The notes beneath the pieces are model-generated. The model searched no databases and was not told the DNA's origin. It was given only the letters and a program-made list of their open reading frames with translations. A program made the translations under genes and the position numbers. This document shows, piece after piece, positions 1 through 64,000 of a stretch of DNA of 64,000 nt (position 1 is the stretch's first letter; the number at the start of each line of letters is the position of its first letter). The stretch covers positions 744,001-808,000 of the forward strand of contig JADCLP010000001.1 in the NCBI GenBank assembly GCA_014983025.1, in the 5' to 3' direction. Source of the stretch: Erythrobacteraceae bacterium E2-1 Yellow Sea (GTDB lineage: Bacteria > Pseudomonadota > Alphaproteobacteria > Sphingomonadales > Sphingomonadaceae).

Positions 1-957
1 CGCGCCCAACTTTCAGCCATGCCAGAAGTCGACGGGTTGATTGCCAATGCGGTAAAGCTGGATCCGCGCGCATGGAACGTGCCAGCACAGGCAGCGCCCG
101 TACCACAAGCGCGTACCCGCGCCTTTATCGCGGTACAAAATGGCTGCGATCATGCCTGTACTTTCTGCGTGATCCCGCAGGGGCGCGGTAAAAGTCGTTC
201 ACTTGATGTGGATCAGGTTCTGCGTGAGGTGGAAAGCCATATGGCGCAGGGCGCACCAGAAGTGGTGCTGACCGGGGTCGACGTCACCAGTTGGGGGCAT
301 GACCTGCCGCAACATGTTGCGCTGGGTTCGCTGGTACGGCAGGTACTCGATCATTTTCCTGAATTGATGCGGCTTCGCATGTCATCGCTTGATGGCATTG
401 AAATCGATGAAGAATTGTTTGACCTTTTTGCGCATGAAAAGCGCATGATGCCGCACCTCCATCTGTCGCTACAGCACGGGGCGGACCTGATCCTGAAGCG
501 GATGAAACGGCGTCATTTGCGGCAGGATGCAGTGGATCTGGTCGCCCGGCTGAAGGCCATTCGTCCTGAGATTGCCGTGGGGGCAGATCTGATTGCGGGC
601 TTCCCAACAGAAACTGAAGAGCAGCATCAGGCAAACCTTTCCATCATTCGCGAACTGGGGATCGTGCACGGCCATATCTTCCCCTATTCACCACGCCCCG
701 GCACGCCAGCCGCACGCATGCCGCAATTGGGGCGTGATCTGATAAAGCAACGCGCCGGTGAACTGCGCGAAGCTGCCAAAAATACGCGCGACCGCTGGAT
801 GCGCAGCCTTGTGGGGCAAGATCTGTCTGTACTTGCAGAACGCGATGGCACCGGCCATGCGGAAAACTTCGCGCGGGTTACTGTGCCGAAGGGTGTGCAA
901 GCGGGTGAGATTGTCCACGTAACACCGCAATCAGTCGAGGAAGGACTGCTCAAGTGA
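1..957 (+). CDS. mtaB: tRNA t6A37 methylthiotransferase MtaB, 5'-truncated by window edge
   Basis: Radical-SAM methylthiotransferase that converts t6A37 to ms2t6A37 in tRNAs reading ANN codons. The frame is open to base 1, so the gene begins outside the window; the first ATG at 19 is internal, and the residues before it (RAQLSA) match the family's end-of-N-terminal-domain motif. The radical-SAM cluster signature CDHACTFC lies about residues 43-50 after base 1, and a C-terminal TRAM-like segment follows. Missing here is most of the N-terminal UPF0004 domain with its second FeS cluster. The stop overlaps the ftsY GTG start (GTGA), so the two are translationally coupled. MiaB is the alternative, but the sequence fits MtaB better. 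Confidence 0.88.
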   Translation, partial: RAQLSAMPEVDGLIANAVKLDPRAWNVPAQAAPVPQARTRAFIAVQNGCDHACTFCVIPQGRGKSRSLDVDQVLREVESHMAQGAPEVVLTGVDVTSWGHDLPQHVALGSLVRQVLDHFPELMRLRMSSLDGIEIDEELFDLFAHEKRMMPHLHLSLQHGADLILKRMKRRHLRQDAVDLVARLKAIRPEIAVGADLIAGFPTETEEQHQANLSIIRELGIVHGHIFPYSPRPGTPAARMPQLGRDLIKQRAGELREAAKNTRDRWMRSLVGQDLSVLAERDGTGHAENFARVTVPKGVQAGEIVHVTPQSVEEGLLK

Positions 958-1892
958 GTGAGGGTGAAACCCCGAAAAAATCATGGGCTGACCGGCTATT
1001 TGGTGGCTTCCGCAAGACGTCAGAACGGCTGAGCGAAAATCTGACGCAGGCCGTTTCGACCGCCAAGTTGGATGATGCAACGCTGGACGATGTCGAAGAT
1101 GCTCTGATCATGTCCGATCTTGGCCCGGCAGTCGCTGCACGCATCCGGCAACGCCTGTCAGACAAGCGTTTTGGCCTGGAGATTTCCGCACGCGAGCTGA
1201 AAGAGGCGGTGGCAGAAGAAATCGCGGAGATACTTCGCCCGGTTGCCAAGCCGCTGGAAATCACGGCTTTCCCCCGCCCACAAGTGATGCTGGTGATCGG
1301 TGTCAATGGCAGCGGCAAGACCACCACCATCGCCAAGCTGGCGCATTGGCTTCAGGAAGATGATTACAGCGTGATGCTGGCGGCAGGCGATACCTTCCGC
1401 GCTGCTGCCATCGGCCAGCTTGCCACCTGGGCAGAACGCGTTGGTGTACCAATCATTCGCGGGCCGGAAGGTGGCGACCCGGCAAGCATCGTGTTTGACG
1501 GGGTGAAAGAAGCGACTGCCAAGGGGATCGACGTATTGATCGTCGATACGGCGGGACGGTTGCAGAACAAGCGCGAATTGATGGACGAGCTGGCCAAGAT
1601 TCGTAAGGTCCTGGGTCGCCTCAATCCAGAGGCACCGCATGATGTGGTGCTGGTGCTGGATGCCACCAATGGTCAGAATGCACTCAGCCAGATTGATGTG
1701 TTCAAGGAAGTGGCAGGCGTCACCGGTCTGATCATGACCAAGCTTGATGGCACCGCGCGCGGCGGCGTGTTGGTGGCGGCAGCTGAAAAATACGGCCTGC
1801 CCATTCATGCGATTGGCGTAGGCGAGAAAATGGACGATTTGCGCCCGTTTGACCCAGATCTGGTCGCGCGCGTTATTGCTGGGGTGGCATGA
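954..1892 (+). CDS. ftsY: Signal recognition particle receptor FtsY
   Basis: SRP receptor GTPase that docks ribosome-nascent chain-SRP complexes at the membrane. The 312-residue protein has an N domain (about 1-95) and a G domain with P-loop GVNGSGKTT near residue 116, DTAGR, and TKLDGTARGG. It lacks the long acidic A domain of E. coli FtsY, which is usual in alphaproteobacteria; the N-terminus is a short amphipathic stretch. The start is GTG at 954, overlapping the mtaB stop. The downstream yciB gene overlaps it by ATGA. The partner SRP RNA is encoded near 47.95 kb in this window. Confidence 0.95.
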   Translation: MSEGETPKKSWADRLFGGFRKTSERLSENLTQAVSTAKLDDATLDDVEDALIMSDLGPAVAARIRQRLSDKRFGLEISARELKEAVAEEIAEILRPVAKPLEITAFPRPQVMLVIGVNGSGKTTTIAKLAHWLQEDDYSVMLAAGDTFRAAAIGQLATWAERVGVPIIRGPEGGDPASIVFDGVKEATAKGIDVLIVDTAGRLQNKRELMDELAKIRKVLGRLNPEAPHDVVLVLDATNGQNALSQIDVFKEVAGVTGLIMTKLDGTARGGVLVAAAEKYGLPIHAIGVGEKMDDLRPFDPDLVARVIAGVA

Positions 1893-2536
1893 TGGCGGAA
1901 ACCCAAAACACGAAACCCAAATCCGGCTGGCTTAACATATTGGTCGATTATGGCCCGCTGCTGGTGTTCCTCGGCGTCTATAAATTCTACCAACCGCCAG
2001 AAACCTCCACCTTTGGAGAGATTGCCGCGGTCATTTACGGCACGATTGCATTCATGGTGGCGGCCGTGGTGGCGCTTGCCTTCAGCAAGTGGAAATTTGG
2101 CCATATCAGCCCCATGCTGATGCTTTCCACCGCGTTGATCGTGAGTTTTGGGGGCTTGACCATCTGGTTGCGCGATCCTGAATTCATCCAGTTCAAGCCC
2201 ACGGCGATCTATCTGCTGTTCGGTATCCTGCTGATTGGCGGTTGGCTGCGCGGCAAGGCGCTGCTGCAGATACTTCTCGAAGCCGCGTTCGAAGGTCTGG
2301 ACCGAACAGGCTGGCTGAAACTGTCGCGAAATTGGGGCGTATTTTTCCTGCTTCTGGCCGCACTCAATGAAGTGTTGCGCGCACAACTGAGCTTTGAAGA
2401 CTGGCTGTGGGCCAAGCTGTGGGTGTTCCTGCCGCTGACATTCCTCTTCACCTTCAGCCAGATTCCGATGTTGCTGAAACATGGGTTGAGCATGGAAGGT
2501 GTGGATGAAGAGGTCCAAAATCCTCCACCATCCTGA
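1889..2536 (+). CDS. yciB: YciB/IspZ-family inner membrane protein (septation protein A)
   Basis: 215-residue polytopic inner membrane protein of the YciB (IspZ, septation protein A) family, implicated in envelope integrity and cell division. Several hydrophobic helices are visible, and the N-terminal DYGPLLVFLGVYKF is a family hallmark. The start ATG overlaps the ftsY stop (ATGA), giving an mtaB-ftsY-yciB operon. A second ATG follows immediately. The biochemical function of the family is not settled. Confidence 0.88.
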   Translation: MMAETQNTKPKSGWLNILVDYGPLLVFLGVYKFYQPPETSTFGEIAAVIYGTIAFMVAAVVALAFSKWKFGHISPMLMLSTALIVSFGGLTIWLRDPEFIQFKPTAIYLLFGILLIGGWLRGKALLQILLEAAFEGLDRTGWLKLSRNWGVFFLLLAALNEVLRAQLSFEDWLWAKLWVFLPLTFLFTFSQIPMLLKHGLSMEGVDEEVQNPPPS

Positions 2537-2640
2537 AACGATGCAGCTTGCAATTGTTGTAAATTGCGCACTAATCTTCAGCTGTTCCGCCCTTGTGTCC
2601 TGGGCTGGACACTGATTGAGTGGCGATAAGGGGGAGATTT

Positions 2641-3213
2641 ATGGCCAAATTGTTCGGTAATTTGCATCTGGTAATGGCGGTGGGGCTGATTGCGGCCATC
2701 GCTCTGATGCTGGGTTTTAATGCCAGTGTTCCGGTTGACGGGAATTCAATCGCACGCTGGTTGCACCTGTTCTTTGGCGTGCTGTGGATCGGTCTGCTTT
2801 ATTACCTCAACTTCGTGCAAGTCCCCAATATGGGCAAGATTGCCGATGAGCATAAGCCTGCGATCACCAAGACGATTGCACCCAAGGTGCTGTTTTTCTT
2901 CCGCTGGGCTGCTGCACTGACTGTAGTCACCGGCCTCGCCATTGCGCATCTGAATGGCTATGCGCATCAGGCGCTGACCTTCTCTGGTGAAGGTGCGGTG
3001 AACCTGATCGGTGCTGGTATGTGGATGGCGCTGGTGATGGCCTTCAACGTGTGGTTCATCATCTGGCCCGCGCAGAAGAAGATCCTGGGCATTGTTGAAG
3101 CAAGCGCAGAACAAAAAGCTGCTGCTGCACCACGCGCACTGATCGCCAGCCGTTTGAACACGCTGCTGTCGATCCCGATGATGTGGGCCATGGTCAGCGC
3201 AAATCTGGGCTGA
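2641..3213 (+). CDS. PuuD-like urate hydroxylase membrane-domain protein
   Basis: 190-residue membrane protein resembling the membrane domain of PuuD-type urate hydroxylases, without the C-terminal cytochrome c domain of full PuuD. Four to five hydrophobic helices are visible, including WLHLFFGVLWIGLLYYLN with a conserved-type His. ATG 2641 is preferred to the in-frame GTG 2620 because GGGGGAG lies 5-6 bases before it. It stands alone between yciB and kup and ends in a strong terminator. No purine-catabolism genes are visible nearby, so urate as substrate is family knowledge only and uncertain. Confidence 0.6.
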   Translation: MAKLFGNLHLVMAVGLIAAIALMLGFNASVPVDGNSIARWLHLFFGVLWIGLLYYLNFVQVPNMGKIADEHKPAITKTIAPKVLFFFRWAAALTVVTGLAIAHLNGYAHQALTFSGEGAVNLIGAGMWMALVMAFNVWFIIWPAQKKILGIVEASAEQKAAAAPRALIASRLNTLLSIPMMWAMVSANLG

Positions 3214-3241
3214 ACCAGCAAACATATTGGTTGAGAAATGG

Positions 3242-3272
3242 GGGCGCTCCGGGAAACCGGGGCGCCCTTTTT
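3242..3272 (+). terminator. Intrinsic terminator after the PuuD-like gene
   Basis: An 11-bp GC-rich stem (GGGCGCTCCGG with CCGGGGCGCCC, one G-T pair) capped by a GAAA tetraloop, followed by TTTTT at 3268-3272. It lies 29 bases after the stop at 3213 and just before the convergent kup stop. Confidence 0.9.
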
Positions 3273-3281
3273 ATTACCAGT

Positions 3282-5234
3282 TCAAATCTCGACCTGACTG
3301 CCCAGTTCCACCACACGATTGGTCGGCAGCTTGAAGAAATCCATGGCTGTGGCTGAATTGCGCAACATCCATGCGAATATCTTCTCACGCCAGATCGACA
3401 TGGCCGGGTTCTTTGACGGCAGTAATGTCTGACGGCTGAGGAAGAAGCTGGTGCTCATCATGTCAAATTCGCCACCGCAGCGTTCCATCTTCTTCAGCCC
3501 CGCGGGCACATCAGTCGATTCCATAAAGCCGTAATGCAGCACTGCACGGTAAAAACCGTCGCCCAAATCATGGTACTCGCAGCGTTCATTCGGATCGACA
3601 TATGGAATGTCGGCAATATTGACCGTCAGTATGACAACGCGTTCGTGCAGCACCTTATTGTGCTTGATATTATGTAGCAGGGCCGAAGGAACACCAGCTG
3701 TACTGGATGCCATGAAAATGGCCGTTCCGGGTACACGCGTTGCGCTGTTCTTCGCTGATTTGGCGAAGATTTCCATCGGCAGTGCAACCTCGCTCATCCG
3801 GTCACGCATCAGCTTGCGCCCGCGCGCCCAGGTGGTGAGCAGGGTAAAGGCCACCAGGCCGACAACCAGAGGGAACCAGCCACCATCCCCCACCTTGGCA
3901 AGGTTAGCGGCAAAATAGGCGCCGTCTACAATCAGGAAGATGGCGACCACTGGTGCCGCCATCCACCATTTCCAACGCCACACACCCATGAACAACACAG
4001 CCATAAGCAAGGTGTCGATCGTCACCGCGCCAGTCACTGCGATGCCGTATGCAGATGCAAGATTAGATGAATTCTGGAAGGTCAGCACCAGAATGATAAC
4101 TGCAATCATCAGCGCCCAGTTGACCGATGGAATATAAATCTGTCCGCCTTCCGTTTCGCTGGTGTGGCGGATCGAAAGCCGCGGGATAAAGCCCATCTGG
4201 ATCGCCTGATGCGTGATCGAGAATGCGCCCGAAATCACTGCCTGACTGGCGATGAAAGTGGCAGCAGTGGCCAGTAACACCAGTGGCAGGCGCCATTGTT
4301 CATTGGCCAGGAAGAAAAACGGGCTCTGTATCGCAACAGCTGCTTCTTCGGGCGGCAGGCCAATCACCATGGCACCTTGCCCAAAATAATTGAGCAGCAG
4401 GCAGGGCATGACAAAGCCGAACCAGCTGAGCCGCATCGGGCCGCGCCCGAAGTGCCCCATATCCGAATACAGCGCCTCAGACCCTGTCACCGCCAGAACA
4501 ACGGAGCCCAGCGCCAGGAAAGCCAATGTGCCGTCCAGCACAAAGAAATTGATCGCATGATAGGGGTTGAGCGCCCATAGAATTTCCGGCGTCTGGACAA
4601 TCTGCCATGCGCCCATGCCCGCGATCACTGTGAAATATACGATCATCACAGGCGCAAAGAGCGCCCCCACCTTTGCCGTTCCGCGTTTTTGCAGCACGAA
4701 CAGGAAGATCAGCAGGACCAGCGCAATAGGTATCACCAACCTGTCCAACCGATGATCGACCACGGTCAAGCCTTCTACCGCCGACAGGACGGAAATGGCC
4801 GGGGTAATCATGCTGTCGCCATAGAAAAGCGATGTGGCAAAAACCCCCAACAACACCGCCAGCCAGCCATAACGTGAGCCACCGATATGGCGGGATATCA
4901 GTGCAACCAGGGCCAGTGACCCGCCCTGCCCTTTGTTATCTGCGCGCATCAATATGGTGACATACTGGATCGCCACGACAAGCGTCATCGACCAGAAGAT
5001 CAGGCTGATGACACCCAGAACATGCGCCTTGTCCAGGGCCAGTGGATGTGGGCCGACAAAGGTTTCACGAAACGCATAGAGCGGGCTGGTACCGATATCG
5101 CCGAAAACGATGCCAATCGCGCCGATTGCCAGCGCAGCCTTTGTACCTTGTCCATGACCATGGTTATGGCCATTGTCACCTGATCCAGAGGACCCGGCTG
5201 AATTCATAGTTTGCAGAACGGCTGTGTCAGTCAT
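3282..5234 (-). CDS. kup: Potassium transporter Kup
   Basis: 650-residue KUP/HAK/KT-type K+ uptake protein, probably a K+/H+ symporter of the inner membrane. The signature [14 protein letters not shown] lies after a cytosolic tail of about 30 residues; twelve or so hydrophobic segments follow, then a soluble C-terminal domain. The N-terminal tail is rich in Gly, Ser and His (GHNHGHGQG), which could bind metal but may be mere low-complexity sequence. It is monocistronic, converges on the PuuD-like gene and follows the leftward ccm operon. Confidence 0.95.
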
Positions 5235-5333
5235 GTGGTAGCGAATTCCGGATACTATTCACGGATACCAGCCACCTGTGCAGCCAGGCGTGGGCAATTA
5301 GCACCACAATTTCGCACTCGCAACATATGCTTG

Positions 5334-5972
5334 TCAGGGTGTCGCTGGCGCCACATTGGCCATCAGAGCATCCAGTTGAGTAATCCGCGTTTCCAGATCC
5401 GTGCGCCAGGGCGCATCAGCAGGCGATTTCTCCAGCAGCTTAGCCCATACGTCACGCGCCTCTTTCGGCTTGCCCGAACGCAGATAGGCGATACCCAGGA
5501 AATAGGCCGGGCCAGGATGTGCCGGCATGGATGCTTCCGAACGTTCGAATGCCAGCAATGCAGCAGGTGTTACCTGACCATGTGCATGTTCCACCAGGGC
5601 ATTGGCCAACGCCAGCCAGCTTTCAGTGTCATCGGGATTTTTCTGCAGGCCGCCACGCAGCAATTGCGCCGCCTCCTCAAATCGTCCGCGCCGGGCAAAT
5701 CCATCCGACACCATCAAATATCGCGGTGGCGGCTGTGCAGGATCGAACAGGGCGCGCCGGACCGACACGATCACCTCACCCGACTGGGCTGCACCCTCAA
5801 CCCCCTGCTTGGGTGACCCTGCCATGCCTGGGTTGCCCTGCATTGCGTAGCCTGCCTGCCCGAACGTCAGTACCGCCCCCAGCATGGTCCATGCGCGGCG
5901 CGGCAGGCGCATGACAAAGGCCACGATGGCAAAGGCAACCAGTGCCAGCAGGATGATGGGGAACCAGGTCAT
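5334..5972 (-). CDS. ccmI: Cytochrome c biogenesis TPR protein CcmI/CycH-like
   Basis: 212-residue protein with an N-terminal membrane anchor (FPIILLALVAFAIVAF) and a periplasmic region of tetratricopeptide repeats (for example YLMVSDGFARRGRFEEAA and YFLGIAYLRSGKPKEA). CcmI presents apocytochrome c to the CcmF/H heme lyase. ATG 5972 overlaps the ccmH stop as ATGA, which fixes the start; a longer upstream frame only shadows ccmH. It is shorter than E. coli-type CcmI and looks like the TPR half. Last gene of the ccm operon. Confidence 0.82.
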   Translation of the reverse strand: MTWFPIILLALVAFAIVAFVMRLPRRAWTMLGAVLTFGQAGYAMQGNPGMAGSPKQGVEGAAQSGEVIVSVRRALFDPAQPPPRYLMVSDGFARRGRFEEAAQLLRGGLQKNPDDTESWLALANALVEHAHGQVTPAALLAFERSEASMPAHPGPAYFLGIAYLRSGKPKEARDVWAKLLEKSPADAPWRTDLETRITQLDALMANVAPATP

Positions 5973-6394
5973 GCAGCGCGCCCCTGCCCACGGCCAATCC
6001 GCCGCCACAAGACAATGCCCGCAATCAGCAACAACAACAGCGGTATGGCGAACAGAGGCCATGTCGCTGCAGTAACGCGTGGGGCATAGCTGACATAATC
6101 ACCATAACGTTCAACCAGCCATGCACGAATCGCCTCTGGATCCTCGCCTGCGGCAATGCGCGTGCGGACCTGATGGCGCATATCGCCCGCCATGGATGCA
6201 TCGCTATCGGCGATCGACTGGCTCTGGCATTTGAGACAACGTAACGTTTCCATCAATTCCTGCGCCTTCGCTTCCAGCGCTGGATCATCCAGCTGGCGAT
6301 AGGCATAGGGTGCTGGCGGCAGCGAATCCTGCGCCTGGAGGGGGGCAACAAAAAGCATCTGAAATGCGGCCAAGATCAGCGTCAGGCGCATCAT
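5969..6394 (-). CDS. ccmH: Cytochrome c maturation thiol-disulfide protein CcmH (CycL)
   Basis: 141 residues: a signal/anchor segment, the LRCLKCQ motif (CxxC that reduces the apocytochrome heme-binding cysteines) at about residue 52-56, a three-helix domain with a conserved YGDYV near residue 96, and one C-terminal transmembrane helix. Overlaps ccmG upstream and ccmI downstream by ATGA. Works with CcmG and CcmF in system I cytochrome c maturation in the periplasm. Confidence 0.93.
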   Translation of the reverse strand: MMRLTLILAAFQMLFVAPLQAQDSLPPAPYAYRQLDDPALEAKAQELMETLRCLKCQSQSIADSDASMAGDMRHQVRTRIAAGEDPEAIRAWLVERYGDYVSYAPRVTAATWPLFAIPLLLLLIAGIVLWRRIGRGQGRAA

Positions 6395-6924
6395 TGCCCA
6401 GCCTCCTGCAATATCTCCAGCAGCTTGGGAACATCGCTTTCACGCACATCGCCAATATGTTGATGCACAATCACGCCATTGCCATCGATTACAAAGGTTT
6501 CTGGTACGCCAGAAGAACCAATCGCCAATTGCAATTCGCTCAAATCATCCGCCCCGATACGCGCATAGGGGTTACCATGCGTTTCAAGGAATCGTGAGAC
6601 ATCTTCCGGCTTGTCCCGCACAGCTATGCCCACGATCTGCGCCCCGCCAGCACGCAAAGCCTCAAGTTGCGGAGCCTCCGCAATGCACGGCAGGCACCAG
6701 CTGGCCCAGATATTGAGCAGTTTGGGCTGACCATCCTTGAAATCAGCCAGTGATGCGCCGGGCATACCCTCCAGCGCGGGACGCATATCAAATTCGGGCA
6801 GTGGTTTGCCCAACATGCCTGAATGGACGAATTCATCCTTGGGCTGGGTCAGCTGATAGGCCGCCAGCCCCACGAAAAAGGTGAACAAGGCCAATGGCAG
6901 CCATAGGGTCCAACGGCGCATCAT
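6391..6924 (-). CDS. ccmG: Thioredoxin-like CcmG/DsbE
   Basis: 177-residue membrane-anchored thioredoxin with the active site WASWCLPC and the usual C-terminal GVPETFVIDGNG. It reduces CcmH or apocytochrome c during cytochrome c assembly. The start is the ATG at 6924, whose ATGA overlaps the ccmF stop; the longer upstream frame is a ccmF shadow. One N-terminal membrane helix (LPLALFTFFVGLAAYQL) anchors it in the inner membrane facing the periplasm. Confidence 0.94.
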   Translation of the reverse strand: MMRRWTLWLPLALFTFFVGLAAYQLTQPKDEFVHSGMLGKPLPEFDMRPALEGMPGASLADFKDGQPKLLNIWASWCLPCIAEAPQLEALRAGGAQIVGIAVRDKPEDVSRFLETHGNPYARIGADDLSELQLAIGSSGVPETFVIDGNGVIVHQHIGDVRESDVPKLLEILQEAGQ

Positions 6925-8888
6925 GCAGCCTCCCCTACTGCACGGCCTGCACGGTCCGCCCGGCGTTGTTGCGCCTGCGCACGAATATGGCGGCGCTTCA
7001 GATCGCTCGCCAATCGCCCGATAATTGCCAAAACACCGCCAAGCGCAATCAGCAACCCGCCATACCAGATCAAGGTGACAAAGGGTTTCCACCACAGCCG
7101 CAATTGCCAGCGGCCATCCTGCGCCTGCCCGCCAATCACGGCATAAAGCTGCCCGTCCCAACGTGTCAGCAATGCGCTTTCCGTTGTCTGCTGCGGCGGG
7201 GCCCAGAAATTGCGTGACTGCGGATGCAGTGTCACGACATCGCCAGAACCACGCTGTGCCACCAAGGTCGCCTCCAGTGCAGTCCAGTTCGGCCCGGCAA
7301 CAGGTTCAATCCCTTGCAAGGTCACATCCCAGCCCGCGACATGTTCCGTATCGCCCGGATTGACGGCCGCCAATCGCTCGCTGGTAAATGCGCTTTCACT
7401 GGCCATGCCAAACAATGCCACCGCGATCCCGAAATGCGCGATCACCATGCCCCAGGTAGCAATGGGTGTACGCCACAACTTGCGCCCGCGCAGGGGCAGG
7501 AAGCTGGCAATGGCCAATACACCTGCCAGCGACAATCCCAGCAGCGGCAGCACGCCAATATCGCTGGTCAATGCAATGACAACGGCAGTTGTCACCACCA
7601 GGGCAACCAGAATGGCAATCGGCAGACGCACCCGTTCAAACCTGTCCCATCGCCAGCGCAGCAAAGGGCCCACGGCCATCACCATCAGCATAGGCAGCAC
7701 GAAAATGGCGCCTACCGGGTTGAAATAAGGCGGGCCCACGGACACGCGAACATCAAACGCCTCTGTCACCAGCGGGTAAAGCGTGCCCAGCAATACGATG
7801 CCCAATGTTGCAGATAGCATCACATTGTTGAAGACCAGTGCACCTTCGCGGCTTGTCAGGGCAAATCTTTGGCCCTCAGCCACCGAACTCGCGCGCAGGG
7901 CAAACAGCAGCAAAGCCCCGCCAATATAGATCGCCAGCAAGGCCAGGATGAAGCTGCCACGCTCTGGATCAACCGCAAAGGCGTGGACGCTAGTGAGGAT
8001 ACCCGAACGGACCAGGAATGTGCCAACCATACTCATGGAAAAGGCCACTACGCCCAGCATGATCGTCCATGCACGCAAGGCATCGCGCGCCGCCAGAACA
8101 CTGGCCGAATGAAGCAGGGCCGTCGCCGCCAGCCATGGCATGAGCGAGGCATTTTCGACCGGGTCCCAGAACCACCAGCCGCCCCAGCCCAGTTCGTAAT
8201 AGGCCCAATAGGAACCTGCCGTAATCCCCAATGTCAGAAACACCCATGCGCCCAGCACCCAGGGGCGCATCACGCGCGCAAATTCTGGCGTTACCTGCCG
8301 TGTGATCATGGCCCCCACGGCAAAACTGAAGGCGACCGATAGCCCGACATAACCAAAGTAAAGCGTGGGTGGATGGAAGGCGAGGCCGATATCCTGCAGC
8401 AACGGGTTCAGCCCTAGCCCCTCTGGAACGGGCTGCGGCAAGCGTTCAAACGGGTTCGATGAAAACAGCAGGAAAGCATAGAAACCCAGCGCCACAAATC
8501 CCTGCGCCGCCAGCGTGGCACGCATGGTCTTTTCAGGCAGGCGGTGTTCAATTGCGGCAATCAGTGCACCTGCGCAGGACATCACCGTGACCCATAACAG
8601 CATGGAACCTTCGTGATTGCCCCATGCCCCGGAAAGCTTGAAGATCAGCGGTTTCAGGGAATGCGAATTTTCCGCCACCAGCTTAACGGAAAGATCTGTG
8701 ACAGCGAACAGCCACATCAGCATGGCAAAAGCGAACAAGGCCAGAAGCCCCTGCAGAATGGCAACGGGGCGCACCAGCAGCGCCAGGTCGCTTTCCTCAT
8801 TATGTTGCGCGGTTGCCCCACCGATCAGCTGCATGGCTGCAAGCGCAGCCGCCAGCCACAGCGCGGCAAGGCCAAGTTCTGCGATCAT
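6921..8888 (-). CDS. ccmF: Heme lyase subunit CcmF
   Basis: 655-residue polytopic membrane protein. It carries the tryptophan-rich WWD motif (GWGGWWFWDPVENASLMPW) that binds heme in the CcmF/CcmC family, plus many hydrophobic segments. CcmF is the core of the holocytochrome c synthase complex that joins heme from CcmE to the CxxCH of apocytochromes. It starts 25 bases after the ccmE stop and overlaps ccmG by ATGA. Confidence 0.96.
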   Translation of the reverse strand: MIAELGLAALWLAAALAAMQLIGGATAQHNEESDLALLVRPVAILQGLLALFAFAMLMWLFAVTDLSVKLVAENSHSLKPLIFKLSGAWGNHEGSMLLWVTVMSCAGALIAAIEHRLPEKTMRATLAAQGFVALGFYAFLLFSSNPFERLPQPVPEGLGLNPLLQDIGLAFHPPTLYFGYVGLSVAFSFAVGAMITRQVTPEFARVMRPWVLGAWVFLTLGITAGSYWAYYELGWGGWWFWDPVENASLMPWLAATALLHSASVLAARDALRAWTIMLGVVAFSMSMVGTFLVRSGILTSVHAFAVDPERGSFILALLAIYIGGALLLFALRASSVAEGQRFALTSREGALVFNNVMLSATLGIVLLGTLYPLVTEAFDVRVSVGPPYFNPVGAIFVLPMLMVMAVGPLLRWRWDRFERVRLPIAILVALVVTTAVVIALTSDIGVLPLLGLSLAGVLAIASFLPLRGRKLWRTPIATWGMVIAHFGIAVALFGMASESAFTSERLAAVNPGDTEHVAGWDVTLQGIEPVAGPNWTALEATLVAQRGSGDVVTLHPQSRNFWAPPQQTTESALLTRWDGQLYAVIGGQAQDGRWQLRLWWKPFVTLIWYGGLLIALGGVLAIIGRLASDLKRRHIRAQAQQRRADRAGRAVGEAA

Positions 8889-8913
8889 GTGCGGGTTCCT
8901 GCGAAAAGGCTGC

Positions 8914-9384
8914 TCACTTCAGGCCTACCGTTGTCTCTTCAGCCATTTTGGCGGCCTGATGCTCGCTCATTTCCTGTAATTCACGCGGCACATAATTCTC
9001 ATCATGCTTCGCCAGAAGATTGGTGGCGATAAAGGTTCCGTCCGCACTCAGACTGCCCTCTGCTACCACGCCAGACCCCTCCACAAACAGATCGGGCAGA
9101 ATACCGCTATACCGCACGGGTACGCGCGCTTCTTTCTGGTCAGTCACGGCAAAGGAAATGGTTACGCCATCTGGCAAGGTTTGCAGTGACCCGGCCGCCA
9201 CCATACCGCCCAATCGCACAGGCTGACCCGTTTCAGGCGGGTTTTCCAGCAATTGATCGGGCAGATAGAAATAGCTTGCCTGATTGCGCAGCGACCATGC
9301 CGCCAGCAACCCTGCGCTGATAAGCACAACCAAGGCGATCACAATCAGCACCAGCCGTTGATGCTTGGCCTTCAATCCGCTCAT
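8914..9384 (-). CDS. ccmE: Heme chaperone CcmE
   Basis: 156-residue periplasmic heme chaperone with one N-terminal membrane anchor and an OB-fold. The LLAKHDENYVP motif near residues 119-129 carries the His that binds heme covalently and the following Tyr. ATG 9384 overlaps the ccmD stop (ATGA), which rules out the longer upstream frame. The Lys/Glu-rich C-terminal tail is normal for the family. Confidence 0.94.
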   Translation of the reverse strand: MSGLKAKHQRLVLIVIALVVLISAGLLAAWSLRNQASYFYLPDQLLENPPETGQPVRLGGMVAAGSLQTLPDGVTISFAVTDQKEARVPVRYSGILPDLFVEGSGVVAEGSLSADGTFIATNLLAKHDENYVPRELQEMSEHQAAKMAEETTVGLK

Positions 9385-9524
9385 TTGCGTTTCACCTCGT
9401 CCCGCCGTTTTTCCGCGCGTCTCATGGCCAGCCAGCTCCAGCCAACCATAGCCAGAGTGCCCAGCACCCCAACCACATAGGCCAGGATAACAAAATCCCA
9501 TTGGTCCAGCGATTCGCGGATCAT
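9381..9524 (-). CDS. ccmD: Heme exporter accessory protein CcmD (small gene)
   Basis: A 47-residue gene that simple length cut-offs would miss. It starts MIRESLDQWDFVILAYVVG, continues through one hydrophobic helix, and ends in a highly charged tail (RRAEKRRDEVKRK), the usual CcmD architecture. CcmD helps release heme-loaded CcmE from CcmABC. It overlaps ccmC by ATGA at its start and ccmE by ATGA at its end, so both ends are fixed by context. Confidence 0.88.
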   Translation of the reverse strand: MIRESLDQWDFVILAYVVGVLGTLAMVGWSWLAMRRAEKRRDEVKRK

Positions 9525-10243
9525 GCGACCTCCACGGCTTTGCGGCGCAAGCGTGCCTCTGCCTGCACATTGGCGATCAATGCACGCATCCGCGCCAGCA
9601 TTATGCCGCCAAAAAGCAATGAGAATCCCAGAGTAGCGATCAACAAAGGGCCCAGGAATTCAGGATCGATCGCGCTTTTCCCAGCCGTGATGCTGGGCGG
9701 CTGGTGCAGCGAATTCCACCACACCACAGATCGGTTGATGATGGGGATGTTGATCGCCCCGACCAGTCCGAAAATAGCCGGGATCTTGGAAGAACCACCC
9801 TCTTGTTCAACCGCCTGAGACAAGGCGAGATAACCGGCATAGAGGAACAATAGCACCAGCATGCTGGTAAGCCGCCCATCCCACACCCACCATGTGCCCC
9901 ATGTGGGCCGCCCCCAGATGGAACCCGTGGCAAGGCATATGGCGGTAAACACCATGCCCGGCACGGCAGCAGCCCGCGCGGCAATGGCGGCCAAGGGATG
10001 TTTCCACACCAGAAAGGCCAGGCTGGAAATGGCGATGGTGGTCCAACCGCCCATGCCCAGCCATGCCGTGGGAACATGCAGGAACATGATCCGCACCGTT
10101 TCGCCCATCAACTGGTCCGGCGCAACATTGAACAACCCCCACGCCAGCGCCCCTGCCGAAACGACAAGGCCGCTCAACATCAGCAGCGGGGTTAACCAGG
10201 CTGCGAGCGATAGGAACCGCTTGGGATTGGCAAAGCCATGCAT
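9521..10243 (-). CDS. ccmC: Heme export/transfer protein CcmC
   Basis: 240-residue membrane protein with six or so helices and the WWD-type motif TWGTWWVWDGRLTSM. CcmC loads heme onto CcmE. It is the first gene of ccmCDEFGHI here; ccmA and ccmB, the ABC part, are not adjacent and must lie elsewhere. A 78-base gap separates it from the upstream leucine-dehydrogenase-like gene, so the operon promoter is probably there. Confidence 0.94.
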   Translation of the reverse strand: MHGFANPKRFLSLAAWLTPLLMLSGLVVSAGALAWGLFNVAPDQLMGETVRIMFLHVPTAWLGMGGWTTIAISSLAFLVWKHPLAAIAARAAAVPGMVFTAICLATGSIWGRPTWGTWWVWDGRLTSMLVLLFLYAGYLALSQAVEQEGGSSKIPAIFGLVGAINIPIINRSVVWWNSLHQPPSITAGKSAIDPEFLGPLLIATLGFSLLFGGIMLARMRALIANVQAEARLRRKAVEVA

Positions 10244-10321
10244 CGAATAATACCGTTCGCGCGCGGTATTACAGTGCCTTTGCGCCCCTGCAAGGGGACA
10301 AAAGACTGATAGCGCTGAAAA

Positions 10322-11386
10322 TCACCGCCCGATCAGCTTTTGCGCCATGCGATCGGCCACGACATCGGGCGAAACGCCTGTGCTATCGCTCTGCTGCCAG
10401 ATTTCTTCCAACCGTTCGGGAATTTGCGCCAATCGCTGACGCACCTCGTTAATGTCGCAATGATCGCCGTGTTCACGACACAAATGTTCCAGCGTCACAC
10501 TGATGATGCCGCCAGCATTGATGACATAGTCTGGTGCATACAGGATGCCACGTTCTGCCAGCATCGCGCCATGATGTGCACGGGCCAGCTGATTGTTTGC
10601 ACCGCCTGCAACGATTGGTGCCTCAAGCCGGGCAATCCCTGCATCGTCCAGAATCGCACCCAATGCATTGGGGCTGAAGACATCACAGGCCACGCCCATG
10701 ATCGCATCGGCAGATGCTGTTTCAGCGTCGAGTTCCAGTGCCAGCGCGGCAGCGCGGTCTTCATTAATATCCGAAAGGGTCAAATTTGCCCCGTCGCGTG
10801 CCAGCAATTTGGCCACGCCACCGCCCACACTGCCTGTACCCTGAATGGCAATATGGATGCCTGCAACGCTGTCCTTGCCCAGTTTGTGCCGGACAGCAGC
10901 CTTGATGCCGTGATAAATACCCATCGCGGTAAAGGGACCGGGATCACCGCCAGCCGCATCATCGCCTGCAGCAGGCAGGCCGGAAACATGCCGTGTACGC
11001 GCTGCCACGGCCACCATATCAGCTTCGCTAATGCCGACATCTTCTGCCGTGACATAACGGCCGCCCAGCGCATCAACCGCGTCACCGAAAGCTGCCAGCA
11101 TTTCAGGCGTCTTGTTGCGGTTTTCATCAGCCAGGATCACCGCCTTGCCGCCGCCCATGGGCAGGCCGGCCATGGCGTTCTTGTAGCTCATCCCACGGCT
11201 CAACCGCAGTGCATCGCGCATCGCATCCTTGGGATCCGGGTAATGCCAGAATCGCGTTCCACCCGCACCCGGCCCCAGATGCGATGAGTGAATCGCAAAG
11301 ATCGCAGTCAATCCGCTGGCGCGATCATGCACCAGCTGCACCAATTCGTGATCATCATAATCCGGTTCGGTCCAGAAAGCCGTCAT
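10322..11386 (-). CDS. Leucine dehydrogenase-like Glu/Leu/Phe/Val dehydrogenase
   Basis: 354-residue NAD-dependent amino acid dehydrogenase. The dimerisation/catalytic domain shows LGPGAGGTRFW and MAGLPMGGGKAVI with the catalytic Lys; the Rossmann domain shows IQGTGSVGGGVAKLLA around residues 185-200. Length and motifs fit leucine dehydrogenase (oxidative deamination of branched-chain amino acids) better than the longer glutamate dehydrogenases; substrate preference is inferred. It precedes ccmC on the same strand and follows tRNA-His. Confidence 0.85.
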   Translation of the reverse strand: MTAFWTEPDYDDHELVQLVHDRASGLTAIFAIHSSHLGPGAGGTRFWHYPDPKDAMRDALRLSRGMSYKNAMAGLPMGGGKAVILADENRNKTPEMLAAFGDAVDALGGRYVTAEDVGISEADMVAVAARTRHVSGLPAAGDDAAGGDPGPFTAMGIYHGIKAAVRHKLGKDSVAGIHIAIQGTGSVGGGVAKLLARDGANLTLSDINEDRAAALALELDAETASADAIMGVACDVFSPNALGAILDDAGIARLEAPIVAGGANNQLARAHHGAMLAERGILYAPDYVINAGGIISVTLEHLCREHGDHCDINEVRQRLAQIPERLEEIWQQSDSTGVSPDVVADRMAQKLIGR

Positions 11387-11436
11387 TTCAGTCAGAGCCC
11401 CGCTCTATCAAGATACAAGTGTCACGGGGGAAATGG

Positions 11437-11511
11437 GGCGATCGACGGGGTTCGAACCCGCGACCTCCGGTACCACAAACCGGCGCTCTAACCAACTGAG
11501 CTACGATCGCC
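11437..11511 (-). tRNA. tRNA-His (GTG)
   Basis: Read on the minus strand, a full cloverleaf: 7-bp acceptor GGCGATC/GATCGCC, D arm with GGTTAGAGC, anticodon loop TTTGTGG giving anticodon GTG, and T arm with GGTTCGAACC. The base after the acceptor stem is C (C73) and the base before position 1 is T, so the G-1 typical of tRNA-His is not encoded, and only CA follows C73. Confidence 0.96.
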
Positions 11512-11713
11512 ACAAGCCCCCTGCAGCGCCATAATGGCAGCCGCTCACGCGGGGCTGATACGCACCTTGGCCAGCCCGTCAAGGCTTGCCGCAGCGGGGG
11601 CGAGCCTGTTGCATAACATCCCCGTTTTGGGAAGCGAAAACTTCACACAAAATGCAACTGCGCAAGATTATTTCGCGCTTGCCGAAAGCCGCGCTGTGCC
11701 TATCCTCTGCCCC

Positions 11714-12349
11714 ATGGCCTTGTCGAGCGAATCCAGTGCTGCACATTTGCTGCTAAACGCCAACATGCAACGTGTGCCCAGCCCCCGGCTTGAACTGTTC
11801 CAGCACAGGCATTTTCTTGATGCCAATCATTGCCGGGAACTGATTGCACTGATTGATGCCAGCCGCCGTCCCAGCACCATTGCCGATGACAATGGCGATC
11901 AATATTTTCGCACCAGCGAGACTTGCGATTTGGCGGCTGGAATTCCTGCTGTCGACCGACTGGAGTCTATGCTGTTCGATTTATCAGGTATCGATCCAAA
12001 ATTTGGCGAGCCCTTGCAAGGGCAGCGTTATGCCGTGGGGCAGGAATTTAAGCCGCATACAGATTATTTCGCGCCCGATGGTGCCGACTATAAAAAATTC
12101 TGTTCCGTTGCCGGGCAGCGCAGCTGGACTTTCATGATCTATCTCAATGATGTGGAGGCCGGTGGTGCTACGAGATTCAAGGTGATTGGAAAAACCTTTC
12201 AACCAGAGATGGGCAAATTGCTGTGCTGGAACAATCGCCGCCCAGATGGTGGCGTAAATCCAAACACGTTGCACCACGGGATGAAGGTCCGCCAGGGCGT
12301 GAAATATGTGATAACCAAATGGTACCGGGAAAAGGAATGGGGATGGTGA
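11714..12349 (+). CDS. 2-oxoglutarate/Fe(II) oxygenase, prolyl 4-hydroxylase family
   Basis: 211 residues if started at ATG 11714; the frame is open back to 11534, but that part has no domain similarity I can see. The double-stranded beta-helix core has HTDYF (H115, D117) and a distal His in TLHHGMK near residue 187, with a basic residue in VKYVITKW for 2-oxoglutarate, so the facial triad is intact. The fold matches P4Hc-domain proteins; the substrate is unknown. It overlaps the downstream DksA-type gene (TGATG), suggesting cotranscription. The stretch 11512-11713 holds no other gene. Confidence 0.8.
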   Translation: MALSSESSAAHLLLNANMQRVPSPRLELFQHRHFLDANHCRELIALIDASRRPSTIADDNGDQYFRTSETCDLAAGIPAVDRLESMLFDLSGIDPKFGEPLQGQRYAVGQEFKPHTDYFAPDGADYKKFCSVAGQRSWTFMIYLNDVEAGGATRFKVIGKTFQPEMGKLLCWNNRRPDGGVNPNTLHHGMKVRQGVKYVITKWYREKEWGW

Positions 12350-12663
12350 TGAGTGAATATCAGGATATTGCCCAACAGCTGCGCACGCGCTTGGCCGACT
12401 TGCTCGAACGCACCGAAGTGATCGAGGATGATCTACGGCACCCGCTGGATGCCGATTGGGAAGAGCAGGCGCAAGATCTGGCCGATGACGAATCGCTGGA
12501 GGGTGTGGATGAGGTTTTGCGCGCCGAAATCCAGCAAATCCGGCTGGCATTGCTGCGGATCGAAAACGGCACCTATGGGGATTGTGCCGTCTGTGGTGAT
12601 CCCATTTCGGCAGAACGATTGAAGGCGCGCCCCATTGCCACACGCTGTATCAAATGCGCATAA
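12349..12663 (+). CDS. DksA/TraR-family C4 zinc-finger protein
   Basis: 104 residues: a coiled-coil N-terminal part (helices to about residue 70), then a C4 zinc finger with CAVC and CIKC at the very end. It is shorter than canonical DksA (about 150) and lacks the DxxDxA coiled-coil-tip motif, so it belongs to the short DksA/TraR-like group that may act on RNA polymerase. Start ATG 12349 overlaps the stop of the oxygenase gene. Confidence 0.82.
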   Translation: MSEYQDIAQQLRTRLADLLERTEVIEDDLRHPLDADWEEQAQDLADDESLEGVDEVLRAEIQQIRLALLRIENGTYGDCAVCGDPISAERLKARPIATRCIKCA

Positions 12664-12676
12664 GCTGGTGATATAA

Positions 12677-12703
12677 GAAAAGGGCGGCCCAATGGACCGC
12701 CCC
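12677..12703 (-). terminator. Probable rpmE terminator
   Basis: Stem GGGCGGtCC/GGcCCGCCC read on the minus strand (one C-A mismatch) with a short loop, followed by TTTTCT. It lies 32 bases past the rpmE stop and may also slow transcription from the convergent DksA-type gene. Confidence 0.6.
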
Positions 12704-12734
12704 CCTCCCCCATTTATCTGGGTGGCTGCGTCGC

Positions 12735-12959
12735 TTACTTCTTCAGCGACAGCCCGCCGAAACGCTTGTTGAAGGCTGCCACGCGGCCACCTTCCTGAAT
12801 CTGCTGGCGGCCGCCGGTCCATGCCGGGTGGCTGGTCGGATCGATTTCGAGCGCCAGCGTATCGCCTTCGCTGCCCCAGGTGGAGCGCGTCTGGAATTCA
12901 GTGCCATCGGTCATCTTGACCGTGATCATGTGGTAATCGGGATGCCCTTCGGCTTTCAT
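12735..12959 (-). CDS. rpmE: 50S ribosomal protein L31
   Basis: 74-residue bL31 with the typical start ([16 protein letters not shown]) and the HPAWTG motif. It lacks the CxxC zinc pairs of some L31 proteins, as usual for alphaproteobacterial type. The start at 12959 is supported by similarity; the upstream extension is 5' UTR. A promoter and a small leader hairpin precede it. Confidence 0.93.
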
Positions 12960-12982
12960 GTCTCTTGTCCTTTTGAGCGTCC

Positions 12983-13000
12983 GCCCGGTTCCGACCGGGC
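12983..13000 (-). promoter_or_regulatory. Leader hairpin in the rpmE 5' UTR
   Basis: A perfect 7-bp stem (GCCCGGT/ACCGGGC) with a 4-base loop about 24 bases before the rpmE start codon, within the transcribed leader predicted from the promoter at 13025-13053. It could be a site for L31 autoregulation; that is inference from position only. Confidence 0.4.
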
Positions 13001-13024
13001 AAGCTGTTTTTCGGAGAAGGCGCG

Positions 13025-13053
13025 CCCTTAGAGGGGCAGCGCACAAATATCAA
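13025..13053 (-). promoter_or_regulatory. Predicted sigma-70 promoter of rpmE with GC-rich discriminator
   Basis: On the minus strand TTGATA (13053-13048), a 17-base spacer, then TAAGGG (13030-13025) and the GC-rich CGCGCC. The 16-base string at 13016-13031 is repeated exactly upstream of rpsB at 24438-24453. GC-rich discriminators mark stringently controlled ribosomal promoters. Confidence 0.55.
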
Positions 13054-13066
13054 GCGATTCTGCCGG

Positions 13067-13528
13067 TCATTCCGGCGGATCAGCGATCATGGCGGTGAAT
13101 TCCACTTCGCAAGTGGTCTTGCCCTCTACACTGGCCTTGCCCTTGAATTTGTAGATGCGGCTGCGCTTCTGCAGGAATTCAACCTCCAGATCGAGCAGGC
13201 AACCCGGCGTTACTGGCGAACGGAATTTCGCATTTTCGATGCCCATGAACAGCACCAGCTTCCCCGTCCCGGCCAGTTCCAGCGTTTCGATTCCCAGGAT
13301 GGCAGCGGCTTGCGCCATTGCCTCTATCTGCAAGACACCGGGCATGATCGGGGCGCCGGGGAAATGACCCTGGAAGAACTCCTCATTCATAGTCACGGCC
13401 TTCACCGCATGAATGCGTTCGCCCAGTTCCAGGCTTTTCACCCGGTCTACCAGTAATAAGGGGTACCGGTGCGGCAGAGCCTTGAGAATTTTATGGATGT
13501 CGTAAGCTGTGCCTGCGCTATCCGTCAT
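13067..13528 (-). CDS. fabZ: 3-hydroxyacyl-ACP dehydratase FabZ
   Basis: 153-residue hot-dog fold dehydratase of fatty acid elongation. The catalytic His lies in [14 protein letters not shown] and the Glu in [12 protein letters not shown] 13528 is preceded by a GGGGGGC-type ribosome site. It follows skp after a 38-base gap; in most Gram-negatives lpxD lies between skp and fabZ and lpxA after fabZ, but both are absent here and rpmE follows instead. Confidence 0.93.
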
Positions 13529-13566
13529 GGCTCTGCCCCCCGATATTATTTTGATCCAATCGCCGA

Positions 13567-14247
13567 TTAACGGCCGCTGGGTGCCGCATTGTTCTGTTGT
13601 GCGGATTGCTGCTGTGCTGCACGTGCCTGCGCCACCATAAGCAGCTGCTGGATTTCCTGATACAGCGCCACGGCATTGCGGTTGGGCTGCCAATCCTGCG
13701 GCGGGACGATCTGAACCGAAGGCACCTTGGTGTTGAGTGCAGCCACAACCTGCTGGTTGATGTTGGCCTGCGGCGGGGCATAAACCACCGAGTCGGGCGA
13801 CAGGACAACCTGTATATTCAGCTGCTGCACCACCTGCTGCACGGCAGCAGGGTATTGCTGCAGGATCTGCTGGATCGAATAGACGCGTGCCATATCGATC
13901 TGGTTGGTCAGCTGAGCAACTTCCTGCTCGATCTGCTGGATGCGCTGTGCCTGGCTGCTTCCCTGAGCTGCCTTCTGTTCAGCTTCATCAAGCTGGCCAT
14001 CATTATTCTTGTCCAGCTGCTTCAACAGCGTCTGCTGTTCCTGCCCACGCGCCTGGATCGAATCGATTTGCGGTTTATAGGTCGTGCCTACCTGCTGGCT
14101 GGCAGTGGCAAAAGCATTGGTGCTGGCAACAACGCTGGCAGCGTCAACCACACCCATATTGCCCTGCACCTGCGCCATTGCCGGTGCAACCGCAAAACCG
14201 GCAACGGCAAGGCTGCTGGCAGTGAGAATTTTGGTCATCGTTTTCAT
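13567..14247 (-). CDS. skp: OmpH/Skp-family periplasmic chaperone
   Basis: 226 residues: a signal peptide ending near APAMAQ, then a Skp-like domain with a long Gln/Ala-rich coiled coil (residues about 55-130) and a C-terminal Gln-rich tail. Skp carries unfolded outer membrane proteins to BamA, encoded directly upstream. It starts within the bamA stop (TAATG). The protein is longer and more Gln-rich than E. coli Skp. Confidence 0.85.
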
Positions 14248-17009
14248 TAGAATTGTGTTCCTACGTTGAACGAGAAGCTCTTTGTGTCATCGCCTTCCAC
14301 CTTGCGCAGCACGCGAGCGAAGTCGATCCGGAACGGACCGAACGGTGAATTCCAGTTGACGCCAATACCAATTGAAACACGCGGCGATGATGAATCGCCC
14401 ACGAAGATTTCGCGGAAAGGCGCAATGGTACTCCCCAAAGCGCTGTTGTTGGCGCCTGTCAGGCAACTCGGCGGATTGGGGTTTATCGGATTGGTAACGG
14501 TGGTCACATCGCCAGGAGCAGTCCCTGGCGTACATACTGGTGTACCGCCACCGCTTGGCGTGACGAGCGTCGCGACATTGACCTGCGAATAGAGAGCATT
14601 ACCATCGTTATCACGCGTGGCCACAAAAATGCCATCTGGAAATGGGCTGCTCTGCAAAACAGGCGCCCTTACCCCGAACAGGGCGCCAACATCCAGGAAG
14701 ATGGAAGGGCGCAGGCCCAGTTCGCGTGCACCGCTGCCCAACGGGATTTCCAGCTCTGCCCGGCCCATATAATAATATTTGCCGCCCACCGCATCGTCTG
14801 ACAGGCTTCTGTTGGCCCTTGCCTCATCCACAGTAAGAAGATTTCCATCCGCATCGTAAGGCAAGCGTAGAACACGCGGACCAATACCGCGAATGTCGAA
14901 ACCGCGCATTTGCGGTTCACCCAGGAAGAAACGATCTGTCAGGCGGACCTTGTCAGCGCCGTCTTCCCGCGCACTGCCCAAGCCCTTGATTGCGCCGCCT
15001 TCACCCGAAAGAGAAAAGATGAAACCGCCCAGAACCGACCAATATTGCGCGGCCTTGCCGCGGATACGGGCATATTTCACCGAACCGCCCAGCCCGGCAA
15101 ATTCCGTTGTCAGCGAAACATTGCGACCACGGGTGGGGCGCAGGCGGCTGTCAAGCGTGTTATATGACAGCGTCGCGCCCACGATCGAACTGGTACGTGT
15201 ACCTACCGCTTCGCAAAGATAACGGCCAGCGCGCAGAGGATCGCATTCGAACACGCCATCGCCATCGCGGTCAGAAAAATATGTGGCGCGATCCAGCGTC
15301 ACATCATCATAATTCAAGGTGTAGCTGCCAATAAATGACATATATTCGGTCAAAGGCACGCCAGCCCGCAGGGAAAAACCGGTGGTTGACTGTTCAAAGG
15401 TCCGGTTGCGATTGCTACGCGCAAAGCTGAAGCTGTTATAATCGCGACGATAAATATCCAGCCCAGCAGAAATATTCCGGTCAAACACATAGGGCTCGCT
15501 GAAGCTCAACTGCGCAGCACGTGAATAACGTGAATAATTCACACTGAAGCCCACCGTCTGCCCACGGCCACGGAAATTGCGCTGGCGGATCGATGCTGCA
15601 AGGATGAAGCTTTCAAGCGACGAGAAGCCGGCCGAAAGCTGCAATTCACCAGTCGGTTGTTCTTCGACATTGGCTTCCAGAACGATCCTGTCAGGCGCGC
15701 TGCCGGGCACCTGATTGACCTCAAAATTCTCCTGGAAATAACCCAGCGAATTGATACGCGCCGCAGTGCGCTTCACCTGCAGTGAATTGAAGGCATCACC
15801 TTCACTCAGGCGGAATTCACGCCGGGCCACTTTGTCCTGCGTCAGCGTATTGCCGTTGACATCAACGCGTTCGACATAAACGCGCGGCGCCTGACGCAAC
15901 ACGAAATTGACGCTCATGGTCAGATCTTCGCGATTGCGGCTGAAATCCGGCTGCACATCAGCAAAGGCATAGCCAAATGTTCCGGCCAGTTCGGCCAGCT
16001 GCTCAACCGTGTCTTCTACCAGCTTGGCATTGTACCAATCGCCGCCCTTCATGGGCAGCCTGTCCGTCATCCGCTCGCTGTCGAAATCGCGCAGCTGGCT
16101 TTCAACCGATACATCGCCGAATTTGTAACGCTCGCCCTCTTCCACCACATAGGTGATGATGAAGTCGCGCTTGTCAGGCGTCAGTTCTGCCACAGCTGAT
16201 ACAACGCGGAAATCAGCATAACCTTCGGTCAGATAGAACTGACGCAGCTTCTGCTGGTCAAAAGCAAGGCGGTCGGGGTCATAACTGGTGTTGGAACTGA
16301 GGAAGCTGGTTAGACGCGCCTGCTTGGTCACCATTTCGCCGCGCAGCTTGCCATCGGAAAATTCTTCGTTCCCGATGATGTTGATCTGGCGGACTTTCGA
16401 CTTGGGCCCTTCGCTGATTTCGAACACGATATCGACACGGTTCTGCGGCAGCTGCACCATCTTGGGTTCTACCGTCGCAGCAAAGCGACCCTTGCGCTTA
16501 TACAGCTCGATAATGCGGGCGACGTCAGCACGCACTTTCGACCTGGTGAAAATCTGGCGCGGTGACAGCTTGATTTCAGGCAGGATCTTATCGTTCTTGA
16601 TCCGCTTGTTACCTTCCAGCACGATGCGGTTGATCACCGGGTTTTCGGTAACATTGATCACCACATCGCCAGCATCATTGCGGATCGAGAAATTGGCGAA
16701 CAATTCAGTCGCGCCCAAATCCTTCAGCGCCTCGTCCGCCACAGCAGATGTGTAACGCTGGCCAACACGCAGCTTAATGTAGCTGAGGATGGTCTGCGGC
16801 TCCAGCCGTTCCGCCCCCACGATCGAGATCGAGCGGATCGTGTCATCCACCGGCACGGGCGCTTCAACGGCTTCAGCAGCTTCGGTGGCGGCCTCTTGCG
16901 CAGCAGCAGCCACCGGCAAACCTGCCAGCATGGTTCCGCACAGCAGCACTGCTGCCATCCGCCCGGCGGGCCTGAAACAGCTTTCCCCCGCCTTCACCGA
17001 TCCATTCAT
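14247..17009 (-). CDS. bamA: Outer membrane protein assembly factor BamA
   Basis: 920 residues from ATG 17009: a signal peptide (ending near VAAAAQ), five POTRA domains over about residues 50-410 (the first with IRSISIVGAERLEPQTI), and a C-terminal Omp85 beta-barrel ending in FNVGTQF. BamA inserts beta-barrel proteins into the outer membrane. The next ATG, and the frame upstream to 17117, are less fitting as starts. It lies between rseP and skp as in most Proteobacteria. Confidence 0.95.
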   Translation of the reverse strand: MNGSVKAGESCFRPAGRMAAVLLCGTMLAGLPVAAAAQEAATEAAEAVEAPVPVDDTIRSISIVGAERLEPQTILSYIKLRVGQRYTSAVADEALKDLGATELFANFSIRNDAGDVVINVTENPVINRIVLEGNKRIKNDKILPEIKLSPRQIFTRSKVRADVARIIELYKRKGRFAATVEPKMVQLPQNRVDIVFEISEGPKSKVRQINIIGNEEFSDGKLRGEMVTKQARLTSFLSSNTSYDPDRLAFDQQKLRQFYLTEGYADFRVVSAVAELTPDKRDFIITYVVEEGERYKFGDVSVESQLRDFDSERMTDRLPMKGGDWYNAKLVEDTVEQLAELAGTFGYAFADVQPDFSRNREDLTMSVNFVLRQAPRVYVERVDVNGNTLTQDKVARREFRLSEGDAFNSLQVKRTAARINSLGYFQENFEVNQVPGSAPDRIVLEANVEEQPTGELQLSAGFSSLESFILAASIRQRNFRGRGQTVGFSVNYSRYSRAAQLSFSEPYVFDRNISAGLDIYRRDYNSFSFARSNRNRTFEQSTTGFSLRAGVPLTEYMSFIGSYTLNYDDVTLDRATYFSDRDGDGVFECDPLRAGRYLCEAVGTRTSSIVGATLSYNTLDSRLRPTRGRNVSLTTEFAGLGGSVKYARIRGKAAQYWSVLGGFIFSLSGEGGAIKGLGSAREDGADKVRLTDRFFLGEPQMRGFDIRGIGPRVLRLPYDADGNLLTVDEARANRSLSDDAVGGKYYYMGRAELEIPLGSGARELGLRPSIFLDVGALFGVRAPVLQSSPFPDGIFVATRDNDGNALYSQVNVATLVTPSGGGTPVCTPGTAPGDVTTVTNPINPNPPSCLTGANNSALGSTIAPFREIFVGDSSSPRVSIGIGVNWNSPFGPFRIDFARVLRKVEGDDTKSFSFNVGTQF

Positions 17010-17166
17010 ATTCGCTGCAATCCCGTCCAGATCCAAACTCACCAGGCCGCAGGCCCGAATTTCAATAAATCCGGGCACGCCGCATATCGCCGCCTGTGCC
17101 CGATGGGGAGAGCGCAATCAAGCGGCGCAAGCCACCAATCACCGCTCACCCGCCTCCTTTCCCCCG

Positions 17167-18285
17167 CTAACTCCCGAAAATGGGCAGAGAGACGAGGTCA
17201 TTTACCGTAACCACCACCATCAGCATGAGAACTACGAACACGCCAGTGCGATAGGCCAATTCCATTCCACGCGCGCTCACCGGCTTACGGCGCACTGCCT
17301 CTGCCGCATAAAAAGCCAGGTGCCCGCCGTCGAGTGCAGGGATTGGCAAGAAGTTGATGAATGCCAAGTTAATTGAGATCAGCGCTGCAAAGCTGACAAA
17401 AGCTATCGGTCCCTGGCTGAGCTGTTCACCGGAATATTTTGCGATCTTGATCGGCCCGCCCAATTCTTTGATTGATCGATCACCGGTGAATATCTGGCCA
17501 ATGCCAGTTACCATCATTTTCACCAGCCCGGCGCTCTGATCAACTGCCAGTGTCATCGCTTCGATCGGGCCAACAGATGAAGTGGTGGGCGGCCCCGAAT
17601 AGATGCCCAATCGCCCAACACGCGATTCATTCCCGAACCGGTCGCTTTCCACACTCTCCCCGATCTTGACCGGCAGGTGCATCCGTTCACCATCACGGTT
17701 GATTTCCAACGTCACGCTTTTGCCGGGGAACATCAGCACGCGTTCACCAATATCGGCAAAATCGACCGTTGGCTGGCCATCAATGGACAGGATTTCGTCA
17801 CCGACCTTTACGCCTGCCTCTCGTGCGGCAGAAACCTCTGCAAAGCTGGCAACGCTATTGCTCACCTCGAACTTGCCATAGGCGAAGTTGAAGGAAGCGA
17901 AGATCACCAGCGCGACCAACAGGTTGGTGGCGGGGCCGGCAAACACAATCAGCGCACGCTGCCACAGCGGGGCAAAGTGAAAACTGCCCTCACGCTCATC
18001 AGGTGCGGCATGTTTCAGCGCCTCTGCATCCGGTATGCTGGCGGGGTTCATATCCCCCTTGAACTGAACATAGCCGCCCAATGGCAGGGCAGAGAGTTTC
18101 CATCGCGTACCCCTCCGGTCAGTCCATCCGGCCAGCTCCTTGCCGAATCCGATGGAAAAGGCATCTGCCTTCACGCCGAACCAGCGCGCGACGAGGTAAT
18201 GCCCCAGCTCATGCACTGTTATCAGCGGCCCCAGCACCAGCAGGAAGCCGATGATCCACATCCAAAATGGTGGTGATTCAAACAA
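17167..18285 (-). CDS. rseP: Site-2 intramembrane metalloprotease RseP
   Basis: 372-residue membrane zinc protease with HELGH at residues 25-29, a PDZ domain in the middle (VKVGDEILSIDGQPTVDF) and the second active-site motif PALDGGHL near the C-terminus. It probably performs the second cleavage of an anti-sigma factor. The start appears to be TTG at 18285, directly after the dxr TAA stop; no ATG gives the conserved N-terminus before HELGH except one at residue 9. Confidence 0.92.
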   Translation of the reverse strand: MFESPPFWMWIIGFLLVLGPLITVHELGHYLVARWFGVKADAFSIGFGKELAGWTDRRGTRWKLSALPLGGYVQFKGDMNPASIPDAEALKHAAPDEREGSFHFAPLWQRALIVFAGPATNLLVALVIFASFNFAYGKFEVSNSVASFAEVSAAREAGVKVGDEILSIDGQPTVDFADIGERVLMFPGKSVTLEINRDGERMHLPVKIGESVESDRFGNESRVGRLGIYSGPPTTSSVGPIEAMTLAVDQSAGLVKMMVTGIGQIFTGDRSIKELGGPIKIAKYSGEQLSQGPIAFVSFAALISINLAFINFLPIPALDGGHLAFYAAEAVRRKPVSARGMELAYRTGVFVVLMLMVVVTVNDLVSLPIFGS

Positions 18286-19440
18286 TTATGCGTGCTCCAG
18301 CAGTTGTTCTGCCCGCGCCCGGGCCTCTCCATCAACCGCCAGCACATCTTCAAGCGTGGCAGGCGGTGGCGCGCTATAGCGCAAAAGCGTTTCTTCCACC
18401 ATTGCGGGGATGCGGGTGAACCCAATCTGACCGGCCAGGAATGCGGCAACCGCCACTTCATTCGCAGCATTGAGTACCGCAGGGGCTGCCCCGCCCTCAG
18501 CAATCGCATCACGACATAGGCGCGTGGCAGGGAAGCGGGTTTCATCCGGGGCAAAGAAGCTGAGATTCCCGATTCCGGCCAGATCGAGCGGCTGTAGCGG
18601 GGTATTCATGCGTTGTGGCCAGGCGAGGCAGGATGCAATCGGCACGCGCATATCCGACGGGCCGAGTTGCGCCAGCGTAGACCCATCACGATATTCAACC
18701 ATGGAATGGATAACGCTTTGCGGGTGGATAATGATCCGCAAGGCATCAAGACCCACGGGGAAGAGGTAATGCGCCTCTATATATTCCAGCCCCTTGTTCA
18801 TCATTGTGGCGGAATCAACGCTGATCTTGGCTCCCATATCCCAATTGGGATGGGCCACCGCCTGTGCAGGGGTTGCCGTAGCCAGCTGTTCAGCATTCCA
18901 TTCGCGGAAAGGCCCGCCACTGGCTGTCAGCGTGATGCGCGATACGTCAGACAGTCTATTGCCAGTCAAGCATTGGAAGATCGCATTGTGTTCGCTGTCG
19001 ACCGGAAGCAGTGTTGCACGATGTCGGGCGACAGCTGCGGTCATAACCTCGCCTGCAGAAACCAGTGCCTCTTTATTCGCTAGCGCCACTGTCCCTCCGC
19101 GCTCAATCGCCGCCATAACCGGGCCCAGCCCTGCGCAGCCGACAATCGCGGCCATCGTCAGGTCGACCGGGCGCGCCGCCGCCGCACATAAGGCATCAGC
19201 GCCGCCGTCAACTTCCACTCCGCTGCCCGCCAGTGCATTGCGTAATTCAGGCAGGTGGCTTTCATCACCCACCACAGCCAGTTTTGCGTCAAATTCCAAT
19301 GCGAGTTTCGCCAGCTCATTCACAGAGCAATTGGCCGTCAATGCCTCAACCTGCCAATCCGCGCGATTGCGCCGGATCAGGTCAAGCGTGGATGCGCCGA
19401 CCGATCCAGTCGCACCCAATATGGTGATACTGCGGCTCAT
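18286..19440 (-). CDS. dxr: 1-deoxy-D-xylulose 5-phosphate reductoisomerase
   Basis: 384-residue MEP-pathway enzyme that makes 2-C-methyl-D-erythritol 4-phosphate. The N-terminal NADPH site ITILGATGSVGAST, the catalytic region with ALANKEALVSAG and PVDSEHNAIFQ, and MNKGLEYIEAHYLF are present. ATG 19440 overlaps the cdsA stop (ATGA). The product feeds undecaprenyl phosphate (uppS) and quinone side chains (polyprenyl synthase at 50.9 kb). Confidence 0.95.
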   Translation of the reverse strand: MSRSITILGATGSVGASTLDLIRRNRADWQVEALTANCSVNELAKLALEFDAKLAVVGDESHLPELRNALAGSGVEVDGGADALCAAAARPVDLTMAAIVGCAGLGPVMAAIERGGTVALANKEALVSAGEVMTAAVARHRATLLPVDSEHNAIFQCLTGNRLSDVSRITLTASGGPFREWNAEQLATATPAQAVAHPNWDMGAKISVDSATMMNKGLEYIEAHYLFPVGLDALRIIIHPQSVIHSMVEYRDGSTLAQLGPSDMRVPIASCLAWPQRMNTPLQPLDLAGIGNLSFFAPDETRFPATRLCRDAIAEGGAAPAVLNAANEVAVAAFLAGQIGFTRIPAMVEETLLRYSAPPPATLEDVLAVDGEARARAEQLLEHA

Positions 19441-20159
19441 CCAGCCAGCACCTGCACTGCCAAATGGGCCAGACCCAGTGCAAAGCAAACGGCCAACAGG
19501 CCATCGACCCGGTCAAACAACCCGCCATGGCCAGGAATGATCCGGCCAGAATCCTTCACGCCCGCGCGCCGCTTCATCCAGCTTTCGAAGAAATCACCCG
19601 CCTGCGCGATCACCGCAGCCAATGCGCCAGCGATCCAACCGGTCTGCATCGCCTGGCTCCAATGCACGCCCTGCAACATGTAAGTCATGGTGATGACAAT
19701 GCTGGCACCCACTGCGCCGCCCAGCAGGCCAGCCCAGGTTTTGCTGGGGCTGATTTTCGGGGCGATCTTGGGGCCACCCAAAGCGCGTCCGAAGAAATAT
19801 GCCCCTATATCGACCGCGATAACCGTGCCCACGATCAACGCGACATAGAAAAGGCCTGCATCAGCCTTACCAGCTTCTGTAAAAGTGCGGGTAACTGCCA
19901 AGGTATTGGCTGCAAACAGAACATAGATTGCCCCACCCAACAACCACAGAATCTGACTGATCGCACTTTGCCCGGGAAAGGTACGCACTAACGCCTGCCA
20001 TTCCCACAACACACCCAAAGACACTGCCAGCACCAGTGCAGTCCACCACCAGCCGCCAAGCCACAATGCACTGCCCGCAATTGCCACCATGACAATGGCA
20101 GACAGGATGCGCAGGGGCAGGTCAGACATTTTGCTGCCGCCTGAATTATCTTCCGCCAT
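19437..20159 (-). CDS. cdsA: Phosphatidate cytidylyltransferase
   Basis: 240 residues from ATG 20159, which has AGGGAGAGG just upstream and overlaps the uppS end; ATG 20129 is the alternative. Polytopic membrane enzyme making CDP-diacylglycerol, with the C-terminal signature KDSGRIIPGHGGLFDRVDG. It supplies pssA at 25 kb. The order uppS-cdsA-dxr-rseP is conserved. Confidence 0.93.
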   Translation of the reverse strand: MAEDNSGGSKMSDLPLRILSAIVMVAIAGSALWLGGWWWTALVLAVSLGVLWEWQALVRTFPGQSAISQILWLLGGAIYVLFAANTLAVTRTFTEAGKADAGLFYVALIVGTVIAVDIGAYFFGRALGGPKIAPKISPSKTWAGLLGGAVGASIVITMTYMLQGVHWSQAMQTGWIAGALAAVIAQAGDFFESWMKRRAGVKDSGRIIPGHGGLFDRVDGLLAVCFALGLAHLAVQVLAG

Positions 20160-20817
20160 AGCGCCTCTCCCTCTGCGCAAAATCCCGCAACGCCTGTTCC
20201 AGGTGCTCAGGTGTGAAATCGGGCCATAGGGTATCGACAAACAGCATTTCAGCATAGGCCGCCTGCCACAGCAGGAAATTGGACAAGCGCACTTCACCAC
20301 TTGTGCGGATCAGCAGGTCCAGCTGCGGCAAATCATTGGTGTCGAGATGCGCCGCAATGCTGGCCGTTGTCACATCCCCGATGGCTGCTGCCTTGGCAGC
20401 CGCGCGGGCGATTTCCTGCTGTGATCCGTAATTCAAGGCTACGGCCAGTGTGCGCGAACCACCGGCGGTCTGTTCCAATGCATCTTCAAGCATTTTCACG
20501 ATATCAGGTGCAAGCCCCTGCCAATCACCAATAATCTTTAACCGTACATCATTGGCAATAAATTCAGGCAGGTCCGACTTAATGAACCGCCGCATCAGGT
20601 TCATCAAATCATCAACCTCATCCTCTGGCCGTTTCCAGTTCTCTGAAGAAAAAGCATAAAGCGTCAGACAATCGAGATCGAGCCGCGCCACCGCGCGCAC
20701 CAGTGCACGCACCGCCTCCACACCGCGCTTGTGCCCCATGGCACGCGGCAGGCCACGCTGCTTGGCCCAACGCCCATTGCCATCCATGATAATGGCGACG
20801 TGTTTTGCGGTGCTCAT
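20146..20817 (-). CDS. uppS: Undecaprenyl diphosphate synthase
   Basis: 223-residue cis-prenyltransferase. The pyrophosphate-binding loop IIMDGNGRWAKQRGLPR is at residues 10-26, and LLIRTSGEVRLSNFLLWQ near the C-terminus. It makes the C55 lipid carrier for peptidoglycan and surface glycans, including those of the glycosyltransferase locus at 29-35 kb. It starts 37 bases after the frr stop; most of that gap is a REP-like repeat. Confidence 0.95.
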   Translation of the reverse strand: MSTAKHVAIIMDGNGRWAKQRGLPRAMGHKRGVEAVRALVRAVARLDLDCLTLYAFSSENWKRPEDEVDDLMNLMRRFIKSDLPEFIANDVRLKIIGDWQGLAPDIVKMLEDALEQTAGGSRTLAVALNYGSQQEIARAAAKAAAIGDVTTASIAAHLDTNDLPQLDLLIRTSGEVRLSNFLLWQAAYAEMLFVDTLWPDFTPEHLEQALRDFAQRERRYGGR

Positions 20818-20830
20818 CCTGCCCTCGCCC

Positions 20831-20853
20831 GCTCACCCAGAGCCTGTCGAAGG
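20831..20853. repeat. Dispersed intergenic repeat between frr and uppS
   Basis: CTCACCCAGAGCCTGTCGAAGG fills the 37-base gap between the frr stop and uppS start. The GCCTGTCGAAGG core is a short repeat commonly met in intergenic DNA of sphingomonads and other Proteobacteria. Only one copy is seen in this window. Confidence 0.5.
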
Positions 20854-20854
20854 A

Positions 20855-21412
20855 TCACTGTGTCAGGATTTCCTGTTCCTTCTTCGCAGCCGCTTCATCG
20901 GTCTGCGCAACATATTTATCGGTCAGTTTCTGGACATCCTCCTCTGACCGTTTCCGGTCGTCTTCGGAAATTTCCTTCTTCTTTTCGTCTACCTTCAGGG
21001 CTTCCATTCCATCACGCCGAACATTGCGGATCGCGATCTTGGCTTTTTCAGCATATTGCCCGGCCAGCTTGGCAAGTTCCTTGCGCCGTTCCGCGGTCAG
21101 ATCAGGGATCGGCAGGCGAATGGTTTGCCCGTCAATCATGGGATTCAGCCCAAGATTGGCATGGGCAATGCCCTTTTCCACCGCGGTCAGATTGCCCTTG
21201 TCCCACACCTGCACGCTCAGCATGCGTGGTTCGGGCGCAGAGACAGTAGCCACCTGCGACAGCGGCATCATTGCGCCATAGACTTCGCACACCACTGGAT
21301 CGAGCAGACTGGTATTGGCGCGCCCGGTGCGCAGCCCCGCCAGATCGCCTTTCAGCGATTCCACCGCACCTGCCATGCGACGTTCGATATCTGCCTTGTC
21401 ATACTGTGCCAT
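20855..21412 (-). CDS. frr: Ribosome recycling factor
   Basis: 185-residue two-domain RRF that splits post-termination ribosomes with EF-G. Conserved [14 protein letters not shown] near residue 26 and the C-terminal helix with [20 protein letters not shown] are present. It starts 3 bases after the pyrH stop, in the conserved tsf-pyrH-frr order. Confidence 0.96.
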
Positions 21413-21415
21413 GTT

Positions 21416-22138
21416 TTAGGCTTCCTCTTTCACGATGGTCTGCACGCCATTACCTTCCAGCACACGCGCGACATTTCCCCTTTCCCTGATCGAAAATACC
21501 ACGATCGGGATATGATTTTCCCGGCAAAGGGCGACTGCCGCCGCATCCATCACCTTAAGATTTTCGGACAGGACACGATCATAAGTGATCGTGTCGAAAC
21601 GCTGGGCATCGGGGTTGGTCTTGGGATCGGCACTGTAAACGCCGTTAACGCTGGTCCCCTTCAGCAGCGCGTCACAGCTCATTTCCGCCGCGCGTAATGC
21701 CGCGCCTGTATCCGTGGTGAAGAACGGATTGCCCGTGCCGGCAGCAAAGATCACGATCCGGCCCTTTTGCAAATGTCGTTCGGCCCTGCGGCGAATATAA
21801 GGTTCGCAAACGCTGGACATGGGAATGGCCGATTGCACACGCGTTTCAACGCCCAGCTGTTCCAGCGCATTCTGCATCGCCAGGGCATTCATCACCGTGG
21901 CCAGCATACCCATATAATCACCCGTGGTGCGATCCAGCCCCTTAGACGCAGCTGAAATACCACGAAAGATGTTGCCGCCACCAATAACCAGGCAGACTTC
22001 CAGCCCGCTGTCCTTGGCCGCCTTCACCTCTTCCGCAAGGCGCGCGACATAGGCCGGATCAATGCCATATTCCTGTTCTCCCATCAGCACTTCGCCCGAA
22101 AGCTTCAGGAGGATGCGCTTGAGACCTGGAATCGCCAT
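21416..22138 (-). CDS. pyrH: Uridylate kinase
   Basis: 240-residue amino acid kinase-fold UMP kinase. Motifs: [14 protein letters not shown] at the N-terminus, [10 protein letters not shown], and [13 protein letters not shown]. The ATG at 22138 gives the family N-terminus; the longer frame upstream lacks support. Phosphorylates UMP to UDP. Confidence 0.95.
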
Positions 22139-22502
22139 GGATTGGAACGCCTGCTGGATAATGGTTGCTGTTGGGTTGTGCCGCTGCTTAGCGACGAACG
22201 CCAGCCTTGGCAAAGCCTAAGCAGTGGAGGGAATTGCCAATCGCCACCAGACCCGCGCTGGTGTCGCCCGCCCCGCAAGGGGCGGAATCCCGGCCATTCT
22301 GTTTGCGACCCGAATGGCACGGAACCTTCGCTTATGCGAAAGCGACACTGACGCGGTTGGCCGCTTGCCGCGGAACCGATCCAAGTCGTCAAAGATTGAC
22401 CGGCTGCGCTGATAATCGAGCCGGCCCAAAAGCATTCAGCCGCCCGGGCGGTTAGGCCCCAGCGGCTGAACGACAAATTTACGCGAAGTTTGAAGTGAAG
22501 GC
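22139..22502. other. 364-base intergenic stretch between tsf and pyrH
   Basis: No convincing gene on either strand. It contains two hairpins: CCGCCCC-GCAA-GGGGCGG at 22268-22285, and a 9-bp stem TTCAGCCGC/GCGGCTGAA at 22435-22470 just after the tsf stop, the latter followed on the minus strand by TGCTTTT and so a possible weak tsf terminator. The pyrH-frr promoter is probably also here. Confidence 0.5.
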
Positions 22503-23429
22503 TCAGCCTGCAACCGCAGCAGCAACTTCTGCTGCAAAGTCGCTTTCTTCCTTCTCAATGCCTTCACCAAGTTGGAAGCGGACATAATCCTTCAGCGTGA
22601 TTTCGCTGCCGGCATCCTTGCCAGCCTTGGCAACGGCCTCGGCAACAGTCAGCTTGTTGTCCATGACAAAAGCCTGGCTGAGCAGCGCATTTTCCTTGGC
22701 GAATTTCTTCACCGCGCCTTCAACCATCTTTTCCTGAACATTTTCAGGCTTACCGCTTTCCGCAGCCTTTTCTGCAGCGATCTTGCGCTCACGCTCGATC
22801 ACTTCAGCGTCCAGGCTGTCAGCATCCAGCGCCTGCGGGAACATGGACGCGATGTGCATGGCCAACTGCTTGCCCAAACTTTCAAGAACGTCAGCACCGG
22901 CTGCGCTTTCCAGCGCAACCAGAACACCGATCTTGCCCAAGCCATCGGCCGCAGCATTGTGAACGTAAGGCACAATCAGGCCCTGCGACACTGAAACGCC
23001 CTTGATGCGGCGGATCTGCTGGTTTTCACCAATAGTGGCGACATTATCGGTCAGCTTGTCAGCCACCGTGCCCCCATCGGGATATGCAGCAGACTTCAGT
23101 GCATCAACATCATTGTTGCCCAGATCCAATGCAACGGCAGTGGTCTTGCGCACGAAATCCTGGAACTTGTCATTCTTGGCTACAAAGTCGGTTTCGGAAT
23201 TCACTTCAACGGCAACACCCTTGGTCCCGGCAACAGCAACACCCACCAGACCTTCTGCCGCGGTGCGGCTGGATTTCTTCTGGGCAGTGGCCAGGCCTTT
23301 GGCACGAAGCGCATCAACCGCCGCTTCGATATCGCCATTTGTTTCTTCCAACGCCTTCTTGGCGTCCATCATGCCCGCGCCGGTCTTTTCGCGCAGAGCC
23401 TTCACATCAGCAGCAGTGAATGCAGCCAT
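22503..23429 (-). CDS. tsf: Elongation factor Ts
   Basis: 308-residue guanine nucleotide exchange factor for EF-Tu. N-terminal UBA-like domain [19 protein letters not shown], core with SETDFVAKN and VPYVHNAA. Located downstream of rpsB as in most bacteria, 119 bases after its stop. Confidence 0.96.
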
Positions 23430-23548
23430 GGTGATTTCCTTTTCAAATAATCTGGGCGCCCGGCCCAATTATGGGTTGCCCGGCGCGCTAAACATCAAGT
23501 GTGACGATCCGCAGACAGCCGAACCGACTGCGGACCGCAAGAACTGGA

Positions 23549-24298
23549 TCAGGCTTCGACTTCTACCGGCGGCTGTTCCATCGCGCCAACATCCACGCCC
23601 GAATCGGCCACGGCACCGCCACGGCCAGCCGTTGCTGCTGCAGCAATGGCATCACAATACAGGCGCACTGCGCGGCTGGCATCGTCATTGCCCGGGATCG
23701 GGAAGGCAATGCCTGTCGGATCGACATTGGTGTCGAGCACTGCGATCACCGGAATGCCCAGAACGGCAGCTTCCTTAATCGCCAGATCTTCCTTGTTCGC
23801 ATCAATCACGAACATCACGTCAGGAATGCCGCCCATATCGCGGATGCCGCCCAGCGACAGTTCCAGCTTGTCCTTTTCACGGGTCAGCTGCAGCACTTCC
23901 TTCTTGGTGAAGCCGCTGGTGTCACCGGAAAGCTGTTCTTCCAGCGTCTTGAGGCGCTTGATCGACTGCGAAATGGTCTTCCAGTTGGTCAGCATGCCGC
24001 CCAGCCAACGGTGGTTGACGAAGTGCTGGCCCGAAGCCTTGGCTGCCTGTGCGATCGGTTCCTGTGCCTGGCGCTTGGTGCCAACGAACAGCACCTTGCC
24101 GCCCGCACGGACAGTCGATTCAACGAAGTCGAGTGCACGCGCGAACAGCGGCACAGTCTGCGACAGGTCGAGGATGTGAACACCGTTGCGGGCACCGAAG
24201 ATATACGGCTTCATCCGCGGGTTCCAGCGGTGGGTCTGGTGGCCGAAGTGTGCGCCGGCCTCAATCAATTGCTGCATGGTGACGGTAGGACCCGCCAT
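23549..24298 (-). CDS. rpsB: 30S ribosomal protein S2
   Basis: 249-residue uS2 with [31 protein letters not shown] and [12 protein letters not shown]. The start at 24298 has AAGGA eight bases upstream; a later ATG (residue 8) is less likely. It heads the rpsB-tsf pair and has a structured leader of about 140 bases. Confidence 0.96.
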
Positions 24299-24453
24299 AG
24301 ATAATTCCTTTCCGGTTATGCCTCTGGAAGACTGGAACCTCGTTGCGGTTTTTCCCGCGTGAGGCACCGGTATGTGCGCCTTCCATGTGGATTTTTTCCG
24401 CTGAGTGGCCGACCCGGAATGAGCCGTCCTTACAACGGAAGGCGCGCCCTTAG
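24299..24453 (-). promoter_or_regulatory. rpsB promoter-proximal element and structured leader
   Basis: The minus strand reads CTAAGGGCGCGCC at 24452-24440, inside a 16-base string identical to one in the rpmE promoter, implying a -10 with GC-rich discriminator; no good -35 is evident. The leader of about 140 bases to the rpsB start contains a hairpin with CCTC/GAGG and CGG/CCG arms (about 24330-24356) close to the ribosome site, a plausible S2 autoregulation element. The rest of 24454-24646 shows no gene. Confidence 0.45.
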
Positions 24454-24646
24454 CGGGCGAATCGGCAGAAATCCAGCCTCAATTCGTCACAGACAGAAAG
24501 GACTGTCCGAAAAACGTCTTGACAGCTTGGAACAAATAGAGAACACAAGGGGTGACGCGGAACAAAACACGGACAAATGAGTTTTCACCCAGCTGCCCAC
24601 AGTTTGTCAACAGACTTGTCCGGCACCGGAAAGATGGAATCAAACG

Positions 24647-24931
24647 ATGATTGCAACGCTGATGAACCTGCTCTTCATCCTGGCTGCTCTGGCCACGGCA
24701 CTTACCTTGGCAGATTGCTGGGTCCGCGGGCGCAACGCCTGGCGTATCGCACGGCGGGAACTGGCGCAGCTGGATCTGGCCATTGCGGCCGATCTTCTGG
24801 TTGAACAGCGGTTATTGGAAACCCGGATGACGCGGCACGCGTCTACCAGTCGACCCTCAGGCCGCAACGTTAACCGTGCGCGACGTCTGCCCCGCCCTGC
24901 GCTTGCTGTTGTTCGCGTCGATGCCGCCTGA
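24647..24931 (+). CDS. Small membrane protein, function unknown
   Basis: 94 residues: one N-terminal hydrophobic helix (LMNLLFILAALATALTLA), then a basic, Arg-rich tail. Not recognised. It is the only rightward frame between rpsB and psd, with GGAA upstream of the ATG, and it overlaps the pssA 3' end tail to tail by 62 bases, which lowers confidence. Coding is plausible, not certain. Confidence 0.4.
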   Translation: MIATLMNLLFILAALATALTLADCWVRGRNAWRIARRELAQLDLAIAADLLVEQRLLETRMTRHASTSRPSGRNVNRARRLPRPALAVVRVDAA

Positions 24932-25721
24932 TCCGCCCATAACGAACCAGACCAACAGGGATCAGGGCCAGATAACCAAGACAGATTACGATCAGCGTCC
25001 ACCATGGCTCCATCAACAAGCCGCCGCCGAATGCAATCCCTACCAGAGCCAGAAATTCCAGCCGGATATTGCGACGCGGACGGATCGATGACCAACTGAG
25101 TGTCGCAATATTGGAGATCAGCAGGAAGGCAATCACCGCCACCCAGATCGCCAGATAGATGGGATTTCGAAACTCCTCTATTCCTGTAACCATCCAGAAA
25201 TAGACCGGCAAAAAAGCCAGACCCGCCCCAACAGGCGCAGGCACACCAGTCAGGAAACCGGCCGATTTATGTGGCTGTTCATCCACATCGATCTGCGCAT
25301 TAAAGCGTGCCAACCGCAATGCCATGCACACGGCAAAGGCCAACCCGGCAAACCAGCCAATGCGGGGCAGATCCTGCAGACTCCACATAAACAGGATCAA
25401 TGCAGGTGCCACGCCAAATGAAACATTATCAGCCAGACTGTCCAGCTCTGCGCCGAAGCGCGATTGTGCATTCAGCAATCGCGCGATCCGCCCGTCAATC
25501 CCGTCCAGCACACCGGCGAAAATCACGGCAATAACGGCCAGATGCCAATCACCGCTAACGGCGAAGCGTATTCCGGTAAGGCCCGAACACAGCGCAGCCG
25601 CAGTGATTGCATTGGGTAACATCGCGCGCAATGTCAGCCCGCGGACTGCCCTGCCACTGGGAATTTCGTCTTCAGCTGCCTTGGGCCCGACACGCGGAAG
25701 ATCGGGGTCCGTTTCACTCAC
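24870..25721 (-). CDS. pssA: CDP-diacylglycerol-serine O-phosphatidyltransferase
   Basis: 283-residue CDP-alcohol phosphatidyltransferase. The metal/CDP site D-G-x2-A-R-x8-G-x3-D-x3-D is intact at about residues 76-98. Multiple membrane helices follow. It makes phosphatidylserine from CDP-diacylglycerol and serine. The start is GTG 25721, overlapping the psd stop as GTGA, so PS synthase and decarboxylase are coupled. Confidence 0.93.
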
Positions 25722-26476
25722 TGAGAGATGCCCTCAATCAGTTGCTGCGTGCCAACCTCTGCCAGGATCGTTTCGCCTGCGATCACGCGCTGGCCCAGCA
25801 GCACCTTGGGCGAAGTGCCAGCAGGCAGATAGACATCGACACGGCTACCAAAACGGATCAGCCCCACGCGCTGGCCCACGGCCACCATATCTCCCGGCTT
25901 CACGAAAGGCAGGATACGGCGCGCCACCAGGCCTGCAATCTGGGTAAAACCGATAGACAGGCCATCGGGGCGCTCCACCAGAATATGCTGGCGTTCATTT
26001 TCCTCGCTCGCCTTGTCCAGATCCGCATTCATGAAACGACCGGGGATATAGATCACCCGCTTGATCGTTCCGCCAATCGGGGCACGATTGATATGGACAT
26101 CGAACACGCTCATGAAAATGGACACGCGCGTTACCGGGCCAGGCGCAAGGCCGCGCTGTCCACTCGCATCCTCTATCTGCAATTCCATCGGCGGTTCGAC
26201 TTCGGCAATCAGCGAAACCAGCCCATCTGCCGGAGAAACAATGGCCTTGTCGTCCTGTGGCACCACACGTTCAGGATCACGGAAGAATGCCAGAACCCCC
26301 AGTGTCAGGAAGGCCATGGGCCAGGCGATGGTTTCCCATGCCAGAAATGCCGCCGCCAGACTGATGCCTGCTGCGATCAAACCAAATTTACGACCTTCAG
26401 GGTGGATGGGCGGCCAGCTCCAGCTGACATCGCCGCGACCTTTGTTATCGAGAATTTCACCTGCCATGCGCAGCAT
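25718..26476 (-). CDS. psd: Phosphatidylserine decarboxylase proenzyme
   Basis: 252-residue pyruvoyl enzyme of the short Psd type. SPADG near residue 81, [13 protein letters not shown] near 121, and the self-cleavage site FGS at 209-211, where Ser becomes the pyruvoyl group of the alpha chain. Two N-terminal hydrophobic segments anchor it. It makes phosphatidylethanolamine from the pssA product. ATG 26467 is an alternative start. Confidence 0.92.
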
Positions 26477-26551
26477 CTAGGCGCTGGTTTCAGCCCCGGC
26501 AAGCCGAACACGCAACGCGATGCCGCTTGCGTTAGTAATTTAGCCAGATAT

Positions 26552-26571
26552 TTACCCTAATTGCAGGGTAA
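26552..26571 (+). promoter_or_regulatory. Inverted repeat covering the ribosome site of the first PAP2-like gene
   Basis: TTACCCT and AGGGTAA form a perfect 7-bp inverted repeat with a 6-base spacer, ending 2 bases before the ATG at 26574. The right arm includes the only Shine-Dalgarno-like sequence (AGGG), so an RNA hairpin would hide it; alternatively it is an operator. Confidence 0.45.
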
Positions 26572-26573
26572 GT

Positions 26574-27653
26574 ATGATGCACGAACAAACATTTATCCGC
26601 CGCTGGCTGGGCGAATTGCCGATCTACGGACTGGCATTGGCATTATTTGCGCTATGCGTGGCCTTGCTCGCGCGCCACGATGTTTACCCCGACAGCGGCC
26701 CCATGCGGGTCAATTTCACGCTTTTCCTTTCATCGATCATTTCGGCCCTGGTGATTGACGTCATCCTTTTTCTGGTACGCAAGCGCCCTGATTCACCCAT
26801 TGCGGCCATCAAATCCCGGTATTTCAGCATTGCAGCTGGCAACCGCGCCATTGGATGCCTGCCCTTATTGACAATGTGCATCATGCTGTTGCCGTTCTTT
26901 TCAAAGATGAAAGCGGCGATCCCCCTGTTCAATGATTACACATGGGATGCGACTTTTATTGCCTGGGATCGGGCGATCTTTTTCGGTCATGATGCCTGGG
27001 AAGTCATGCAGCCTGTACTGGGTTATCCCATCATTACCGCCACTTTGGCTGTCTTCTATCATCTCTGGATGTTGCTGCTTTACCTTGGCTGCCTGTTCTT
27101 TGCCTTTGCCCGGATCGATCCGGTGCTGCGGCGGCAATTCTTCATGACCTATGTCCTCAGCTGGACAGTTGTGGGCGGCGGCATGGCCACAATGCTGGCA
27201 TCCTTCGGCCCATGTTTCGTCGGCCCGATGCTGGGGAATGACACATTCGATGCGCAAATGGCTTATCTCAATGCGGCCAATGAGCAAGTACCTGTGATGA
27301 CGCTGAAAGTGCAGGCCATGCTGCTGGAATGGTTTCATAAAAGCGAAAATGGATTGGGCAGCGGCATCACCGCCATGCCCAGCATGCACATCGCCATCTG
27401 CTTCCTGTTCTGGTTGGCCATGCGGCAGGTGGGCCCGTGGCTGGGGCGGGCATTTGCCGTTTTCCTGGTGATTATCTGGATCGGCTCTGTCCACCTGGCC
27501 TACCACTATGCAGTGGATGGCCTGGTTTCGATAATCGCCGTTGGCGCCATCTGGTGGGTCACTGGCCATGCCATCCGTGCATGGGATGCATTGCTGGCAC
27601 GTACAAAGGGCGTTGCGGTATCGCCAACGCCCAGCATTGCCCCGGCTGAATAG
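26574..27653 (+). CDS. PAP2_3/Aur1-like inositolphosphotransferase-family membrane protein (first copy)
   Basis: 359 residues with six or more membrane helices. The C-terminal half carries the lipid phosphatase/phosphotransferase motifs GITAMPSMHIA (motif 2, catalytic His) and SVHLAYHYAVDG (motif 3, His and Asp), as in PAP2_3 and yeast Aur1-type inositol phosphorylceramide synthases. Such enzymes hydrolyse or transfer phosphate head groups on lipids. It is divergent from psd-pssA and followed by a paralogue. The substrate is unknown; a role in sphingolipid or phospholipid head-group exchange is inference. Confidence 0.72.
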   Translation: MMHEQTFIRRWLGELPIYGLALALFALCVALLARHDVYPDSGPMRVNFTLFLSSIISALVIDVILFLVRKRPDSPIAAIKSRYFSIAAGNRAIGCLPLLTMCIMLLPFFSKMKAAIPLFNDYTWDATFIAWDRAIFFGHDAWEVMQPVLGYPIITATLAVFYHLWMLLLYLGCLFFAFARIDPVLRRQFFMTYVLSWTVVGGGMATMLASFGPCFVGPMLGNDTFDAQMAYLNAANEQVPVMTLKVQAMLLEWFHKSENGLGSGITAMPSMHIAICFLFWLAMRQVGPWLGRAFAVFLVIIWIGSVHLAYHYAVDGLVSIIAVGAIWWVTGHAIRAWDALLARTKGVAVSPTPSIAPAE

Positions 27654-27677
27654 AGCAAGGTTGCGCTGGCACAACTT

Positions 27678-28673
27678 ATGGAACTGCATTCAGAAAAAAA
27701 AGCATTGGCACTTGCCATGGAAAAAAGAGCGCAGTTCTTCGGCTATCTTGCAGTCGCCTTGCTGGCCCTTGCGGCTTTTTTGGTACCAGTCCCGGAAAAC
27801 AACCGTGGCGATGGGTTCCGAAACCTTTCATTTTTTGCAGTGGCCCTGACTATTATTGCGCGCATGGTCTACTTGCTGATCAAGCGACACCCGTCACCTA
27901 CACAGCAATTCATAACAGACATCAAAACCCATTGGCCATGGCTGTTCAAATCCGCGATCGTATTCTTCTCGCTTGCCATCACGCTTGAGACAGGAAGCGG
28001 GATCAAGAAGAGCATTCCGGAATTTTCACCCTTCTATGCCGATCCTTTCTTGATTGATCTGGATCGGTGGATATTCGGCATGGACCCTTGGCGGTTGACT
28101 CATGCCGTTTTCGGCTGGGCGACACCTGCAATCCTTTGGATTTATGACGGGTGGCATTTTGTCCATATCGGGCTGGCCATATGGATCGCACTTTCCTTTG
28201 ATGATCTGCGCAAGATCAAATTTGCGCTTTGCTTCCAATTGGCGTGGCTGCTGATGGGCGGCGCACTCGCCACATATGCATCATCGGTCGGCCCGGTAAT
28301 GGTGGCTGATTTCTATCCCGATACATCATTCGCACCACTGATCGATACGCTGCGGGAAAGCGCGCCCAGGGTTCTGGCGGTCAAGAATGTGCTGATCACC
28401 ACCATGGATGACCCACTGATCATCAGCGGAATTTCCGCCATGCCATCCATGCATGTGGCGATTGCGGTGTTGTTCGCTTTGTGGCTGCAAAGCTATAACA
28501 ATAAATGGCTGACGCTTGTTGGGTGGTGCTATGCTGCTGTAATCTATATCAGTTCGATCCATCTAGGCTGGCACTATGCTACGGATGGGCCTGTGTCCGC
28601 AGTATTCGTGATCGCTGTGTGGTGGATTATCGGGAAAGTGCAGCTGGAGAGATCGCCTGACGTACGAGAGTAA
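27678..28673 (+). CDS. PAP2_3/Aur1-like membrane protein (second, tandem copy)
   Basis: 331-residue paralogue of the preceding gene, with the same layout: N-terminal helices, then GISAMPSMHVAIA and SSIHLGWHYATDGP carrying the catalytic His and Asp. It starts 24 bases after the first copy's stop, so the pair is probably cotranscribed. Divergence is considerable outside the motifs, suggesting an old duplication with separate substrates. It is the last core-like gene before the accessory region. Confidence 0.72.
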   Translation: MELHSEKKALALAMEKRAQFFGYLAVALLALAAFLVPVPENNRGDGFRNLSFFAVALTIIARMVYLLIKRHPSPTQQFITDIKTHWPWLFKSAIVFFSLAITLETGSGIKKSIPEFSPFYADPFLIDLDRWIFGMDPWRLTHAVFGWATPAILWIYDGWHFVHIGLAIWIALSFDDLRKIKFALCFQLAWLLMGGALATYASSVGPVMVADFYPDTSFAPLIDTLRESAPRVLAVKNVLITTMDDPLIISGISAMPSMHVAIAVLFALWLQSYNNKWLTLVGWCYAAVIYISSIHLGWHYATDGPVSAVFVIAVWWIIGKVQLERSPDVRE

Positions 28674-29587
28674 CGCACCAAGAGATGTGCTTGCCTCGCC
28701 GAACCGACCCAACAATCTGTAATCATCGCAACGTCAAGCTGTTCGTGCATAAAGTCCAGCATCCCGACAGATCAAGAATGACGGCCAATTGGAGCCAGCC
28801 TTCTAACGTTCAGTTATAGGCAATGTCGCTCGCTCATTTGCTGTTGGGCGCGTCAGCAACGAAATCGTCTGCCAGCCAGTTCGCGGCGACACCCTGGCTC
28901 CCAACCGGCGCTCGCCAATATCGAGAACTCCATAGAATCCATTGACTTGCGAGAACACCCATAGCTGTAGAAGCTTGAGGAGTACTGCTCACGGATAGTG
29001 GCCAGAGCCTTCAAACCGTTCGCCCCCGTCGACTGGCCGACCGTGAACGCCACAAACGATAGCCACGCTCACTTACAAGCATGACACCAATTCTGCACAA
29101 ATGCGAACCTCACAGCTGCTGGTTCGCAAAGTTCGTCGTCCACACCATCTTCCCTTTGCGAAAGTACCCCTAGCCCTTTCATTTCTCAAGCCATGCGAAA
29201 TCCCCAGGCCGCAAAGCGTCAGATTGTATATCTTCTATCGATGTGATGGCATTCTAAGTTGAAATGGTTGTACACATTCGCGCGAACCGACGCGAACTAT
29301 TGGAACGTTATCATTTGCCGGAACTGCTGCATTGCGCTCCTTCCTACGTATAGGCAGATGAGAATTTTCCGCAGCAAATCGTTTAGCCCGCGTCACCTCG
29401 CCTACTGAAAGACGATGTGTACCTTCTGAGACCGCGCCAATGCTGATTGGCAAGCCGCGTCATCTGCGAAAGGAGGAATGTCACGAATAACGCATCATTG
29501 CGTTCTGCAAAAGTTAAGTTGACATCACCAATCAAATAGTCGCCGTCACGGGAATCCCTTGAGTAAATCCTGGGTCTGGGCCCTCAC
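28674..29587. other. 914 bases of apparently non-coding, decayed DNA
   Basis: No frame on either strand shows a recognisable domain, a good ribosome site or sensible codon use. Small leftward frames at 28853-29053 and 29235-29453 look random or degenerate; the latter ends in a string containing AAVPANDNVPI, a composition seen in short alphaproteobacterial proteins, and could be a relic. The DNA is poorer in GC than both flanking core regions. It probably marks the left edge of the accessory region. Confidence 0.55.
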
Positions 29588-31330
29588 TTAGTCATAAACT
29601 TTGTCAAAAAGCCCATAGTCAGGTGCAAGTGCATCAAAGATTCCTTGATACTGCCCCTCTTGCACCAGCAGTGCGTTGTCTGGGCCGTCGGTGAGTTCGA
29701 TCTTTGCGTTTCCTTTTGGTAGAAACAACGGTGGCTCGATAACTTTGCCGTCATACACGATACATCCACGCAATGCCTGACCTCCGCTTGAATATAAGGC
29801 GTAACGGCCAGAAATGGGTACATCGAAAACAGTCGGTGAACCTTTTTCGAGATACCTACCTGGAACGCGAATGTTTGCTGCCACCTTCACATATGACGAA
29901 TTCAATTGGTGCCGGATAACAGGCTCCACTAATGCCATTCGGTAAGACCAAATCAAAGTTCTGGGGGGCACCCGCTGGAAAATTTCATATAATTCGGACG
30001 CTTCTCCCTCCGCCAATGATCGTTGTACCATTAGCCGGTCGAGCCATAAGGCCGTTGGTTCATCGCGGTTGGGGAGAATTCCGACGCCATCGAAATAGAT
30101 CTCATTAGGCGCCGTCAGTCGCTCGGCATTGCGAACGATCGAAAACTGCTCAGCGTTTCCGAATTGCATCAGATACTGGACATTGCGCACGAAGCTGAGG
30201 GCGACGGCTACTCCTAGAATTAGGGTCAACAATTCCAAATTCCTAGCCTTGCCCGAGGCCGCTTCAATCAGTGTCGGGATCCACAACACAAGAAACGGCA
30301 GCGCCATAACGAAGACGTACGGCCAAGGCTGGTTGTGCGAATAGACAAAGGCACAGATCAGCACGCTGAATATCAGGGCGATGCGAGAACGATTGTCCAA
30401 CTGCCTAATTCGGACTACTGCTATGCACATTCCCACGATGCAAGACATATAAAGAATGACGTTCTTGGTCAGGGTATCGAGCACGAAACGCCCCATCGCC
30501 TCATAAAGTCGGGGAACATCCGAAACCAGTTCCGAGGGGCCGAAGAACAGATTGTGCGCCACCGGCAACGGCGCAAGCCCGCCGAAAATAAAGCAATAGG
30601 CGATGACCGGCAACAACCATCCTGAGATAAGCAAGGCACCTCGGCCGACACAGTATCGCCAATCACGGTTGAAGGCCGCATCGACGACCAGCGCTACTCC
30701 CAGTGCTACGTTGAAATAGATCGATTTCTGCGTTGTAATAAAGGCCAGGCCGGTGAGCACACCAGCCCCCAAAATACGGCGCGCGGTCGGTCCTCCCCTC
30801 AACACGACGAGCAGACTGGCAACGGCAAAGAAGACCGCCAGTGGTTCAGCGCGCGTCCTGAAAATCCTTTCGATGAAATTGGAAAAACTGAGCAGGACCA
30901 CGATCCCTACGAGCGCTTGTGAACGACTGGAGCCCAACGCCCTCGCACTATGGTAGACCATGGCCACCACGCCACATCCGAGTGCTGCGGTCATCACTCT
31001 TCCGATAACGACCGTGGATACCGCATCCCAGCCGACCAAGTGCGCCAGCTTATAGAACACCGCATAGCCGACCGCTTTGACCGGCCATATCGTGCTAAAC
31101 AACTCGCTCCCTAAATACTTCGCATATCCGAGTTGCACGAATTCATCCATTACCACAATGGCGTTGAACGAGAGCGCGATCAGCAAGGCAATCTTAATCG
31201 CGAGGACGGTCAGCAACAACAACATCTTCCAACGAGACAAGCCGGACTTGATGGCTGCTACTCTCTGGCGATTATCCGGACCATCCGGCTGCGAGGAGGC
31301 AAACGATTTTGTAAGGTCAGTCGAGGTCAT
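29588..31330 (-). CDS. GT-C type membrane glycosyltransferase (ArnT/PMT-like)
   Basis: 580 residues from ATG 31330 (a TTG at 31354 would add 8). The first helix is followed by VVMDEF (D62-E63), the acidic pair of the first periplasmic loop of GT-C enzymes that use polyprenyl-phosphate sugars. About ten membrane helices and a periplasmic C-terminal domain of some 170 residues follow. It probably transfers a sugar in the periplasm to a lipid or glycan. A DPM1-like GT2 in the same locus could make its donor. Acceptor unknown. Confidence 0.68.
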   Translation of the reverse strand: MTSTDLTKSFASSQPDGPDNRQRVAAIKSGLSRWKMLLLLTVLAIKIALLIALSFNAIVVMDEFVQLGYAKYLGSELFSTIWPVKAVGYAVFYKLAHLVGWDAVSTVVIGRVMTAALGCGVVAMVYHSARALGSSRSQALVGIVVLLSFSNFIERIFRTRAEPLAVFFAVASLLVVLRGGPTARRILGAGVLTGLAFITTQKSIYFNVALGVALVVDAAFNRDWRYCVGRGALLISGWLLPVIAYCFIFGGLAPLPVAHNLFFGPSELVSDVPRLYEAMGRFVLDTLTKNVILYMSCIVGMCIAVVRIRQLDNRSRIALIFSVLICAFVYSHNQPWPYVFVMALPFLVLWIPTLIEAASGKARNLELLTLILGVAVALSFVRNVQYLMQFGNAEQFSIVRNAERLTAPNEIYFDGVGILPNRDEPTALWLDRLMVQRSLAEGEASELYEIFQRVPPRTLIWSYRMALVEPVIRHQLNSSYVKVAANIRVPGRYLEKGSPTVFDVPISGRYALYSSGGQALRGCIVYDGKVIEPPLFLPKGNAKIELTDGPDNALLVQEGQYQGIFDALAPDYGLFDKVYD

Positions 31331-31485
31331 CAGGGTGCGGGGTTTCCGGATCAAACTGTGAAAATCTGTTTATCAAGTTTACATCCTTGCGTACTAGCAG
31401 CAAAGTTAGACTTTGAGCACCACTAGGGTGCGGCGTAACAGCGAGCCATGGTCGTGCCAAGCGAATAGCAGGGTAAGACTGGACC

Positions 31486-31501
31486 AAGGAGGCGACCGAT
31501 C
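31486..31501 (+). promoter_or_regulatory. Strong Shine-Dalgarno with ATC as the apparent start codon
   Basis: AAGGAGG at 31486-31492 is followed after exactly 6 bases by ATC at 31499-31501. The frame from there encodes the first beta-strand and Gly-rich loop expected of a GT4 enzyme; it is open upstream only to a TAG at 31466 and contains no ATG, GTG or TTG before 31553. Confidence 0.55.
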
Positions 31502-32650
31502 TCGTCACGAATATCTGTATTCTGCGCTTACTATCCCTCGCACGGAGGCGGGATGGAGCTTGCCTGCGAACGTCTGGTCAAGGATCTGCTGGAGAGTGGG
31601 AAAGAAGTGCGTTGGCTGGCACAGGCGGATGGTCCGCTGCCCGACCTGCCGGATGGAGTATGCACGCCGCTTGCCGGAACCGACATCGTATATCGTATGT
31701 CGGGCGTTCCTGTACCAGCGCCATATCCATGGGCGATTAAAAAGATATACCACGCTGTCGCTTGGTCGGACCTCGTCGTAATCATTGAAGCGAATTTCCT
31801 GCTCAGCGTGCTGGCCTCTATTTTGGCCCGATGGACGGGCCGGAAGGTTATGCTGGTTCAACATGTCGGCCAACCGTCCACCACGTCTCTATTGGCGCGG
31901 ATGGTGATGCGGACAGGTGAGGCCTTATTCACTAATCGTATGGTGAGGAACGCGGACGCGGTCGTTTATGTCAGCCGCAGCGTCGAAGCCAATTTTAACG
32001 GTATAAGGGACCGAGGTCTTACCCGCACTATCAGCCATGCGATTGATGTACGGACTTTCGATACGGCAAAGTCGAAAACGCAAAGGCAGATTGAGCGTCA
32101 AGAACTGGGATTACCGGTTATAGGAAAGGTGGCTTGTTTTGTAGGACGTACGACTGAAAGTAAGGGTATATCGGTTATTCGCCACCTAGCACTGTCGAAG
32201 CCGGACTGGAGTTTCGCTGTCGCAGGCCAAGGTCCGGTCGATCCCGCAGAATGGGGTCTGCCCAACATGTTTCCTTTGGGCCAGTTGAGTCAACAACACG
32301 TGGCGATGCTGTACCGTTGCAGCGATGCAATGACCTTGCCAAGCCAGTCCGAAAGCTTCTCACTAGTCGTTAGGGAGGCGATGGCCTGCGAATGCCGGGT
32401 GATCTGCGCTGACCAGATACTGGAAACTGATCCGCGCCTTTCTGAATTCATCACCACAGTGCCGGTCGACCTGAGCCGCCCTGAGGAAACCGCGCAGCAC
32501 TTTGCCGAAGCTCTAGAAGACACCCGCGCCGCCGATCCGGCCAACGCTCGCGCCTACGTCGTGTGTGAATGTTCGCCCGACACCGTCCGGAAGCACTATC
32601 TCGACCTCGTCAATTCTGTTTTGGTATCTCCCGAAGTGCGTTCGGCATGA
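31499..32650 (+). CDS. Glycosyltransferase family 4
   Basis: 383 residues if started at ATC 31499; the first ATG (31553) would remove the conserved N-terminal strand and loop SRISVFCAYYPSHGGGMEL. GT-B fold: the C-terminal half has VACFVGRTTESKG and SQSESFSLVVREAMAC with the family's nucleotide-sugar binding Glu residues. It probably adds a sugar on the cytosolic side to a lipid-linked acceptor. Divergent from the GT-C gene and overlapping the next gene by ATGA. Donor and acceptor unknown. Confidence 0.78.
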   Translation: MSSRISVFCAYYPSHGGGMELACERLVKDLLESGKEVRWLAQADGPLPDLPDGVCTPLAGTDIVYRMSGVPVPAPYPWAIKKIYHAVAWSDLVVIIEANFLLSVLASILARWTGRKVMLVQHVGQPSTTSLLARMVMRTGEALFTNRMVRNADAVVYVSRSVEANFNGIRDRGLTRTISHAIDVRTFDTAKSKTQRQIERQELGLPVIGKVACFVGRTTESKGISVIRHLALSKPDWSFAVAGQGPVDPAEWGLPNMFPLGQLSQQHVAMLYRCSDAMTLPSQSESFSLVVREAMACECRVICADQILETDPRLSEFITTVPVDLSRPEETAQHFAEALEDTRAADPANARAYVVCECSPDTVRKHYLDLVNSVLVSPEVRSA

Positions 32651-33594
32651 CGAACTGGACGAAACGCATCCTTATATCGTCAATGTCCGTCATAATCGCG
32701 ATAGTGGTGATCTGGTTCTGGTGGCGCGCATTCGAAATCGAAACCAATGATGTCACTGCGATGGTCTCTAGGCTGCACTGGTTGTGGTTACCGGTGATCC
32801 TGTTACTTCTGGCGGTCCATGTTACGCTTTCCGCTCGGCGTTGGTCAGTTATCGAAGTCGGCTTGGGCGGTCAGAGGCCCGCCTTTCGTGTTTCCTTCGG
32901 CAGCGGTGCCATCGCTATGGGATTAGGCACGTTTTTGCCGGCACCACTGATGAATGTGGCTTGCCGAGGCCTGGCTAACAGAATCGCTGGCGCCAGCGGG
33001 GGACGCGGTGCATTGTCGGGAGCGATCGATCAGGGTTCGGATTTTGTCCTAGCTGGATTGTTAGCGATCCCAGCCGGGTTTGCCCTGCTGCAAGGCGATC
33101 CGAACATATATCTATGGGCGGCTCCTCCGACAGTAGTCGTGGGTCTTGCGCTGGTTTTCGCGGTAATGCGTGCACGTCCTATCTTGCAAAGGCTCTGGCC
33201 GGAAAAAAGCAGCGCTTGGATTCCTATACTGCTATCTAGGAAGTCAATCTTGCACATCTATACGATTTCGGTCCTGCGGATCGTCAATCTCACTTTGATC
33301 ACCATGGCGGTAAATTACGCATCGGGTGAGGCGAGTCCGAAAACGCTGGCCGTAGCCGTGCCATTGGTTATGGTCACGACAGCGATATCTATGCTTCCCG
33401 GAGCGATAGGTGTATCAGAATGGAGCTTTTCCGCAATCTTGCAGCTATTTGGAGAGGTACCCGAGGAGACCGTCATATTTATACTGGCCAACCGCTTGCT
33501 GTTGACCGTTCTGCCCATCATACTGGCATTCATGACGATGATGATAGTATTATTGCGCTACAATCGGTCGGAGCGAACTCCATCTGAAAACTGA
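32647..33594 (+). CDS. LPG-synthase-type (UPF0104) membrane protein, flippase-like
   Basis: 315 residues with about eight hydrophobic helices, resembling the membrane domain of lysylphosphatidylglycerol synthase (MprF flippase part; UPF0104). The LSARRW after the second helix and GTFLPAPLMNVACRGL are typical. It has no synthase domain. Members are often found in glycan loci, where a lipid-flipping role is suspected. ATG 32647 overlaps the GT4 stop, so the two are coupled. Confidence 0.7.
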   Translation: MTNWTKRILISSMSVIIAIVVIWFWWRAFEIETNDVTAMVSRLHWLWLPVILLLLAVHVTLSARRWSVIEVGLGGQRPAFRVSFGSGAIAMGLGTFLPAPLMNVACRGLANRIAGASGGRGALSGAIDQGSDFVLAGLLAIPAGFALLQGDPNIYLWAAPPTVVVGLALVFAVMRARPILQRLWPEKSSAWIPILLSRKSILHIYTISVLRIVNLTLITMAVNYASGEASPKTLAVAVPLVMVTTAISMLPGAIGVSEWSFSAILQLFGEVPEETVIFILANRLLLTVLPIILAFMTMMIVLLRYNRSERTPSEN

Positions 33595-33609
33595 GACCAG
33601 CGCCAGGCG

Positions 33610-34485
33610 TCAGGCAATCTTGCGGCAGACAGCGCGTAGCGCAGTCCGGCGTCTAGTTAGAACCTCTCCCGCAAGCTGCAAGGGATGAAGTGTGATGCCA
33701 ACCATAATCCAGAAAACACTGTTCTTGCATCCGAAGAGATTGGCCAGTGTACGGCCCATCGTCGGTGCGGTTACCCCGCGAATGGCTTCCACCTTTAGAC
33801 CCTGCGCCTTAAGCACTGCCCGCAGTGATATTTGGCTGAAGTGGTGGCGGTGATATGGCACATACCACGCATCCCAGTATCGGCCGAAGATATCTCCCCA
33901 CACGCAATCCACGTTCGGAACTTCCACTACCACTAAACCCCCAGGCTTCACCGGAGAAGTGATACGATCAAGCAAGGCGCGCGTATCGTCATCATGTTCC
34001 AAAACGTGCATCGCCAAAGCCCCATCGTAGAGGTCTTTCGCCAAGGCAAGTTCGTCGTGACCTATATAAGATTGGTAGCGAAGTTCAGCTGGCGGTTCGG
34101 CGAAGAAGTCGCAGCCGGTGACATCGAGATTGTCCGCCGTTTCATCGAGCACACGAGTAAATTGGCCACTACCGCAGCCGAAATCAAGCAGCCGCCCCTC
34201 GAAACTCCCGATATCTTTCAACAGGCGCTTGGCCTGAAAACGAAATGCGATATCCTTGATCCATTTACTGAGCCAATTGCGCGCGTCCGGTTGAAAATCC
34301 TGACTCTGGCGCCCTTCGTATAGAAAGGCGACATCGGGGATCGCAGGGAAGCTCACGCCATGACCGCAGGTCTCACACCGTTTGATTTCGATGGCGCCCA
34401 CCATGCCGCTTCGATCGATGTAGCCACCTCGCGTTTTTGAATGGCAGCTTCGGCCTGGAGCGGCAGGGCACTCTTCACCTTGCAT
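33610..34485 (-). CDS. SAM-dependent class I methyltransferase with N-terminal Cys motif
   Basis: 291 residues. The N-terminus has paired Cys (CETC and two earlier Cys), a possible zinc ribbon as in sugar/glycolipid methyltransferases. The SAM motif I LLDFGCGSGQF is near residue 103, and motif post I and LAMHVLEHDDD follow; the C-terminal part has a hydrophobic helix. It begins one base after the GT2 stop, so it is cotranscribed with it. Substrate likely a sugar or lipid of the locus, by context only. Confidence 0.75.
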   Translation of the reverse strand: MQGEECPAAPGRSCHSKTRGGYIDRSGMVGAIEIKRCETCGHGVSFPAIPDVAFLYEGRQSQDFQPDARNWLSKWIKDIAFRFQAKRLLKDIGSFEGRLLDFGCGSGQFTRVLDETADNLDVTGCDFFAEPPAELRYQSYIGHDELALAKDLYDGALAMHVLEHDDDTRALLDRITSPVKPGGLVVVEVPNVDCVWGDIFGRYWDAWYVPYHRHHFSQISLRAVLKAQGLKVEAIRGVTAPTMGRTLANLFGCKNSVFWIMVGITLHPLQLAGEVLTRRRTALRAVCRKIA

Positions 34486-34486
34486 T

Positions 34487-35482
34487 TCAGGTAGACCTTT
34501 CCGTCGCAGCCTTGAGCGTGTTGATGCTTGGCAGCTCAAGATAACGTAGCCGTTTTGCTTCGTTGCGGCCGCATGTCACGGTGTCGAGGATCAGTCCGCA
34601 AAATAGGCAGAGGAAGGCCAATATCATCAACCCAGTCGCCAGGATGGCGGATGGCAGCCGCGGCACAGTACCCATTTCGAAGTAATGCGCCACGACTGGA
34701 GTACCCACTACGATAGACGCCAGGGCTAGGCTAGTGAAGAGCAGGTTGAACAAGAACAGGGGCCGCTCGCGCTTTAGCATGACAGCGATCTGCATCAGGA
34801 TCTGAAAGCCATCAGGGATCGTGCGCAGCTTGCTAGTCGATCCGAGAGGGCGTTCGTGGTAATCGGTCAAGCGTTCCGCCGATGGCATCTGCAATTGCAG
34901 GGCGTGAATCGTCAGTTCGGTCTCAATCTCGAACCCGCGAGACATTTGCGGGAAGGATTTTACGAACCGGCTCGACATGACCCGGTAACCACTCAACATG
35001 TCGCTGAAACCACTGCCAAAAATGCCCTTCACCAGAGACGTAAGAAGCCAGTTGCCGAATTTGTGCGCCGGGGGATATGCCTCATCGCATTTCTCTTCAC
35101 GCGCGCCAACAACCATGTCGAGGCCGTTTTCAACCAGCACCTCGATCAGGGTTGGTGCGGCCGAGGCATCGTAGGTGCCGTCACCATCGCACATGATAAA
35201 GATATCAGCTTCGATATCGGCGAACATGCGCCGTACGACGTGCCCCTTGCCTTGCCGCGTTTCGCTCCGCACGATTGCTCCAGCGTTCGCAGCCAAAACA
35301 GCAGAGTTGTCCGTACTGTTATTGTCGTAGACGTAGATTTTTGCTTCCGGCAAAGATTGAGCGAATTGTTTGACTACTGTACCCACCGTTCTGCTCTCAT
35401 TGTAGCAGGGCAGAAGTACAGCGACTTCAAGATTGGCGAAGCGCGTGTAACCCATAAAGGACAAGACGGCCTGATCATTCAT
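34487..35482 (-). CDS. DPM1-like family 2 glycosyltransferase with C-terminal membrane helices
   Basis: 331 residues: a GT-A domain with VAVLLPCYNESRTVG at the start, the metal-binding CDGDGTYDA near residue 105 and FEIETELTIHAL, then two membrane helices near the C-terminus. This is the layout of polyprenyl-phosphate hexosyltransferases. It probably makes the undecaprenyl-phosphate sugar donor for the GT-C enzyme encoded 3 kb away. ATG 35482 is favoured over 35542 by similarity. Cotranscribed with the methyltransferase. Confidence 0.8.
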   Translation of the reverse strand: MNDQAVLSFMGYTRFANLEVAVLLPCYNESRTVGTVVKQFAQSLPEAKIYVYDNNSTDNSAVLAANAGAIVRSETRQGKGHVVRRMFADIEADIFIMCDGDGTYDASAAPTLIEVLVENGLDMVVGAREEKCDEAYPPAHKFGNWLLTSLVKGIFGSGFSDMLSGYRVMSSRFVKSFPQMSRGFEIETELTIHALQLQMPSAERLTDYHERPLGSTSKLRTIPDGFQILMQIAVMLKRERPLFLFNLLFTSLALASIVVGTPVVAHYFEMGTVPRLPSAILATGLMILAFLCLFCGLILDTVTCGRNEAKRLRYLELPSINTLKAATERST

Positions 35483-35840
35483 GCTAAATTCTCTTCTTTG
35501 TGTAGCTTGTATTTGACTAAACCCCAAGTGATACATTGCCACGGAACTCGGCTAGATAACGGTATTCATTCGATTATGCCAATATCCGCATAGTGTGCGT
35601 TTTCATTGATCTCACCACCTATGAGCGCTCATGGTTAATTTTGTCTTGCGCTATCGCCGTTTCGAAGACTTCGCGCCGTGTGATCATGCTTATTTTTGCT
35701 TCTTCAGATCGCCAACCCCCAGCCCCAGCCCGCTGAGCGCCGAGACTCCCAAAACACTTAACACCGACCACTTTGCGCCGAACACCAGCACGCCGGCAAG
35801 CGCGGTGAACAGTGTAGCGCGCCAGTCGAAGCTGAGCCAG
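35483..35840. other. 358-base junction region upstream of the GT2 gene
   Basis: Contains the GT2 promoter region (35483-35689, no gene seen) and a leftward transporter fragment (35690-35831) abutting a rightward DUF6118 fragment. The sudden change of gene fragment and strand points to a recombination junction. Confidence 0.5.
35690..35831 (-). pseudogene. C-terminal fragment of a ChrA-like (chromate) transporter
   Basis: The minus strand encodes about 46 residues, beginning FDWRATLFTALAGVLVF and running through a second hydrophobic stretch to GDLKKQK and a TAA stop. It resembles the C-terminal end of ChrA chromate transporters of sphingomonads. Everything upstream is gone: the next bases belong to the DUF6118 fragment. 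The ChrA label is from memory of the family and not verified. Confidence 0.45.
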
Positions 35841-36398
35841 ATGGCCGATCAGCTGGCAAAGGTCTCCAAGACATTGGGCGCAATCGGCAATAAGCCTGCC
35901 ATCGAGCTTACGCCGGAAGACATTGCGGTTCAAATCAAGCGCGCCTCGCTCGATTTGCAGCACGACGCCAGCGACCTGTTCCGGCAGGGCCGAAAAGACC
36001 TGGACAACGCAACTGGACGGCTCGCTACATTGGTCGGGCGTGTGAGCACCGAGGACGAGAAGAAACGGCAGACCTGGCTCTTTGCAGGTATCGGATTGAC
36101 TGCCGGTATCCTGCTATGGCCGATTCTGCCCGGCACCATCGCCCGCGCTATGCCCGAAAGCTGGCATTGGCCCGAACGGATGGCTCGCAAAGCCGTTGGT
36201 GAACCGACCATCATCGAAGCCGGAATACGGTTGATCCGGACTCAGAATCCAGAGGCTTTTGAAGAGCTGATGGCAACGCACAATATTTTGAGAGATAACC
36301 GCGAAGCATTGGAACGCTGTTTCGAGCTAGCACAGCAGGCTGGGAGTTCTGTCTCTTGTTCTATTGAGATAAAACCGCCAAAACTCACCGCCAGCTAA
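35841..36398 (+). pseudogene. DUF6118-family protein, 5'-truncated
   Basis: The 185 residues from ATG 35841 (MADQLAKVSKTLGAIG...) match DUF6118 proteins that sit on mobile elements of alphaproteobacteria: a helical region, one membrane segment (WLFAGIGLTAGILLWPIL) and a conserved C-terminal part with IRTQNPEAFEEL. Family members usually have about 60-80 more N-terminal residues; here the frame upstream is unrelated and borders a transporter fragment. It may still be expressed, but looks like a remnant. Confidence 0.6.
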
Positions 36399-36480
36399 CC
36401 CATTCGGCGTTCAGAGCAAACTTCCGTTGTGGCGAAAATCTGGACTTTAACAATGGCGCGTCCATTCAGGGGGTAAACGA

Positions 36481-37365
36481 TTGCCGATTACATCAGTGTC
36501 TGAATTCGTCGAAACGATTTTGGCAAGGTCTTCATCCTCACGGATGGTTACCGCTTATCGGGGGCACGGTAGTACCGACTTCAAACTCAAGCCTTCAATT
36601 TTTCGGAAATCCGGGACAAAGGAAAACGAACATATACTACTGCGTGAGCTGATTGCCGCGCATCCAGAGGACTTTCACGGCGATACGAGTGCCCTAGAGA
36701 TGCTCGTGCGCATGCAACATTACTCGCTGCCCACCCGCCTACTCGATGTCACATTTAACCCGCTGGTTGCGCTCTATTTCGCCTGCGAGAGCGTAAAGAA
36801 GCGAGTTCCGATCAAAAAGAACGGTCGTCGTTCCACCAAGACGGTCGATATGAACGGCCACGTCGTTGTCCTCACCGTGCACCAACGCCGCATCAGGTAT
36901 TTCGACAGCGACACAGTCAGCTGCCTTGCCAATCTCGCTCGCCTTTCGTGGACCTATAAGCAAGAGCTCGACACCGATCTCGAACTGACCGAATTCAATG
37001 ACAGCACTCCGGTTAAGCGCCTTCTCCATTTCATCCGCCAAGAAAAGAACGGTTTCCTACCGGAAATTGAACCGAGCGATCTTGATTGCATCATGTTGGT
37101 CAAACCAAAGCAGAACAACAAACGCATTCTGGCTCAAGCTGGTGCATTCTTCGCCTTCGGACTCGATGATGAAATCGTGAACGGCAGCTCAGACGGCATC
37201 AAGGTCGAGCACATCGAAATCGATGCTGATTACAAGGAAAGAATCCTCGGCGAACTCGACAAACTAGGAGTTAATGAAAAGACGTTGTTCCCGGAAATCG
37301 AGCGTGCCGCAAGATACATCACCGGAACCTTATCCGAAGGGAACGCAGTTTCTGAGCTGATCTAA
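36481..37365 (+). CDS. FRG-domain protein
   Basis: 294 residues from TTG 36481, with GGGGG seven bases upstream. The N-terminal FRG domain shows the name-giving Phe/Arg/Gly pattern AYRGHGSTDFKLKPSIFRK (about residues 23-41) and MQHYSLPTRLLDVTFNPLVA (about 79-98). The C-terminal third is unassigned. FRG proteins occur on mobile elements and in defence islands; their activity is not established. It lies between the DUF6118 remnant and the broken integrase, so it is cargo of the old integrative element. Confidence 0.8.
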   Translation: MPITSVSEFVETILARSSSSRMVTAYRGHGSTDFKLKPSIFRKSGTKENEHILLRELIAAHPEDFHGDTSALEMLVRMQHYSLPTRLLDVTFNPLVALYFACESVKKRVPIKKNGRRSTKTVDMNGHVVVLTVHQRRIRYFDSDTVSCLANLARLSWTYKQELDTDLELTEFNDSTPVKRLLHFIRQEKNGFLPEIEPSDLDCIMLVKPKQNNKRILAQAGAFFAFGLDDEIVNGSSDGIKVEHIEIDADYKERILGELDKLGVNEKTLFPEIERAARYITGTLSEGNAVSELI

Positions 37366-37396
37366 CCTTCGCGGGGTATAGGCAAATTTCGTCGTG

Positions 37397-38587
37397 TCAT
37401 TCCTCGATAGAACTCCCAGAGCAATAAGTTCCCCAAGACTCCATTAGCTTGACCCGTGCGCCCGGATTTTCAGCCGTGCCGAGGAACGTCGTGCGGCGAT
37501 ATGCTGCCTGCACTGCATCCGGCGTTTTGTGTGCCAGCGCGGCTTCGACAACCGCATTGGGGAAGCCTTCGTTTGCCGCCCAGTCGGTGAAGCTGGAGCG
37601 GAAGCCGTGAACGTGGAAAGGCTCCTGCATGTCGCGCATGACCTTGAGCAGTGTCATGTTGGACATCGCCTTGCCGGTCATGCCAGGAAAGGCCACTTCG
37701 GCTCCTTCAAGCCGCATTGCCTCCGCCCTCACAAGAACCGCCATCGCCGCTTCTGACAGCGGCACGATGTGCGCCCTGCTGCGCTTCATGTGTTCGGCTG
37801 GGATTGTCCAAAGGCGCTGGTCCAGATCGAATTCATCCCATTTCGCGAGCCGCACTTCCTGCGAGCGAACCCCCGTCAGAATGAGGAGGTCCAAAGCCAG
37901 ACGCGAATAGGATGGCTTGCGCCGCAAGGCGGTCAGGAATGAAGGAACGGCGACGTAGGGCATCGCCTTGCGGTTTGCCGGTTTCTTGACCTGTCGAGGC
38001 AGCCCTCGGCCCGCTTTCAGGCTGCTATTGCAGAAGGTGCTTCGGTAGAGCGCCAGCCCTTGGCGTGGGAGTAGTCGAGCACCGTGCAAATCCGGTTGCG
38101 GACCTGTCGGGCTGTTTCGGGGATTTCCTGCCAGATCGGCGTGAGCACCCCTATAATGTCGGCAGCGGTAATCCCTCCGGTCGTCATATCGCCCAGCTTT
38201 GGGAAAGCGTAGTTCTCCAGACTGGCCAGCCATTGGCGACCGTAGACATCGCTTTTCCAGCCTGCCTCGTTCTCCGAATGATATTGGATGGCAGCTTCGC
38301 GGAAGGTTACCTTGGCGGCTTCCTCGTCCTTGCGATCCGTCAGCACATCCCGCTTTTTCGACCTTTACCGCCTTGCGGAGATCGGCAGCTTTCGCGCATG
38401 CTTCGGCCAGCGTGACCAGCTTCGGACTACCCAGTCCGATATCCTAACGCTTGCCATCGCGCTGGATTCGCATGAGCCAATAAGCTCCTCCTCTTTTGTC
38501 GACTCTGAGAACTAATCCGTCGCCATCCTGATAGGTGCCCGGATTCGCCAAAGCGGCCTTGACCGCAACCGCCGTGAGCTCGCCCAT
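37397..38587 (-). pseudogene. P4-type tyrosine recombinase (integrase), disrupted
   Basis: Starts at ATG 38587 with the DUF4102-type arm-binding domain (MGELTAVAVKAALANPG). An in-frame TAG sits at 38446-38444, a 1-base frameshift near 38353 (AAAAAGCGG), and another near 38025-38050. After the last shift the catalytic domain is intact: TGVRSQEVRL (Arg), HGFRSSFTDW (HxxR), ALAHKT (His) and AAYRRT (Tyr). At least three lesions mean no full product. It sits just past the 3' end of tRNA-Tyr, the normal place for such an integrase. Confidence 0.88.
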
Positions 38588-38593
38588 CGGTTA

Positions 38594-38668
38594 CTCCCAC
38601 ATCTTTGCCGCCATTGTGGGAGAACCCAAGTGTGGGAGGAAGTCACTTTACTCCCACACCTCTCCCAC
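38594..38668. repeat. Five CTCCCAC heptamers in both orientations between integrase and tRNA-Tyr
   Basis: CTCCCAC at 38594, 38651 and 38662; the complement GTGGGAG at 38616 and 38632. They lie in the 196 bases between the integrase start and the tRNA-Tyr 3' end, where integrase and excisionase arm sites are expected. Confidence 0.5.
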
Positions 38669-38783
38669 ACTACGCTCCGGCTGCAAGCAAACAGAAGCGG
38701 TCGAATGCGGACGATGTAGAGTAGAATACCCTTGGTTTTCTGGGGTTTCTAGGGCTTTTCGGGGATGTTGTGAGAAAGGGTGG

Positions 38784-38869
38784 TGGTGGACAGGGCTGGA
38801 TTCGAACCAGCGTACGCTTGCGCGGGCAGATTTACAGTCTGCTGCCTTTAACCACTCGGCCACCTGTCC
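38784..38869 (-). tRNA. tRNA-Tyr (GTA), with long variable arm
   Basis: Minus-strand class II tRNA of 86 bases including encoded CCA: acceptor GGACAGG/CCTGTCC with A73, anticodon loop CTGTAAA (anticodon GTA), a long variable arm, and T arm CTGGTTCGAATCCAG. Its 3' end faces the broken integrase, making it the likely attachment site of the accessory element. Confidence 0.96.
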
Positions 38870-39010
38870 ACGTCCCATTCAGCGCGTGATTGCGGCCCTT
38901 TTTGTGTGGGCCAGCTTGCCGAGAGGCGCCCCTTTGGCGAAGCGAGCCTTGCCTGTCAATGGGGCGGCTGGCAGGAGGGGCCACGCAATCACCAATTCAA
39001 GGGAACAAAC

Positions 39011-39805
39011 ATGGCAAAGGGCGAGCGCAAACGCGCTCTGAGAGGTAGAGCGGGCCGTATGAAGGGCGGACGCGGTTCAGGCCGCGCCAGCTCTGGTCAC
39101 GTCCGCCTGTGGGGCCGTCACGCAGTGGAAGCTGCTTTGAAAAACCCCGCACGGCAGCACCGTAAATTATGGGCGACGCGCGAAGGGATCGATTCGCTAG
39201 ACGGCGAATTGCCGGCTGATTTCCCGGTGGAATATGCTGATGTGCAGGATCTGGCCCGTCTGGTGGCGCGCGATGCCCCGCATCAGGGGCTGGTGCTGGA
39301 GTGTGAACCGCTGGAAGATGTCTTTCTGGACGAGGTGATGGACAGCGAATCAGACCGCCCCATTGTCATCCTCGATCAAGTGACAGATCCGCATAATGTC
39401 GGCGCCATATTACGCTCTGCCGCAGCCTTTGGCGCTGCAGCGATTGTGACCCAGGATCGCCATGCCCCGCCCGAATCCGGCGTGGTGGCGAAATCTGCCT
39501 CTGGCGCGCTGGAGGTGGTGCCATGGGTGCGCGTGGTCAATCTGGCCCGCGCGATGGAGGAAATGGCAGAGGCCGGATATTGGCGCATCGGCATGACGGG
39601 TGCGGCTGAAACCGCACTGGCTGATGCCCTGCCCGCAGGCCCGGTGGCCCTAGTTCTGGGGGCAGAAGGTGATGGCATGCGTCACAATATTGAGGCGCAT
39701 TGCGATGCACTGGCCAAGTTGCCGATCAGCCGAACGGTCGAAAGCCTTAATGTTAGCAATGCCGCAGCAATTGCACTCTATGCCATTGCCACACGCACTG
39801 CATGA
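39011..39805 (+). CDS. rlmB: 23S rRNA (guanosine-2'-O)-methyltransferase RlmB-like, TrmH/SpoU family
   Basis: 264 residues. A basic N-terminal extension (about 1-30) precedes a SpoU substrate-binding domain (VRLWGRHAVEAAL) and the knotted SPOUT domain with motif 1 ILDQVTDPHNVGAILRSA, motif 2 LVLGAEGDG and motif 3 LPISRTVESLNVSNAAAIAL. It probably methylates G2251 of 23S rRNA. ATG 39011 gives the family start; upstream frame overlaps the tRNA flank. Confidence 0.9.
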   Translation: MAKGERKRALRGRAGRMKGGRGSGRASSGHVRLWGRHAVEAALKNPARQHRKLWATREGIDSLDGELPADFPVEYADVQDLARLVARDAPHQGLVLECEPLEDVFLDEVMDSESDRPIVILDQVTDPHNVGAILRSAAAFGAAAIVTQDRHAPPESGVVAKSASGALEVVPWVRVVNLARAMEEMAEAGYWRIGMTGAAETALADALPAGPVALVLGAEGDGMRHNIEAHCDALAKLPISRTVESLNVSNAAAIALYAIATRTA

Positions 39806-39830
39806 CTACACTGAATTAAGGGACCCCCAG

Positions 39831-40682
39831 ATGTTCAAACGCGCAATCTTTATTGTGGCAGCATCCTTGCTGCTCACAGGCTGCCTGCTGTCTCCAGGCA
39901 AATTTACATCGCAGCTCAAGCTGATGAAGGATGGCGAATTTGCCTATAGCTATCAGGGTGAAATCCAGATCCTGGCGCTTAGCAAGCTGGCCGAAATGGG
40001 CGACAAGACGGATGACGTGTTTGAAGCCGAAGATTGCTATGACGAAAATTTCGATATGCGCCCCTGCACCACTGCAGAGGTGAATGAACAAAAGGCAGAA
40101 TGGGATGCCAATGCCGAACAGCGCGAGGCGAAGAAAAAGCGCCAGGCCCAGCAGATGAAGGCCTTTATGGGCGGCGTTGACCCGTCCAGCCCCGAAGCGG
40201 CAGAGGAGTTTGCCCAGCAGCTATCTCGCCAGAAAGGGTGGAACAGCGTGCGCCATGTGGGTGATGGCATGTTCGTGGTCGATTATGCCATCACAGGCCG
40301 GTTGGGCCATGATTTTGCCTTCCCTATTATCGAAGGCATGCCGGTAGGGTCCAGCTTTGTTACCGCCATCCTGCGCAAGGATGGCAAAGTCCGGATCGAC
40401 GCGCCCGGTTTTGCAGCCCAAGGTGCAGGCAACCCGATGCAGGGGATGATGGGTGGGTTGATGGGCCTGGCCCAGGCCGGAAAAACTGAAGATGATGAGG
40501 ATAAATTGCCTCCGCTCGCCTTGCCTGAAGGTACGTTCACGATTGTGACCGATGGCGAAATCCTGGCCAATAATACCGATGAAGGGCCATCAAGGCTGGT
40601 GACGGGTTCACGCGCGCTGATCTGGGAGATTTCGCCACGGAGCGAGGCCGCCCCCACCGCGCTGATTGACATTACTCCATAA
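39831..40682 (+). CDS. Predicted lipoprotein, function unknown
   Basis: 283 residues with a lipoprotein signal and lipobox LLTGC (Cys at residue 18). The mature part has a charged coiled-coil-like stretch (about 80-115, Glu/Lys/Gln rich) and a beta-rich remainder, with a Gly/Met-rich linker (NPMQGMMGGLMG). No enzyme motif seen. It follows rlmB by 25 bases and ends in a strong bidirectional terminator. Likely envelope-located by its signal. Confidence 0.7.
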   Translation: MFKRAIFIVAASLLLTGCLLSPGKFTSQLKLMKDGEFAYSYQGEIQILALSKLAEMGDKTDDVFEAEDCYDENFDMRPCTTAEVNEQKAEWDANAEQREAKKKRQAQQMKAFMGGVDPSSPEAAEEFAQQLSRQKGWNSVRHVGDGMFVVDYAITGRLGHDFAFPIIEGMPVGSSFVTAILRKDGKVRIDAPGFAAQGAGNPMQGMMGGLMGLAQAGKTEDDEDKLPPLALPEGTFTIVTDGEILANNTDEGPSRLVTGSRALIWEISPRSEAAPTALIDITP

Positions 40683-40703
40683 AATTTGCGCAGATGACAA
40701 AAA

Positions 40704-40741
40704 GAAGCCCCGTCGGAATGAACCGACGGGGCTTCTTTTTT
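40704..40741. terminator. Bidirectional terminator between the lipoprotein gene and hupB
   Basis: 13-bp perfect stem GAAGCCCCGTCGG/CCGACGGGGCTTC with a 6-base loop. TTTTTT follows on the plus strand (40736-40741) and TTTTT on the minus strand, so it serves both convergent genes. Confidence 0.92.
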
Positions 40742-40794
40742 ATCGCTTATGACATCGACAGGCGCGAGGCGCACGCCGCCGAGCTGAACGCGGT

Positions 40795-41067
40795 TTAGTT
40801 GACCGCGCCTTTCAGACCCTTGCCAGCCTTGAATTTGGGCTGGTTGGATGCCTTTATCGTCATCGGTTCCCCGGTGCGCGGGTTACGACCCGTCGAAGCC
40901 TTGCGCTTCGCAACTGAGAACGTGCCGAAGCCAACCAGCCGCACTTCATCGCCACTCGACAGGGCCTTGGTGATGGCATCAAATACGCCTTCTACAGCGC
41001 TTGATGCATCGCTTTTGGACAGGCCGCTGGAATCGGCAACCGCGCTGATCAGATCATTCTTGTTCAT
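40795..41067 (-). CDS. hupB: DNA-binding protein HU
   Basis: 90-residue HU/IHF-family protein with MNKNDLISAVADSSGLSK at the start, GFGTFSVAKRKASTGRNP (DNA-binding arm base) and KFKAGKGLKGAVN at the end; this is HU rather than IHF. It lies downstream of lon as in many Proteobacteria. The 262 bases up to lon hold its promoter and an inverted repeat. Confidence 0.94.
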   Translation of the reverse strand: MNKNDLISAVADSSGLSKSDASSAVEGVFDAITKALSSGDEVRLVGFGTFSVAKRKASTGRNPRTGEPMTIKASNQPKFKAGKGLKGAVN

Positions 41068-41167
41068 TGATGATGAACCCCCTCACTCGCTTAACAGGAT
41101 TTAGTCGGTGAATCGCCTCGCCGAAAGCTGGTGACTTGAACGGTTTTGAACCGCAGTGTCAAAGGCA

Positions 41168-41200
41168 AATCACCCCTGAATGCATCATTCAGAGGTGATT
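41168..41200 (-). terminator. 15-bp inverted repeat between lon and hupB, probable lon terminator
   Basis: AATCACCcCTGAATG and CATTCAGaGGTGATT pair with one mismatch around a 3-base loop. On the minus strand it follows lon by 130 bases, with only a weak T-rich tail (TTTGCCTTTG). It could instead be a regulatory site for hupB, which starts 101 bases downstream. Confidence 0.45.
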
Positions 41201-41329
41201 CCGCCACATTTGCGGCAAATCGAGCCAATTACCTATAGTTAACGTGCTGAAACAGGCTGCGCAGAGAAGAAAAATCCTCTGGCAAATTTAGGTGATTCGT
41301 TACTTTGCCTGTGGTCAGGCCGATCACAT

Positions 41330-43729
41330 TCAATGCGCCGTCGGCATTCCTTCACCACCCGTTCCGGGATGCGGTGGTTGGCTGGCCAGATCATCGGCTT
41401 CCGTCCATTCAATGGGCGAGAGCGGCAATGTGAGCGCCTGTTCCAACACCTGGTCAACATGGCTGACGGGGATGATCTCAAGCCCCTCTTTCACATTGGC
41501 CGGAATTTCTGCCAGATCCTTCACATTTTCTTCCGGGATCAGCACGGTCTTGATACCGCCGCGCAGCGCCGCTAGCAGTTTTTCCTTTAGGCCACCAATC
41601 GCCAGCACACGCCCACGCAGGGTAACTTCGCCTGTCATTGCAACGTCAGGCCGCACAGTCACGCCAGTCAGGGTTGAAACAATCGACGTCACCATGCCGA
41701 CACCAGCACTTGGCCCATCCTTGGGCACCGCGCCTTCGGGCAGGTGGATATGGATGTTCTTGCGCTGGAAGATCGAAGGTTTGATGCCGTAATGCGGGGC
41801 ACGTGCCTTCACAAAGCTGAATGCTGCCGCGATGCTTTCACTCATCACATCGCCCAGCTTACCGGTCGAACGGATTTCACCCTTGCCCGGTGTCGTCACG
41901 CTTTCAATGGTCAGCAATTCGCCGCCGACAGAGGTCCACGCCAGGCCGGTAACCGCGCCGACCTGAGCCTCGTCCTCCGAAACACCGTGCTTGAACTTGC
42001 GTACACCGGCAAACTCACCCAGATTTTCTGGCGTGATTGTAACGCTGGCAGCCTTCTTTTCCAGGATCTGACGCAAGCTCTTGCGCGCCAGGCGGGCAAT
42101 TTCGCGTTCCAGCGTACGCACACCTGCTTCGCGTGTGTAATAACGGATCAGATCGCGCAGGCCCTCTTCTGTCAGGGTAAACTCACCCTTCTTCAGCCCG
42201 TGTTCCTTCACCTGCTTGGGCAGCAGGTGACGCTTTGCGATCTCGACCTTTTCATCTTCCGTATAGCCTTCCAGACGGATGATCTCCATCCGGTCCAGCA
42301 GCGGCTGCGGCAGGTCAAGGCTGTTGGCCGTGGTGACGAACATGATGTCCGACAGGTCCAGATCCAGTTCCAGATAGTGATCCTGGAATTTGTTGTTCTG
42401 TTCCGGGTCGAGCACTTCCAGCAGGGCCGATGCCGGATCGCCGCGGAAATCCTGCCCAAGCTTGTCAATTTCATCCAGCAGGAACAGCGGATTGGACGTG
42501 CCCGCCTTTTTCAAATTGGTCACGATCTTTCCGGGCAAAGAGCCGATATAGGTCCGGCGATGGCCGCGAATTTCGGCCTCATCACGCACCCCGCCCAATG
42601 ACTGGCGCACGAATTCACGCCCCGTTGCCTTGGCTATGGACTTGCCCAGCGATGTCTTGCCCACGCCGGGGGGACCGACGAGACACAGGATCGGCCCTTT
42701 CAGCTTGTTGGTACGCGCCTGCACAGCAAGATATTCGATGATCCGGTCCTTGACCTTTTCCAGGCCATAGTGATCCGCATCGAGGATTTCCTGAGCCTTG
42801 GCGATATCCTTCTTCACCCTGCTCTTTTTGCCCCATGGCAGGCCGAGCAGCACGTCCAGATAATTGCGGATCACTGTGGCTTCAGCGCTCATCGGCTGCA
42901 TGCTCTTGAGCTTCTTAAGTTCAGCCTCTGCCTTGGTCTTGGCTTCCTTTGACAGTTTCAGCGTGTCGATCTTGGCCTGCAGTTCAGCCAGTTCGTCGCC
43001 ATCATCACCATCGCCGCCGCCCAGCTCGCTCTGGATCGCCTTCAATTGTTCATTGAGGTAATATTCGCGCTGCGTCTTCTCCATCTGCCGCTTCACGCGG
43101 CCACGGATCTTACGCTCCACCTGCAGAACGGACAGCTCGCCCTCCATAAAGGACATGACCATTTCCAGCCGTTTCAACGGGCTGGCTTCGGTCAGCAATG
43201 CCTGCTTGTCTGCAACCTTGGCATTAATCGCAGCAGCAATAGTGTCCGCCAGCACGCCAGCATCATCTACTTCGCTCAGGTCAGTGGCTGCTTCTTCGCC
43301 CAGCTTCTTGTTCAGCTTGGCATATTCACCGAAATGTTCGACCACCTGGCGCATCAGTGCGGTTACTTCACTGCCAGATACGGTCTGCGCCTGTTCGTCC
43401 GTAACATGGGCGACAACATGTTCGCCTTCAACCGACAGTTGGTCCAGCTTGGCGCGCGAAGTGCCTTCAACCAGCACGCGCACAGTGCCATCGGGCAGCT
43501 TCAACAACTGCAGAACCTGGGCGACCACGCCCACATCATAAAGATCATCCCGTTCGGGATCATCGCAGGCCGGATCCAGCTGGGCCAGCAGGAAAATATC
43601 CTTGCTCGCCTCCATCGCCGCTTCCAGCGCGGCGACCGATTTCTCACGCCCTACAAACAACGGCACAACCATGCCGGGAAAGACAACAATGTCACGCAGG
43701 GGCAGCAGAGGGTAGTTTTGAGTAGTCAT
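41330..43729 (-). CDS. lon: ATP-dependent protease Lon
   Basis: 799 residues from ATG 43729: N-terminal substrate-binding domain (YPLLPLRDIVVFPGM), AAA+ module with Walker A GPPGVGKTSLGKSIA and Walker B FLLDEIDKLG, and a C-terminal protease domain with the catalytic Ser in PKDGPSAGVGM. Degrades misfolded and regulatory proteins in the cytosol. The extra 9 codons upstream of the ATG in the same frame are not needed. Confidence 0.97.
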   Translation of the reverse strand: MTTQNYPLLPLRDIVVFPGMVVPLFVGREKSVAALEAAMEASKDIFLLAQLDPACDDPERDDLYDVGVVAQVLQLLKLPDGTVRVLVEGTSRAKLDQLSVEGEHVVAHVTDEQAQTVSGSEVTALMRQVVEHFGEYAKLNKKLGEEAATDLSEVDDAGVLADTIAAAINAKVADKQALLTEASPLKRLEMVMSFMEGELSVLQVERKIRGRVKRQMEKTQREYYLNEQLKAIQSELGGGDGDDGDELAELQAKIDTLKLSKEAKTKAEAELKKLKSMQPMSAEATVIRNYLDVLLGLPWGKKSRVKKDIAKAQEILDADHYGLEKVKDRIIEYLAVQARTNKLKGPILCLVGPPGVGKTSLGKSIAKATGREFVRQSLGGVRDEAEIRGHRRTYIGSLPGKIVTNLKKAGTSNPLFLLDEIDKLGQDFRGDPASALLEVLDPEQNNKFQDHYLELDLDLSDIMFVTTANSLDLPQPLLDRMEIIRLEGYTEDEKVEIAKRHLLPKQVKEHGLKKGEFTLTEEGLRDLIRYYTREAGVRTLEREIARLARKSLRQILEKKAASVTITPENLGEFAGVRKFKHGVSEDEAQVGAVTGLAWTSVGGELLTIESVTTPGKGEIRSTGKLGDVMSESIAAAFSFVKARAPHYGIKPSIFQRKNIHIHLPEGAVPKDGPSAGVGMVTSIVSTLTGVTVRPDVAMTGEVTLRGRVLAIGGLKEKLLAALRGGIKTVLIPEENVKDLAEIPANVKEGLEIIPVSHVDQVLEQALTLPLSPIEWTEADDLASQPPHPGTGGEGMPTAH

Positions 43730-43854
43730 ATATATCCGCGGCGGCCAATGGGGCACACCTTTGCCTGCGAATATGGGTAGCGTTCAGCCGCATCGCAATG
43801 GCGCAAATGCCATCAATTGTGGATGGGCCAGATATTATGAACGTGATTGCGTGT

Positions 43855-44676
43855 TCAGCCAATAATGGCAGGTGCAGCACGCCCACCCAGGCGTTGGAAC
43901 AAGGAAATCACCCTTTCACGAATATCGCCTGCCTCACCAGTGTCGACCGAAAGGAAAATCTTGCCGCGCTTGATCTGCGCTTCATATTGCGCAGCAGACA
44001 CACCATCGACGTCATGATCGGTCAGCATCTTGGCAATCGCGCCGCCGGTTGCCGCAATGATACCGCTAACAGAGGCAACAGAACTGATCGCCGAGGCTGC
44101 GATAGCGCCAACTGCCGCCACCTGCCCCACACCTGGCACGAACAGCAGAGCCATGCCCAACAGTGCGCCTGCCACACCACTGGTGGTCACCACACCAGCC
44201 ACGGTGGAGGTACTGTGCCCCTTAGGCCAAGCCTGTTCGGCTTCGATAAACTGATTGGCGCGACACAGGAGTGAGATGGAGCGACGGGCAATGCCATGCT
44301 TCACCAATTGCTCCACCGCATCTTCTGCCTTTTCACGGTCATCGAAAACTGCAGTCACCACACGTTTGCGGCGCTTGCCCAATTCTTTCCGCGCCTGTTC
44401 AAAACCTTCTGCGAAACGATCACGCTCTGTCTGGTTGCGAAATTCAACCCGCAGCCCTGCAGTTTCATGCAGGCGCTGGATACTGGGCGTGTCTGTCGGC
44501 TGATATAGCGTGCGCAGCAATTGTGCCGTGGTGGTTGGGCGCAAAACCTGATCTGTTCCTCGATTGATCCATTCCGCCTTTCGCGGACGTGGATGATCAT
44601 CTGCGAGATAATTGATCGCAAGAAGTTCCTGCGCCTTGATCACATAGGCGGGCGATATGATGACATGATGTTCCAT
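43855..44676 (-). CDS. Protein with a stress-protein (YflT/DUF1269-like) domain and Gly/Ala-rich hydrophobic centre
   Basis: 273 residues. The middle (about 105-140) reads VVTAVFDDREKAEDAVEQL, like the general-stress YflT/DUF1269 domain. It is followed by a Gly/Ala/Val-rich stretch (about 160-215) resembling a glycine zipper or tandem membrane segments, and a C-terminal part with QIKRGKIFLSVDTGE, also typical of that group. The N-terminal 75 residues are unassigned. Start ATG 44676, with a GTG codon just before. Function unknown. Confidence 0.65.
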   Translation of the reverse strand: MEHHVIISPAYVIKAQELLAINYLADDHPRPRKAEWINRGTDQVLRPTTTAQLLRTLYQPTDTPSIQRLHETAGLRVEFRNQTERDRFAEGFEQARKELGKRRKRVVTAVFDDREKAEDAVEQLVKHGIARRSISLLCRANQFIEAEQAWPKGHSTSTVAGVVTTSGVAGALLGMALLFVPGVGQVAAVGAIAASAISSVASVSGIIAATGGAIAKMLTDHDVDGVSAAQYEAQIKRGKIFLSVDTGEAGDIRERVISLFQRLGGRAAPAIIG

Positions 44677-44800
44677 CACACATATCCATGCGGAAAATCC
44701 CGCTTTGGGTCAGCCGCAAAATAGCGGTTGTTTCGGAATCAGACAATTAACCCGAATTGGTTAACGCCACATGCCCCGCATTTGAGGGGCAATTGCAGTT

Positions 44801-45595
44801 TCAGCTGCGATAGGATGGATCGATCCGATCTGCCTTGCGCAGCAGCGCAGGCCATGCCAGCGCATTTGCAATCATACCAACGCCCGCAGGCGGGATTTGT
44901 GCCTTCACCTTTTCCGGCGTGCCTTGCGGCGGGTTGTTCAGATAATCGCGCCCACCTGCCAGCATCAGCACCTGTGTTTCACAAGCGCGTTCCAGGAAAT
45001 AAAGTCGCAGGAAACATTCGCCAATTGTCTTGCCGATGGCCAGTGTGCCGTGATTGCGCAGCAGCATCACATGTTTATCGCCCATATCGGCGATCAGCCG
45101 TGCGCGTTCGTCCAGATCAGTCGCGATCCCTTCATATTCGTGATAGGCGATATCGCTGCGTGCAATCATGCCTGTTTGCGTATGCTCCAGCAGCCCTTCC
45201 TTCATCGCGCTGGCCGCCTGCCCATGCGGCGTGTGCAAATGCATCACGGCATGCGCGTCTTCACAATTCATATGCAGCGCGGAATGAATCGTAAAACCTG
45301 CCGGGTTGACCGGGTGCGCGCTGGGGATCACCGGCAGGCCATCAACGTCAATCTTGACCAATGACGATGCCGTCATCTCCTCAAACATCATGTCATAGGG
45401 ATTGATCAGGAAATGATGATCTGGCCCCGGCACCCGTACAGACATATGGGTGAAGATCAGATCATCCCAGCCATAATGCGCCGCCAGCCGGAAAGCCGCT
45501 GCCAGATCGACCCGCAGCGCCCATTCCTCTTCAGAAACCTGGCCGCGAATATCCGTATCAGACCCTATGCCGCCTGCATTCATTACGCTGGCCAT
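44801..45595 (-). CDS. Class II aldolase/adducin family protein
   Basis: 264 residues of the class II aldolase/adducin fold. Zinc ligands are seen as HLHTPHG (HxH) near residue 119 and a later His in LLRNHGTLAIG; LIFTHMSVRVPG and HHFLINPY lie nearer the start. Such enzymes cleave or epimerise sugar phosphates, but many in alphaproteobacteria have unknown substrates. It stands alone between the stress-domain gene and ybaB. Confidence 0.85.
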   Translation of the reverse strand: MASVMNAGGIGSDTDIRGQVSEEEWALRVDLAAAFRLAAHYGWDDLIFTHMSVRVPGPDHHFLINPYDMMFEEMTASSLVKIDVDGLPVIPSAHPVNPAGFTIHSALHMNCEDAHAVMHLHTPHGQAASAMKEGLLEHTQTGMIARSDIAYHEYEGIATDLDERARLIADMGDKHVMLLRNHGTLAIGKTIGECFLRLYFLERACETQVLMLAGGRDYLNNPPQGTPEKVKAQIPPAGVGMIANALAWPALLRKADRIDPSYRS

Positions 45596-45686
45596 CAGCG
45601 CCTCTCCTTCAGTAGCGTTTTGCTACCGATAGCATGAAACGAAAGTATGCGTTGAGATTTTGTAGACCGTCAGCGCTAAATGCGGC

Positions 45687-46028
45687 TTAGCCCATGCCGG
45701 GGAGGTTGAATCCGGGCGGCAGCCCCATACCCCCCTGGATGCGCTGCATTTCTTCGTTCGAAACACGATCCGCCTTGTCTCGTGCATCGTTGAAAGCTGC
45801 TGTGACCAGATCTTCCACCATCTGTTTTTCTTCCGGCTTCATCAGGCTTTCGTCAATCTCGACGCGCAGAATGCGCCCCTTGGCGCTGGCGCGCACTTTG
45901 ACCAGGCCACCGCCCGAAACGCCCTCAACCTCAATCGCGTCGAGTTTGGCCTGCATGTCGTTCATCTGGCTCTGGATCGTTTCGGCTGCTTTCTGCGCGG
46001 CCTGGATCATTTCTTCCATCGATTTCAT
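45687..46028 (-). CDS. ybaB: Nucleoid-associated protein YbaB/EbfC
   Basis: 113 residues with the YbaB core: an N-terminal helix (MIQAAQKAAETIQSQMNDMQ), beta sheet with VEGVSGGGLVKVRASAKG, and a C-terminal Gly/Pro/Met tail (LPPGFNLPGMG). It binds DNA as a dimer. It starts 5 bases after the dnaX stop. The usual third gene, recR, does not follow. Confidence 0.92.
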   Translation of the reverse strand: MKSMEEMIQAAQKAAETIQSQMNDMQAKLDAIEVEGVSGGGLVKVRASAKGRILRVEIDESLMKPEEKQMVEDLVTAAFNDARDKADRVSNEEMQRIQGGMGLPPGFNLPGMG

Positions 46029-46032
46029 CGGA

Positions 46033-47850
46033 TCACCTGTTCCACTTACTGCCGCCGGCGCGGGCGACATTATCCTTGGGGTCTAAAATCTCTGCATCGG
46101 GGAAGGCTTCCAGCGTGGCCTTCACCATCGGGTGTTCGCGTAATTTGGCATCAGCAGCCGCAGCCAATGCCTCTGCCTGTTCGCGCAAGGTAGGCGCGCC
46201 CTCGGCCTCACCACGCTCCACCTGCCAACGTTCACCAGTCAGCTTGAACAGGGCATCGCGCAGATCCGGCCCCAGATCATCCGCCATACCGGGTGCCTGA
46301 CGATAGAGCAGTCGCCCCTGCGCCAGTTCAATCACATGCACCCAGTCGCGCATCACCTGGGCAACGCGTAATTGGCCCTGATCATCGACTTTTTGCACCA
46401 ATGCAGCCCAATCAAGCAAAGCCACCGGGGCGGGCGCTGCTGCACTTGCAGGCGCATCACCAGAGGCAGCCGGTGCGCTGACTGTAATGCCGCGTTCTGC
46501 CAGCTCCTCTATCTTCCTGGCAAGCTTGCCTGGATCAGGCAGATCGGCCGCATGCATCACCCGCAGCAGCGCCATCTTGGCCGAAACCAGCGGATCTGGC
46601 GCTTGCCGCACCTCCTCATGCCCCTTCAGCAGCAATTGCCACAGCCTGTGGAGCTGGCCCGCCGTCAACCGCTCTGCAAAGCTGGTCAGCACAGCCCGCT
46701 CTTCTGCCGTAGGCGCAGTCGCCTCATCCCCTGAAACCTGCGCCACCGTGATGCGGTGGGTCAAATCCATCAGCCCGCGCAGCAGCGCCAAAGGCTCCAC
46801 CCCCAGAGAATACTGGTCCTCTATGCCCGCCAGCAACGCCTTGGCATCACCATCCAGCAGCATTTGCAGCAGGCGGCGCTGGGCGCTCTTGTCAGCCAGC
46901 CCCAGCATGTCGCGCACGCGTTCTGCCGTGACCTTGCCCGCTTCCCCCATATCGGCATGGGCAATCGCCTGATCGAGAATGGAAAGGCCATCGCGCACAG
47001 AACCTTCGGCCGCATTGGCAATGATGTGGAGCGCCTCATCTTCCGCATCCACGCCTTCTTTATCGCAAATTGCCCCGAAATGGGTCTGCAGCAACTCTGC
47101 CGGGATACGGCGCAAATCGAACCGCTGACAACGGCTGAGCACGGTGACGGGCAGCTTTTCCACCTCGGTTGTGGCGAAGAGGAATTTCACATGCGCCGGT
47201 GGCTCTTCCAGCGTCTTCAGCAACGCGTTGAAGGCATTGCGGGTGAGCATATGCACTTCGTCGATGATATAGATTTTATAGCGCGCGCTGACCGCGGCAT
47301 AGCGCACCGCCTCGATAATCTCGCGCACATCGTCCACACCGGTATGCGATGCGGCGTCCATTTCGATCACATCGATATGGCGCCCTTCGGCAATCGCCCG
47401 GCACGGCTCGCACTGGCCGCATGGGTCGATGGTGGGGCCGCCCTGCCCATCCGGACCAACGCAGTTCAATGCCTTGGCGATCAGCCGCGCGGTGGAGGTT
47501 TTGCCCACACCGCGCACGCCGGTCATCAAAAAGGCATGGGCCAGCCGGTCCCGCTCAATCGCATTGCCCAGCGTGCGGACCATCGCATCCTGGCCGATCA
47601 GCTCGCTGAAGGTTTGCGGGCGATATTTGCGGGCCAGCACGCGATAGGGCTGGTTGCTTGGCGCGGCAGGGGCCGGAGCAAGCTCAGCGGCAGGCGCAAC
47701 AGGTTCTGCTACCGGTGCGGGTGCGGCTGGCGCAGGATCGCCAAACATGGCGGATTGGCCAGCAGCCTCCAAATCGGCAGCGCTTGGCTTATCTTCTTGC
47801 GGTTCTTCTTCCCACGGAAGGCCGCCATCATTTTCCGGTGAATCACCCAT
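46033..47850 (-). CDS. dnaX: DNA polymerase III subunit gamma/tau
   Basis: 605 residues from ATG 47850: an acidic Pro/Ala-rich N-terminal extension (about 65 residues), then the clamp-loader AAA+ module with YRVLARKYRPQTFSELIGQ, Walker A GVRGVGKTS, a Cys4 zinc module (CGQCEPC) and DEVHML, followed by the tau-like C-terminal region. The upstream frame past 47850 overlaps the SRP RNA and is not coding. No clear A-rich frameshift site for gamma was seen. Confidence 0.95.
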   Translation of the reverse strand: MGDSPENDGGLPWEEEPQEDKPSAADLEAAGQSAMFGDPAPAAPAPVAEPVAPAAELAPAPAAPSNQPYRVLARKYRPQTFSELIGQDAMVRTLGNAIERDRLAHAFLMTGVRGVGKTSTARLIAKALNCVGPDGQGGPTIDPCGQCEPCRAIAEGRHIDVIEMDAASHTGVDDVREIIEAVRYAAVSARYKIYIIDEVHMLTRNAFNALLKTLEEPPAHVKFLFATTEVEKLPVTVLSRCQRFDLRRIPAELLQTHFGAICDKEGVDAEDEALHIIANAAEGSVRDGLSILDQAIAHADMGEAGKVTAERVRDMLGLADKSAQRRLLQMLLDGDAKALLAGIEDQYSLGVEPLALLRGLMDLTHRITVAQVSGDEATAPTAEERAVLTSFAERLTAGQLHRLWQLLLKGHEEVRQAPDPLVSAKMALLRVMHAADLPDPGKLARKIEELAERGITVSAPAASGDAPASAAAPAPVALLDWAALVQKVDDQGQLRVAQVMRDWVHVIELAQGRLLYRQAPGMADDLGPDLRDALFKLTGERWQVERGEAEGAPTLREQAEALAAAADAKLREHPMVKATLEAFPDAEILDPKDNVARAGGSKWNR

Positions 47851-47922
47851 GCCAATTAGGTAGGCGCAAGCGGCGCGTTTGTCATGACGGTGATCTGGGG
47901 AATTTGGGGAGAAGGCTATGCC

Positions 47923-48020
47923 AGAAAAATAAAGGAGCCGGCCGACCCGCCGCAATCCACCTGGGCTGCTTCCTTCCGGACCTGACCCGGTGAGCGAACG
48001 CAAACGTCCGACCGACTCCC
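47923..48020 (-). ncRNA. ffs: Signal recognition particle 4.5S RNA
   Basis: The minus strand has the universally conserved SRP domain IV sequence GTCAGGTCCGGAAGGAAGCA. The 5' GGGAGTCGG and 3' CCGGCTCC ends pair to close the hairpin, giving an RNA of about 87 bases (48020 to 47934) followed by TTTATTTTT as terminator. It partners FtsY (encoded at 1 kb) and Ffh. Upstream of dnaX, as often in alphaproteobacteria. Confidence 0.95.
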
Positions 48021-48060
48021 GTGCGCGCATATGGCGGGGGTTTGCGAGAATTTCAACAAC

Positions 48061-48091
48061 TTCGTCACTCCCGCGCAGGCGGGAGTCCATG
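48061..48091. repeat. REP-like hairpin repeat, left member of a doublet
   Basis: TTCGTCACTCCCGCGCAGGC followed by GGGAGTCCATG. Internal palindrome ACTCCCGC/GCGGGAGT-like. It matches the GIY-YIG flanking repeat at 24 of 30 positions and pairs in inverted orientation with 48118-48147. Confidence 0.75.
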
Positions 48092-48117
48092 CCGCGAGGA
48101 CAGGTTCTGAATTCAAG

Positions 48118-48147
48118 TATGGATTCCCGTTTTCACGAGAATGACGA
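48118..48147. repeat. REP-like hairpin repeat, right inverted member of a doublet
   Basis: TATGGATTCCCGTTTTCACG then AGAATGACGA; its reverse complement matches the left member at 22 of 30 positions. The 26 bases between the two contain no gene. Confidence 0.7.
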
Positions 48148-48160
48148 TTTTTGAATCTGC

Positions 48161-48439
48161 TTACCTGAAATTATCAGCGTAAGCCTGCAGCTTAAGCCCC
48201 TTTGTCGGGGTGGCGTGCACGCGCGCAGTAATGCCGTATTTCGCTGCGTAATCCTTCGCCGCTTCCTTGCTGGGGAAGGTCAACCGCACTTGCGACTGTG
48301 TATCGCCGCTGCCGGTCCAGCCCATCAACGGGTCTGCTCGGCGTGCCTCGGACTGTTCGAACTCCAGCACCCATTCATCGGTGCGGGCTTTACCCGATTG
48401 CATGGCATTTTTCGGACGTTGGTAAATTCTGGCGCTCAT
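48161..48439 (-). CDS. NADH dehydrogenase accessory subunit, NDUFS4/ETC complex I family
   Basis: 92 residues of the NDUFS4-like complex I accessory family kept by alphaproteobacteria and mitochondria: ARIYQRPKNAMQSGKA at the start, PLMGWTGSGDT in the centre and a C-terminal YADNFR. It is thought to stabilise the NADH-dehydrogenase arm. ATG 48439 fits the family start. It lies 32 bases upstream (in map terms left) of the hrpB stop on the same strand. Confidence 0.88.
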   Translation of the reverse strand: MSARIYQRPKNAMQSGKARTDEWVLEFEQSEARRADPLMGWTGSGDTQSQVRLTFPSKEAAKDYAAKYGITARVHATPTKGLKLQAYADNFR

Positions 48440-48471
48440 GGGTGATCCGATGCGTCGAATCGTGTAAAAAA

Positions 48472-50898
48472 TCAAGAACGGTTGAATGCGTTTTTAGTCT
48501 TGAGACTAGGCAATTCGTCCCATGGCTCATCGGGCCAACGGTGTTTGGGATAGCGGCCCTTCATATCCTTCTTTACATCGGCCCAGCTGCCGCGCCAGAA
48601 GCCGGGCAAATCACGGGTGGACTGAATGGGGCGTCCAGCCGGACTGGTGAGCTTGAGCAGCAGCGGAGTGTGCCCGATCATGGGATGCCGATCGAGGCCA
48701 AACAGGGCCTGCACACGCACTTCAACACTGGGGGCATCATCGCCCGCATAATCGATGGCGTGGGCGGTGCCAGCAGGTGAGATAAATTCACGCGGCGCTT
48801 CCTTATCCAACCGCTGGCGGCTGTCCCAATCGAGCTGGTTCAGCAGCGCCTCTGTCAACCGACCCTTGCCCACATCGAGATCGCGACGACCGCTGAACAA
48901 AGATGCCAACCATTGTGGAGCAGTTTTGCGTAAATCGGCCAGTGAAAGTGCCTCAACCCCGGCATATTGCGCGCGGGCCAGCAATTCAGCCGGGAGAATT
49001 TCCCCCAACCTCTCCACCGCCTTTTCCACCAATTTATCCACAAGAGCCTGCGGGTCAGGATCAGGGTCTGGCCCGGTGGCCATAGTGATCGCGCCCAGCC
49101 CTCTTTCCAATCGTGGCTCGAGCCGTTTTTCTGCTTCATTCCAGCGTATTATTGATCGCTTTTCGATCAATTGCTGAAGATGCCTTTCAACTTCAGAGCT
49201 GCTCATTTCCGCCGCGGCAGTGATCCGTGCGCCCTTCGCTTGACCCTGTGCATCGCCGATTACCAGCCATTCTGCCCGCGCCAGTGGCGATGCAGGATCG
49301 AGCTGAAAACCACGCCCACCGGCAGACAACCATTGTTCACCGCTGGAATCGCGCCGCTTCGCCACGAAATCAGGCCGCGCCAGGGCCAGAAAAATGGCCG
49401 GATTGATCGGATCGCTATCGACGCCAGATACAAGCTTTTCTGCAGCCTTGGCCCAGCGTCCTGCCAGTTTACGCGATGCCTCTGCCCGTGTGCCCCTTTC
49501 ACCCTGCCAGCGTTGCAGCCTTGCCAGCAAATCCTCACCACGCCCGCCCAAACCGCGCTCTTGCAACAACAGCACCAGCCTTGCTGCATCGAATGCCTGA
49601 TCAACCTCAGCCCCGAAAAGAACCGTAGCCGCTGACACCGGGTCCATCGGCAGGCTGGCAATCTGATTGCCCCGCGGCGTAATTCGGCCTTCATCATCCA
49701 GCGCGCCCAATTGCCGCAGCATATGCCGCGCCGCCTCTACTGACGCAGCAGGGGGAACATCAAGCCAAGGCAGCGATGCCGGATCATTCGTACCCCATTT
49801 GGCCAATGACAGAACCAGCGGCGCAAGATCAGCAGTTTGAATTTCAGGCGGTGCGAATTCGGGCCGGCCAGCATGGCCATGCTGTTCCCACAGGCGATAG
49901 GCGACGCCAGACCCCTGTCGTGCAGCGCGCCCGGCCCTTTGCGCAGCTGCCGCCTGACTGGCGCGATGGGTCACAAGATGGGTGGTACCTGCCGCCCTGT
50001 CATATTCGGCCAGGCGCGCAAGGCCACTATCAACCACAACCGATACCCCATCCAGCGTCAGCGAAGTTTCGGCAATCGCGGTGGCCAGCACTATCCGCCG
50101 GCGCCCATCTGGATCACGGCGAATGGCGGCGCGTTGTGCCGCTGGCTGAACCTGCCCATGCAACGGCAGAATGGGCGTATCGGGCAGGCGCGACTCCAGC
50201 CGCTCCCGCAGCCGTTCGATCTCGCCAACACCAGGCAGGAAGGCGAGGATATCCCCGCTCTGTTCGCGCCATGCCTGCAGTACCGCGCCTGCCGTGGCAT
50301 CTTCCAGCCGCGCATTGGGCAATGCGCCCAGCCAACGGATTTCGAGGGGGTAAGCCCGTCCCTCGCTTTCCAATACGGCGGCATCATCGCCCAGCAACCG
50401 CGCAAACCGCACACCATCAATTGTGGCGCTCATCACCAGAACCCGCAAATCATCGCGCAGCACAGCACGGCTTTCCAACGCCAGTGCCAACCCCAAATCG
50501 CTGTCCAGATGCCGCTCATGCGCTTCATCAAACAGAACAGCAGAAACACCCTGAAGTTCCGGATCATCCAGGATGCGGTTGACAAAAATGGCCTCTGTCA
50601 TCACCAGAACGCGTGTTTTGGCAGAGGTCTTGCTGTCCAGCCGCGTGAGATAACCCACGGTTTCACCCGCCTGTTCCCCCAGCATTTCTGCCATGCGTTC
50701 CGCTGCTGCACGGGCCGCCACGCGGCGCGGCGATGTTAGGATCACCTGCCCGCTGCACCATTCCTGGTCCAGCAGCGCTGTGGCAACTGCCGTGGTCTTA
50801 CCTGCCCCCGGTGGCGCGACCAGCACGGCAGCGCCCTGCCCGGCCAATGCGCCGAGCAATTCCGGCAAAACGTCATGAATGGGTAATATTTCGCTCAA
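48472..50898 (-). CDS. hrpB: ATP-dependent helicase HrpB
   Basis: 808-residue DEAH-box helicase: VAPPGAGKTTAVATAL (Walker A, residues about 27-42), LFDEAHERHLDSD (DEAH), VMSATIDG, then helicase C, HA2 and the HrpB C-terminal domain. Cellular role in most bacteria is unclear, probably RNA-related. Its ATG overlaps the polyprenyl synthase stop as ATGA. Confidence 0.94.
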   Translation of the reverse strand: MSEILPIHDVLPELLGALAGQGAAVLVAPPGAGKTTAVATALLDQEWCSGQVILTSPRRVAARAAAERMAEMLGEQAGETVGYLTRLDSKTSAKTRVLVMTEAIFVNRILDDPELQGVSAVLFDEAHERHLDSDLGLALALESRAVLRDDLRVLVMSATIDGVRFARLLGDDAAVLESEGRAYPLEIRWLGALPNARLEDATAGAVLQAWREQSGDILAFLPGVGEIERLRERLESRLPDTPILPLHGQVQPAAQRAAIRRDPDGRRRIVLATAIAETSLTLDGVSVVVDSGLARLAEYDRAAGTTHLVTHRASQAAAAQRAGRAARQGSGVAYRLWEQHGHAGRPEFAPPEIQTADLAPLVLSLAKWGTNDPASLPWLDVPPAASVEAARHMLRQLGALDDEGRITPRGNQIASLPMDPVSAATVLFGAEVDQAFDAARLVLLLQERGLGGRGEDLLARLQRWQGERGTRAEASRKLAGRWAKAAEKLVSGVDSDPINPAIFLALARPDFVAKRRDSSGEQWLSAGGRGFQLDPASPLARAEWLVIGDAQGQAKGARITAAAEMSSSEVERHLQQLIEKRSIIRWNEAEKRLEPRLERGLGAITMATGPDPDPDPQALVDKLVEKAVERLGEILPAELLARAQYAGVEALSLADLRKTAPQWLASLFSGRRDLDVGKGRLTEALLNQLDWDSRQRLDKEAPREFISPAGTAHAIDYAGDDAPSVEVRVQALFGLDRHPMIGHTPLLLKLTSPAGRPIQSTRDLPGFWRGSWADVKKDMKGRYPKHRWPDEPWDELPSLKTKNAFNRS

Positions 50899-51905
50899 TA
50901 TCCGCGTGCGACAGCAAACTGCGCCGCTTCAGCCATGGCCTGGCGCGCCTTGCCGTCGGGAAAAATTGAGATCGCATCAATCGCACGCTGAGCAAAATGC
51001 CGCGCCCGTTCGCGCGTATCGTCCAACGCATCATGCCGTGCGATCAGATCAATAGCATGGGCCAGATCTGCATCACTGCTGCGATGGCCCAGAATGGCCG
51101 ATTTCCAGAACTTGCGCTCTTCCTCATCCCCGCGGGCATAGGCCAGGATGACAGGCAGCGTCATCTTGCCTTCGCGGAAATCATCGCCCTGGTCCTTGCC
51201 CATTTCCGCGGCATCGGAATCATAATCGATCGCATCGTCAACCAGCTGGAAAGCGATGCCCAGATTGCGGCCATAATCTTCCAGCGCGCGTTCCTGTTCT
51301 TCACTACATTCAGCTACGACTGCACTGATTTGGCTGGCGGCAGCAAACAGTGCAGCGGTTTTGGCACCGATGATCTGCAGGTAGCGTTCCTCACTCGTTT
51401 CGATCTGGCGTTGCGCGCTCAATTGCGCAACTTCACCCTCTGCAATCACCGCGCTGGCGTTACTGAGGATGCGCAGCACTTTCAGGCTGCCATCTTCCGT
51501 CATAAGTTCAAACGCTCGGCTGAACAGGAAATCCCCCACCAGCACGGTGGCAGGATTGCCGAAGATAATATTGGCCGCGGCCTTGCCCCGGCGCAGTTCG
51601 CTGCCATCGACAACATCATCATGCAGCAGTGTTGCAGTGTGGATGAATTCCACCGCAGCCGCCAGCTTGTGATGGCGCGTCCCCTGATAACCGACCAGTT
51701 CGGCACCAGCCAAAGTCAGCATGGGACGCAATCTTTTGCCCCCGCCTGAAATCAGGTGGCCAGCCAAAGCCGGAATCAGCGGAATTTCGCTCTGCATCCT
51801 TTCCAGGATCACGGCGTTGACCGAATTCATGCCCTGCGCCGTCAGGGATAGCATGGGGTCGAGCGTGGGCCGCTTGCGCGGGAGAGGGATAACCTCGGCA
51901 GTCAT
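50895..51905 (-). CDS. ispB: Long-chain polyprenyl diphosphate synthase (ubiquinone side chain)
   Basis: 336-residue trans-prenyltransferase with both Asp-rich motifs, LLHDDVVDGSELRRG and QLVDDAIDYDSD, and GGGKRLRPML near residue 54. The product is probably the decaprenyl or similar side chain of ubiquinone. Start ATG 51905; the frame further upstream overlaps the divergent chorismate mutase gene. Coupled to hrpB by ATGA. Confidence 0.92.
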   Translation of the reverse strand: MTAEVIPLPRKRPTLDPMLSLTAQGMNSVNAVILERMQSEIPLIPALAGHLISGGGKRLRPMLTLAGAELVGYQGTRHHKLAAAVEFIHTATLLHDDVVDGSELRRGKAAANIIFGNPATVLVGDFLFSRAFELMTEDGSLKVLRILSNASAVIAEGEVAQLSAQRQIETSEERYLQIIGAKTAALFAAASQISAVVAECSEEQERALEDYGRNLGIAFQLVDDAIDYDSDAAEMGKDQGDDFREGKMTLPVILAYARGDEEERKFWKSAILGHRSSDADLAHAIDLIARHDALDDTRERARHFAQRAIDAISIFPDGKARQAMAEAAQFAVARGY

Positions 51906-51971
51906 GCGCGCGCTATTGCGACGCGCATCGCCGCTTGGCAAGCGCGGATTTGCTGCTAGCGTGCCGTCGCT

Positions 51972-52295
51972 ATGCCAGATCAAGCCTCTTCAACATCAAA
52001 ATCCACTTCCAACGCCGACCCGGTTCTGGCCGGTTTCCGCAAGAGTATCGACAATATCGATGCCGCGTTGATCCATATGCTGGCCGAACGGTTCCGTATC
52101 ACTCAGGCCGTGGGCGAATATAAGGCCAAGGTCACTTTGCCCCCGGCAGACCCTGATCGGGAAAAGCGACAGGTCGAACGCTTGCGCAAATTGTCGGAAG
52201 AGGCCGATCTGGACCCTGAGTTCAGCGAAAAATTCCTGCGCTTCATCATTGATGAGGTGATTCGCCATCATGAAAAGGCGCAGAAGCAGGGCTGA
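51972..52295 (+). CDS. Chorismate mutase, AroQ class
   Basis: 107-residue all-helical chorismate mutase: IDNIDAALIHMLAERFRIT with the first active-site Arg, VGEYKAK with the Lys, and PDREKRQVERL. It converts chorismate to prephenate for Phe/Tyr synthesis. A single-domain enzyme, divergent from ispB with a 66-base gap and convergent with the kinase gene. Confidence 0.9.
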   Translation: MPDQASSTSKSTSNADPVLAGFRKSIDNIDAALIHMLAERFRITQAVGEYKAKVTLPPADPDREKRQVERLRKLSEEADLDPEFSEKFLRFIIDEVIRHHEKAQKQG

Positions 52296-52304
52296 CCGCC
52301 AAGA

Positions 52305-53714
52305 TTAACCTGCCCGCGGCAGGCTGAGGCATACCAGTAACCCGCCTAGATCTTCGCTTTCATCCAGTTCCACGCTGCCGCCGTAAATCTGAACCACGTC
52401 ACGCACGATGGCGAGGCCCAACCCCGTGCCCGGCTTGTCTGTATCCAGCCGTGCACCACGGGCAAAAATATCGCTGCGCTTGTCCGGCGGGATGCCTGCC
52501 CCGTCATCCTCTATCCATAATTGGCATTGTGGCGCATCCGCATCGGCATCGACCGTCACAAACACGCTGCCGCCGCCATATTTGGCCGCATTTTCAATGA
52601 GGTTACCCAGTATCTCATCCAGATCCTGCCGCTCTATGGCGACCAGTGCTTGCGAATTTCCAGCAATGTCAAAACGCACATCAGGGTAAAGGCGCTCCAC
52701 CGCTCGCCGCACCGCCTCTGCACTTTCGAACACGGGTGTACGCGCATGGCCCACTGCACGCCTTCCCACTGCCCGTGCGCGGGCCAGGTGATGATCAACA
52801 TGGCGCTGCATTGTGCGCGTTTCACGGATCACCGTATCTCCCAGATCAGGCGCCCTTGCCGTGGCGGCATTGGTCAACACAGTCAGCGGGGTCTTGAGTG
52901 CATGGGCCAGATTGCCCGCATGTGTGCGCGCCTCTTCCGCCTGTTTTTCCGTGTGCGCCAACAGCGAATTGATTTCCTCTACCAGCGGCTCAACCTCTGT
53001 TGGCAGGGGGTCGGTGATCCGGTTGGCTCCGGTCGTTCGCAATTGCTGAATCGCCGCACGAACCCGCCGCAGGGGCGACAGGCCATAACGAATCTGCGCC
53101 AGCGCCATCAACAGCAGGCCCAGCCCCAGCACAGCGAAACTCCAGATCAGAATCGAACGGATACGAGTGATCTGGTAATCCAGTTCTTCCCGGCTGGCGG
53201 CAACGGTAAACCACCATTGCGTATCGCTGCCCGGCAATTTGATTGACCGTTCGGCAATGCGCAGCGGTTCACCCGCAAACTGGTTGGAATCATAAATGTG
53301 GATGTCATTGTCGACATGATCGGCGCGCACATCCAGGCTGCGGTCCCAAAGCGATCGGCTGGGAAAATCTTCCCGCCCGCCGCCACTGATCTGCCAGTAA
53401 AGCCCGCTGTTCGGTTCCAGAAACCGCTGATCACCCAAAGAGCGATAGAAGAACACTTCGCCATCCGGCCCGATCTCTGCCGAGGCGACCATGGCGGTGA
53501 GCATATATTCGAGCTGTTCATCAAAATTGCGTTCGACCAGCCCGGTCATTGTGCGGTCCAGCGCCAGCCCGCCGCCCAGCAACAGCACCGCGATCCAGCC
53601 AGCCGCAATCAGCCCCATACGCCGGGCAAGACTGCCCTGACGCGTGGATTTGGGGGACGCTGCCTGCTCTATTCCATCCCCTTGCGTAAGAGGTGTCTGA
53701 TCCACTTGCGGCAT
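52305..53714 (-). CDS. Sensor histidine kinase (PhoQ/EnvZ class)
   Basis: 469 residues: an N-terminal membrane helix (about 35-52), a periplasmic sensor of about 130 residues, a second helix, HAMP, then the kinase core with H-box GNLAHALKTPLTVL, N-box LGNLIENAAKYGG, G1 WIEDDGAGIPP and G2 GTGLGLAIVRD. The ALKTPL H-box is the type of PhoQ-like sensors. Downstream of its response regulator by 23 bases. Signal unknown. Confidence 0.92.
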   Translation of the reverse strand: MPQVDQTPLTQGDGIEQAASPKSTRQGSLARRMGLIAAGWIAVLLLGGGLALDRTMTGLVERNFDEQLEYMLTAMVASAEIGPDGEVFFYRSLGDQRFLEPNSGLYWQISGGGREDFPSRSLWDRSLDVRADHVDNDIHIYDSNQFAGEPLRIAERSIKLPGSDTQWWFTVAASREELDYQITRIRSILIWSFAVLGLGLLLMALAQIRYGLSPLRRVRAAIQQLRTTGANRITDPLPTEVEPLVEEINSLLAHTEKQAEEARTHAGNLAHALKTPLTVLTNAATARAPDLGDTVIRETRTMQRHVDHHLARARAVGRRAVGHARTPVFESAEAVRRAVERLYPDVRFDIAGNSQALVAIERQDLDEILGNLIENAAKYGGGSVFVTVDADADAPQCQLWIEDDGAGIPPDKRSDIFARGARLDTDKPGTGLGLAIVRDVVQIYGGSVELDESEDLGGLLVCLSLPRAG

Positions 53715-53737
53715 AATCTTATCCTGCCGCGATCAAA

Positions 53738-54415
53738 TCACGCCCGCGGCGCGTCAGCCGGGTCATCCAGACTGTAGCCCAGGCCACGGATGGTGGTGAT
53801 CACATCTGCACCCAATTTCTTGCGGATGCGCGTCACAAACACCTCAATCGTGTTCGAATCCCGGTCAAAATCCTGATCGTAAATATGTTCGATCAACTCC
53901 GTCCGGCTCACCACCTTGCCCTTGTGATGCATCAGATAGCTGAGCAGCTTGTATTCCTGCGCAGTCAGTTTCACCGGTTCGCCATTCAGCGTGACCCGGC
54001 CTGAACGCGTATCCAGCCGCACATCGCCCGCCGTCAGTTCGCTGGAGGTATTGCCCGATGCGCGGCGGATCAGGGCACGCAGGCGTGCAATCAGTTCTTC
54101 GGTCTGGAACGGCTTGGCCAGATAATCATCTGCCCCTGCATCCAGGCCGGCCACCTTGTCAGACCAGCTATCGCGCGCGGTCAGCACCAGCACGGGAAAA
54201 CTGCGCCCTTCACGGCGCCACATGCCCAGCACGGTCAGACCATCAATTTCGGGCAGGCCCAGATCCAGGATCACGGCATCGTAATCCTCTGTGCTGCCCA
54301 TGAAATGGCCGTCTTCCCCATCTGTGGAAAGGTCAACCGCATAACCATTCTGTTCGAGCGTCGACTTGAGCTGCTGGCCCAGTGTCGGTTCGTCTTCCAC
54401 GATCAGAATTCGCAT
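53738..54415 (-). CDS. OmpR-family response regulator
   Basis: 225 residues: receiver domain with the phospho-acceptor Asp in YDAVILDLGLPEIDG (about residue 51), Lys in YLAKPF, and a C-terminal winged-helix domain (LTAQEYKLLSYLMHHKGKVVSR). Pairs with the adjacent kinase. The PepSY gene upstream on the same strand is probably part of the operon or its target. Confidence 0.94.
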   Translation of the reverse strand: MRILIVEDEPTLGQQLKSTLEQNGYAVDLSTDGEDGHFMGSTEDYDAVILDLGLPEIDGLTVLGMWRREGRSFPVLVLTARDSWSDKVAGLDAGADDYLAKPFQTEELIARLRALIRRASGNTSSELTAGDVRLDTRSGRVTLNGEPVKLTAQEYKLLSYLMHHKGKVVSRTELIEHIYDQDFDRDSNTIEVFVTRIRKKLGADVITTIRGLGYSLDDPADAPRA

Positions 54416-54514
54416 AAATCCCCGTTACTTCCGATTTGCTGATCCACGAATGTGGGCCTTTGCATGAAACGCGTCAAGCAAGCACGGTAACCCGCACATT
54501 GCACAATTAAAATG

Positions 54515-54823
54515 TCAGCGAGAGCGGTTGATGATCCGTCCGGTGCGCGCATCGACATCGACAAAGGTCACGCGCCCATCATGAATGAATTTCAGGCGAT
54601 AAGCGCGCGCCGTGGAATCATAGGACGGGCCAAGATATTCGGCCCCGCGCATCTGCGGCAGAATACGCGATTCAATCTCACGCAAGGACAAGACATTACC
54701 GGCCTTCATCTCCTTGCGCGCTTCCCCCTGATCGCTGCGTGTCTGTGCCCCTGCAGGCACAGCAATGGTGCCGGACAATGCCAGCGCCGTTGCAACAAAA
54801 ACAGGGAAACCGCGTTTCATCAT
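54515..54823 (-). CDS. PepSY-domain periplasmic protein
   Basis: 102 residues: a signal peptide (about 26 residues, ending VPAGAQ), then a single PepSY-like domain with VLSLREIESRIL, YRLKFIHDGRVTFVDVDARTGRII. PepSY proteins near two-component systems may act as sensors or inhibitors in the periplasm. It lies 99 bases upstream of the response regulator gene. Start ATG 54823, with a second ATG next to it. Confidence 0.82.
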   Translation of the reverse strand: MMKRGFPVFVATALALSGTIAVPAGAQTRSDQGEARKEMKAGNVLSLREIESRILPQMRGAEYLGPSYDSTARAYRLKFIHDGRVTFVDVDARTGRIINRSR

Positions 54824-54907
54824 GCCTTTGTGCCTAGATCACATGCTTTGAACAAGGTGTGAATGCACCGCTGTCAATCTGTTCATCCAACAGATCCTCA
54901 CCCCCGA

Positions 54908-55648
54908 TCACTGCATTTCATATTTCACGCTGATGGTTACACCCGTGCCCACCTCGCCCGGCTCAATCGGGGTGTCCGCACCCGCCTTGCTGGCGCTCAT
55001 GCGAATGGCGCCTTCTGCCACCGGCATCGGGCCGTAAGATTGGAAGCTTTCGGATACCTCGATCAGTTTGACCCCTGAATATCCGGCCATGCTGGCATAT
55101 TGTTCAGCCATCATTCGCCCGCGTTTGAAGGCGTTCCCACGGGCGGTATCCTTGGCCGCCGCATCATCTTCCAGCATGAAATTGGGGCCATAGATATTGT
55201 TGGCACCTGCTGCGACCATTGCGTCCAGCACCACACCTGCGCGTTTCAGATCACGCAGCTTCACATTGACCTGATTGTTCACATTGTACCCGGCAAAGGT
55301 CTGCTCGCCCGTTTCGCGATTGTAATTGTAATTGGGGTTGAGGTTGAAATTGCTGGTCTGGATATCCTTGCCGTCAATCCCCAGCTGGCGCAGTCGCGCA
55401 ATCAGCCGATCCATCGCATCGGCGTTCTGCCGCACGGCTTCCTGCGCCGTGGCTGCACGCGTTGTCACCCCTGCACCGATCTGCGCCATATCGGGGGCAG
55501 ATCTAACAACTTCATTCACGGTCAATTCGACAACCGGATTCTGCACCTGGATTTGGACCTCTGCCGCATTGGCGGGCATGGCAAGCGCGGTAGCGGCCGC
55601 CGCAGTTGTCAGCAATGTGGCAACAATGGGAAAAGCCTTACGGATCAT
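54908..55648 (-). CDS. SIMPL-domain (DUF541) periplasmic protein
   Basis: 246 residues from ATG 55648, which has AAGGAG nine bases upstream; three in-frame ATGs further up are less well placed. A signal peptide (ending ALAMPANA) is followed by the SIMPL/DUF541 domain: VQNPVVELTVNEVV, QTSNFNLNPNYNYN and GVTISVKYEMQ at the end. The family is periplasmic or outer-membrane associated, function unresolved (E. coli YggE is linked to oxidative stress). Confidence 0.87.
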   Translation of the reverse strand: MIRKAFPIVATLLTTAAAATALAMPANAAEVQIQVQNPVVELTVNEVVRSAPDMAQIGAGVTTRAATAQEAVRQNADAMDRLIARLRQLGIDGKDIQTSNFNLNPNYNYNRETGEQTFAGYNVNNQVNVKLRDLKRAGVVLDAMVAAGANNIYGPNFMLEDDAAAKDTARGNAFKRGRMMAEQYASMAGYSGVKLIEVSESFQSYGPMPVAEGAIRMSASKAGADTPIEPGEVGTGVTISVKYEMQ

Positions 55649-55747
55649 GGCATTCATCTCCTTCATGCCACCTAAGTTGACGGTTATGACATTACGCATG
55701 ACTGAACCACCTTGTTCCAGCACGCCACAAGCCCTAACTGCCCCGCG

Positions 55748-57553
55748 ATGGCGCAACCACCAATTCTTTCATGGGAAGGCCTTGGCCTGCAACAGGGCGG
55801 CCGCTGGCTGTTCGGCGGGCCAGACCGCGAATCCCTGGACCTGCATGTCGGCCCACGGGACCGGCTGGCGCTGATCGGGCGCAATGGCGCGGGCAAGACC
55901 ACACTGCTGCGGCTGATTGATAACCGGATCGAAGCGGATCATGGCCTGCGCAAGATCAAGCCCGGCACACGAATCGTTTTCCTGGAACAGGAACCCGATT
56001 ATTCCGGCTGTGACACACTGATGGATTACGCGCTGGGCGGGAACGACACGCCTGCCCTGCATGAGGTTGAGGCGATTGCCGGGCAGTTGGGCATCGATAT
56101 GTCGCGCCCTGCCGCCACTGCCAGCGGGGGCGAGCGCCGCCGCGCCGCCATTGCCCGCGCTCTGGCGATGGAGCCTGATCTGCTGTTGCTGGATGAGCCG
56201 ACCAACCACCTGGATCTTGGCGCGATTGACTGGCTGGAAGATTGGCTGAACCGTTATCGCGGCGCCTTCATCACCATCAGCCATGACCGCACATTCCTGA
56301 AACGGCTAACCAAGGCCACGCTGTGGCTGGACCGTGGCAATCTGCGGCGCAAGGAAGTGGGTTTCGGCGGGTATGAGGCATGGGAAGAACAAGTCTATGC
56401 CGAAGAAACCCGCGCTGCGGAAAAGCTGGATGCCAGGCTGAAGCTGGAGGCGCATTGGCTGGAACGCGGCGTGACCGCGCGGCGCAAGCGCAACCAGGGA
56501 AGGCTGGAAAAACTGTGGCAGATGCGCGCCGCCCGCGCCGCCATGATCTCCACCACCGGCACGGCCAAGCTGAAGCTGGCCAGCGATGAGGAGTTCAAAT
56601 CGAAATCCGTGATCGTGGCGGAAAAGGTTTTCAAGAATTTCGGCGAACGCGCCGTGATCAAGGACTTTTCCCTGCGTATCCAGCGCGGTGACCGGATCGG
56701 CATCGTCGGCGCCAATGGCGCGGGCAAAACCACGCTGCTGAAACTGCTGACAGGCGAGATGCAGCCCGATACGGGCAAGGTCGAGATTTCAAAGAAGCTG
56801 TCCGGCGTGATGATCGATCAGCAGCGCAGCCTGATGGAACCCGATCGCAGCGTGCGGCAGGTGCTGGCCGAAGGTGGCGACTGGATCGATGTGCGCGGCA
56901 TCCGCAAACACGTGCAGGGTTATCTCAAGGAATTCCTGTTCGACCCCAAGATTGTCGATACCAAGGTCGGTACTTTATCCGGCGGCGAACGATCACGACT
57001 GTTGCTGGCGCGCGAATTTGCCCGCACATCCAATTTGCTGGTGCTGGACGAGCCGACCAATGACCTCGATCTGGAAACGCTGGACCTGCTGCAGGAAGTG
57101 ATCGCCGATTATGACGGCACCGTGCTGATCGTCAGCCATGATCGTGATTTTCTCGACCGTACTGTCACTATTACGCTGGGGCTGGACGGGTCGGGCCGCG
57201 TCGATGTGGTGGCCGGCGGTTATGAGGATTGGGAAGCCAAACGCCGCCAGCCGATAGAGGCGAAGAAGAAAGCTGCTGCGCCAGCCGAGAAAACAGCCCC
57301 TGCCCCACCGCCAGCGCCCAAATCAAACAAACTCTCCTACAAGGATCAGCGCGATTACGAGCTTTTGCCAGCAAGGATCGAAGAACTGGAAACCGCGATC
57401 ACCAAGGGGGAAGCAATCCTTTCCGACCCCGATCTTTACGCATCAGACCCGCAGAAATTCGCCAATATCATGCAGGGCGTAGAAAACGCCCGCGCCGAAA
57501 AGGAAGCGGCAGAGGAACGCTGGCTGGAACTGGCAGAACTGGTGGAGGGGTAG
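55748..57553 (+). CDS. uup: ABC-F ATPase Uup
   Basis: 601 residues with two ABC modules: NBD1 Walker A GRNGAGKTT, signature ASGGERRRA, Walker B LLLLDEPTNHLD; NBD2 GANGAGKTT, LSGGERSRLL, LLVLDEPTNDLD. A linker rich in Arg/Lys lies between, and the C-terminal end is an Ala/Glu-rich coiled coil (about 530-600) that binds DNA in Uup. ABC-F proteins act on the ribosome; Uup affects transposon excision and replication restart. Confidence 0.93.
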   Translation: MAQPPILSWEGLGLQQGGRWLFGGPDRESLDLHVGPRDRLALIGRNGAGKTTLLRLIDNRIEADHGLRKIKPGTRIVFLEQEPDYSGCDTLMDYALGGNDTPALHEVEAIAGQLGIDMSRPAATASGGERRRAAIARALAMEPDLLLLDEPTNHLDLGAIDWLEDWLNRYRGAFITISHDRTFLKRLTKATLWLDRGNLRRKEVGFGGYEAWEEQVYAEETRAAEKLDARLKLEAHWLERGVTARRKRNQGRLEKLWQMRAARAAMISTTGTAKLKLASDEEFKSKSVIVAEKVFKNFGERAVIKDFSLRIQRGDRIGIVGANGAGKTTLLKLLTGEMQPDTGKVEISKKLSGVMIDQQRSLMEPDRSVRQVLAEGGDWIDVRGIRKHVQGYLKEFLFDPKIVDTKVGTLSGGERSRLLLAREFARTSNLLVLDEPTNDLDLETLDLLQEVIADYDGTVLIVSHDRDFLDRTVTITLGLDGSGRVDVVAGGYEDWEAKRRQPIEAKKKAAAPAEKTAPAPPPAPKSNKLSYKDQRDYELLPARIEELETAITKGEAILSDPDLYASDPQKFANIMQGVENARAEKEAAEERWLELAELVEG

Positions 57554-57614
57554 CAGCCAAGTAGCGGCCAGGGTCTGCCTATGGGCGGATAGCGGACGCT
57601 AAAGAGATTGTGTT

Positions 57615-58139
57615 TTAGGTGGTCGCTGATGAACGTCGAACGACACGTACCCGGCAAAAGCCATTCATCTTGAAACTCGTAAACACCGTTTGCCCCACCA
57701 CAGCTCTAGGACTGCTGTGGAACGCTGTATATGGCCAAACCAGATTGGCCGTGCTCGCAACGCGATTAATGTTGCGAGTGTCCGACGCATATTCCGGTTC
57801 GAACTTCTCCAATAGGGTCCTCGCCATGGCCTTGGTATCGGGCACCACACAATTCGTTCCAACAGTTGGAAAACGAACGTCATAGAGACCAATCTTGCCC
57901 GCAGGGTCCGTTCCTATGCCGACGTAGGCGTGCCCCTCGTCCATACGATATTCGAACAATTTCATTTTAAAGCCGAAGAGAGTGGTCGAAGGACTCAGCT
58001 TCACCGGGTGGGGGTTATACCATTCCGGCCCAAACGAAGTAGAGAATGCCAAGGCCTCCCCTTCACTGCGAAAAAGTGGCAACAACGGCGCGACCGAGCC
58101 GTCCTGAGCGACAGCAAGGGCTATAGCTAACAATACCAT
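57615..58139 (-). CDS. Predicted secreted protein, function unknown
   Basis: 174 residues, with an N-terminal hydrophobic signal-like segment (MVLLAIALAVAQDG) and a soluble remainder with FSTSFGPEWYNPHP and two Cys that could pair. No family recognised. GC content and codon use are lower than in the flanking uup and secF genes, suggesting recent arrival. It sits convergent to uup and beside the GIY-YIG cassette. Confidence 0.55.
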   Translation of the reverse strand: MVLLAIALAVAQDGSVAPLLPLFRSEGEALAFSTSFGPEWYNPHPVKLSPSTTLFGFKMKLFEYRMDEGHAYVGIGTDPAGKIGLYDVRFPTVGTNCVVPDTKAMARTLLEKFEPEYASDTRNINRVASTANLVWPYTAFHSSPRAVVGQTVFTSFKMNGFCRVRVVRRSSATT

Positions 58140-58249
58140 CTATTCTCAATCCCGAAGAACCGGGCCTTCATGCTCTGAAAAAAACTAATAACCTCTACAT
58201 CGCATGATAGCCAATCGTCCACACATGGGTCGTTAGCAGATCTTGAAAA

Positions 58250-58279
58250 TTCGTCATTCCCGCGAAAGCGGGAACCCAG
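58250..58279 (+). repeat. Left 30-bp repeat of the GIY-YIG cassette
   Basis: Starts TTCGTCATTCCCGCGAAAGC and ends GGGAACCCAG. It contains a hairpin TTCCCGC-GAAA-GCGGGAA. The reverse complement occurs without a mismatch at 58604-58633. Its last base is directly followed by the stop codon of the GIY-YIG gene. Confidence 0.92.
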
Positions 58280-58591
58280 CTATTCCAAGGACTCAAATCC
58301 AAATTCCTCGGCAAGGTCGCGCCAGTCTGGATTGCTCTCTTCGATCAATTCCAGCTTCCACGCCCGGTTCCATTTCTTGATCCGCTTCTCGCGCAGGATG
58401 GCATCTTCCATCGTCGCAAGTGGCTCGAACCAGACGAGACGCTTCACGCCATAGTCGCGGGTGAATCCGGGAATCAGACCCTTGCGATGCTGGTGGAGGC
58501 GTCCAATGAGATCGGACGTTACACCGGTGTAGAGCGTCCCGTTCTGGCGGGAGGCGAGAATATAGACCGCCGGACAGGTTTCGAGGTTCAT
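58280..58591 (-). CDS. GIY-YIG nuclease superfamily protein
   Basis: 103 residues. The domain opens with CPAVYILASRQNGTLYTG, i.e. the VYIL...LYTGVT variant of GIY-YIG, followed by the catalytic Arg region DLIGRLHQHRKG and a later Glu in AILREKRIKKW. This is the UPF0213/YhbQ-like small single-domain group. It is enclosed by perfect 30-bp inverted repeats: the stop touches the left one and the start is 12 bases from the right one, so gene plus repeats form a unit of 384 bp. Confidence 0.85.
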   Translation of the reverse strand: MNLETCPAVYILASRQNGTLYTGVTSDLIGRLHQHRKGLIPGFTRDYGVKRLVWFEPLATMEDAILREKRIKKWNRAWKLELIEESNPDWRDLAEEFGFESLE

Positions 58592-58603
58592 TTACGCGAA
58601 TTA

Positions 58604-58633
58604 CTGGGTTCCCGCTTTCGCGGGAATGACGAA
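58604..58633 (-). repeat. Right 30-bp inverted repeat of the GIY-YIG cassette
   Basis: CTGGGTTCCCGCTTTCGCGG then GAATGACGAA: exact reverse complement of 58250-58279. Confidence 0.92.
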
Positions 58634-58688
58634 GGGGGGAGTATCCGTCTTTTAATCAAATATCCGTAATTGGGCCGTTAGCAGCCAT

Positions 58689-59162
58689 TCAACCCACCCG
58701 ATAAAAATCCGCCACGCGTTCCAACGCAAGTTTCAGCACCAGTTTGCCGCTACGCGCAGGCCAGCCCAGCCCCTTTTCCGCCTCAGGCAACCCTTCGCCT
58801 GCGCAGACCACGCGCCAGAGGATGTCTTTCAGACCCGTCCCCGCCTGATCGAGTGCGCCATCAAAGCGTTCGCGGGCGGCGATCTGGCGTTCACCCTGGG
58901 TCAGCCCATGATCGCCCCCACCCTTTACCCGCACCGGGTCCCACCGCATGGTAATACTGGGGGCGAGTTGCGCGCGCTCATAATCGGCGCGTAACCGTTC
59001 GCCCGCATCGAACAGCCGGTCACTCAAATGCCCGCGCGCATGGAGCCAGGTGAGCGGGCTTTCCGCCAGATTGACGGTAACGCTACGGCGCTTGCCCCGC
59101 ACCCCGCCACTTCGACGGGCCCCCTCTACCGTCAGTTCACGTTCGACCAGATGGCGCTGCAT
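58689..59162 (-). CDS. DUF6456-domain protein
   Basis: 157 residues matching the DUF6456 group of alphaproteobacteria: VNLAESPLTWLHARG, then LSDRLFDAGERLRADYERAQLAPS and a C-terminal helical part with LKDILWRVVCAGEGLPEAEKGLGWP, which looks like a region-4/HTH-type DNA-contacting unit. From memory, this domain occurs in regulators of gene transfer agents (GafA/GafZ type); I could not verify that here. It is divergent from an XRE regulator with a palindrome in the shared 95-base gap. Confidence 0.78.
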   Translation of the reverse strand: MQRHLVERELTVEGARRSGGVRGKRRSVTVNLAESPLTWLHARGHLSDRLFDAGERLRADYERAQLAPSITMRWDPVRVKGGGDHGLTQGERQIAARERFDGALDQAGTGLKDILWRVVCAGEGLPEAEKGLGWPARSGKLVLKLALERVADFYRVG

Positions 59163-59228
59163 GGCAAATCCCCTTGTGCATGATTCGTGACGGGACTTGC
59201 AATTTTTGGGTTAGTGTAGGAAAGATAA

Positions 59229-59245
59229 ATAACCATTATGGTTAT
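59229..59245. promoter_or_regulatory. 17-bp palindromic operator between the DUF6456 gene and the XRE regulator
   Basis: ATAACCAT-T-ATGGTTAT: two perfect 8-bp arms around one base, 12 bases before the XRE start. A near-identical copy lies at 63204-63220 upstream of the holin gene. Probable binding site of the XRE regulator itself. Confidence 0.72.
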
Positions 59246-59257
59246 CGGAGAGATGGT

Positions 59258-59830
59258 GTGATCAACCGCATTCGCGATATACGCAAGAGCAAGGGCGTGA
59301 CGCTGGCCGAACTGGCGGAAGCTTGCGACCCGCCCACCACCGCGCAAACCATCGGACGGCTGGAAACGGGGATGCGCAATCTTTCCCTGAAATGGATGGA
59401 CCGCATCGCAGCTGCTCTGGATGTGGACCCGGAAACGCTGGTGCGCAGCGAAGATGCATCTGTTGCAAATATCGTCGCCACCTTGCGCTCTGGCGGGCCA
59501 GAAGCCCTGACGAAACTACGTGAAGCTGTGCTGCCCACAGACCTTGCCAGCGATGGCACGTTGATGGTGCTGAGTGCGGAGGATAGCGTGGGCGAGTTCC
59601 GCCCTGGTGACCTCATCTGGCTACGTCAGCTATCGCCCGAAGATGCGGGCCACGCGATCAACCGGGATGTATTGGTCCCGCGGCCTGGTGGCCGCTTTGC
59701 CTTTGGCCGGCTGATTGACCGGCAGGGAAATCTTGTCGGCATCCTGCCGCCAGGCATCGGCCACAAGCAACAAGTGGTGGACAATCCGCCCTGGATCGCA
59801 GTTGCAGAAATGCTGGTGCGGCGGCTTTAG
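59258..59830 (+). CDS. XRE-family regulator with S24-like C-terminal domain
   Basis: 190 residues from GTG 59258 (GGAGAG upstream; no suitable ATG in frame). HTH_3 domain at about 5-65: IRKSKGVTLAELAEACDPP then TAQTIGRLETGMRNLS. The C-terminal part (about 105-190) has the LexA/CI-like pattern FRPGDLIWLRQL...RDVLVPRPGGRFAFGRLI, but lacks the GDSM Ser and clear catalytic Lys, so it should dimerise without self-cleavage. Likely represses itself and the divergent DUF6456 gene via the palindrome at 59229. Confidence 0.82.
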   Translation: MINRIRDIRKSKGVTLAELAEACDPPTTAQTIGRLETGMRNLSLKWMDRIAAALDVDPETLVRSEDASVANIVATLRSGGPEALTKLREAVLPTDLASDGTLMVLSAEDSVGEFRPGDLIWLRQLSPEDAGHAINRDVLVPRPGGRFAFGRLIDRQGNLVGILPPGIGHKQQVVDNPPWIAVAEMLVRRL

Positions 59831-59843
59831 ACCGCCGCGCCGA

Positions 59844-60821
59844 TCAACCTTCGCCGCGCGCTATACGCTCTTGCCGTTCGGTCACCGATTCCTCTGGCAC
59901 AAAGCTGTCTGATGTCACACCCAGCCAGATCAGGATAGGGGCAGCCATATAGACTGAGCTGTATGTACCCACGAACAGACCCAATGTGATCGCCGCAATC
60001 ATGCCAAACAGGCTGGCAGGGCCAAAGAACAGCAACGGCACCAACGCGATCAGCAACGTCAATGATGTCATCACGGTGCGTGCCAGCGTTTCATTGACTG
60101 ACAAGTCCAGCAACTCCGGCAACGGCATCTTGCGATACCGCTTCAGGTTCTCACGGATACGGTCATAAACCACAATGGTGTCATTCAGCGAATAACCGAT
60201 AATTGCCAGAATCGCGGCGATGATCTGCAGGCTGAATTCCATCTGGAACAGAGAGAACATACCCAGCGTCAGCGACACGTCATGGAACAGGGCAAACAAC
60301 CCGCCCACGCCGAACTGCCATTCGAACCGGATCCAGATATAGATCGCAACCGCCAGCATGGCTGCCAGCAGCGCCAGAACGGCATCATTGCGGAATTCAC
60401 CCGCAACCTTGCCCGAAACAGTATCATTCCCGTCACGCCGGATGCCGGGATATTCTGCCTCGATCGATGCAATCACCCGATTACCAATTTCTGTCGCGGC
60501 ACCGGGCACATTCTCTGCCTCTGCAGGCAGGCGCACACGGATCGACACCTGATTATCCGCACCGAAACGCTGGATCACAGGATCGCCATAACCCAATTGC
60601 CCGATCTGTTCGCGCAACGATGCAATTGGTGCCTCTTCACGCTGGGTGAAGGTAACGCGCACTTCCTGACCACCGGCAAAATCGACGCCGTAATTGATCC
60701 CCTTGGTCATCACCAAGCCCCAGCTGGCAGCAATCAGGATCAGGCTGACGATAAAGAACGGCCAGCGTAATTTCAGGAATCTAATATTCGTATCATCGGG
60801 GACAAGCTTGAGCAGTTTCAT
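59844..60821 (-). CDS. secF: Protein-export membrane protein SecF
   Basis: 325 residues: six membrane helices, an N-terminal periplasmic P1-type domain (GVDFAGGQEVRVTF) and the conserved YSLNDTIVVYDRIREN in helix 4 region. With SecD it uses the proton motive force to pull translocating proteins. 12 bases after the secD stop. Confidence 0.95.
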   Translation of the reverse strand: MKLLKLVPDDTNIRFLKLRWPFFIVSLILIAASWGLVMTKGINYGVDFAGGQEVRVTFTQREEAPIASLREQIGQLGYGDPVIQRFGADNQVSIRVRLPAEAENVPGAATEIGNRVIASIEAEYPGIRRDGNDTVSGKVAGEFRNDAVLALLAAMLAVAIYIWIRFEWQFGVGGLFALFHDVSLTLGMFSLFQMEFSLQIIAAILAIIGYSLNDTIVVYDRIRENLKRYRKMPLPELLDLSVNETLARTVMTSLTLLIALVPLLFFGPASLFGMIAAITLGLFVGTYSSVYMAAPILIWLGVTSDSFVPEESVTERQERIARGEG

Positions 60822-60833
60822 CTCCGTTTCCCC

Positions 60834-62432
60834 TTACAAATTGACATCGCTGGGCCGCGCCTTGCGCAGCCATGCGGCCACCCACATGCGGGTGAGTGTT
60901 ACCGCGGTGAATACACTGGTGAACAGGCCCACGATCAAGACCACAGCAAAGCCGCGTACCGGGCCTGAGCCGAACATGAACAGCAGGATACCGGCAATGA
61001 AATTGGTGATGTTCGCGTCATAAATGGCGCGGCTGGCTTCCTTATACCCGGTCTCAACCGCGGCCACCACACGGCGGCCACGCTTGCGTTCTTCGCGGAT
61101 ACGCTCGTTGATCAGCACGTTCGCATCCACGGCAGCGCCAATGGTCAGCACGAAACCGGCAATACCGGGCAAAGTCAGCGTGGTGTTCAACCCGGCCATG
61201 ATCCCCAGGATCATCATCACGTTAAAGCCCAGCGCCACCGTGGCATAAACACCAAAACGGCCATAGCTTGCGATCATCAACACGATCACGGCCATGGAGC
61301 CGATCATCATGGCCAGCATGCCCTTGCGGATCGAATCTGCACCCAGGTCAGGCCCAACTGTACGCTCTTCCACCACCGTCAAATCAACAGGAAGCGCGCC
61401 AGAACGCAGCGATATGGCCAGGTTGTTGGCGCTTTCAGTCGTGAAACCGCCTGAAATCTGCGCGCTGCCACCCAGGATAGGTTCGCGGAAATAGGGTGAT
61501 GAAATCACCTCACCATCCAGGATGATGGCAAAGCTCTTGCCCACATTTTCCGTGCTCAGCTTGGCAAACTTGGCCCCGCCCTGCTGGTCAAACTGGATAT
61601 TGACCACAGCTTCATTAGTCTGCTGGTCAAAGCTCTGCTGCGCATTGGTCAGGCTGTCCCCGCGGATACCGCCCAAGCGCCTTACGGCTACAAATTGGCC
61701 GGGGTAATCCGATGTGGCGGCATAGGGATATATCTCGCTGCCGACAGGGGCGATGCCTTGCGCCACATCGCTGGGCAAGGCTGTCGCATCAACCAGTTTG
61801 AATTCCAGCTTGGCTGTCTGGCCCAGCAATTCCTTAAGCTGGTCGGGATCCTGCAGGCCAGGCACCTGCACCACAATACGGGTATCACCCTGGCGGATAA
61901 TCGTGGGTTCGCGTGTGCCCAGCGCATCGATACGCTTGCGAACAACCTCGGTGGCGCTGTCCATCGCATCGGTTACTGCCTGATTGATCCCATCGGATGT
62001 TGGCGTCAGCACCACGCGCTGGCCATCGACCACGGAAAGGTTCCATTCTCGGGTCAGCCCTGTGCCATTGACCACCGGCAGCAGCAATTCGCGCGCACGA
62101 TCAAGGTCGGCTGGATCATCCAGCATGAAGGAAAGCCGCCCGTCATTGGTGGAAAGGTCACCAATACGAATGCGCGGCTCTGCACCGCGCATCAAGGAGC
62201 GGACAGATTCCTCCATATTTTCAAGACGCTGTGCGGCAACCTGATCTGGGTTTGCTTCCAGCAGGATATGGCTGCCGCCTGCCAGGTCGAGGCCAAGATT
62301 GACCTCCGGATCAGGCAGGGAATCGGGCCAGCTAACACCAGCCGCCGCGAATATGGAAGGCAGCGCGGCCAGGCACGCCACCAGCGTGATCCCCCACAGC
62401 CAGACCTTCTTCCAGGTCGGAAATTCCAGCAT
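60834..62432 (-). CDS. secD: Protein-export membrane protein SecD
   Basis: 532 residues: one N-terminal helix, GLDLAGGSHILLE, the large periplasmic P1 domain, TLPGIAGFVLTIGAAVDANVL with the conserved membrane Asp, and NERIREERKRG. Between yajC and secF in the usual order. Confidence 0.95.
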   Translation of the reverse strand: MLEFPTWKKVWLWGITLVACLAALPSIFAAAGVSWPDSLPDPEVNLGLDLAGGSHILLEANPDQVAAQRLENMEESVRSLMRGAEPRIRIGDLSTNDGRLSFMLDDPADLDRARELLLPVVNGTGLTREWNLSVVDGQRVVLTPTSDGINQAVTDAMDSATEVVRKRIDALGTREPTIIRQGDTRIVVQVPGLQDPDQLKELLGQTAKLEFKLVDATALPSDVAQGIAPVGSEIYPYAATSDYPGQFVAVRRLGGIRGDSLTNAQQSFDQQTNEAVVNIQFDQQGGAKFAKLSTENVGKSFAIILDGEVISSPYFREPILGGSAQISGGFTTESANNLAISLRSGALPVDLTVVEERTVGPDLGADSIRKGMLAMMIGSMAVIVLMIASYGRFGVYATVALGFNVMMILGIMAGLNTTLTLPGIAGFVLTIGAAVDANVLINERIREERKRGRRVVAAVETGYKEASRAIYDANITNFIAGILLFMFGSGPVRGFAVVLIVGLFTSVFTAVTLTRMWVAAWLRKARPSDVNL

Positions 62433-62449
62433 TGCTCGGAACGCTCCCG

Positions 62450-62770
62450 TCAGTCGTTCGCGGCAGAGCCGCCCGGGGGAATGATGTCACCGATGGTGCT
62501 TTTGACCGCTTTGACGCGTACACCCTGCGCAAGGTCAATCTCTGCATAGTGCTCATCAACCTTGGCCACCTTGCCCACCAGGCCGCCGGCGGTGACCACT
62601 TGATCACCCTTCTTCAGCCCGGAAATCTTTGCCTGGTGTTCCTTTTGACGCTTCATCTGCGGACGAATGATCAGGAACCAGAATATCACGACCATGCCGA
62701 TGATCGGGGCCCATTGGATCCAGGCGGGCGGTGCCTCTGCACTGGCTGCTGCGGCAAGCATTTCGAACAT
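62450..62770 (-). CDS. yajC: Preprotein translocase subunit YajC
   Basis: 106 residues: one N-terminal membrane helix (WAPIIGMVVIFWFLIIRPQ), then KISGLKKGDQVVTAGGLVGKV. First gene of yajC-secD-secF, 17 bases before secD. A promoter is predicted about 100 bases upstream. Confidence 0.94.
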   Translation of the reverse strand: MFEMLAAAASAEAPPAWIQWAPIIGMVVIFWFLIIRPQMKRQKEHQAKISGLKKGDQVVTAGGLVGKVAKVDEHYAEIDLAQGVRVKAVKSTIGDIIPPGGSAAND

Positions 62771-62871
62771 TGTTTGTATGACCTGTCAGATTGTTATTCT
62801 GGACGTTCGCAAGGTCCGCCACCAGTTGCCAAATGGCACACCAGCTTCTCCCTCGCTTTGCTAAGTGGGCG

Positions 62872-62900
62872 CGCCTAGCAGCAATGCAAGCCCCCCGCAA
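62872..62900 (-). promoter_or_regulatory. Predicted sigma-70 promoter of yajC-secDF
   Basis: On the minus strand TTGCGG (62900-62895), 17 bases, TAGGCG (62877-62872), then a GC-rich stretch. Same layout as the rpmE and tRNA-Pro promoters. Confidence 0.45.
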
Positions 62901-62945
62901 TCGCGCAGCTTGCAAACGGAATTGCAATCAATACCCGATCCATGC

Positions 62946-62974
62946 TTGCCAGCGCGATTGGTGCGCCCTATAGG
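62946..62974 (+). promoter_or_regulatory. Predicted sigma-70 promoter of tRNA-Pro
   Basis: TTGCCA at 62946, a 17-base spacer, TATAGG at 62969-62974, then the discriminator GCCGCC. Transcription would start about 12 bases before the tRNA 5' end. Confidence 0.6.
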
Positions 62975-62992
62975 GCCGCCCTCCACTGGTTC

Positions 62993-63069
62993 CGGGACGT
63001 GGCGCAGTCTGGTAGCGCACTATACTGGGGGTGTAGGGGTCGCTGGTTCGAATCCAGTCGTCCCGACCA
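62993..63069 (+). tRNA. tRNA-Pro (GGG)
   Basis: 77-base cloverleaf with encoded CCA: acceptor CGGGACG/CGTCCCG with A73, D arm, anticodon loop CTGGGGG (anticodon GGG), T arm CTGGTTCGAATCCAG. The anticodon stem CTATA/TGTAG contains one T-G pair. Confidence 0.96.
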
Positions 63070-63203
63070 GTGGATATCCCCCTTTCATAAATGACAAGAT
63101 CGCGCATCGCCGTTTGCAAATGCGGCCAGCCGGTCCGTGGCCGTAATATCGCAAGCCCGGCCCACATGGATATTCACGCAATAGGATATAAAATTTTCCT
63201 ACA

Positions 63204-63220
63204 ATAACCATTCTGGTTAA
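63204..63220. promoter_or_regulatory. Second copy of the 17-bp palindromic operator, upstream of the holin gene
   Basis: ATAACCATTCTGGTTAA matches the 59229-59245 palindrome at 15 of 17 positions and ends 36 bases before the holin ATG. TTTCCTACA lies directly before it; its complement TGTAGGAAA lies just before the first copy too. Confidence 0.68.
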
Positions 63221-63256
63221 TTCATACGCGATTCGCAGCCATTAAGGATCGCCACC

Positions 63257-63670
63257 ATGCCCATTCTCGATCAGTTGATCGGCCCCATCGCATCCATCAT
63301 CGACAAGATCATTCCGGATAAGGAAGCGCGTGCCAAGGCCAAGCTGGAACTGATCCAGCTGCAAGGATCGCAGGAACTGAAATTGATAGAAGCCCGGCTT
63401 GCGGCGATTGTGACAGAAGCGCAATCTGCCGATCCATGGACCAGCCGCGCCCGCCCCAGCTTCCTTTATGTCATGTACGCAATGATCCTGTGGGCAGTAC
63501 CGATGGGAGTTCTGGCGGCCTTCAACCCTTCAGCAGCACGCGATATTGCAGCAGGCATGAATGCATATCTCAACGGCCTGCCCGAACCGCTCTACGCCCT
63601 CTTCGGCACTGGCTATCTGGGCTACACCGCCGCACGCCAATGGGGGAAAGCGAAGGGCGTGGACAGATAG
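63257..63670 (+). CDS. GTA-type 3TM holin family protein
   Basis: 137 residues: an amphipathic N-terminal part (LIGPIASIIDKIIPDKEARAK), a charged helix, the motif DPWTSRARPSFLY, then two or three membrane segments (YVMYAMILWAVPMGVLA; PLYALFGTGYLGYTA). This fits the holin family of alphaproteobacterial gene transfer agents and prophages. ATG 63257 has AAGGA nine bases upstream. No other phage or GTA structural genes are in the window, and the palindrome upstream links it to the XRE/DUF6456 locus. Confidence 0.8.
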   Translation: MPILDQLIGPIASIIDKIIPDKEARAKAKLELIQLQGSQELKLIEARLAAIVTEAQSADPWTSRARPSFLYVMYAMILWAVPMGVLAAFNPSAARDIAAGMNAYLNGLPEPLYALFGTGYLGYTAARQWGKAKGVDR

Positions 63671-63694
63671 TGGGCGCGCGTTTATCGCCTTCGC

Positions 63695-64000
63695 ATGACT
63701 GACGCATCCAACCTAATCTACGTCCTCAATGGCCCCAATCTGAATCTGCTGGGCACGCGCGAACCGGAAATCTACGGTTCTGACACGCTGGATGACATTG
63801 CCGGCATGTTGGAAGACCGTGGGCGTGAACTGGGGTTGGAGATCGATCTGCGCCAGACGAACCATGAAGGCATGCTGGTTGACTGGATGCATGAGGCGCA
63901 GGCAGAGGGTGCACGCGCCATTATTATCAACCCCGGCGCCTATACCCACACATCCATTGCGCTGCTGGACGCGGCACAGGCAATCAAGACACCGGTGATA
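63695..64000 (+). CDS. aroQ: 3-dehydroquinate dehydratase type II, 3'-truncated by window edge
   Basis: The first 102 residues of a type II dehydroquinase of the shikimate pathway: [20 protein letters not shown] near the start (with the catalytic Arg and Tyr), [14 protein letters not shown] and [14 protein letters not shown]. The gene runs off the right end. It begins 24 bases after the holin stop, on the same strand. Confidence 0.93.

Follow-up and report, generated by a model that had tools for sequence, protein, structure and literature searches.

At positions 58,250 to 58,633 of the window (the whole stretch of DNA analysed, 64,000 nucleotides), a small nuclease gene lies between two palindromes, which raised the question of whether gene and palindromes belong together and what the nuclease might do with them. 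The left palindrome, a CGTC-type REP hairpin on the plus strand (58250-58279), reads TTCGTCATTCCCGCGAAAGCGGGAACCCAG and consists of an outward-facing CGTCA, the hairpin TTCCCGC-GAAA-GCGGGAA and the tail CCCAG. The right CGTC-type REP hairpin (58604-58633, minus strand) is its exact reverse complement over all 30 bp, and the repeat search extended both arms to 36 nt at 94% identity. The gene between them, which encodes a 103-residue single-domain GIY-YIG endonuclease (58280-58591, minus strand), has its stop codon abutting the left arm (0 bases) and its start 12 bases from the right arm. These analyses confirmed the preliminary description of the locus, which had reported perfect 30-bp inverted repeats with an internal hairpin and a gene nearly filling the space between them. 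The bracketing of the gene by the arms is far beyond chance: DNA of the same size and composition would be expected to hold 4e-11 exact 30-bp inverted pairs spaced within 400 bp.

Folding of the two arms as single-stranded DNA gave predicted energies of -8.5 kcal/mol (z -4.4) and -8.0 kcal/mol (z -3.4), with TTCCCGC paired to GCGGGAA around the loop GAAA (TTTC on the other strand) and the leading TTCGTCA and trailing CCCAG left unpaired. The 23-base core of the repeat matched the window at three places when up to 3 mismatches were allowed, compared with none in 100 shuffles. The window also holds a gene-free doublet at 48063-48147, formed by two related, partly decayed and outward-facing CGTC-type repeats (48064-48086, plus strand; 48124-48146, minus strand). 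Searches for other identities gave no Rfam RNA family in 57500-59300 at E 1, no NCBIfam match at E 1 and no PADLOC defence-system model at E 0.1. A phage origin was likewise rejected, the four matching phage records having an identity of 37.6-39.7%.

The focal protein belongs to the GIY-YIG nuclease superfamily, having the domain (Pfam PF01541, E 3.5e-14), the two tyrosines and the catalytic Arg and Glu. Residues Y10, Y21, G23, R31, H35, E68 and N87, a set that includes catalytic-type residues, were invariant across 67 aligned proteins. A structure model built from these 67 aligned sequences showed a confident GIY-YIG fold (pLDDT 94.7); a single-sequence model was poor (pLDDT 44.5) and was left aside. 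The best Foldseek match was the UPF0213 protein 1zg2 (E 5.6e-4, TM about 0.5), followed more weakly by UvrC and Slx1 domains (E 0.009-0.26), and the only solved structures matched by sequence were 1zg2 and 1ywl. These UPF0213 / Slx1-like proteins, which were among the best matches by fold, are like the focal protein stand-alone GIY-YIG domains, and they are not known to be associated with repeats. The Slx1 cluster is given as being without the C-terminal Asn in a 2006 survey (PMC1564403), whereas N87, a possible counterpart of the UvrC Asn, is invariant in the focal family.

Residues 7-93 of the focal protein were 68% identical to the product of a Neisseria gonorrhoeae gene that sits among dRS3-type repeats, one of them directly after its stop codon. 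This gene is probably ssn. The Ssn protein of Neisseria meningitidis was reportedly described in Nature Communications in 2025 as a GIY-YIG site-specific single-strand nuclease that acts on the NTS repeat and has thousands of homologs differing in specificity, and Ssn and NTS are said to be tied to natural transformation in Neisseria. The focal locus resembles that system in having a small GIY-YIG protein and palindromes of the same CGTCATTCCCGC...GCGGGAAT kind as those around the N. gonorrhoeae homologue. It differs in that the focal gene lies tightly between the arms of one inverted pair, with few other copies in its genome. No statement of the flanked arrangement, or of the type matching described below, was found in the literature searched, a body of papers to which the Ssn paper itself does not belong.

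The palindromes of the focal locus fit the definition of CGTC REPs, with a stem one pair shorter than the published minimum. These elements were described in 2013 as being without a dedicated transposase, CGTC-1 of Neisseria being dRS3 (Di Nocera, PMC3733652, in the accessible part of the text). The dRS3 element, ATTCCC(N8)GGGAAT, occurs in several hundred copies in N. meningitidis (PMC3898611, as excerpted). According to the same part of PMC3733652, a CGTC REP has a CGTC tag, a palindromic stem of 8 or 9 bp, a CCA-like tail, a loop of 4 bases in family 1 and a tendency to form dimers in opposite orientation. The focal repeats have all of these, including the 4-base loop of family 1, except that their hairpin forms 7 pairs where the published stems have 8 or 9. 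The term "GIY-YIG" is absent from the text of PMC3733652, and from the available portions of PMC12306157 and PMC6006769, later papers on REPs in which Di Nocera is cited.

The flanked focal gene is one case of a general pattern. Of 199 genomes of the taxonomic family, the focal genome included, 142 had at least one relative of the gene; we examined 113 loci, namely the four of the focal genome and the 109 others that ranked highest in a longer list. Inverted flanking palindromes scoring at least 16 were found at 103 of the 113 loci, compared with 3 of 113 when the flanks of the same loci were displaced as a control; at a looser score of 12, the counts were 105 and 18. From at least 582 relatives on named genome contigs we took the best 80, of which 58 were flanked at the score of 16 compared with 1 of 80 controls, the sole control match being from Neisseria, where the repeats occur in arrays; at a score of 12 these numbers were 64 and 8. 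In 150-bp windows, 145 of 193 GIY-YIG genes were flanked compared with 5 of 301 other ORFs of the same loci, although these 193 loci are not all independent because at least three of the named loci appear to be the same places as family loci (L180/L056, L202/L066 and L230/L077). The loci below the threshold of 16 numbered 10 of 113 in the family and 22 of the best 80 of at least 582 named relatives, and several of the 10 family misses had a repeat at one side only. By eye, a GIY-YIG gene of the Novosphingobium plasmid pNL2 also lay between an inverted pair, and no obvious CGTC pair was seen around the gene of Rhizobium plasmids. On a plasmid of Sphingobium sp. TomTYG73 (L303), the GIY-YIG gene had a one-base deletion relative to its neighbours and both flanking repeats looked intact.

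The hairpins next to the genes mostly faced outward, with GTCA outside and YCCA inside. In the GIY-YIG family, as in RAYT REPtrons, an enzyme gene lies between cognate inverted REPs. The tag-to-tag length had a median of 401 bp (10-90% range, 378-458) across the 75 loci at which each tag lay no more than 110-120 bp from the gene, a limit that builds in part of this regularity. Such fairly regular spacing would suit hairpins that act as local control elements, such as transcript hairpins or terminators, and not as nuclease substrates, with the dispersed copies deriving from an unrelated process. We consider this unlikely, as it offers no account of the inverted, outward-facing pair, nor of dispersed copies that match the type of the local nuclease (see below).

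The focal genome (G000; 2.52 Mb in 31 contigs) itself contains four members of the gene family, all of them flanked by palindromes on both sides and representing three types in all: CCCGC at the focal gene, CCAGC at two near-copies on contig C11, and TGAAC at the member on contig C28, one arm of which is degenerate. At up to 3 mismatches, the focal type occurred at 7 places in the genome, two of them being the focal pair, and the reversed control gave none. The CCAGC type occurred at 12 places, of which 4 belong to the two gene cassettes and 6 make up three gene-free doublets of 77-79 bp; the gene cassettes and gene-free doublets therefore have common ends. The high genomic copy number of CGTC REPs was not seen for the focal type (7 places) or the CCAGC type (12). 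A further palindrome, GTCCGCAATTGGGTCGTTAGCGGAC, had 6 copies in this genome at up to 3 mismatches, two of which adjoin the CCAGC-type cassettes (L012 and L013), and by eye there are degenerate direct copies of it on either side of the focal cassette (58220-58242 and 58662-58686). It was rejected as a general partner of the genes, as its GCGGAC-type motif was near 10 of 113 family loci compared with 7 of 113 controls, which is no enrichment.

The type of palindrome went with the type of protein. Sorted by inner stem, the 113 loci comprised 41 of type B (TGAAC), 27 of type A (CCCGCG), 18 of type C (CGGAC), 23 in seven smaller groups and 4 that were untyped; four of the loci carried more than one palindrome type. 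On a protein tree made from 111 columns by a quick method, in which many forks are open, the 113 loci required 21 type changes compared with a mean of 64.0 after shuffling, and none of 200 shuffles was as low. As a control for the host, labels were also shuffled only among cassettes of the same genome, which concerned 43 rows in the 19 genomes that hold different types and left the repertoire of each genome intact. The observed 18 changes (untyped rows left out) were again below every shuffle (mean 37.1, minimum 28; 0 of 300 as low). In addition, the nearest protein from another genome had the same type in 92 of 109 cases, compared with 25.1 expected. Together, these last two results indicated that the palindrome goes with the protein and not with the host genome. 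A separate protein clade (support 96; L094, L099, L101, L124 and L126) went with a TTGCGAG-type repeat.

The hairpins themselves hinted at how such specificity might be read. We selected 81 type-B hairpins by their fixed inner part, which leaves only the three outer pairs informative. These were TGC/GCA in 34, CCC/GGG in 24 and TCC/GGA in 17; pairing was kept in 75 hairpins and incomplete in the other 6. Within a cassette, the arms often had different outer stem pairs, each arm still being paired. This is the pattern that a reader of hairpin shape and inner sequence would select for. On the protein side, positions 75, 73, 54 and 16 differed most between types A, B and C, a comparison uncorrected for phylogeny that serves as a lead, and these type-dependent residues suggest where the specificity may be read.

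Copies dispersed through the genomes followed the same matching. Of the two exact patterns counted per genome, A was present in 67 of the 199 genomes, with a maximum of 99 copies, and B in 86, with a maximum of 133, the reversed control giving 0 for both. Among the 142 genomes with the gene family, 63 held at least 5 A and B copies in total, compared with 6 of 57 without it (p 2.6e-6, p-values here overstating independence because the genomes are related). Two of these six gene-less genomes are only 85-86% complete, among the gene-less being G177, with 50 A and B repeats, no detected family gene and a completeness of 86%. The median number of A copies was 6 in the 25 genomes with an examined A cassette and 0 in the 58 other examined genomes, 14 of which still held at least 3; for B copies the medians were 11 in 41 genomes with a B cassette and 0 in 42 others (13 with at least 3). 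A copies outnumbered B copies in 11 of 16 genomes with only A cassettes (the reverse in 3), and B outnumbered A in 28 of 32 with only B cassettes (the reverse in 3), the excess thus matching the cassette type (p 1e-5). Non-matching copies also occurred, with at least 3 A copies in 8 of the 32 only-B genomes and at least 3 B copies in 6 of the 16 only-A genomes.

These counts also bear on the alternative that something else, such as a Y1 transposase (RAYT), moves the repeats, which would then be ordinary REPs with the GIY-YIG gene a bystander among them. The accessible parts of the literature do link GTAG REPs to RAYTs (PMC3733652, PMC3116915), and 14 of the 69 genomes with at least 5 A and B repeats had both genes. 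However, 49 of the 69 had the GIY-YIG gene only, none had Y1 only and 6 had neither. The Y1_Tnp domain had no match in G000 and matched in 31 of the 199 genomes of the taxonomic family, without significant association with the repeats (at least 5 repeats in 14 of 31 genomes with Y1 and 55 of 168 others; p 0.22). A Y1 mover would also leave the matching of repeat type to protein unexplained, and we regard it as very improbable. The proposal in the preliminary description of a REP-associated nuclease unlike the Y1 type was well supported as an association by the flanking, the tracking of types, the matching copies and the lack of a link to Y1. The refuting condition set in the preliminary description, namely family members lacking the repeats and repeats widespread without a link to the genes or to insertion polymorphism, was checked and did not overturn it.

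The preliminary description had further suggested that the locus is a possible minimal mobile cassette, whose nuclease may recognise or move the hairpins. Two cassettes of G000, 95.4% identical and 45 kb apart, were found in different surroundings; on the start side their homology ended at the C of CGTCA, and on the other side it continued 51 bp into GTCCGCAATTGGGTCGTTAGCGGAC. Twenty pairs of loci whose gene DNA matched at 78% or more were compared; some had no common surroundings and homology ending a few bases from the tags (L100/L116, -3 and +2; L070/L119, -1 and +2), and others had common surroundings on one or both sides. Relatives also differed in whether they carried a cassette at a given site. 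The one at L021 in G098 was missing at the same site in G004 and G160, where the spacer is unalignable. At one site in 11 Sphingobium plasmids, a type-C cassette was present in seven by match coverage (four of the seven were read), a single double-headed palindrome took its place in two (perfect in L299, with mismatches in L300) and two had other DNA, one of them a different palindrome. The double-headed palindrome resembles a fusion of two outer halves, one from the left repeat and one from the right. Perfect or near-perfect forms of this kind were found at 5 places, compared with 458 single-headed hairpins, in 977 kb of partly overlapping loci, and the same double-headed form stood in G177 where G035 has a full doublet. 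The simplest reading is that these forms are probable products of deletion between short direct repeats, which a pair of inverted hairpins generates.

At the focal site, the search for an empty site covered 30 loci around the DUF6456 gene, kept from the 40 of 41 same-genus genomes with a match. The GIY-YIG gene was absent from all 29 loci outside the focal genome, with the ABC-F gene in reach in 26, and no exact empty site was readable among them, the intergenic DNA being too diverged. A minus-strand ORF of 174 residues without a Pfam match (57615-58139) was also absent from these 29 loci, and it and the cassette together look like a putative lineage-specific insert between the ABC-F and DUF6456 genes. 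Two other candidate empty sites were discarded, L098 against G162, where a different gene occupies the site, and L116 against G004 and G098, where one flank alone matched; the Rhizobium plasmids provided no useful empty site.

Several of these observations could describe a minimal insertion sequence of the classical type, which would have terminal inverted repeats and be moved by its GIY-YIG protein, duplicating the target. This is close to the original suggestion. Its inverted ends, the 95%-identical copies 45 kb apart and the presence or absence between relatives are in its favour. However, no target-site duplication, for which the preliminary description had proposed inspecting empty sites, was seen at the filled and reduced sites compared, where either the flanks were too diverged or the junction was a fused palindrome. 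The two reduced plasmid sites keep one such palindrome, as a deletion would leave, and the ends are hairpins and not simple terminal repeats. We think an insertion sequence of this kind improbable. Of the suggested mobility, what held was the different surroundings, the homology ending at or near the repeats, the duplication in G000 and the presence or absence between relatives; a target duplication did not appear, the clearest reduced site was deletion-like and nothing tied movement to the nuclease.

Gene-free doublets offered a second view of turnover. The related species G035 and G177 had 18 of these, 100-105-bp units with related spacers and, by eye, mostly different flanks. In three syntenic blocks a doublet was at the same place in both species, which indicates that turnover can be slow. 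A pyrimidine-rich, C-rich tract preceded both ends of the 18 doublets (L280-L298); it is possibly a target preference or part of the doublet unit. Slow turnover and the lack of a visible target duplication, together with what is reported of Ssn and NTS in natural transformation of Neisseria, would accord with a nuclease that is only a brake on, or marker for, incoming single-stranded DNA or recombination, the repeats accumulating by other means. This agrees with our preferred explanation on recognition and differs from it on mobility. It has to contend with gene and repeats behaving as a unit in different surroundings, and with doublets and gene cassettes having common ends. We view it as a serious contender, at somewhat less than even odds.

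The explanation that we prefer, with a probability of about 0.75, is that the locus is a REPtron-like cassette in which a small, Ssn-like GIY-YIG nuclease gene is enclosed compactly between two cognate CGTC-type hairpins of its own that face outward. From the association and the matching of types, the nuclease very probably acts on these repeats, and we infer that it cuts them as single strands. It would most likely bind and nick the hairpin in its single-stranded state, recognizing the CGTCA tag, the inner stem with its loop and the CCA-like tail, with the outer stem read as structure. Cutting, combined with host replication or repair, may then let gene cassettes and gene-free doublets spread and be lost. 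That the nuclease itself spreads the repeats is possible, and we hold it with less conviction than the recognition.

The nuclease fold is unrelated to that of the HuH/Y1 transposases (RAYT/TnpA-REP) of GTAG-REP REPtrons and REPINs; the focal protein is a GIY-YIG protein without a Y1 domain, and a GIY-YIG enzyme would not be expected to work through tyrosine-linked chemistry. The parallels with those systems, as described in the available parts of PMC8266576 and PMC3116915, are a gene between cognate REPs, gene-free inverted doublets and co-evolution of enzyme and REP. We tentatively speculate that CGTC REPs and Ssn-like nucleases might constitute a non-HuH transposon-like system, in which the gene between two REPs would be autonomous, the gene-free doublets of ~75-105 bp would be miniature derivatives and each nuclease lineage would multiply its own hairpin type. 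If this speculation is correct, the enzyme that was missing in 2013 would be this nuclease.

The novelty of these findings is lowered because the cutting of single-stranded Neisseria repeats by a GIY-YIG enzyme has reportedly been published already. The matching of gene and repeat names a candidate enzyme for the CGTC REPs of alpha-, beta- and gammaproteobacteria, and the natural enzyme and hairpin pairs of different specificity bring the question of the enzyme within direct reach of bench experiments. Should the nuclease spread the repeats as well, it would represent a route of REP dissemination with unrelated chemistry.
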